Positions 1 through 32,252 of a DNA stretch of 32,252 nt are shown piece after piece (position 1 is the first letter of the stretch; each line of letters opens with the position of its first letter). This DNA is from Lachnospiraceae bacterium (GTDB taxonomy: Bacteria > Bacillota > Clostridia > Lachnospirales > Lachnospiraceae), in the NCBI GenBank assembly GCA_017428265.1, contig JAFRRD010000018.1, positions 1-32,252 of the forward strand, in the 5' to 3' direction. The notes under the pieces are model-generated. The model worked only from the letters and a program-made list of their open reading frames with translations. It had not been told where the DNA came from and searched no databases. The position numbers and the translations under genes are program-made.

Positions 1-96
1 ATAGCGGATTACATTGACTATTACAACAATGAACGCATCCAGGCAAAAACAAAATGGATGCCACCTGTAAAGTACAGAATGGCATCCACTTGTTGA
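1..96 (+). CDS. IS3-family transposase, C-terminal fragment (cut by window edge)
   Basis: The reading frame is open from the first base and encodes 31 residues before a TGA. It contains the tail motif YIDYYNNERIQ...KWMPPVKYR, which is typical of the C-terminal end of the DDE integrase (OrfB) of IS3-family elements of the IS150 group. In the complete protein this region follows the last acidic catalytic residue. Only the tail is in the window, so whether the element is intact cannot be judged. The family call rests on the short motif alone, but that motif is distinctive. Confidence 0.8.
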   Translation: MADYIDYYNNERIQAKTKWMPPVKYRMASTC

Positions 97-113
97 GGCC
101 CGTCATAAATCAA

Positions 114-140
114 TGTGTCCAGGAAACTGGGTACATATCA
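114..140 (+). mobile_element. Probable right end of the IS3-family element
   Basis: About 18 bases after the transposase stop, the sequence TGTGTCCAGGAAACTGGGTA followed by CATATCA resembles the terminal inverted repeat of IS3-family elements, which normally ends in CA. The matching left end lies outside the window, so the exact boundary and target duplication are inferred. Confidence 0.5.
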
Positions 141-171
141 CATGGCCGCCTTTTTCTTTGTCTTTTTGTCC

Positions 172-1383
172 TTATTCGCAGGGCATCCGGAATTCCTCCG
201 GCAGATGGTAGCCGTGGCGCCGGGCGATGCAGAACAGCTCGTCGCCGCCGATCCTTTCGGCGGTGGTCTCCTCTTCGCCGTTTGCGATGCGGAGGACCTG
301 TTCAAAGAGGCGTGCACCGGTCTCCTCGACCGTGTCGCCCTTCTGGATGATCCCGCTCGCGTCGAAATCGAAGTTCTCCTGCATGTGCGCGTAGGTCTTG
401 TAGTTGCCCGTCACCTTGACGACCGGGGCGAGCGGATGGCCCGTCGGGTTGCCGCGTCCCGTGGTGAAGGCCACGATCTGCGCGCCGCAGCCGATCATAC
501 CGGTCACGACCTCGCCGTCATGGCTCTCGTAGTCCATGAGGAAGAGGCCGCGCTTTCCCTTTTCAGGGGCGGTCGCGTACTGCAGGACGTCCACGATGGG
601 CGAGGTGCCGGATTTGTGCACACCGCCGAGGGCCTTCTCCACGACGCTCGAGACGCCGCCGGCAAAGTTCCCGGGGGAAATGAGCTCGTTGCGGTTTTCG
701 CCGAGGCCGGTATCGCGGCTCTTCTTGAGCAGATCCTCGATCTCACCGATGGCGGTATAGATCTTTTTCGCGACTTCGGGGCTGACCGCGCGCCTTGCGA
801 GCATGTCCTCGGTGCCGAGGAGCTCATTCAGTTCGCTCAGGATCCCGCTGCCGCCTTCCGCGACCACCCGGTCGACCATGTTGCCGACTGCCGGATTGGC
901 CGCGAGGCCGCTCGTTGCGTCGGTGCCGCCGCATTTGGTTGCAATGATGAGTTCGGACACGCTGCAGGGCTCGCGCTTCATCGCGTCGACCTGCGCCTTC
1001 AGGCCTTTCGCAAGTTCGATGCCGCGGGCGACCGTATTGGTCGTTCCGCCTTCCTCCTGGATGATGAGGTGGGCCGCGGGCTTGCCGTTTTCGACGGCCG
1101 CTTCATAGAGTTCCTGCGAAGGAAAGCGCTCACAGCCGAGGCCGATCACGAGGACCGCGCCGACGTTCGGATGGCAGGCCATCGCCTTGAGAGTCCGCGC
1201 GGTCAGTTCGAGGTCCAGACCGACCTGCGCGCAGCCGACCGGATGCCGGAGCGCCACGGCGCCGGGCACGGCCGCCGCGATGCGTTCGACCGTCTTGTTC
1301 GCGCAGAAAACAGAAGGAATGACCGCAAGATAGTTGCGCACGCCGACTCTGCCGTCGGAGCGCCGGTAACCCATGAATTCCAT
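172..1383 (-). CDS. UxaA-family lyase, large subunit (altronate/sulfolactate-type dehydratase)
   Basis: A 403-residue protein of the D-altronate/D-galactarate dehydratase C-terminal family. Family landmarks are GYRRSDGRVGVRN near the start, GLGCE (81-85), QEEGGT (109-114), KCGGTDATSGLAANPAVG (150-167) and FTTGRGNPTGHP (306-317). Members are metal-dependent cytoplasmic lyases that remove water, or sulfite in SuyB, from 2-hydroxyacids. The N-terminal SAF domain is on a separate gene whose stop lies one base upstream, so the two chains probably form one enzyme. An AAGG Shine-Dalgarno sits before the chosen ATG; a second ATG three codons later is possible. The substrate (altronate, galactarate, sulfolactate or another acid) cannot be told from sequence. 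Confidence 0.88.
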   Translation of the reverse strand: MEFMGYRRSDGRVGVRNYLAVIPSVFCANKTVERIAAAVPGAVALRHPVGCAQVGLDLELTARTLKAMACHPNVGAVLVIGLGCERFPSQELYEAAVENGKPAAHLIIQEEGGTTNTVARGIELAKGLKAQVDAMKREPCSVSELIIATKCGGTDATSGLAANPAVGNMVDRVVAEGGSGILSELNELLGTEDMLARRAVSPEVAKKIYTAIGEIEDLLKKSRDTGLGENRNELISPGNFAGGVSSVVEKALGGVHKSGTSPIVDVLQYATAPEKGKRGLFLMDYESHDGEVVTGMIGCGAQIVAFTTGRGNPTGHPLAPVVKVTGNYKTYAHMQENFDFDASGIIQKGDTVEETGARLFEQVLRIANGEEETTAERIGGDELFCIARRHGYHLPEEFRMPCE

Positions 1384-1384
1384 A

Positions 1385-1654
1385 TCACACCTTCCCTCTG
1401 TCGCAGCCCATGTTGTGGTTGTGGATCCATGTGCCGGCGGGGGCGTCCGTCAGCATATAGCCGATCTCCTCGCGGTATTTGATCACCGGATCGCCCTTTT
1501 TAAGGGGCACCACGTTCACTTTGTGGGCAAATTCCACGTCTTCCCGGAGTTCGACGCGGCCGCGCGGCGTCTCGATGACATCGCCCTTCTGCGCGTCCTC
1601 AAGCACCATCGCCACGGAATCGTCCGGGAAGATCATCATACTTCTTCTTAACAT
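1385..1654 (-). CDS. UxaA-family lyase, small SAF-domain subunit
   Basis: An 89-residue protein matching the SAF domain that forms the N-terminus of UxaA-type dehydratases, or the small subunit where the enzyme is split (SuyA-like). The segment GYMLTDAPAGTWIHNHNMGC near the C-terminus is a family landmark. The open frame extends further upstream, but the ATG at 1654 is preferred: GAGG lies 8 bases before it and homology begins there, whereas an upstream start would overlap the dehydrogenase gene. Translation is probably coupled to the large subunit, one base downstream. The specific substrate is unknown. Confidence 0.85.
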   Translation of the reverse strand: MLRRSMMIFPDDSVAMVLEDAQKGDVIETPRGRVELREDVEFAHKVNVVPLKKGDPVIKYREEIGYMLTDAPAGTWIHNHNMGCDRGKV

Positions 1655-1675
1655 CACAAAAACCTCATCTGCGGA

Positions 1676-1702
1676 AAATGCCGTCCCGGAGGGCGGCATT
1701 TT
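1676..1702 (-). terminator. Intercistronic hairpin between dehydrogenase and SAF subunit
   Basis: A 9-bp inverted repeat (AAAATGCCG paired with CGGCATTTT) lies in the short gap between the dehydrogenase stop and the small lyase subunit. The T-tract is short (TTTTCC), so it may be a partial terminator or an mRNA processing or stability element that sets subunit ratios. Confidence 0.45.
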
Positions 1703-1721
1703 CCTGTCTTTTCCGTAATGA

Positions 1722-2807
1722 TTACTCGTCGAGGGTCTTGCCGTAGTAAGGCAGCTGCTCATCGAAGCACTTGCCGCCGTTTTTGACCCATTCGACCACG
1801 TGGTTCAGCGCCTCGTGCGCCTTCGTGGAGGCGGCCACGTCGGAGTTGAAGCCCTGGTGCGGCTGGACGTAGATGTTGCCGGTCCGCTCCTCGGCGATCT
1901 GCAGCATTTCCAGGCCGGCCTTAACGTCTTCGTTCACCGGCTCCGCACCGTGCAGGGCCGCGGAGAATTCCGCCTCGTTGCCGAACACGTCCACGCCGAT
2001 GCCGGCGATGTGGCCTTCCTTATACAGCTTCAGGAGGCCGGCTTCCGGTGCGATCTCGCCGCGGGTGACGTTCACGAAGATCAGGCCCGGTTTGGTCTTG
2101 CGGAGGGTCTCCTCATTGAAGTAGCCCACATTGTAGTAGACGCTCTCGGGATCACGGGTCAGGTTCATCAGATTGACGATGATGTCGCTGGTCGCAAGGG
2201 CTTCTTCCTTGCTGACGAACTTCACGGAATCACCGTATTCCTTCGACAGCAGCTTTTCACGGATGTCCACGCCCTGGACAGTCAGGCCGCAGCCCTGAAG
2301 CAGCTCATAGGCGCGCTTGCCGATCTTGCCGACGCCGAAAACGGTGACGATGCGGTCTTCATTCAGTTCCATGAAGGAATTGACTTTCGAGCGTTCGAAG
2401 GTCTTGGCCGCGACGGTATAGTGATTCAGGAGGCCGCAGGCTGCATACACGAACTTGACCGCCGTCTGGGCGACCGCGTTCACGCAGTATTTGCGCAGCG
2501 AAGTGATGTTGGCCACGTCGGCAAGGTTCTCAAAATGGTCGTAGCCCGCGCTGCGGGTGATGACGCTCTTCTTTGCGCCGGTGTTCAGGTATTCGGCCGG
2601 CAGTTTGGAGTGGGTCTTGGTGGAAATGAGGTCCGGCAGCTCCAGATCCGGATGAGCCGCCATGTACTGCTGCAGGTTTTCCGGAACGATCAGGGAAGTC
2701 CAGCCCTTGGGAAGCAGGCCTTTTTCGATCGCCGCATCGGTTTCTTCTTTCAGGTGCTCCAGCTCCGCGCCGAGCGCCTCAAAATAACAGATATCGTACT
2801 TTGCCAT
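1722..2807 (-). CDS. NAD-dependent D-2-hydroxyacid dehydrogenase
   Basis: A 361-residue member of the D-isomer-specific 2-hydroxyacid dehydrogenase family, which interconverts 2-oxo acids and D-2-hydroxyacids using NAD(H). The Rossmann motif GVGKIG is at 158-163 with the NAD-selecting acidic residue in GVDIR (Asp181). The catalytic set is visible as Arg249 (NVTRGE), Glu278 (DVFGNE) and His317 (QPHQG). AGGAGG lies 6 bases before the ATG and a near-consensus promoter lies upstream. It heads a transcript continuing into the split UxaA-type lyase, so it probably makes or consumes the 2-hydroxyacid handled by that lyase. The substrate is not determined. Confidence 0.88.
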   Translation of the reverse strand: MAKYDICYFEALGAELEHLKEETDAAIEKGLLPKGWTSLIVPENLQQYMAAHPDLELPDLISTKTHSKLPAEYLNTGAKKSVITRSAGYDHFENLADVANITSLRKYCVNAVAQTAVKFVYAACGLLNHYTVAAKTFERSKVNSFMELNEDRIVTVFGVGKIGKRAYELLQGCGLTVQGVDIREKLLSKEYGDSVKFVSKEEALATSDIIVNLMNLTRDPESVYYNVGYFNEETLRKTKPGLIFVNVTRGEIAPEAGLLKLYKEGHIAGIGVDVFGNEAEFSAALHGAEPVNEDVKAGLEMLQIAEERTGNIYVQPHQGFNSDVAASTKAHEALNHVVEWVKNGGKCFDEQLPYYGKTLDE

Positions 2808-2877
2808 GTGTGCCCTCCTATAGCATTTGTTTTATAACGTGCATAGTAACGAATAAATAACGACAGGTTCCAAGCCC

Positions 2878-2906
2878 ATCTTAGCAAGGGAAAAATGCCT
2901 TGTCAA
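2878..2906 (-). promoter_or_regulatory. Sigma-A promoter of the hydroxyacid dehydrogenase-lyase operon
   Basis: On the minus strand TTGACA (2906-2901) is followed by a 17-base spacer and TAAGAT (2883-2878). This is a perfect -35 and a 5/6 -10. The expected start point leaves a leader of roughly 65 bases before the dehydrogenase ATG. Confidence 0.85.
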
Positions 2907-2920
2907 GAAAACAATAAAAA

Positions 2921-3856
2921 CTACTCCGCCAGCCCTTCGGCGATGCCGAACAGGATGATGCCGACCATGACGGCCGCGACCATCAGATACTGCTTCTTCG
3001 TCAGCCTTTCTTTAAGAAAGATCCTCGACAGGATAAGGGAAACGATGCTGTAAGCCGCGATCATCGGCGCCGCGACCACGCCCTGGCCGCTCATCGCGTA
3101 GACGTAGGTCGCCTGGCCAGCCGTTTCCAACAGGGCGGCTGCCACGCGATTGCCTTGCTTTTTCAGCACCAAGCGCTCCTTTTTGATGAAGACCAGGTAC
3201 ACGAGCAGGATGATCCCGACGATGAGGAAAGTGAATTCGTAGGAAATGTTGGCGACGCTTTCGAAATTCTCTTCGGTTACCTTCAGAAGCGGCGTGGTTT
3301 CCACGTCGTCCAGGTAGTAGGCGTCAAAGAAAGTGCCGAGCGCATCCAGGATGCAGTACAGGATCGGCATGAGGAAGGCCACGAAGCCGATGGAATATTT
3401 TTTATTTTCTTCCGTCAGCGGATTTTCCGCTTTGTCCTTCCTGTACTCGATGACGCCCAGGAAGAAAATGCCCAGGCAGATCAGCACGACGCCGACAGCC
3501 GAGAGCCAGTCCATGGCCTGGCCCAGCACCACAAGGCAAAGGATGCAGGTCAGGGCGCCGGAGGAGTTCTGGATGGGCGAGGAAATGGACAGCTGCAGAT
3601 AGCGGAGACCGAAATAGCCCACCGTCATGGACAGGATGTACATGGCGGAGACCGGAAGATAGATCAGCATATTCTTCGGATCGTAGCTGCCTTCCATCGT
3701 GAGCAGAAGGTAGAGGGCGTGCAGCCCCATGACGAAACCGACCGCGACCGAGGTCCACAGATGGCTGTGCCTTTCCTCGGGGTTGGCGCCCTTCTTATAG
3801 AACAGATCCGCCGCGCCCCAAGCCAGCATGCTGATCAGCGCATAAATAAACCACAT
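2921..3856 (-). CDS. EamA/DMT-superfamily transporter
   Basis: A 311-residue inner-membrane protein with about ten hydrophobic segments and the N-terminal pattern MWFIYALISMLAWGAADLFYKKGA, typical of EamA-type drug/metabolite transporters. The C-terminal half repeats the fold and ends in LKERLTKKQYLMVAAVMVGIILFG, as in this family. AAGGAG lies about 11 bases before the ATG. It lies in the same direction as the segregation operon upstream and the acid-metabolism genes downstream. Given the downstream enzymes, transport of an organic acid or related metabolite is a reasonable guess only. Confidence 0.82.
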   Translation of the reverse strand: MWFIYALISMLAWGAADLFYKKGANPEERHSHLWTSVAVGFVMGLHALYLLLTMEGSYDPKNMLIYLPVSAMYILSMTVGYFGLRYLQLSISSPIQNSSGALTCILCLVVLGQAMDWLSAVGVVLICLGIFFLGVIEYRKDKAENPLTEENKKYSIGFVAFLMPILYCILDALGTFFDAYYLDDVETTPLLKVTEENFESVANISYEFTFLIVGIILLVYLVFIKKERLVLKKQGNRVAAALLETAGQATYVYAMSGQGVVAAPMIAAYSIVSLILSRIFLKERLTKKQYLMVAAVMVGIILFGIAEGLAE

Positions 3857-3906
3857 ATCGGATTTTTCTCCTTATTTGTTTCTTAATACAGATAATGATT
3901 CTTCCG

Positions 3907-4452
3907 TCATTCGCTCTCGAGAACCTCTTCGTCGGGGTCAAAGAAGCGGTCTTTCTTCTTCACGGCCTGCATCAGCGCCATACGTTCCTCGTTGCCCAGC
4001 ACGACCTCTGCCTGCCCTTCCTTGATCTCTTTCAGATAGGTATAGCAGGTATTGCGGCTGTGGATGACGTTCAGCAAAAAGCCGTTGTTGTTCAGGTCCA
4101 GCATGGCCAGCACGAAACTCGACTGGCCGCCCATGCCCTCGAAGGCGTTGTAGCGGATCACGGCGACCTTCTGGTAGGAGTTGACAAGGCTGCGGTTGAA
4201 CAGGCGCATCACGTCCTTGTCGGCCTTCTCCAACTGCTCGAGTTTTTCGACGCGGCCGATGAGGCCGGAAATGGTATTTTCGAGCGAAGACGCGTCTTTT
4301 CCGCGCATAAACAAGTCATATCCGCGCGAAATCTTGATATACTTCACCAACCAGAAGACCATGAGCGCCAGAAACACCACGACCAGCACGAGCAGGACGG
4401 TGACGGCGGCGTCGGTGGAAATGCCGAGTTTTGTCAGAAAGCTCTCTTTCAT
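3907..4452 (-). CDS. DUF4446 family membrane-anchored protein
   Basis: A 181-residue protein with one N-terminal transmembrane helix (about 15-37), a probable coiled-coil stretch (RVEKLEQLEKADKDV) and the family core RSLVNSYQKVAVIRYNAFEGMGGQSSFVLAMLD. This matches DUF4446, a family commonly encoded next to parB in Clostridia; its function is unknown. Its Shine-Dalgarno AGGAGG overlaps the parB stop codon (9-base gap), indicating tight co-expression with parA-parB. A link to segregation or division at the membrane is inferred from context only. Confidence 0.88.
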   Translation of the reverse strand: MKESFLTKLGISTDAAVTVLLVLVVVFLALMVFWLVKYIKISRGYDLFMRGKDASSLENTISGLIGRVEKLEQLEKADKDVMRLFNRSLVNSYQKVAVIRYNAFEGMGGQSSFVLAMLDLNNNGFLLNVIHSRNTCYTYLKEIKEGQAEVVLGNEERMALMQAVKKKDRFFDPDEEVLESE

Positions 4453-4461
4453 GGTGACCTC

Positions 4462-5394
4462 CTATTTCAGCCTGTCGGTAATGCGTTCCAGGTCTTCGAC
4501 CGAGTAATAGTCGATGACGATCTGACCCTTGTCCGGTTCGCTCCGGCGGATCGTGACCTTGGTGCCGAGGGTCCTGCGTAGCCTGAGCTCCCACTCATCG
4601 TAAGCGGTACGGTCCGCATCGCGCCAGTCGGGCTCTTCACCCTTCGGCGGCTGGTTCATGCGTCTGACCAGGCGCTCCGTATCGCGGACGCTCATAGCCT
4701 TTTCGGCGATCTCCTTCGCCGCGCCGAGCTGTTTTTTCTTATCGGAAAGGCCGAGGAGCGCCCTGGCGTGGCCTTCGCTTAAGCTTCCCTCCATGACCAT
4801 GGCCTGGACGCGTTCATCGAGTTTCAGAAGGCGCAGGCTGTTTGCGACCGCACTGCGGCTCTTGGAGACCTTCTCTGCGAGTTCATCCTGCTTTAAGCCG
4901 AAGTCGTTCATCAGCTGGCGGTAGGCCTGGGCTTCCTCAATGGGATTTAAGTCTTCGCGCTGGATGTTTTCGATCAGGGCGACCTCGGTCAGTTCCTGTT
5001 CGCTCAGCTCGCGCACGATGACCGGGATCTTTGTCAGACCCGCCATTTTGGCGGCGCGCCAGCGGCGTTCACCGGCTGCAATCTCGAAATGGTCGTCCTT
5101 CGGGACGACGAGGATCGGCTGCAGCACGCCGCGCCGTCCGATCGAATCCGCGAGTTCCCTGAGGGCCGCTTCGTCGAAAAGGACGCGCGGCTGGCTGGGA
5201 CGGGGTTCCACCTGCGAAATGGCGACTTCGCGGATGATTTCTCCCTTATCCACCGATTTATTCACATTTGAGGGCTGAATTGTGGATAACTTTTCGCTTG
5301 TATGAGAATTTTCCGGAGATTTTTCCACTTTTTCCTCAGGATATTCCGGAATCAGGGCTCCAAGTCCTCTGCCCAGTGCATTTTTCCTTGTCAT
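4462..5394 (-). CDS. parB: Chromosome partition protein ParB (Spo0J)
   Basis: A 310-residue CTP-dependent DNA clamp that loads at parS and spreads along origin DNA. Domains in order: ParA-stimulating peptide LGRGLGALI (7-15); a polar, probably disordered linker (about 20-52); the ParB nuclease-fold domain with GERRWRA (108-114) and ENIQREDLNPIEEA (142-155); a helix-turn-helix around 166-190; and the C-terminal dimerisation region. The open frame extends far upstream inside parA, but the ATG at 5394 gives the canonical N-terminus and has AGAGGA 5 bases before it. The linker coding sequence is strikingly AT-rich and full of DnaA-box-like words. Four perfect parS sites lie about 1.6-2.3 kb upstream in the transcript direction. 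Confidence 0.97.
   Translation of the reverse strand: MTRKNALGRGLGALIPEYPEEKVEKSPENSHTSEKLSTIQPSNVNKSVDKGEIIREVAISQVEPRPSQPRVLFDEAALRELADSIGRRGVLQPILVVPKDDHFEIAAGERRWRAAKMAGLTKIPVIVRELSEQELTEVALIENIQREDLNPIEEAQAYRQLMNDFGLKQDELAEKVSKSRSAVANSLRLLKLDERVQAMVMEGSLSEGHARALLGLSDKKKQLGAAKEIAEKAMSVRDTERLVRRMNQPPKGEEPDWRDADRTAYDEWELRLRRTLGTKVTIRRSEPDKGQIVIDYYSVEDLERITDRLK
5246..5329. promoter_or_regulatory. Cluster of DnaA-box-like sequences inside parB
   Basis: Within the parB linker coding region I see TTATCCACC (5246-5254, plus), TTATTCACA (5258-5266, plus), a perfect TTATCCACA on the minus strand (5289-5281) and a weaker TTTTCCACT (5321-5329, plus). The stretch is AT-rich inside an otherwise GC-rich gene. 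The matches are direct observations; DnaA binding is inferred. Confidence 0.6.
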
Positions 5395-5435
5395 AACTTC
5401 CTCTTTCTGCGCCGCAGGAAAAGCGGCCTTCATCT

Positions 5436-6203
5436 TTACGCCGGACGGTGCTTTACGACTTCCTTTGCCAGCTGCCGGTAGGCTTCGGCGCCGGCGGAGC
5501 GGGAATCGTAGAGATTGATGGGCAGGCCGTGGCTCGGGGCCTCGGCCAGCCTGACGTTGCGCGGAATGATGGTCTTGTAAATGTTCTGGCGGAGATTTTC
5601 CTTGACGTTCTCCACCACCTGCATGGACAGGTTGGTCCTGGCATCGTACATCGTGAAGACGACGCCTTCGATCTCCAGCTTCGGGTTGAGGCTCTTCTGC
5701 ACCAGTCCGATAGTGTAGAGCAGCTGGCTCAGCCCTTCCAGGGCGTAGTATTCGCACTGGATCGGGACGAGGACCGCGTCGGCCGCGGTCATGGCGTTGA
5801 TGGTCAGCAGATTGAGCGAGGGCGGGCAGTCGATCAGGATGTAGTCGTACTCGTTCTTCACCCCGGCGAGGCCGTTTTTCAGGATGAACTGGCTCTTCGG
5901 GATGCCGATGAGTTCGACTTCCGCGCCGGCCAGATGCACGGTGGCCGGCAGCACGTCGACGCCATCGACGACCGACGCGTAGCGGCATTCCACCAGCTCG
6001 CATTCTCCGATCATCAGCTGGTAAACGGTCATATCCAGATTGTCTTTGTCCAGGCCGAGGCCGCTCGAGGTGTTGCCCTGCGGGTCCATATCGACCGTCA
6101 GGACCTTTTTGCCCAGCTCAGCCAGACTTGCCGACAGATTGATGACGGTCGTGGTCTTGCCCACGCCGCCCTTCTGATTGGCTATGGCGATGATCCGGCT
6201 CAT
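5436..6203 (-). CDS. parA: Chromosome partition ATPase ParA (Soj)
   Basis: A 255-residue deviant-Walker ATPase. KGGVGKTT (11-18) is the Walker A motif, VDMDPQGN carries the Walker A' aspartate, and LIDCPPSLN is the Walker B region. Length and motifs match chromosomal Soj/ParA without the N-terminal helix-turn-helix of plasmid ParA. It works with ParB in origin segregation and, in Bacillus, also modulates DnaA activity. AAGGAGG lies very close to the ATG, 8 bases after the rsmG stop, and parB follows after 41 bases, so rsmG-parA-parB-DUF4446 form one operon. Confidence 0.97.
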   Translation of the reverse strand: MSRIIAIANQKGGVGKTTTVINLSASLAELGKKVLTVDMDPQGNTSSGLGLDKDNLDMTVYQLMIGECELVECRYASVVDGVDVLPATVHLAGAEVELIGIPKSQFILKNGLAGVKNEYDYILIDCPPSLNLLTINAMTAADAVLVPIQCEYYALEGLSQLLYTIGLVQKSLNPKLEIEGVVFTMYDARTNLSMQVVENVKENLRQNIYKTIIPRNVRLAEAPSHGLPINLYDSRSAGAEAYRQLAKEVVKHRPA

Positions 6204-6211
6204 ATTCCTCC

Positions 6212-6961
6212 TTATGCCAGCGGCGACTTCGCCGCCGTTCCCGCCTTCCGCGGGTATTTCTTCGGAGTCGGTGCGGTCTTGATGACGCGCACGAGGCTCC
6301 GTCCGAGTGTCTCTTTGTCTGCGCCGGGGAGCGTAAATACCGTCAGTTCGGTCTTTCCGCCGCCGAGCCGCCTGACGGCGCCTTTTGCGGCTTCAGCTTC
6401 CTCTTCGGCGCCGCTGCCCTTGTAGGCGAGGAAGCTCCCGCCGACCTTCACATAAGGCAGGCAGTATTCCGCAAGCACCGGAAGCTGCGCCACGGCGCGG
6501 GAAACGGCAATGTCGAAGCGTTCCCGGAGATCTTCGCGCCTTGCGCCGTCCTCCGCTCTGGCATGGATGGCCTCGGTCCCTTCCAGTCCGAGGGCTTCGA
6601 TGACCTCATTCAGGAAGTTGACGCGTTTCTGCAGCGAGTCGAGGAGAGTCACCTTCAGTTCCGGATACAGGATCTTCAGGGGGATCCCGGGGAATCCGGC
6701 GCCGCTGCCGACGTCGATGAGGCTGATCTCGCGCCCTTCGGGGGCAAACCACGGCAGCCTTGCGGGCGCGCAGCTGTCCAGGAAATGCTTATGAACGACA
6801 TCCTTAAAGTCCGTGATGGCCGTCAGGTTCATCACGGCGTTTTTCTGCTCGAGAAGCTCTGCATAAGCGAGAAATGCCGCGTTCTGGGCCGCGCTGAGCG
6901 TGATGCCTTCCGCGCCGAAGGCTTCCTGCAGATATTCGGATGGATCAAATGATTCGTTCAT
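6212..6961 (-). CDS. rsmG: 16S rRNA (guanine527-N7)-methyltransferase RsmG
   Basis: A 249-residue S-adenosylmethionine methyltransferase that modifies G527 of 16S rRNA. The SAM-binding motif DVGSGAGFPG is at 83-92; the N-terminal pattern NAVMNLTAIT...HFLDS and ISRAVA-like FDIAVSRAVAQL are family landmarks. The frame stays open to a TTG at 6997, but the ATG at 6961 aligns with the usual N-terminus. No Shine-Dalgarno precedes it; instead a promoter lies so close that transcription should begin at or next to the ATG, suggesting a leaderless message. It heads the rsmG-parA-parB-DUF4446 operon. Confidence 0.94.
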   Translation of the reverse strand: MNESFDPSEYLQEAFGAEGITLSAAQNAAFLAYAELLEQKNAVMNLTAITDFKDVVHKHFLDSCAPARLPWFAPEGREISLIDVGSGAGFPGIPLKILYPELKVTLLDSLQKRVNFLNEVIEALGLEGTEAIHARAEDGARREDLRERFDIAVSRAVAQLPVLAEYCLPYVKVGGSFLAYKGSGAEEEAEAAKGAVRRLGGGKTELTVFTLPGADKETLGRSLVRVIKTAPTPKKYPRKAGTAAKSPLA

Positions 6962-6968
6962 GGTCTGT

Positions 6969-6997
6969 ATTCTATCAAAACGCCGCTTTCTTTGCAA
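6969..6997 (-). promoter_or_regulatory. Promoter of rsmG-parAB operon, probably giving a leaderless mRNA
   Basis: On the minus strand TTGCAA (6997-6992), a 17-base spacer and TAGAAT (6974-6969) form a plausible sigma-A promoter. Only seven bases separate the -10 from the rsmG ATG, which places the start point at about the initiation codon. A parS site begins 8 bp upstream of the -35. Confidence 0.65.
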
Positions 6998-7004
6998 GAT
7001 TCAA

Positions 7005-7020
7005 TGTTTCACGTGAAACA
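7005..7020. promoter_or_regulatory. parS site 1
   Basis: Perfect 16-bp palindrome TGTTTCACGTGAAACA, the ParB/Spo0J loading site conserved across bacteria. It lies just upstream of the rsmG-parAB promoter. Confidence 0.97.
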
Positions 7021-7045
7021 AAAAACCGCGGTTTCGCAGCGCAAA

Positions 7046-7061
7046 TGTTTCACGTGAAACA
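7046..7061. promoter_or_regulatory. parS site 2
   Basis: Second perfect TGTTTCACGTGAAACA, 41 bp from site 1 start to start (about four helical turns, hence the same DNA face). Confidence 0.97.
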
Positions 7062-7646
7062 TGGCTTCTGATCGGGCCGTCCGCTCTGTGATCCGCCCTT
7101 TCACGGCAGTGCGCCGCCTCTTTCCCCGGCAATATCCGGCCCGGCAGCGGACACTGCCCTTTCACCGGCTGACAGTACGTCCGGGGCGGCATTTCATGTT
7201 CCGGTCTTCCGCCGTCCTTCCGGAAACCTCGTAAACCGCGAAAATGCCGGATGCATTTTCGCTGAACCTCGGTAAAAACCGCGCAAAGGAATGCGCGGTT
7301 TTTATCCGGAGACGGCGTTGTCCGGAACATATGCCGCCAACCGTACGTACTGATGCCGGATCAACGGCCGCGCCGCCTGCCCGGGCCGGACGGGGCCGCG
7401 GTCCGCCTTCGAACGATATTAAGCCGTCCGGCAGGAAGTACCGGCGCCGCATGACGCCGTCTCCGGATGCGGACGCACCATCCGCGGTGCGGCCGCACTG
7501 AGCGTCAAGCCTGAAATGCATCGGCATTTTCAGGCGGTTCGCGAAGCTTCCGGCAAGACGGCGGAAATGCGCCGCCCAGTACTTCCCCGGGCGGCGCACT
7601 ATCGTGAGAAGGCGGCCGCGGAGCGGCCAGCCCATGAGGCGAAAAA
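7062..7646. other. Intergenic GC-rich spacer between the two parS pairs; no credible gene
   Basis: About 585 bp with no credible protein gene. Several open frames cross it on both strands, but they overlap each other, are rich in Arg/Pro/Gly of the kind produced by GC-rich non-coding DNA, and show no recognisable domain. The only clear element is a symmetric 12-bp hairpin near its middle. It could be structural spacer DNA of the partition centromere or encode an RNA; nothing in it decides between these. Confidence 0.6.
7274..7303. terminator. Symmetric terminator between mnmG and rsmG
   Basis: Perfect 12-bp stem (AAAAACCGCGCA / TGCGCGGTTTTT) with a 6-base loop. Either strand gives a GC stem followed by five U. 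It lies about 400 bases beyond the mnmG stop and probably ends the mnmE-mnmG transcript before the rsmG operon. Confidence 0.75.
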
Positions 7647-7662
7647 TGTTTCACGTGAAACA
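7647..7662. promoter_or_regulatory. parS site 3
   Basis: Third perfect TGTTTCACGTGAAACA, in the mnmG-proximal pair. Confidence 0.97.
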
Positions 7663-7687
7663 AATTCCGGCTGTCTGGCCCTGAAAA

Positions 7688-7703
7688 TGTTTCACGTGAA
7701 ACA
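7688..7703. promoter_or_regulatory. parS site 4
   Basis: Fourth perfect TGTTTCACGTGAAACA. It ends on the base next to the mnmG stop codon and is again 41 bp from its partner, start to start, as in the first pair. Confidence 0.97.
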
Positions 7704-9608
7704 TCATGCCTTGTTTTCGCGCTTTTTCTGTTCAAGCCAGACGTTCAGCATGGCAACGTCCGCAGGGGATACGCCGGCGATGCGGCTGGCCTGGCCGAGG
7801 GAATGCGGGCGGAAGCGTTCGAGCTTCTGCGCCGCCTCGATGCGGAGGCTCCCGACGTCGGAATAATCGATATCGTCGGGGATCAGGCGAGATTCCAGCT
7901 TCTTGAAATGCTCCACCTGCTGCTTCTGGCGGCGGATGTAGCCTTCATACTTGATCTCGATATTGACCTGCTCGCGCACGTCAGCCGGCAGTTCTGGGCG
8001 TTCCGGGTCCACGGGAGCCAGTTTCTCATAGTCCAGCTCCGGCCTGCGGATCAGTTCCTCCATCGTAATGCCGCTCTTGAGCGGCGTGGAAGCGTATTCA
8101 GCCAGCAGTGACTGTACTTTTTCAGAAGTCCCGAGCGTCACGCCCTTGACACGTTCGATCTCGCGCTCGATCGCATCGCGCTTGGCCGTAAAGGCCGCCC
8201 AGCGCTCATCACCGATCAGGCCGACGCGCCGTCCGACAGGCGTGAGGCGCAGGTCCGCGTTATCCTGCCTGAGCAGCAGGCGGTATTCTGCGCGGCTCGT
8301 CATCATCCGGTAGGGCTCGGTATTTTCCTTCGTCGTCAGATCGTCGATCAGCACGCCGATGTAGGCCTCGCTGCGGTCCAGGATCATCGGTTCCTCGCCC
8401 TTGATCGCAAGCGCCGCGTTGATCCCGGCCACGATTCCCTGCGCCGCCGCCTCCTCGTAGCCCGAACTTCCGTTGCTCTGGCCCGCGCTGTAAAGCCCTT
8501 TGATGGCTTTCAGTTCCAGCGTCGGCCGCAGCTGCCTGGGATCGAGGCAATCATACATGATCGCATAGGCATTCCGCACGATCTCTGCATGTTCAAGGCC
8601 CGGCACCGTATGGATCATCGCGTGCTGCACGTCCTCCGGCAGCGAACTGGACATTCCGGAGATGTACAGTTCGTTCGTATAGAGTCCTTCCGGCTCGATG
8701 AAGAGCTGATGCCGCTCCTTGTCCGGGAATTTGACCACTTTGTCCTCAATGGACGGACAGTAGCGCGGCCCGGTGCCCTTGATCGCCCCGGAAAACAGCG
8801 GCGAGCGGTCGATGTTCCGGCGGATGATCTCATGCGTTTCTTCCGTAGTATAAGTAAGCCAGCAGGAAACCTGCGGTTTTTCGATGTCTTCGGCGCGGTT
8901 CGTAAAGGAAAACGGCACGAGCACGTCGTCGCCCTTCTGCTCGGTCATCTTCGAAAAATCGACCGTGCGGCCGTCGATGCGTGCCGGCGTCCCGGTCTTG
9001 AAGCGCAGCAGCTCGATCCCGCAATTCCGCAGGGAATCCGACAGGTGCGTCGCCGCCTTCAGGCCGTTCGGTCCGGTCGGGTCGCTGACCTCACCGTAGA
9101 CGCAGCAGGCCTTGAGGTAGGTCCCCGTGCAGAGGATCACGGCCTTCGCGCGGTATTTCCAGCCGGAAACGGTCTCGATCCCGCGGCAGACGCCGTCCTC
9201 CACGAGGATCTTCGCCGCCTCAGCCTGCTTGATCACGAGATGCGGCGTATTTTCCAGGGTCTCACGCATCCGCTGCGTGTACTCGCGCTTGTCGGCCTGG
9301 GCACGCAGGGAATGCACGGCGCTGCCCTTCGACTCGTTCAGCATGCGGGACTGGATGAAGGCTTTGTCGATGTTCTTTCCCATCTCGCCGCCCAGCGCAT
9401 CCAGTTCGCGGACCAGATGGCCCTTGCTCGTCCCGCCGATGTTCGGATTGCAGGGCATCATCGCGATGCTGTCGACGCTGACGGTAAACATGACCGTTTC
9501 CATGCCAAGGCGTGCGGCCGCCAGGGCGGCTTCACAGCCGGCATGGCCGGCTCCCACCACCGCGACGTCGCATTCCGTCAGCTGATTCAGCACGTCTTCT
9601 TTCATCAT
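7704..9608 (-). CDS. mnmG: tRNA uridine 34 carboxymethylaminomethyl-modifying enzyme MnmG (GidA)
   Basis: A 634-residue FAD protein that, with MnmE, installs the carboxymethylaminomethyl group on wobble U34 of certain tRNAs. The FAD dinucleotide motif GAGHAG is at 19-24; family segments [19 protein letters not shown] and [16 protein letters not shown] are present, and the C-terminal helical domain ends in [22 protein letters not shown]. The frame runs back to a TTG at 9650, but the ATG at 9608 is preferred because GGGG lies 6 bases before it and it gives the usual short N-terminus; an adjacent ATG at 9605 is equally possible. It follows mnmE in one operon, the standard arrangement near oriC in Firmicutes. 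Confidence 0.97.
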
Positions 9609-9675
9609 GATCATCCCCAAAATGCCGTTTCCGGCCGTTTTGCTCTCCAAAAGTTGCTTTATTGTGTATTGAATT

Positions 9676-11043
<1,368 letters not shown>

Positions 11044-11060
11044 CTTATTCCTCCGAAAGT

Positions 11061-11086
11061 AAAAGGCCCTGCCTCCCGGCAGGGCC
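11061..11086 (-). terminator. Terminator or attenuator between jag and mnmE
   Basis: Perfect 9-bp GC stem GGCCCTGCC/GGCAGGGCC (11065-11073 with 11078-11086) and a 4-base loop, followed on the minus strand by TTTTACTTT. It lies 14 bases past the jag stop and just before the mnmE ribosome binding site. Confidence 0.8.
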
Positions 11087-11100
11087 CTCGGCGCCCGAGC

Positions 11101-11796
11101 TTACTGCTCTTCGGTGAACTCAGCCGCATCCGCGGAAGCGGCATTCGCGCCGCCCTTATATTCCTTTTTGGCGCTGCGTTTCGGGCTCACGACCACGTGG
11201 CGGTAAGGCTCCTCTCCTTCACTGGAGGTCATGACGAAGCGGTCGTTCTGCAGGCAGGAGTGGATGATCCGTCTTTCATAGGGGTTCATGGGCTCAAGTA
11301 CGATGGGCTTGTGCGATTTCCTGACCTTCGATGCGATGCTGCGCGCCAGATTTTCCAGCGTTTCCTCGCGGCGTTCGCGGTAATTTTCGATGTCCAGCTT
11401 CACGCGGACGTACTCTTCGGTCTTCTTGTTGACCACAAGGCTGGTCAGATACTGCAGCGAATCCAGGGTCTGGCCGCGTTTGCCGATCAGGATGCCCATG
11501 TCGTCGCCCTGCAGATCGATGTTCAGGGTGTGCTCGTCCTCGTTGTAGTCACTGACGATGGTCACGTCCATGTTCATGGAACGGAACACGTCCTGCAGGA
11601 AGGCTTCGGCGTTGCCGTCGACACTGTCCTTCACACGCGCCCTGATTACAGCCGGACGCGCACCGATCCCCAGGATGCCGGCGGCGCCTTTGTCTTCTAC
11701 TTCAAAATCAAGCAGGTCGCTGCTGATGCGCAGCTCGACGATCGCCTTGTTGATGGCGTCGTCAACGGTCTTTCCGGTAAATGTCGTATATTCCAT
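11101..11796 (-). CDS. jag: RNA-binding protein Jag/KhpB (Jag-N, KH and R3H domains)
   Basis: A 231-residue cytoplasmic RNA-binding protein. The Jag-N domain (about 1-52) begins MEYTTFTGKTVDDAINKA; the KH domain contains GILIGKRGQTLDSLQ (101-115); and the R3H domain lies around 160-205, with the segment REETLENLARSIASKV and the R-x-x-x-H-related ERRIIHSCL. In Gram-positives KhpB partners KhpA and affects cell elongation and division. The ATG at 11796 is chosen because AGGA lies about 5 bases before it and homology starts there; the open frame upstream lies inside yidC. It follows yidC by 10 bases, the standard oriC arrangement. Confidence 0.95.
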   Translation of the reverse strand: MEYTTFTGKTVDDAINKAIVELRISSDLLDFEVEDKGAAGILGIGARPAVIRARVKDSVDGNAEAFLQDVFRSMNMDVTIVSDYNEDEHTLNIDLQGDDMGILIGKRGQTLDSLQYLTSLVVNKKTEEYVRVKLDIENYRERREETLENLARSIASKVRKSHKPIVLEPMNPYERRIIHSCLQNDRFVMTSSEGEEPYRHVVVSPKRSAKKEYKGGANAASADAAEFTEEQ

Positions 11797-11806
11797 AACT
11801 TCCTTC

Positions 11807-12880
11807 TTAATTCTTCTTGTTGCGGTCGTTGTAATCCTGGACCATACGGGCCTTCGCCGCCAGCGAATTCGGGTTCGACGAACGGTTGCTGTAGTATTCC
11901 TTTGCCTTCTGCACGGCTTCTTCCTTCTCCTTCGCACTCATGCCGGACGTATTGCCGGAGGTCGAAGTGCTCCGAAGATTGCGTGTGCTCATGGAAGCCT
12001 TCTCGGAAAGTTCGGGCAGGCCTTTCTTCTTGCGCTTGGCATTGGCCTTTTCCATGTTTTCCTTGATGACTTCTTCGATGGGCTTCTTGTAAATGATCTT
12101 GTTGATGATGAGCTGCTGCACGGCCATGACCGCCGACTGGGTCGCCCAGTACAGGCCGAGGAAAGCCGGGAAACTGACGGCCATGACGCCGAGCATGAGC
12201 GGCATCACGGTGTTCATGATCTTCATGGAATTGCCGCCGGGGGCATTTTCCCTGCCGGGCTGGCTCGCGGTCATCAGTTTGGTGCTGACAAACTGCGTAA
12301 CGACGACCAGGATCGGGATGATCAGGGCCAGGGAAAGCTTCCATCCGGGAGCGGCTTCCAGGTCGATGCCGAACAGGGTGAACATTTTCGTCAGCTGATC
12401 GTCACTGAGCTTGCTCTTGATCACGGCCAGGTAATCGACGTACTTGTCCATGTTGTAGATGACCGGATACAGAGAGAAGAGGATCGGCATCTGGATGAGC
12501 ATCGGGAGGCATCCCGCGAACATCGACACGCCGTACTTTTCCTGCAGGGCCTGCTGCTCCGCCAGCATCGCCTGCTGCGACGCCTGATCGGTCCGGCCGC
12601 GGTACTTCTTCTGGATCTCCTGAAGTTCCGGCTGGATGTAGTTGGTCATCCGGGTCGATTTCTGCTGCTTTACGGTAAGCGGGGTCAGCAAAACCTTTGT
12701 CACGATCGTGAAGATCACGATGCAAAGCGCGATGCTGTAGATGTTCATGTTGTCGAGGACATACATGATCCCGCTCATGAACTTGCCGAACAGCCAGATC
12801 AGCTGCTTGATGATCGGCCAGTTCTCGTAGAAAAACGACGTTTTCGCCGTCGTTTCAGCGGCTAAGAGTAAAAAATGCAT
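11807..12880 (-). CDS. yidC: Membrane protein insertase YidC/Oxa1
   Basis: A 357-residue inner-membrane insertase that inserts membrane proteins alone or with SecYEG. It shows the short Gram-positive form: an N-terminal hydrophobic segment, then five hydrophobic segments, with the family block AGCLPMLIQMPILFSLYPVIYN and a cytoplasmic coiled region rich in Lys and Gln before it (about 75-115). The long basic C-terminal tail (about 275-357) is compatible with ribosome contact. I see no clear lipobox cysteine at the N-terminus. GGAGGAAAAG directly precedes the ATG. It sits between yidD and jag in the conserved rpmH-rnpA-yidD-yidC-jag cluster. Confidence 0.96.
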   Translation of the reverse strand: MHFLLLAAETTAKTSFFYENWPIIKQLIWLFGKFMSGIMYVLDNMNIYSIALCIVIFTIVTKVLLTPLTVKQQKSTRMTNYIQPELQEIQKKYRGRTDQASQQAMLAEQQALQEKYGVSMFAGCLPMLIQMPILFSLYPVIYNMDKYVDYLAVIKSKLSDDQLTKMFTLFGIDLEAAPGWKLSLALIIPILVVVTQFVSTKLMTASQPGRENAPGGNSMKIMNTVMPLMLGVMAVSFPAFLGLYWATQSAVMAVQQLIINKIIYKKPIEEVIKENMEKANAKRKKKGLPELSEKASMSTRNLRSTSTSGNTSGMSAKEKEEAVQKAKEYYSNRSSNPNSLAAKARMVQDYNDRNKKN

Positions 12881-12898
12881 CTTTTCCTCCGTTGGAGA

Positions 12899-13129
12899 TT
12901 ATTTTCTCGGCCAGACTTCGGGCACCGGGTCAATGCCTCCTGCCGAGAAAGGATTGCAGCGCAAAATGCGCCAGACGGCCAGTACCGATCCCTTGAGAGC
13001 ACCGTGCTTCTCGATCGCCTGTCTCGCGTATTCCGAGCAGGTGGGGATGTACTTGCACGAACCGCCGCGCTTCATGGGTGAGATGTATTTCTGATAAAAA
13101 CGGATCAAAGCCAGTAAAATGCGTTTCAT
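12899..13129 (-). CDS. yidD: Membrane protein insertion efficiency factor YidD
   Basis: A 76-residue protein of the YidD/DUF37 family, a small amphipathic membrane-associated factor that helps YidC-dependent insertion. Landmarks are [12 protein letters not shown], the cysteine pair in [11 protein letters not shown], and [15 protein letters not shown]. Its ATG overlaps the rnpA stop by the ATGA arrangement, indicating translational coupling, and yidC follows after 18 bases. Confidence 0.97.
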
Positions 13130-13479
13130 TCGTTCTCACCCGGCTGCGTATAAACCGAAATTTTCCTACCCAGGTGAAGAAGATCCGCTTCGACTTCGCC
13201 GAAGCTCTTCCCCACAGCTTCCTTTCGGGCTGCGACAATGTAATCTCTGTCGGCCCATTCCGAAATGTGCAGGCGGAAGCATTCCTTGATCAGCCTGCGG
13301 ATGCGGTGCCGCACCACGCTGTTGCCGACCTTCTTGCTGACGGATATCCCGAGCCTGCCTTCCCGGCCCGGTTCCGGCTCAGCCGCATACATGACGAAGA
13401 GCCGGTTTCCGCCGGATCTGCCTTCGCGGTAGATCCGTTCAAAATCATCTGTTTTCTTGAGAGTTGTCAGGCTTTCCAT
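13126..13479 (-). CDS. rnpA: Ribonuclease P protein component
   Basis: A 117-residue basic protein that binds the catalytic RNase P RNA and helps mature tRNA 5' ends. The RNR-type signature is present as [17 protein letters not shown], with the N-terminal [25 protein letters not shown] typical of the family. The ATG at 13479 is chosen by homology; only a purine-rich AAGAAAAAG precedes it, without a good Shine-Dalgarno. It lies beyond a terminator hairpin at the end of rpmH, so its level relative to L34 is probably set by partial read-through. Confidence 0.94.
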
Positions 13480-13501
13480 CTTTTTCTTGCAGATTTCCCT
13501 T

Positions 13502-13530
13502 GCAGAAAAAAGACCGCGGCGCAGCGGTCT
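13502..13530 (-). terminator. Terminator overlapping the rpmH stop codon
   Basis: On the minus strand AGACCGC, a 6-base loop, GCGGTCT and then six T. The stem begins at the last base of the rpmH TGA region, so it lies directly between rpmH and rnpA and likely attenuates transcription of rnpA and downstream genes. Confidence 0.85.
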
Positions 13531-13658
13531 CAGGCAATGGATCTGCGGCCCTTGGCACGACGGGCTTTGAGAACTTTCCTTCCGCCGGCGGAAGCCATTC
13601 TGGCCCGGAAACCGTGGACCTTGCGATCTCTCTTCTTGGGCTGGAATGTCATTTTCAT
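13530..13658 (-). CDS. rpmH: 50S ribosomal protein L34
   Basis: A 42-residue, very basic protein beginning [20 protein letters not shown] and ending [10 protein letters not shown]. This is the L34 pattern, with a two-residue shortening compared with the common 44-residue form. GGAGG lies about 10 bases before the ATG and a strong sigma-A promoter sits upstream. It is the first gene of the leftward origin operon and a standard marker of the Firmicutes oriC. Confidence 0.97.
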
Positions 13659-13695
13659 GGCACAAATACCTCCTTATGTTAGTAAAAGCCTCATT

Positions 13696-13724
13696 ATTAT
13701 AGAAAACGCATTTCCGTTCGTCAA
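13696..13724 (-). promoter_or_regulatory. rpmH promoter
   Basis: On the minus strand TTGACG (13724-13719), a 17-base spacer and a perfect TATAAT (13701-13696). This is one of the strongest promoters in the window, as expected for a ribosomal protein operon. Confidence 0.9.
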
Positions 13725-13801
13725 GTGTTTTTTCTTAACTTAAATTGTCATCTTTATCCACTTTTTGTGGATTTTTCCTCTTTTTCACGTGGAAAAAGTA
13801 C

Positions 13802-13830
13802 TTTACAAAGTTATTCACCTATTGTAAAAT
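13802..13830 (+). promoter_or_regulatory. dnaA promoter with DnaA box in its spacer
   Basis: TTTACA (13802-13807), 17-base spacer, TAAAAT (13825-13830). The spacer contains TTATTCACC, a DnaA-box-like word, and further boxes lie in the roughly 138-base leader, suggesting autoregulation. Confidence 0.7.
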
Positions 13831-13974
13831 GTTAATAACTCCGTTTTTGTGGATATTTTCCGCAAAAGCGTTAAAATGCGTGGCCTTTTTTAGGGTTTCG
13901 CGTGTGGATTTTATGTGGAAAACACATTGATAAATTACGAATTATCGCCGCCCGGCGCAGAAAAAGAGGTATCT

Positions 13975-15303
13975 ATGCTGGACAAGATCAAAGAAAATTG
14001 GAGCGCCATCCTGGAGAAAGTGCGAGATGACCTTCAGCTGACGAATGTCTCCTACAATACCTGGCTGCTGCCGCTTGAGCCCCGGTCCCTGAACGGCGGG
14101 GTCCTGAAGCTGTTTTATGCCAGGGAGGGAGCCGACCAGGTTCTCAAGTTCATCAAGACAAAATACGGCTTCTACCTGCAGTATGCCATCGAGGAACTGA
14201 CAGGCCAGCGCTGCGAACTGGCCTTCGTTTCGACGCAGGAAGATGAAAAGCCGGCCGAACGCCGTGAAGAACGGGCTGCCGTTTCAAGCCTGAACCCTAA
14301 GTATACCTTCGACAATTTCGTCGTCGGCAACAGCAACATGCTCGCCCATTCTGCCTCACTTGCAGTCGCGGAAGCCCCCGGTGAGATGTACAACCCCCTG
14401 TTCATCTACGGCGACGTCGGCCTCGGCAAGACGCATCTGATGCAGTCGATCGGCCATTTCGTGCTGAAGCAGAACCCCCAGGCCAAGGTCCTGTACGTCA
14501 CCTGCGAGAAATTCATGACTGAGATGATCGATTCGATCCGGAAGAAGACCAACATCGAATTCCGCGAAAAATACCGCTACATCGACCTGCTGCTGATTGA
14601 CGACATCCAGTTCATCCAGAAAAAAGAAGGAACGCAGGAAGAATTCTTCCATACCTTCTCGGCACTCTACGAAGCCAAGAAGCAGATCGTCATCGCGAGC
14701 GACCGTCCGCCGAAGGACATTGACAATCTGGACGACCGGCTGCGCTCGCGCTTTTCCAGCGGCCTCGTGGTCGACATCGGCCTGCCGGATTACGAGACCC
14801 GCGTCGCGATCCTCCATAAAAAAGAGGAGACCGAAGGCTACAACATCGACAACGAAGTCATCGGCTACATCGCGACCAACATCAAGTCCAACATCCGCGA
14901 ACTGGAAGGTGCCCTGAACAAAGTCGTTGCAACCTCCCGCCTCATGCGGGTCCCCATCGACCTGGCCATGGCCCAGAACGCCCTTCAGGACATCATCACT
15001 CCGGAAGCCGCACCGGTTGCCTCGCTTCCCTACATCCTGCAGACGGTCTCGGAGCAGTTCGGCGTGCCGACTTCCGACATTCTCTCGAAAAAGCGGGATA
15101 AAAACTACGTCCTGCCGCGCCACGTCTTCATTTACCTGGCGAAAAAGCACACCGATTCGACCCAGAAGGTCATCGGACAGTTCCTCGGCGGTCTGGATCA
15201 TTCCTCGGTCATCCACGGCATCCGCAGCATCGAGGACAAGATCAAGACCGACGATAACCTCCGGAACACCATCGACATCCTGGATAAGAAACTGTCGGTC
15301 TGA
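13975..15303 (+). CDS. dnaA: Chromosomal replication initiator DnaA
   Basis: A 442-residue AAA+ initiator. Domain I (1-80) begins MLDKIKENWSAILEKV with the usual conserved Trp in NTWLLPL; a short acidic/basic linker (about 88-105) is domain II; domain III has Walker A GDVGLGKT (146-153) and Walker B LLLIDDIQF; domain IV ends with the DNA-binding signature LGGLDHSSVIHGI. The open frame extends 20 codons upstream, but the ATG at 13975 has AGAGGT 5 bases before it and matches the family N-terminus. It binds the boxes on both sides and opens the duplex, probably in the dnaA-dnaN gap. Confidence 0.97.
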   Translation: MLDKIKENWSAILEKVRDDLQLTNVSYNTWLLPLEPRSLNGGVLKLFYAREGADQVLKFIKTKYGFYLQYAIEELTGQRCELAFVSTQEDEKPAERREERAAVSSLNPKYTFDNFVVGNSNMLAHSASLAVAEAPGEMYNPLFIYGDVGLGKTHLMQSIGHFVLKQNPQAKVLYVTCEKFMTEMIDSIRKKTNIEFREKYRYIDLLLIDDIQFIQKKEGTQEEFFHTFSALYEAKKQIVIASDRPPKDIDNLDDRLRSRFSSGLVVDIGLPDYETRVAILHKKEETEGYNIDNEVIGYIATNIKSNIRELEGALNKVVATSRLMRVPIDLAMAQNALQDIITPEAAPVASLPYILQTVSEQFGVPTSDILSKKRDKNYVLPRHVFIYLAKKHTDSTQKVIGQFLGGLDHSSVIHGIRSIEDKIKTDDNLRNTIDILDKKLSV

Positions 15304-15545
15304 TCATCCACTTTTTCACCTGCATAAAACGTGGAAAACGGGAAAAGCGGCGCCCTGAAAAAAGCCCGCCGGACCCCCTGTGAAAAAGCCTCTTTTTTCC
15401 TCCTGTTTTAAGCCTTTCTTCCCGCGTGTTATACACGGCGGAATGCAAGGCACGGCAAGGCTTTACAGCGGTTTTTCACGAATCCACGGCACCTACAACA
15501 ACTACTACTAAAACATATATAAATATATTAAAGGAGCCCTAAATC
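15304..15545. other. oriC, downstream part (dnaA-dnaN gap) with candidate unwinding element
   Basis: The gap has weak DnaA-box-like words (TCATCCACT at 15303-15311, TTATACACG at 15429-15437, TTTTTCACG at 15473-15481, GAATCCACG at 15480-15488), a short GC-rich spacer GGCACC, then CTACTACTA (15502-15510) and a 20-bp A/T run (15511-15530) with AAAGGAG for dnaN after it. CTACTACTA reads as three GAT trios on the opposite strand, the layout of the DnaA-trio unwinding element of Bacillus subtilis. Confidence 0.7.
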
Positions 15546-16655
15546 ATGCTGAACCTCACATTTTTGAAGAATAACCTGGTGGCTGCGATCAACACAGCCA
15601 TGAAAGCCGTTCCCACGAGGACGTCGCTGCCGATCCTGGAATGCTTCCTGCTGGAAGCGAAGTACGATACGGTCACGCTGACGGCCAATGACATGGAAAT
15701 GGCGGTCAAGACCATGGTGGATGCCGACGTGGCGGAGAACGGCAGGATCGCCGTGGATGCCAAGGTCTTTTCGGAGATCATCCGGAAACTGCCCGAGGAT
15801 GAAGTGAACATTGCCGTGACTGAGAACCTGCAGGTCAGGATCACTTCCGGCAAGGCGCATTTCGAGATCGCCGGCAAGGATGGTGAGGACTTCGTCGATA
15901 TGCCGATCATGGAAAAGGGTACGCCCGTTGTCGTTTCCCAGATGACCATGAAGGACATCATCGAAGAGACGATCTTCTCGATCGCGCCGAACGAAAACAA
16001 CAAGATGATGACCGGCGAACTCTTCGAAATCAACAACAACGTGCTCCGGGTCGCGGCCCTTGACGGACACCGCATTGCGATCCGCTACAGCGTGCTGCCG
16101 GATTTCTATGAAAAGAAGGCGGTCATCGTGCCGGGCAAGACCCTGAACGACATCAGCCGCATCCTTTCCGGCGACGCGTCTAAAAACGTGAATATCTATA
16201 TGGGCCGGAATAACATCCTTTTTGAATTCGAAAAGACGCAGCTGATGAGCCGTCTGATCGAGGGAGAATATTTCCGCATCAACCAGATGATCTCGGACAA
16301 TTACGAGACGAAACTGGTGTTCAACCGCCGGGAACTCCTGGACTGCATCGAGCGCAGCGTCCTGCTGGTGCGCGAAAATGACAAGAAGCCGCTGATCCTG
16401 GACATCCGTGACAGCGGCACGGTCCTGAGTCTGAATTCGGTGATCGGCTCCATGAAGGAAGAGCTGCTGCCGGAGAAGGAAGGCAAGGACCTGCTGATCG
16501 GCTTCAATCCGCGCTTCCTGATTGATGCGCTGCGGGCCGTTTCGGACGAGAAGGTGAACCTGTACCTGTCCAATTCGCGTGCGCCGGGCTACATCCGCGA
16601 CGACGAAGGAACGTACATTTACCTGATCCTTCCGGTCAATTTCGTAACGAGATAA
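15546..16655 (+). CDS. dnaN: DNA polymerase III sliding clamp (beta subunit)
   Basis: A 369-residue clamp protein, the usual length. It begins MLNLTFLKNNLVAAINTAMKAVP and ends YIYLILPVNFVTR, the conserved end that contributes to the peptide-binding pocket; LDGHRIAIR in the middle is another landmark. It forms a ring dimer that tethers polymerase to DNA and also recruits repair factors. AAAGGAG lies 9 bases before the ATG, just after the AT-rich origin segment. A dispersed palindromic repeat separates it from yaaA. Confidence 0.97.
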   Translation: MLNLTFLKNNLVAAINTAMKAVPTRTSLPILECFLLEAKYDTVTLTANDMEMAVKTMVDADVAENGRIAVDAKVFSEIIRKLPEDEVNIAVTENLQVRITSGKAHFEIAGKDGEDFVDMPIMEKGTPVVVSQMTMKDIIEETIFSIAPNENNKMMTGELFEINNNVLRVAALDGHRIAIRYSVLPDFYEKKAVIVPGKTLNDISRILSGDASKNVNIYMGRNNILFEFEKTQLMSRLIEGEYFRINQMISDNYETKLVFNRRELLDCIERSVLLVRENDKKPLILDIRDSGTVLSLNSVIGSMKEELLPEKEGKDLLIGFNPRFLIDALRAVSDEKVNLYLSNSRAPGYIRDDEGTYIYLILPVNFVTR

Positions 16656-16668
16656 GATTTTTATTCGA

Positions 16669-16776
16669 GAAGATTCTTCGTCAGACATTCGTCTTCCTCA
16701 GAATGACGAATAATCACGTGTCATCCTGAGAATGACAAATGATCACGTGTCATCCTGAGCGAAGCGAAGGATCTTC
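16669..16776. repeat. Dispersed palindromic repeat between dnaN and yaaA
   Basis: A left arm GAAGATTCTTCGTC...CCTCAGAATGACG is followed by two direct copies of ATCACGTGTCATCCTGAG (16713-16730 and 16742-16759). The second copy continues as CGAAGCGAAGGATCTTC, roughly complementary to the left arm. The TCATCCTGAGCGAAGCGAAGGATCT core is a widely scattered non-coding bacterial repeat. It fills most of the 145-bp gap and could fold in RNA. Confidence 0.75.
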
Positions 16777-16800
16777 AAGAGAAGGCAGAAAAGAGGCATT

Positions 16801-17004
16801 ATGGAACTCAGGATCCGGGATGAGTATATCAAGCTGGGGCAGGCGCTGAAGGCGGCCGGCCTGACCGAAAACGGCGCGGAAGCAAAGGAAGCGGTCCAGG
16901 CTGGTATGGTGAAGGTCAACGGCGAAGTGGATACGCGCCGCGGCCGGAAGTGCGTGCCGGGAGATGTCATCGAATTTCAGGGAGAGACCGTCAGCATCGT
17001 ATGA
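16801..17004 (+). CDS. yaaA: S4-domain RNA-binding protein YaaA
   Basis: A 67-residue protein that is essentially one S4 RNA-binding domain, with LGQALKAAGLTENGAEAKEAVQAGMVKVNGEVDTRRGRK matching the fold. YaaA/RlbA-like proteins sit between dnaN and recF in most Firmicutes and are thought to act in ribosome assembly. GAGG lies close before the ATG. Its stop overlaps the recF start by ATGA, so the two are translationally coupled. Confidence 0.93.
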   Translation: MELRIRDEYIKLGQALKAAGLTENGAEAKEAVQAGMVKVNGEVDTRRGRKCVPGDVIEFQGETVSIV

Positions 17005-18092
17005 TCGTCCGCTCGCTGGAACTGAACCAATACCGGAATTATGAGAGCGTCAAGGTCGAATTCGATCCCGGAACGAATGTGATCTTCGGCGACAATGCGC
17101 AGGGAAAGACAAACCTCCTCGAGGCAATCTACGAGTGCGCGGTCGCCCGCTCGCACCGGGGCAGTAAGGACAGGGACGTCATCCGTTTCGGCGAAGAAGA
17201 GGGGCACATCCGCCTCGTCGCCGAAAAAGGAGAGCGGCCCGTCCGCATCGACCTGCATCTGAAGAAGAACAAGCCGAAGGGCGCCGCGGTAGACGGCGTA
17301 CCGATCCGCAGAGTGTCGGAGCTCTTCGGCGTCCTCCATGTGGTCTTTTTCTCCCCGGAGGATTTAAAGATCGTCAAGAGCAGCCCGCAGGAGCGGCGCC
17401 GCTTCATCGACGAGGAACTCTGCCAGCTGGACAGGATCTATACGTCCGACCTGATCAGCTACAACAAGGCGCTCCTGCAGCGGAACGACCTCCTGAAATT
17501 CCCGAAGGAAGACAAGGAATTTTCGGCGCTGCTGGACGTCTGGGACGAACAGCTCGTCCGCTGCGGCCGCGCGGTCATGAAGGCAAGAGAAGAGTTCATC
17601 AAGGAACTTGACGTGCTGGCCGCGGCGGTCCACCGGGAACTGACCGGAGGCAGGGAAGAGTTGAGCCTTGCCTATACCCCCTCGGTCTCGCCCGAAAGTT
17701 TTGAGGAAAAACTCTTTCTCGGACGGGATATCGACATCCGCCTCGGAAGTTCGCAGCTCGGCCCGCACCGCGACGACATGGAATGCATGATCAACGGTGT
17801 GGACGTCAGGCGCTTCGGCTCGCAGGGACAGCAGCGCACCGCAGCGCTTTCCCTGAAAATGGCGGAGATCGAACTGGTCAAACAGAAAATTCATGACGCC
17901 CCGGTCCTGCTGCTGGACGATGTTCTGTCCGAACTCGACAGCGACCGGCAGGAGAGGCTGCTCGGCTCCCTGAGCGGAGTCCAGACCTTCCTGAGCTGCA
18001 CGGGCCTCGACGATTTCATCGCCCGGGCGGCGGACGTCGGACGGAAATACAGAGTAGAAGCAAACAAGGTGGAGGAAATAACGAATGAGTGA
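17001..18092 (+). CDS. recF: DNA replication and repair protein RecF
   Basis: A 363-residue SMC/ABC-type ATPase that helps load RecA at gaps and stalled forks. Walker A is GDNAQGKTN (30-38), the signature region is [16 protein letters not shown], and Walker B is [13 protein letters not shown]. The start is set by the ATGA overlap with yaaA; an open frame starting at 16950 would lie inside yaaA. The end overlaps the gyrB start by 8 bases. No separate remB/yaaB-type gene lies between recF and gyrB. Confidence 0.96.
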
Positions 18093-20028
18093 TGAACAGA
18101 AAATGCAGGAGGGCATAACCGAGTACACTGCAGACCAGATCCAGATCCTCGAAGGTCTGGAAGCCGTCCGCAAGCGCCCGGGCATGTACATCGGAACGAC
18201 ATCGCTCCGCGGCCTGCATCATCTGGTATATGAGATCGTCGACAACGCGGTCGATGAAGCCCTGGCCGGTTTCTGCGACGCCATCGAGGTGGAACTGAAT
18301 CCGGACGGTTCCGTGACCGTGTCCGACAACGGCCGCGGCATCCCGGTCGGGATCCATCCGAAGGCGGGCATTCCCGCGGTCGAGGTGGTCTTTACGATCC
18401 TGCATGCCGGCGGCAAATTCGGCGGCGGGGGCTACAAGGTCTCCGGCGGCCTGCACGGCGTGGGCGCGTCCGTCGTGAACGCCCTGTCCGAATGGCTTGA
18501 GGTCGTCATCCGCCAGGACGGCATCGTCTACAAGCAGCGCTATGAAAACGGCGGCCACGTGGCCACGAAGCTGGAACCGATCGGCACCTGCCGCAAGTCC
18601 CAGACCGGTACCACGGTCACCTTCAAGCCGGACGAGGAGATCTTCGACGAGACCGTCTTTGATTACGATACGCTCTGCACGCGCCTGCGCGAGACGGCCT
18701 TCCTGACCAAGGCCCTGAAGATCACGATCCGCGACAAGCGCGGCGAAGAAGTGCTGGAGAAGAGCTACCACTACGAAGGCGGCATCCAGGAATTCGTCAC
18801 CTTCCTGAATTCCGGCAAGACCCCGCTCTACGACAAGGTCATCTACATCGACGGGACCTCGAACGGCGTCTACGTGGAGGTCGCGTTCCAGCACAACGAC
18901 GGCTACAATGAAAATACCTTCAGCTTCGTCAACAACATCATCACCCCCGAGGGCGGCATGCACCTCACGGGCTTCAAGAATGCGACGACGAAGTGCTTCA
19001 ATGACTACGCCAGGAAGAACAAATACCTGAAGGACAATGCGCAGAACCTGACCGGCGACGACATCCGTGAAGGCCTGACCGCGATCATTTCCATCAAGAT
19101 CGAGGATCCGCAGTTCGAAGGCCAGACCAAGCAGAAACTCGGCAACGCCGAGGCAAGGACCGCCGTGGAATCCATCGTCGGCGACAAGCTGGTCTATTTC
19201 CTGGAGCAGAACCCGCAGGTGGCGAAGGCCATCGTGGACAAGGCGCTGCTGGCCCAGAAGGCAAGAGACAGCGCCCGGAAGGCCCGTGAGAATGTCCGCC
19301 GCGCGAACTCCCTGGACAGCTTCGGCCTGCCCGGCAAGCTCGCCGACTGCTCCTGCAAGGATCCGAGCCAGTGTGAGATCTTCATCGTCGAGGGCGACTC
19401 CGCCGGCGGAAGCGTCAAGAACGCAAGAAACCGCGAGACCCAGGCGATGCTGCCCCTGCGCGGAAAGATCCTGAACGTCGAGAAGGCGCGCGAGGAGAAG
19501 ATCTACAACAACGCGGAGATCAAGACCATGATCACCGCCTTCGGCACGGGCATTTTGAGCAATTTCGACATTTCCAAGCTCCGCTACGACAAGATCATCA
19601 TCATGACGGATGCCGACGTCGACGGCGCCCACATCGGGACGCTCCTTCTGACCTTCCTGTACCGCTTCATGCCGGAGCTCATCCGGACCGGCCACGTGTA
19701 TCTGGCACAGCCGCCTCTTTACAAGGTCGAGAAGAACAAGAAGACCTGGTACACTTATTCCGAGGACGAGCAGAAGAAGCTCATGGCGGAGATCGGCGCG
19801 GACGGCGCCCGGATCCAGCGCTACAAGGGCCTCGGCGAAATGGACCAGGAGCAGCTCTGGGAGACCACGATGGATCCCGCAAAGCGCATCCTGCGCAAGG
19901 TGAGTATCGACGAGGAGACGGCGTCGCAGCTGGACGTCACCTTCTCGATTCTGATGGGCGACAAGGTGGATCCGCGCCGCGAATTCATCGAAGCGAATGC
20001 GAAATTCGTCAAGAATCTGGATGTGTAA
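18085..20028 (+). CDS. gyrB: DNA gyrase subunit B
   Basis: A 647-residue ATPase subunit of gyrase. The GHKL ATP site is seen in [22 protein letters not shown] and [15 protein letters not shown]; the TOPRIM region has [20 protein letters not shown] and the metal-binding DADVDG; the tail contains QRYKGLGEM. Length fits Gram-positive GyrB without the insert found in Proteobacteria. GGAGG lies upstream inside recF, whose end it overlaps. With GyrA it introduces negative supercoils ahead of the forks. Confidence 0.97.
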
Positions 20029-20039
20029 GGTGAACGCTT

Positions 20040-22583
<2,544 letters not shown>

Positions 22584-22592
22584 AAACATTTC

Positions 22593-22633
22593 ACAAAGAA
22601 AGCGGAAGGCTGTCAGCCTTCCGCTTTCTTTGT
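22593..22633. terminator. Bidirectional terminator of gyrA and DUF951 gene
   Basis: Perfect 19-bp inverted repeat (22593-22611 with 22615-22633) and a 3-base loop, with T-rich sequence on both outer sides. It serves gyrA on the plus strand and, on the minus strand, begins inside the last codons of the convergent DUF951 gene. Confidence 0.92.
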
Positions 22634-22804
22634 TATTTCTTTCAGTCCCTTCTCGACCTGTCTGCGCGGCAGCAGGAGGAGCTTCCCGCAGCCCGTGCAT
22701 TTCAGGCGGACATCGGCGCCGGCGCGGATCACTTCAAAGCGGTCCGCGCCGCAGGGATGGGGTTTTTTGAGGGTGAGGACGTCGCCTTCGTGAAGCTCGA
22801 TCAT
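22613..22804 (-). CDS. DUF951 family protein
   Basis: A 63-residue protein of the DUF951 family, recognised by VLTLKKPHPCGADRFEVIRAGADVRLKCTGCGKLLLLPRRQVEK. The conserved Cys residues (PHPCG, and CTGC) suggest a small zinc-binding or nucleic-acid-binding fold; the function is not established. GGGGG precedes the ATG. It follows the aminopeptidase gene by 19 bases and probably shares its transcript. Its last codons form part of the terminator shared with gyrA. Confidence 0.9.
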   Translation of the reverse strand: MIELHEGDVLTLKKPHPCGADRFEVIRAGADVRLKCTGCGKLLLLPRRQVEKGLKEITKKAEG

Positions 22805-22823
22805 CTTAGGCCCCCTTCAGTGC

Positions 22824-24050
22824 TCAGATCGCCCAGACTCCGTTCCGGAAGACCGGGACCACGGAACCGTTGCGGAGCGTCGCGTCGATTGCAAGGTCCT
22901 CGGAGCCGATCATGAAATCGCAGTGGACGAAGGAATCGTTCACGCCGAGCTTATGGATCTCGTCCTGTGTCATTTCCTCAAAGCCCTCGATGCAGTCCGG
23001 GAAGCCCCGGCCGAGCGCCAGGTGGCAGACCGCATTTTCATCGAAAAGGGTGTTGTAGAAGAGGATGCCCGAAAGGTTGATCGGGGAGGTGTAAGGCACA
23101 AGGGCGCATTCGCCCAGATATGCGCTGCCCGGATCCATCCCGATGAGCTTCGCAAGCACATCCTCGTTTTTGTCCGCGTGCCATTCCACGGCCTTGCCCT
23201 CACGGAAGCGGATCCAGAAGCCGTCGATCAGCTGGCCCTGATAGGAGAGGGGCTTCGTCGCGTAAACGATGCCTTCCGCCTCGCCCTTCATCGGGGAAGT
23301 GAAGCATTCCTCGGTCGGGATGTTCGGGTTGAAGGTCACGCCGCCGAGCGTATCCTCCGCACCGCCGCAGAAACGTCCCTGCGGGATCAGGCCGACCGTA
23401 AAATCGGTGCCGTTCGCGGCAGTATAATGCAGCGACTTGATGCCGAGCGCGTTCAGCTTCGCACAGTGCTCCTTCATGCTGCGGTTATGCTCCTCCCAGG
23501 TCTTCACCGGGTCGGGGCCGTCCGCGCGGCTCGCGGCCAGGATGGCCTTCCACAGTTTCTCGACGGCGGCAGCCTTCGTGTCATCCGGGAAGAGCTTCTT
23601 CGCCCAGGCGGCGCCGGGCACGGCCGCGATGCACCACTGGTACTTATTTTCCATGGCGTCGCGGTAGGGCTTGATGATGGGGAAGAGCTTCCGCTGGGAC
23701 TTGGACATTTTTTCCATGTCCATGCCGGCGAAGCCGTCCGGATCCTCGCCGGTCAGATAAATGCGGGCCGGCAGGACTTTGGCATAGTGTTTCCAGCGGG
23801 CAAGCTCGTAGCTGTCCAGTTTGCTCAGGGTCTTCAGGCTCCGGTACTGGTAATGCAGCTTCGAAACAGCCTGGCAGTTCCATTCGACCACGACCTTTTT
23901 GGCCCCGGCCTTATAGCATTCCTCGACGAGCAGGGTCACGAACTCCGGCTGATCCAGACCGGCACCGATAAAGACTTCCTGGTCCGGCTGTACGTTGGCG
24001 CCGGAAAGGGCGATCAGGCGGGCATAGCCGCGAAGCAGTTTTTTTCTCAT
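22824..24050 (-). CDS. M29-family aminopeptidase (thermophilic/PepS type)
   Basis: A 408-residue metallo-aminopeptidase of peptidase family M29, a cytoplasmic enzyme that removes N-terminal residues from peptides. Landmarks carrying the metal ligands are NIPTEECFTSP, the GEC in YLGECALVP, FYNTLFDENAVCHLALG and GVNDSFVHCDFMIGS. The frame continues to a TTG at 24056, but the ATG at 24050 has AAGGAG exactly 6 bases before it. An extended -10 lies about 65 bases upstream. It is co-oriented with the DUF951 gene. Confidence 0.92.
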   Translation of the reverse strand: MRKKLLRGYARLIALSGANVQPDQEVFIGAGLDQPEFVTLLVEECYKAGAKKVVVEWNCQAVSKLHYQYRSLKTLSKLDSYELARWKHYAKVLPARIYLTGEDPDGFAGMDMEKMSKSQRKLFPIIKPYRDAMENKYQWCIAAVPGAAWAKKLFPDDTKAAAVEKLWKAILAASRADGPDPVKTWEEHNRSMKEHCAKLNALGIKSLHYTAANGTDFTVGLIPQGRFCGGAEDTLGGVTFNPNIPTEECFTSPMKGEAEGIVYATKPLSYQGQLIDGFWIRFREGKAVEWHADKNEDVLAKLIGMDPGSAYLGECALVPYTSPINLSGILFYNTLFDENAVCHLALGRGFPDCIEGFEEMTQDEIHKLGVNDSFVHCDFMIGSEDLAIDATLRNGSVVPVFRNGVWAI

Positions 24051-24115
24051 ACACAACTCCTTTTCCGCGGGGCGTACGCAGGCGCGCCGGCGGATATTCT
24101 TTCTCAGACAGCCCT

Positions 24116-24121
24116 ACTATA
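24116..24121 (-). promoter_or_regulatory. Candidate extended -10 of the aminopeptidase gene
   Basis: On the minus strand TGGTATAGT gives an extended -10 (TATAGT at 24121-24116), without a clear -35. The distance to the ATG is about 65 bases. Confidence 0.5.
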
Positions 24122-24212
24122 CCACATCCGGCCGGAAAAGAACAGAACAAAGCGGCCGGCGGCCCCGGCGTTTTTATGCAGGAAGTGCAGGCGTTTTTGT
24201 GCAAAAAGCGGC

Positions 24213-24241
24213 TTGCCAAGCCGGCGTTTCTGCGCTATGAT
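24213..24241 (+). promoter_or_regulatory. Promoter of the tRNA-Arg locus
   Basis: TTGCCA (24213-24218), 17-base spacer, TATGAT (24236-24241); both hexamers match 5/6. It ends 22 bases before the broken tRNA gene. Confidence 0.8.
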
Positions 24242-24263
24242 AGCAAAGGTCTGCAAAAGACTT

Positions 24264-24345
24264 GTCTCCGTAGCTCAGCTGGACAGAGCGACCGCCTCCT
24301 AAGGCAGTAGTTGACCTACCGCCTTTTGGCAAAAAGCGATAGGTC
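24264..24345 (+). pseudogene. Broken tRNA-Arg(CCT), 5' part only, followed by a hairpin
   Basis: The acceptor strand GTCTCCG, D-arm GCTCAGCTGGACAGAGC and anticodon arm ACCGC-CTCCTAA (anticodon CCT) are typical of a tRNA-Arg. The 3' anticodon strand is altered (GGCAG instead of GCGGT) and neither a T-arm nor the expected CGGAGAC acceptor strand follows. Instead a different hairpin with arms GACCTA (24313-24318) and TAGGTC (24340-24345) is present. I read this as a tRNA gene cut by recombination or element integration; another structured RNA using the tRNA promoter cannot be excluded. Confidence 0.75.
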
Positions 24346-24424
24346 AGAAGTTCAATTGAGCTCAGCTGTGAAACCAAAATATGATATGTTTTTTTAGGGC
24401 ATAATCGCCCTTGAAAATACCCTT

Positions 24425-24498
<74 letters not shown>

Positions 24499-24506
24499 TC
24501 CCAAAA

Positions 24507-24550
24507 AGCCCGTAATACCAACGTTTTTGGCTATTACGGGCTCTTTTTTT
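24507..24550 (+). terminator. Terminator after tRNA-Arg
   Basis: An 11-bp stem AGCCCGTAATA/TATTACGGGCT, extended by an inner CAA/TTG pairing, followed by CTTTTTTT. It is a classic intrinsic terminator. Confidence 0.9.
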
Positions 24551-24558
24551 GTGCGTTT

Positions 24559-24598
24559 CCAGATCTGCGGCGAGTCTCTTCTGATGAGACAGATCTGG
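24559..24598. repeat. Two-part inverted repeat beyond the tRNA terminator
   Basis: CCAGATCT pairs with AGATCTGG and, inside it, GTCTC pairs with GAGAC, giving an interrupted 13-bp hairpin. It has no T-tract and no obvious gene link. Confidence 0.6.
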
Positions 24599-24676
24599 CT
24601 GGCTGCTGTTGGCATTTATTGCCTGTTATTTGAGTCAATAATTCACATTTCGAATCGCACATTATCCAACGTTCCA

Positions 24677-24786
24677 GCTAACAGCGATTAGCAGAAAAAA
24701 CGGGTTTCTGCTAACAAAAACGCTTCTCCTGCTAACAGAATTTTTCTCCGCTTTCCAAAGCGGTTTCAGCTAACAGAAGCGATAGG
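24677..24786. repeat. Four spaced copies of GCTAACA in the LysR upstream region
   Basis: GCTAACAG/A occurs at 24677, 24710, 24731 and 24779, all in the same orientation, with an inverted TTAGC near 24689 and a CCGCTTT/AAAGCGG palindrome at 24748-24763. The gap between the tRNA terminator and the LysR gene (24551-24929) otherwise holds no gene. Confidence 0.6.
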
Positions 24787-24855
24787 TCCGTTAATCCGTT
24801 GAAATCAGCTGAGCTTCGTTGTGATTTTCTAAGAAAGGATGCGATATCGTTCATC

Positions 24856-24884
24856 TTCCGAATCGCCCCATTTTATGGTAGAAT
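24856..24884 (+). promoter_or_regulatory. Candidate promoter of the LysR gene
   Basis: The extended -10 TGGTAGAAT (TAGAAT at 24879-24884) has a weak TTCCGA 17 bases upstream (24856-24861). The weak -35 fits a low-level regulator gene. Confidence 0.5.
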
Positions 24885-24929
24885 ACAAAATATCAGGGAA
24901 AGAGCACCCCGATTTGGAAGGAGGACCGG

Positions 24930-25811
24930 ATGGTTACGCATAATCAGTTGGTCTATCTGACAGAGATCGTGAATCAGAAGAGTTTTACCAGAGCAGCGGA
25001 AAAGCTTTTCTTGAGCCAGTCGACGTTAAGTAAATCGATCAAGGCGCTGGAAGGGGAACTGGGCGTGGAGATCATAAACCGTCAAAGCAAAGAGTTCGCC
25101 TTAACGGAAGAAGGGGAACTGGTTTATGCTTATGCCCAAAGAGTCCTGAATTACTTTACATCGGAGACGGAAGCGCTCAAAGAACGCTTTAAAGGGGTTG
25201 GCGGATCTTTAAGCGTCGGTGTTCCTCCCACAGCGGGGCCGGCTTACTTCTATTCCCGAATCTATGCCTTCCGTCAGGAATATCCGAACGTGAAGCTAAG
25301 TATTGAAGAAACGCCTTCCAATACTCTGATTGAAAAAATGGAAGCCGGACAGATCGATATGGGTATCGTTCTGGAACCGTTTGAGAATGAGAACTATATT
25401 AAAAAGCCGGTATACCGTTCGGAAATCGTGATTTGCGTCGCACAGAATCATTCGCTGGCGCAGAAGGAAAGTGTGCGGCTGAGCGAACTGAAAAACGAAT
25501 CGTTCCTGATGCTGACTCCGGATTACATGTTTCGCGGGATCGTAGATAATTACTGCCGGAAAGCGGGATTCCAACCGAAGGTCGTTTTTGAAAGTTCCCA
25601 GTGGGATATGCTGTACGATATGGTGGCGGCCAATTTTGGGATAACCTTCCTGCCTCGCTGGCTGGTTGAGAAGTGGGGGAAATCTGAAGTCAGAATATTG
25701 TATGTGGAAGAACCGCAGATGCCTTGGGTCCTGTCCTTATGTTATGCCAGAAGCCGCTTTATGACGGAGCCGATGAAAAAATTTCTTGAAATATGCCTGA
25801 GAGGGCAGTGA
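24930..25811 (+). CDS. LysR-family transcriptional regulator
   Basis: A 293-residue regulator with an N-terminal winged helix-turn-helix (about 1-60, SFTRAAEKLFLSQSTLSKSIKALEGELGVEI) and a periplasmic-binding-like effector domain (about 90-290). AGGAGG lies upstream of the ATG. It is transcribed toward the CoA-transferase-family gene, 123 bases on, and a perfect palindrome lies in that gap, so it probably controls this neighbour. The effector is unknown; a carboxylate or CoA-linked metabolite would suit the context. Confidence 0.93.
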   Translation: MVTHNQLVYLTEIVNQKSFTRAAEKLFLSQSTLSKSIKALEGELGVEIINRQSKEFALTEEGELVYAYAQRVLNYFTSETEALKERFKGVGGSLSVGVPPTAGPAYFYSRIYAFRQEYPNVKLSIEETPSNTLIEKMEAGQIDMGIVLEPFENENYIKKPVYRSEIVICVAQNHSLAQKESVRLSELKNESFLMLTPDYMFRGIVDNYCRKAGFQPKVVFESSQWDMLYDMVAANFGITFLPRWLVEKWGKSEVRILYVEEPQMPWVLSLCYARSRFMTEPMKKFLEICLRGQ

Positions 25812-25812
25812 C

Positions 25813-25827
25813 ATGAATTGAATTCAT
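25813..25827. promoter_or_regulatory. Perfect 15-bp palindrome, candidate LysR operator
   Basis: ATGAATT-G-AATTCAT lies just after the LysR stop and upstream of the CoA-transferase gene. It fits the T-N11-A type of LysR site. Binding is inferred from position and symmetry. Confidence 0.5.
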
Positions 25828-25861
25828 AACAGATGAAAAAGGGATATTTTCCTTTTACTTG

Positions 25862-25906
25862 CGGACATGCTACAGTTTTTACAGAACTGAAGCATGTCCG
25901 TTTTTT
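25862..25906 (+). terminator. Terminator between LysR and CoA-transferase genes
   Basis: A 10-bp stem CGGACATGCT/AGCATGTCCG with inner CAGTT/AACTG pairing, followed by TTTTTT. It ends the LysR transcript, or could act as a leader attenuator if the next gene's promoter lies upstream. Confidence 0.88.
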
Positions 25907-25934
25907 AATTTTATAGAGCAAGGGGGAAAGGCCT

Positions 25935-27269
25935 ATGAAGACCGCTCAGGAACTGTATCAGGAGAAGAAGATGTCTGCTGAGCAGGTTCTGGACCATATT
26001 CAGAGCAAAGATTTCATCGTCTGTGCGCAGGCGGCGGCAGAGCCGGCAGCGCTGCTGCAGAAAATGGAATATTTAAAGACGACCGGTGTTCAGGATGTAC
26101 TGTTTTCATCCTGTGTTCCGGCACAGGATTATTCTTTCTTTCACGATCCTGAAATGAAAGGAATCGTGAATCATGCCAGCTGGTTTTTCTCGGCCGGTCT
26201 GCGGCAGGCCCATAAGGAGGGGCTGGTGACTGCCGTGCCGCAGCGTTCCCAGTTCTGTCTGGGAAAGGCACTGGACAGAGCGGCTTATGAAGGCCGGCGG
26301 CCTGTCCTTTTTGCCACGGTCTCTCCCATGGACAAACACGGATATCTGTCCTTGTCCTTAAGCGCGATCTATGAGATGGATCTCATTAAGAAAGGTGCTG
26401 TCGTTTTGCTGGAAGTCAATCCGAATTTCCCGCGTACCTTCGGGGATACGATGGTCCATATCTCTCAGGTGACGGCTCTTGTGGAATCTGATCGTCCGAT
26501 CCCTGAGGCAAAGATCCAGCCGTATACGGAGAAGGATGCGGTCATCGGCAAATTTATTGCCGATCTGGTGGAAGACGGATCCACGATCCAGCTCGGGATA
26601 GGCTATATCCCGAATGCCGTAGCCCATGAGCTGCGCGGCAAGAAGCATCTTGGCATTCAGACGGAGATGTTTACCGAGACAATGATGGATCTCATCGAAT
26701 GCGGCGCGGTCGACAATTCTCAGAAAGGCTATTATGACGGGGTGTCTCTCTGCTCCTTCACCATGGGCAGCAAAAGACTTTACGATTTCCTGGATGATAA
26801 TCCGTCCATCCTATTTAAATCCTGCCTGGTCACCAACAACCCCGGAGAGATTGCCAAGGTTAACAAGTTTGTTTCTATCAATGCGACCCTTGAGGTCGAT
26901 CTGACCGGTCAGTGCGCATCTGAATCAGTCGGATACAGGCATTATTCCGGAAGCGGCGGGCAGGCGGATACTGTCATCGGTTCGCAGCTGTCTCCGGGCG
27001 GAAAATCGATCCTGGCCATGCACTCCACGTATTCGACCCGTGATTCAGAAGGAAAAGAGGTGCTGCATTCCAAGATCGTTCCGATGCTGGCTCCCGGATC
27101 GGTCGTGACGACTTCCCGAAACGATGTGGACTATGTGGTGACCGAGTACGGTGTGGCCTGGCTCAGAGGCCTGGATGTGAAAGGCCGCGTCGAAGAACTG
27201 ATCAAAATCGCGCATCCGGACTTCAGAGAGTGGCTTCGCACTCAGGCAGACCGAATGGAACTGTTTTAA
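25935..27269 (+). CDS. Acetyl-CoA hydrolase/CoA-transferase family protein
   Basis: A 444-residue enzyme of the family that includes 4-hydroxybutyrate and butyryl-CoA:acetate CoA-transferases. The probable catalytic glutamate is Glu244 in GIQTEMF, and the family glycine motif is present as YSGSGGQ (338-343). Members move CoA between an acyl-CoA and a free acid, usually acetate, in the cytoplasm; the exact acids cannot be told from sequence. A GGGGGAAAGG ribosome site precedes the ATG. It lies downstream of a LysR regulator and 47 bases before a lipoprotein gene. Confidence 0.9.
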   Translation: MKTAQELYQEKKMSAEQVLDHIQSKDFIVCAQAAAEPAALLQKMEYLKTTGVQDVLFSSCVPAQDYSFFHDPEMKGIVNHASWFFSAGLRQAHKEGLVTAVPQRSQFCLGKALDRAAYEGRRPVLFATVSPMDKHGYLSLSLSAIYEMDLIKKGAVVLLEVNPNFPRTFGDTMVHISQVTALVESDRPIPEAKIQPYTEKDAVIGKFIADLVEDGSTIQLGIGYIPNAVAHELRGKKHLGIQTEMFTETMMDLIECGAVDNSQKGYYDGVSLCSFTMGSKRLYDFLDDNPSILFKSCLVTNNPGEIAKVNKFVSINATLEVDLTGQCASESVGYRHYSGSGGQADTVIGSQLSPGGKSILAMHSTYSTRDSEGKEVLHSKIVPMLAPGSVVTTSRNDVDYVVTEYGVAWLRGLDVKGRVEELIKIAHPDFREWLRTQADRMELF

Positions 27270-27270
27270 C

Positions 27271-27286
27271 TCACAAATAATTGTGA
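27271..27286. repeat. Short palindrome before the lipoprotein gene
   Basis: TCACAA-ATAA-TTGTGA directly follows the CoA-transferase stop. It is too small for a terminator without a T-tract and might be an operator or a weak hairpin. Confidence 0.4.
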
Positions 27287-27316
27287 TGCGATAAAAGAAC
27301 GAAAAGGAGAAGAACA

Positions 27317-28195
27317 ATGAAAAAACTCAGTATTGCCCTGTTAGCGATCACCATGATCCTTAGCCTGGCGGCCTGCGGTAATTCCGGAAAGGAAAGCACT
27401 GCGGCTTCGACGAAGGCTCCGGAGACAACGCAGGCGCCGGAGACGACAAAAGCCCCTGAGACTACGAAAGCACCGGAAACCACGGCGGCTCCTACGACGG
27501 AAGAGGCCACCAAGAGTGTAAATGAGATCCTGCGGGAAACGATTCCCGGTATCTGGCAGATCACGGCATGGGATCTTATCCAGGGAGGATATGTCAACGT
27601 CGTGGACAGCTGGTTCCTGAAATATACGGATGACACCATCTGGTTCTATCAGGACGGGGAACTGATTAACGAAGAAGGTTACGAATGGACAGACGATGTG
27701 ACCATGCATTTCTGGTACAAGGCGGATCCTTCCTACGTCGGCGATTGGGCCTATGAACTGAAGGAAGACGGCACCCTGGTGATCACTTATGCGGAGTACG
27801 GCGTGATCTATCTTTGCGAGAAGCGCCCGGACGACACAGATCCTCTTGCCTACAAGCCCAGTGAATCACAGGAAAACAGCGGGAAAGCAATCGCTCCTGC
27901 TGATCTGGTCGGCACCTGGGATCTGAACAGTATGACCGTTGCCGGAGTTGAGACTCCTCTTGCGGGACAGGGACAGACCTTTGTCTTTACCGAAGATTCC
28001 GTCCAGTACGTGATTGCGGGCGTCCCGATCAACGACAACACGTATGTCTTTGCGGATGAGTTCAATCTGACTGTTACCAGCAAGGCGGATACGACCAATG
28101 TCGTTACCTGGAACCTGGCTCTTCAGGAAGATGGCAGCCTGATTATCACCGATACGACAAACAGCTGGATCTATAACTGCGCAAAGCAGAAATAA
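27317..28195 (+). CDS. Lipoprotein with Thr/Pro-rich stalk, function unknown
   Basis: A 292-residue secreted protein. The signal peptide ends in the lipobox LAAC (Cys20), so it should be anchored to the outer face of the membrane. Residues 33-60 form a stalk of repeated K/QAPETT units. Two beta-rich stretches follow, starting near IPGIWQITAWDL (about 76) and VGTWDLNSMTVAG (about 198); their GxW starts suggest two related lipocalin-like modules, each with a DGTL/DGSL-I turn near its end. AAGGAG precedes the ATG. It lies between the CoA-transferase-family gene and the membrane hydrolase gene. I do not recognise a specific function. Confidence 0.82.
   Translation: MKKLSIALLAITMILSLAACGNSGKESTAASTKAPETTQAPETTKAPETTKAPETTAAPTTEEATKSVNEILRETIPGIWQITAWDLIQGGYVNVVDSWFLKYTDDTIWFYQDGELINEEGYEWTDDVTMHFWYKADPSYVGDWAYELKEDGTLVITYAEYGVIYLCEKRPDDTDPLAYKPSESQENSGKAIAPADLVGTWDLNSMTVAGVETPLAGQGQTFVFTEDSVQYVIAGVPINDNTYVFADEFNLTVTSKADTTNVVTWNLALQEDGSLIITDTTNSWIYNCAKQK
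27413..27496 (+). repeat. Imperfect 18-bp tandem repeat encoding the APETT stalk
   Basis: Four to five copies of a unit encoding (T)KAPET lie in the lipoprotein gene. The codons vary between copies (ACG/ACA/ACT for Thr, GCT/GCG/GCC/GCA for Ala), so protein-level selection is a better explanation than recent slippage. Confidence 0.75.
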
Positions 28196-28207
28196 AATGA
28201 TTTCCGG

Positions 28208-28233
28208 GAGCGCTCTAAGTTAACGGAGCGCTC
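28208..28233 (+). terminator. Hairpin between lipoprotein and hydrolase genes
   Basis: Two copies of the self-complementary GAGCGCTC (28208-28215 and 28226-28233) form an 8-bp stem with a 10-base loop. Only TCTTCC follows, so termination would be partial. Confidence 0.55.
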
Positions 28234-28259
28234 TCTTCCTGCAATGAGAGGATCGCTTT

Positions 28260-30158
28260 ATGAATGCAAGCAAAAAGCCCCGCATCATAGCCGTTGTTTC
28301 ACTTGTCATCGTACTGATCGCAAGTATTCTCGCCACCGGTATCAGCTCGGATTGGGGGAAGGTTCAGGTCAGCGAAGTCAGACTGGTCACTGAGCAGAAT
28401 GTTTCCCTGTATGCTAAGTTATGGATGCCAAAAGATGCTTCTCCGGAGAACAAGCTTCCTGCCATCGTGATGGCGCACGGCTACTCCGCCCATTACAACA
28501 ATATGGTCGGGATCTCCCTGGAATTTGCCCGCCGAGGGTATATTGTGATCGCTTTTGATGCGTATGCCATGGGATATTCCGAAGCGAACGACCCGGTCGC
28601 CTATCCCGAATGGGATGACGGCGCCTATGCGGTCCTGCAGTATCTGGGATCCCTGCCGCAGGTGGATAAGAATCGGATCGGCATGATCGGTCATTCGCGC
28701 GGAAATATGTGGAACCAGAATGCTGCGGCGACTGCGTGGAAAGCACATGATACGGACCCTTCTGTCACGGTTCCCCGCTCGTTGGTTATCGCATCCTTCT
28801 CTTTCAACCCGATCGAAAAGCTTCCGAACGGTTCTTACGGTTACGCCCTGAATGCCTATCCGGTCAATGCTGCCACGATCTTCGGCTCAAAGGATGAGTT
28901 TGGAATCACCGTCTGGAATACGGATCTGGACAACTACAACTATACCCACTCTCCTCAGTTTGTTGCCGGTGCCGGCGTTCGCGATCTGGATATGGATATC
29001 TATTTCATGTACGGCAACAAGGCTCCGCTGCAGAGGGATGCAGCGATTGCCATTGCGGGGATAGGCAAGTTGCGGGCGGCGTTCACGTATCCCAATATCC
29101 ATATCCTGGCAGCCTTCAACAATAAGCCGATCGGGGATATGATCGAATTTATGGATATCACGCTGCGGGGCGGGGCAGTGACGCTGGACAGAAACGATCA
29201 GGTCTGGGCAACGCGGCAATGTCTATTGTTTTTCGGTTTCTTCGGCGTCTTCGTTTTTGTGATCTCGCTGGCGCTGTCTCTTGCAGACACCCGCTTTTTT
29301 GCGACGATCAAGCGTCCGCAGCCGGCAAGCATGAACGAGATCCACAATTGGAAAGAAGGCGGGCTCTTTGCGCTTTTGTTCCTGTGTCTGCAGCTTCCCA
29401 TGTTGCTGCTGTATTTCAAAGTCAGCGGCTGGCCAGGGATCTACAAGACCTGGCAGCTTCTGCCGCAGGGACCGTATTTCTCAGCTCCCGGCCTCAATCC
29501 GACAGTTGTCATGAATCTGATTACTGCTGCCATTCTGATTCTGGTGGTCGTTCTGGTCTACTTCTTCATCGGGAAGAAGAGGGGTGCCACCCTGGATAAT
29601 CTGGGGTTCAATATCCCCGGAAAACAGATCGGCAAGGCGATCCTTCTGGGGTTGACAACTTTTGGGATCGCGTACCTGGTGCTTTGCTTGTTCTATGATC
29701 TGACGGGAACCTTCGTTTCCTTTATGCAGTTCAGCATCACCCCGATGAATCATCTTCACTGGGTCAACTTCCTGAAATACCTGCCCTTCTGGCTGCTGGC
29801 GCATCTGGTGAACGCTGTGGTGTTCAACTCAGTTACGCGGGTTAATAATGCGAAGGAATGGGTCAACTACCTGCTGATCATCCTGGGATCGAGTTTGGCA
29901 ATCATCATTCTTCTGGCGGTCCAGTATACCGGCCTGTATGCGACCGGACATCTGACGATCGAAAACAGCGGGTGGAAGGATCTTTCTACCAATTTCTCGA
30001 CGCTGGAGCTTCTGTCTGCGGTCATCATTACGCCGGTGTGCGCCATTACCAACCGGGTGATGTACAAGAAGACCGGTTCGGTCTGGGCAGGCGGCATCCT
30101 GTCGGCACTGCTTGCCCTGCTTTTTGGCATCGGTCACGTGATTATTGCTTCGGTATAA
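28260..30158 (+). CDS. Membrane protein with extracytoplasmic alpha/beta-hydrolase domain
   Basis: A 632-residue protein. One N-terminal helix (about 9-29) leads to an alpha/beta-hydrolase domain (about 35-315) that should lie outside the membrane, followed by about eight hydrophobic helices (about 322-632). The nucleophile elbow is GHSRG (Ser146) and the oxyanion region is AHGYSAHYNN. The acid and histidine positions are not clear: the usual G-x-x-D-P strand end reads YGNKAPLQ, and no His appears where the last catalytic residue would be expected. AGAGGA precedes the ATG. It may be an esterase, peptidase or a non-catalytic sensor; the substrate is unknown. Confidence 0.8.
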   Translation: MNASKKPRIIAVVSLVIVLIASILATGISSDWGKVQVSEVRLVTEQNVSLYAKLWMPKDASPENKLPAIVMAHGYSAHYNNMVGISLEFARRGYIVIAFDAYAMGYSEANDPVAYPEWDDGAYAVLQYLGSLPQVDKNRIGMIGHSRGNMWNQNAAATAWKAHDTDPSVTVPRSLVIASFSFNPIEKLPNGSYGYALNAYPVNAATIFGSKDEFGITVWNTDLDNYNYTHSPQFVAGAGVRDLDMDIYFMYGNKAPLQRDAAIAIAGIGKLRAAFTYPNIHILAAFNNKPIGDMIEFMDITLRGGAVTLDRNDQVWATRQCLLFFGFFGVFVFVISLALSLADTRFFATIKRPQPASMNEIHNWKEGGLFALLFLCLQLPMLLLYFKVSGWPGIYKTWQLLPQGPYFSAPGLNPTVVMNLITAAILILVVVLVYFFIGKKRGATLDNLGFNIPGKQIGKAILLGLTTFGIAYLVLCLFYDLTGTFVSFMQFSITPMNHLHWVNFLKYLPFWLLAHLVNAVVFNSVTRVNNAKEWVNYLLIILGSSLAIIILLAVQYTGLYATGHLTIENSGWKDLSTNFSTLELLSAVIITPVCAITNRVMYKKTGSVWAGGILSALLALLFGIGHVIIASV

Positions 30159-30286
30159 TAACAAATACAGCGGATTCAGGTCTTGATAACCTTTCACGCA
30201 AAACCTATGGCGATTTCAGTCCGATAACCAGAACGGATCCGAGCGGAAAAGCCTATAACAGGAAGAAACTGAAAGACAGCGATCGA

Positions 30287-30331
30287 CGAAACAGCAGTGA
30301 TTTCAGGAATACTGAAAAAGCTGCTGTTTCG
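30287..30331 (+). terminator. Probable terminator downstream of the hydrolase gene
   Basis: An 11-bp stem CGAAACAGCAG/CTGCTGTTTCG encloses a second small hairpin (TTTCAG/CTGAAA) and is followed by TTGTTT. The 128 bases between the gene stop and this stem hold nothing I can identify. Confidence 0.7.
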
Positions 30332-30378
30332 TTGTTTCCGGCTGGTAAGCAATTGAAAATTTTTACACGAGTTGTTGC

Positions 30379-30406
30379 TTGACAAGCCCGGCGTTCACGT
30401 TATAAT
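30379..30406 (+). promoter_or_regulatory. Consensus sigma-A promoter in front of a very short open frame
   Basis: Perfect TTGACA (30379-30384), 16-base spacer and perfect TATAAT (30401-30406). The start point would fall about 45 bases before the ATG at 30461. Confidence 0.85.
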
Positions 30407-30460
30407 GAAGTGATTTATGCGGAAAGTATAAATGGAGACATGGGCGAAAAGGAGCTTATT

Positions 30461-30541
30461 ATGTATGAATTTGTTCATGAATCGGAATATTGCCAATACA
30501 GAGAGTATTTCAATCTTATAGGCGATATCTCAATAACATAG
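30461..30541 (+). pseudogene. 26-codon open frame, probably the start of a truncated gene
   Basis: It begins MYEFVHESEYCQYREYFNLIG and stops at TAG after 26 residues. AAAGGAG lies 7 bases before the ATG and a consensus promoter lies upstream, better expression signals than most genes here. The frame collides with the 3' end of an opposite-strand gene. The likeliest reading is that the 5' end of a longer gene survived a rearrangement; a true small peptide is the alternative. Confidence 0.5.
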
Positions 30542-30858
30542 TGTTCTTCGTCAATATCTGTCATGGGATGTGAGTCCGTAATGCTGATATGAACGCCATA
30601 AACGTCCTCGCTCTTAAAATCAGCAGCATTCCCCATAATGATGTATTGAACGGCAATATATTCAATAGTTCCTTTATATGGTTCAAGAGGCATTGTTTCG
30701 AATGGTTTTTCAATATCGACTCCCATTCCTGCCAGATGATCTGATAATTCCGGATACGCTTTTTTGACCTCTTTATAATAGTTTCTGCAATAATCACAGG
30801 AACAGAGGCTGTCATCGTTTAATGTTCTGTAGTAGTTCTCTGTTTTAATGATATCCAT
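30475..30858 (-). CDS. Conserved small protein of unknown function (Cys-containing)
   Basis: A 127-residue soluble protein with an N-terminal CSCDYC motif and the pattern NYYRTLNDDSLCSCDYCRNYYKEVKKAYPELSDHLAGMGVDIEKP. This looks like a family of small uncharacterised proteins known from Clostridia. The rest is a beta-rich stretch with VYGVHISITDSHPMTDIDEEHYVIEISP. GGAG lies 8 bases before the ATG. Its C-terminal codons overlap the plus-strand 26-codon frame, so the last few residues (LYWQYSDS) may be foreign. The three cysteines could bind zinc, but this is inference. Confidence 0.72.
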   Translation of the reverse strand: MDIIKTENYYRTLNDDSLCSCDYCRNYYKEVKKAYPELSDHLAGMGVDIEKPFETMPLEPYKGTIEYIAVQYIIMGNAADFKSEDVYGVHISITDSHPMTDIDEEHYVIEISPIRLKYSLYWQYSDS

Positions 30859-30886
30859 AACCGTATCTCCACAAATACCGATTTGA

Positions 30887-30946
30887 TTATTTCTTTGTCA
30901 TCAATGTCACGCACTCCACATGTCTCGAGGCAATAACATTGATGTC
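30887..30946 (-). pseudogene. Remnant of an rRNA (uracil-C5)-methyltransferase C-terminus
   Basis: The minus-strand frame reads NVIASRHVECVTLMTKK and then TAA. RHVECVTLM resembles the conserved last strand (HVETVVLL type) of RlmD/RlmCD-family methyltransferases. Only about 20 codons survive; upstream the frame enters unrelated IS-end-like sequence and has no start. The call rests on a very short match. Confidence 0.5.
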
Positions 30947-31003
30947 GGTGCTATGACTGAATTTGTCCAGGATTTTTGCTATGATCGAAATTGTCTACCG
31001 ACA
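30943..31003. mobile_element. IS-end-like segment with internal direct repeats
   Basis: A 61-bp block is bounded by TGTCGGT and ACCGACA in inverted orientation. Inside, GCTATGACTGAATTTGTC and GCTATGATCGAAATTGTC are direct repeats (15/18 identical). Ends with repeated internal motifs and TG...CA borders resemble IS21-type termini. No transposase gene is present, so at most this is a relic end. Confidence 0.4.
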
Positions 31004-31024
31004 CATCCCTACAAACTGGAATTG

Positions 31025-32227
31025 TTAGCACTCTGTCTTATTGCACCGGAGGCATAAAGCATAAAATGCAATCGCCAGAAACTGTGATACCACAGACACA
31101 GTGACAAGATACACAGGATTCAAATCATACAGGGCACCGAGAAGCCAACTGCCCAGAAACCACGCAATACCAAATCCTGTCTCAAATATTCCGAAACCGG
31201 TGCTTCGCATGGAACGCGGGACGATTCCGCTGACAGCTGCTTTCATAATACTTTCCTGCGCACCCATTCCAATCCCCCACAGAATTATCCCAGCTCCGAT
31301 CAACCAGGCATTTCCAGTCATAAAAACAAAACATGAGAAGAATGTGCTGCATAGTGTGGAAATGATCAGAGCCTTCAGCCCGACCTTATCATAAAGCCAG
31401 CCAAAGAATAGTGCAGCAAAGGCATCCACAGCCATTGCCCCAGCATATAGCAGGCTGAGCATGGATTCATTAAATGCTCCGGTATTAGCCGAATGAAGTG
31501 TGATCAGGGTGAAGTCTGCAAAGCCAAAAGCAAAAAAGCAGATGGCCGCCATGAACAGAACAAATGACTTCCTGAATTCAAAGCTTGCCGGTTTATCTTC
31601 CTGCTTTTCAAAGATCTCCGGATCAGGGTATCTTATCTTTGCTGTCAAAACAAGAGCTATGGTGATCATTGCAGGAACAAGCAGTACCGCAAAAGAGAGC
31701 CTATATGTTGTAAAAAGGTCGTCTGTACCTTTTACAAGAGCTGTTACAAAAAGCAGTACCGGTCCGAGAAACGCGCCAAGCTGATCCAGAAACTCCTGAT
31801 AGGCAAAGCCTTTTCCGGTTCCGATCTCGCTTGCCGCAAAGCTTACCAATGTGTTTTTGGCAGGTTTTTTTATCGCTTTTCCGATACGCTCCAAGATCAC
31901 AAGACCGCAGGCCCAAATCCAGCCATGTTCAGGTACGAGTGCCAGTGCAGGAATTGCCAGAACCTGTATTACATAGCCTGTGATAACAAATGTCCAGTAT
32001 TTCTTCGTTTTATCTGCTATAAATCCGGATATGAGCCTTAGTGAATACCCGCACAATTCTCCTATACCGGACACAAATCCGATGGTTGCAGCGGATGCCC
32101 CTGCGAGGTTCAGATATTCGCCCAATATGCTTCTGGCGCCTTCATGAGTCATGTCCGAAAACAGACTTACGATTCCCATCAGGGTTATAAATGTTATGGC
32201 GCCAGACAAAGCCCTTTTTTTATCCAT
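31025..32227 (-). CDS. Major facilitator superfamily transporter
   Basis: A 400-residue inner-membrane transporter with about twelve hydrophobic helices in two halves. The first loop has the MFS motif-A-like GFIADKTKKYW, and the second half has the related GWLYDKVGLKALI. GGAG lies close before the ATG. The upstream promoter would be at or beyond the window edge. Codon use is clearly more AT-rich than in the origin genes, consistent with acquired DNA. The transported substrate cannot be assigned; drug efflux and metabolite export are both open. Confidence 0.87.
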   Translation of the reverse strand: MDKKRALSGAITFITLMGIVSLFSDMTHEGARSILGEYLNLAGASAATIGFVSGIGELCGYSLRLISGFIADKTKKYWTFVITGYVIQVLAIPALALVPEHGWIWACGLVILERIGKAIKKPAKNTLVSFAASEIGTGKGFAYQEFLDQLGAFLGPVLLFVTALVKGTDDLFTTYRLSFAVLLVPAMITIALVLTAKIRYPDPEIFEKQEDKPASFEFRKSFVLFMAAICFFAFGFADFTLITLHSANTGAFNESMLSLLYAGAMAVDAFAALFFGWLYDKVGLKALIISTLCSTFFSCFVFMTGNAWLIGAGIILWGIGMGAQESIMKAAVSGIVPRSMRSTGFGIFETGFGIAWFLGSWLLGALYDLNPVYLVTVSVVSQFLAIAFYALCLRCNKTEC

Positions 32228-32252
32228 GTTCTACTCCACTAATCCCGATTTG

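Follow-up and report, generated by a model that had tools for sequence, protein, structure and literature searches.

The DnaA-box clusters that lie close to oriC in Bacillus subtilis are intergenic. Their joint removal leads to early initiation of replication (Okumura et al. 2012, as related in PMC5295017 and PMC4447404; these papers and those named below are cited from excerpts of their text). In Escherichia coli, datA and DARS, together with an enrichment of boxes near oriC, represent groups of DnaA boxes outside oriC that tune DnaA; datA and DARS do not code for protein, and they work through the nucleotide state of DnaA (PMC12371093). In Caulobacter crescentus, DnaA boxes are found at parS, close to the origin within the par region, and link initiation to segregation (Mera et al. 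2014, via PMC6399470), and in Vibrio cholerae the rctA/parS2 site of the partition region binds the initiator RctB, not DnaA, and seems to titrate it (PMC6399470).

The array of DnaA-box-like sites described here resembles the B. subtilis clusters in that several boxes are closely spaced, near but outside oriC; it differs from them in being located inside a protein-coding gene, parB, at fixed positions and in one genus. With datA and DARS it shares the grouping of DnaA boxes outside oriC; compared with these elements, and with the B. subtilis clusters, it is coding, with a role predicted from sequence. As in Caulobacter, the sites belong to the origin-near par region, but they lie in the coding DNA of parB, about 2 kb from parS. 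The rctA/parS2 site is also part of a partition region, although, as described in the excerpt, it is not coded in a ParB linker.

Groups of DnaA boxes outside oriC are already known, and those that we found described in these sources are non-coding or linked to parS; what is new here is a cluster dual-coded in a segregation gene. No earlier report of DnaA boxes inside parB was found in the titles and abstract openings searched. We consider it very probable that the parB linker of this genus carries a DnaA-binding array, with four boxes (A to D) kept at fixed positions by selection at the DNA level while the surrounding peptide drifts.

Organization of the par locus

The window, i.e. the whole stretch of DNA analyzed (32,252 nt), contains the following features:

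3907-4452, minus strand: DUF4446 gene (Pfam), directly downstream of parB
4462-5394, minus strand: parB, chromosomal ParB/Spo0J type, 310 aa (Pfam ParB_N, HTH_ParB, ParB_C), host of the box array
5436-6203, minus strand: parA, directly upstream of parB
7005-7703: four exact parS-type 16-mers (starts 7005, 7046, 7647 and 7688), 1.6-2.3 kb from the parB start codon
13740-13925, plus strand: oriC region upstream of dnaA
13975-15303, strand opposite to parA, parB and the DUF4446 gene: dnaA, 8.6 kb from parB

The DUF4446 gene is likely to belong to the same transcript as parB. A sigma-70-like promoter was looked for in the gap between parA and parB, and no match was found. The parS-type 16-mers were identified by the parS consensus; the group is intergenic, between genes named gidB and gidA by eye. 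At its left edge (1-120) the window encodes what appears, by eye, to be the terminal part of an IS3-type transposase.

The distance between the parB start and the dnaA start was found to be 8,002-9,587 bp in 13 of the 13 genus genomes measured. In the stretches read from 13 genomes, 2 to 7 exact parS-type sites per genome occur upstream of parB, the nearest at a distance of 1,542-1,693 bp from the start codon of parB, with the array located deeper inside the gene.

The DnaA of the source genome is canonical and carries the Bac_DnaA_C domain (Pfam), and the oriC boxes of the genus have the same consensus as the boxes in parB, so that binding of DnaA would be the natural reading of the array. 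The first-pass annotation had also proposed that the sites might act as an accessory origin element. This looks unlikely, since neither gene direction nor AT skew switches at parB: genes run in the same direction on both sides of it, both features switch near dnaA, 8.6 kb away, and the classical oriC boxes sit at dnaA, not at parB.

Four DnaA-box-like sites in the ParB linker

The first-pass annotation had listed four DnaA-box-like sites in parB, all of which were found where it placed them:

5321-5329, plus strand: box A, TTTTCCACT, gene nt 66-74, antisense to parB; the weaker site
5281-5289, minus strand: box B, TTATCCACA, gene nt 106-114, sense to parB
5258-5266, plus strand: box C, TTATTCACA, gene nt 129-137, antisense to parB
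5246-5254, plus strand: box D, TTATCCACC, gene nt 141-149, antisense to parB

The four boxes occupy codons 22-50 of parB. As the ParB_N domain of the product extends from residue 54 onward (Pfam), these codons form the linker ahead of the folded ParB domain, in agreement with the location originally assigned to the boxes. The description of the region as an AT-rich stretch in a GC-rich gene also holds: its AT content is 63.1%, vs 39.2% for parB positions 4462-5240 and 52.3% for 5330-5394. The six AT-richest 60-nt windows of the parB-parA region (61.7-65.0%) all start at positions 5252-5292, and the AT-rich stretch is confined to the boxes, with no extension past them. Box B had been noted as the only perfect box, and TTATCCACA was indeed found once in the window; every oriC box contains a mismatch, as had been reported.

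Single boxes are mildly frequent in the window (20 vs 11.6 expected; 3 of 100 shuffles reach 20). Stretches of 100 nt with at least three boxes occur in the window only in parB and in oriC. In the source genome TTATCCACA is not enriched, with 8 copies vs 7 for the reversed pattern, and summed over the 16 genus genomes it is enriched, with 200 vs 110. It is the clustering that stands out: the 2.16-Mb assembly contains 24 exact TTATNCACA sites, and three boxes within 120 bp were found at the two parB sites only.

Conservation of the boxes within the genus

A ParB search of 98 genomes gave a match in 90, including 15 of the 16 genomes of the same genus (source genome included); G009 gave none. 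Fifteen genus parB genes, with 60-98% DNA identity, were aligned by codons, and no indels were found among them in the linker. A second ParB gene of G013 (contig C22) was left out of the alignment and included in the box scan, which covered 16 parB genes in total. The two ParB genes of G013 (C2 and C22) come from different lineages within the genus, perhaps because the assembly is mixed; its listed contamination is 4%, and one of the two genes may be foreign.

Box B was present as the exact TTATCCACA, at the identical gene position, in 15 of the 16 parB genes. The sole exception, the parB gene of G002, has ACATCCACA in its place and retains boxes C and D. Each of the 16 linkers contains 2-4 boxes with at most one mismatch to TTATNCACA. 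Among the 15 aligned genes the TTWTNCAC core is retained in 14 at box A, 14 at box B, 10 at box C and 9 at box D, which gives 2-4 cores per gene; box A reads TTTTCCACT in seven of them.

The position of the boxes bears on a role at the centromere, in which an array about 2 kb from parS would help to move or license the ParB-parS complex, by analogy with Caulobacter, where DnaA binds parS and DnaA-ATP is required for partitioning (PMC6399470, excerpt). The array is located at about 1.7-2.5 kb from the parS group of the window, which is consistent with such a role. However, the boxes lie away from parS itself, and the array is constant across the 13 genomes, whereas exact parS-type sites range in number from 2 to 7. 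We regard this role as improbable.

Synonymous codons are constrained in the linker

The first-pass annotation had proposed aligning relatives to see whether the boxes are absent or randomly placed; their positions proved to be fixed, and the conservation exceeds what the amino acids need. In the test of constraint, the tree was taken from the rest of parB, linker columns in which 13 or more of the 15 residues agree were used, and the expectation was derived from columns of the same amino acids in the remainder of the gene. Conserved columns are few in the linker, and only nine entered the test; these showed a single synonymous change vs 29.0 expected; none of 200,000 resamplings was as low, the pools being small for some residues (two columns for Thr, four for Asn, six for Lys). 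In the five columns located inside boxes no synonymous change was found vs 16.1 expected, a result reached in 0 of 200,000 resamplings.

When the gene was analyzed in windows of 30 columns, the ratio of observed to expected changes dropped to 0.03 (columns 20-49) and 0.00 (columns 30-59). The windows starting at 0 and 10, which overlap the element, gave ratios of 0.59 and 0.37, and all parB windows from alignment column 40 on gave 0.83-1.21. For the control genes the lowest window was 0.84 for parA (15 genes), 0.87 for gidB (15 genes) and 0.69 for mnmE (13 genes), gidB and mnmE having been named by eye.

The fixed codons inside the boxes are TTA, TCC, ACA and two GTG. TTA represents 7.9% of the Leu codons of genus parB outside the linker and 1.8% of those of 18 genes of the window; the share of ACA among Thr codons is 0.8% and 5.7%, respectively. 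Of 24 near-invariant Leu columns one uses a single codon, and of 9 Val columns two do; all three are in boxes. Single-codon columns were found elsewhere in parB too, for Ser, Thr, Ile, Arg, Asn and, mostly, Gln.

The recurrence of LST and V-[DE] at the same places, together with the rarity of TTA and ACA, could be due to a constraint on the protein or its translation, i.e. a KLST / VDK peptide motif or a pause at rare codons ahead of the folded domain. Peptide motifs do not fix synonymous codons, however, and fixation is no less strict for GTG and TCC, both of them common codons, which makes this explanation extremely unlikely.

The number of boxes in the linkers of 12 representatives (32) was also higher than that obtained by permuting synonymous codons within the linker (mean 19.9, maximum 28 in 2000) or by drawing codons from the gene (mean 6.3, maximum 14). 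Synonymous constraint was found to extend beyond the boxes: the codons GAA AAA, preceding box A, and GAA AAT, in the A-B spacer, are fixed as well, and selection may thus act on more than DnaA boxes.

The inverted arrangement of the boxes raises the question of an mRNA hairpin or attenuator, formed by A-B, B-C or B-D, as the conserved feature. Standard pairs are formed in 87-93% of the cells of the three stems, vs 24-51% when the arms are slid, as is expected of inverted boxes anyway, and the z value was below -2 in five of eight folded sequences. Against this, the predicted folds pair differing arms across species, and the sequence of the window itself gave a z of +0.32. All pairs are intact in only 2 of 15 genes for B-C, 7 of 15 for A-B and 6 of 15 for B-D; shuffles do about equally well for these stems. 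No pair was changed on both sides in any of them, a count of limited power as box B is nearly invariant. The partner sites alternate between TTAT and TTTT forms, which breaks the pairing yet is compatible with DnaA boxes. A conserved RNA structure therefore appears very improbable.

Box pairs outside the genus and genome-wide

The array was restricted to one genus among the genes examined. Among 134 parB loci taken to lie outside it, of which 132 are distinct (L042/L072 and L103/L170 repeat), no locus had two boxes in the stretch scanned. The scan covered the matching 210 nt, from 180 nt ahead of the point where the conserved core starts to 30 nt past it, so that longer linkers were covered in part; it gave 11 boxes in total, never exact. 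The core identity of the named records that were counted as lying outside the genus was 47-69%. In one of the loci, L042 (G032, another genus), two copies of TTATTCACA lie 46 nt apart near the 3' end of parB.

Two pattern searches across the family, each covering 397 genomes, gave matches in at least 86 genomes and in 44 genomes. No ParB was found among the 20 and 30 fetched loci examined; in the second search (44 genomes), the matches in G000 and G003 are parB by coordinates. Near-palindromic GTGGATAATGTGGATAAC...GTTATCCACATTATCCAC arrays were observed at G448:C25:117006-117191 (twice, 140 bp apart) and at G158:C133:17327-17372.

Three genome-wide searches for box pairs were performed in the 16 genus genomes, and the reversed-pattern control gave zero in all three. 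Divergent pairs were found in 14 of the 16 genomes, with a match in parB in each; the sole other place was the oriC of G006. Convergent pairs were all located in parB, beside dnaA, or in one stretch of G002 upstream of a DnaD-type gene. Direct pairs occurred in 13 places: five in parB, two in oriC, three between murC-like and DnaD-type genes, and three elsewhere. This distribution identifies parB as one of three recurrent DnaA-box spots in the genus.

A recurrent GTGGATTTTT...TTATCCACA pair, spaced like boxes A and B, at first suggested a copied oriC module, a reading that was rejected: the eight loci opened lie between murC-like and DnaD-type genes.

An interval between murC-like and DnaD-type genes with several DnaA boxes was observed in other Lachnospiraceae genera (L211, L217, L225, L226, L227, L236, L238 and L239) and in this genus (L013, L240, L241, L243 and L245, of which L240 shows the DnaD-type gene only). 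The DnaD-type assignment comes from Pfam DnaB_2 matches in L217 and L241, the two loci tested, and murC was named by eye. Boxes beside the DnaD-type gene suggest control of a primosome gene by DnaA.

Possible roles of the array

The fixed positions and the synonymous constraint lend good support to the proposal of an in-gene DnaA site. How such a site would act can be considered in the light of its distance from the origin. The array might simply bind DnaA once the origin region has been copied, and so delay the next initiation, like the B. subtilis clusters; its place in the linker would then be due to the tolerance of this coding stretch to change. Such titration is favored by the 8.0-9.6 kb that separate the starts of parB and dnaA in each of the 13 genomes measured, and by the finding that the best consensus match near oriC in the window is the parB array. 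B. subtilis cells without the six clusters initiate early and are partly relieved by one cluster restored at various places (PMC5295017, excerpt), and E. coli DnaA boxes accumulate near oriC (PMC12371093, excerpt). Titration, however, would demand a number of boxes, not one exact position, and there are just 2-4 per gene; neighboring intergenic DNA would serve, and a site for titration alone would be more easily accommodated in the 0.7-kb parS-bearing intergenic region. We consider titration as the whole function to be possible, but rather unlikely.

This last argument speaks for a local action of the array on parB transcription, shifting the balance of ParA to ParB, which is the mode that we tentatively prefer. 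DnaA would fill the array, located downstream of parA and ahead of the body of parB, and the filled array would hinder transcription into parB and the DUF4446 gene. As no promoter match was found between parA and parB, DnaA bound at codons 22-50 could lower the expression of parB and the DUF4446 gene, leaving parA untouched, and the block in parB would shift the ParA:ParB balance. In B. subtilis, it depends on Spo0J whether the effect of Soj on DnaA is activation or inhibition (PMC5295017, excerpt), so a block in parB would feed back on initiation. The array would be copied very soon after initiation and would thus also draw DnaA off oriC.

The occupancy of such sites should not be taken for granted. 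The in-gene DnaA sites of B. subtilis in codV and rplB showed good binding in vitro, and at rplB none was detected in vivo (PMC4447404, excerpt), which is a warning against assuming that DnaA occupies the parB boxes.

A more elaborate version of local action would be a feedback switch, in which DnaA on the parB linker blocks parB and not parA, free ParA rises, and ParA in turn alters DnaA at oriC, 8-9 kb away. The linker DNA would then specify both a flexible stretch of protein and a site through which replication controls segregation, and the A-B spacer (GAAAATTTT-like in many members, with the GAA AAT codons fixed) would be the point at which the DNA bends, or meets a partner, to form a loop. 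As a complete scheme this is speculative and, in our view, unlikely.

The dual-coded array, by far the strongest synonymous constraint in parB, would offer a clean handle on the coupling of replication and segregation in Firmicutes. Synonymous recoding would remove the boxes while leaving the ParB protein unchanged, so that the roles of DNA and protein would be directly separable. The array is also a warning that the sequences of ParB linkers can be moulded by DNA function. The conserved boxes suggest that, in this genus, the start of replication and the sorting of chromosomes may be directly linked via parB.
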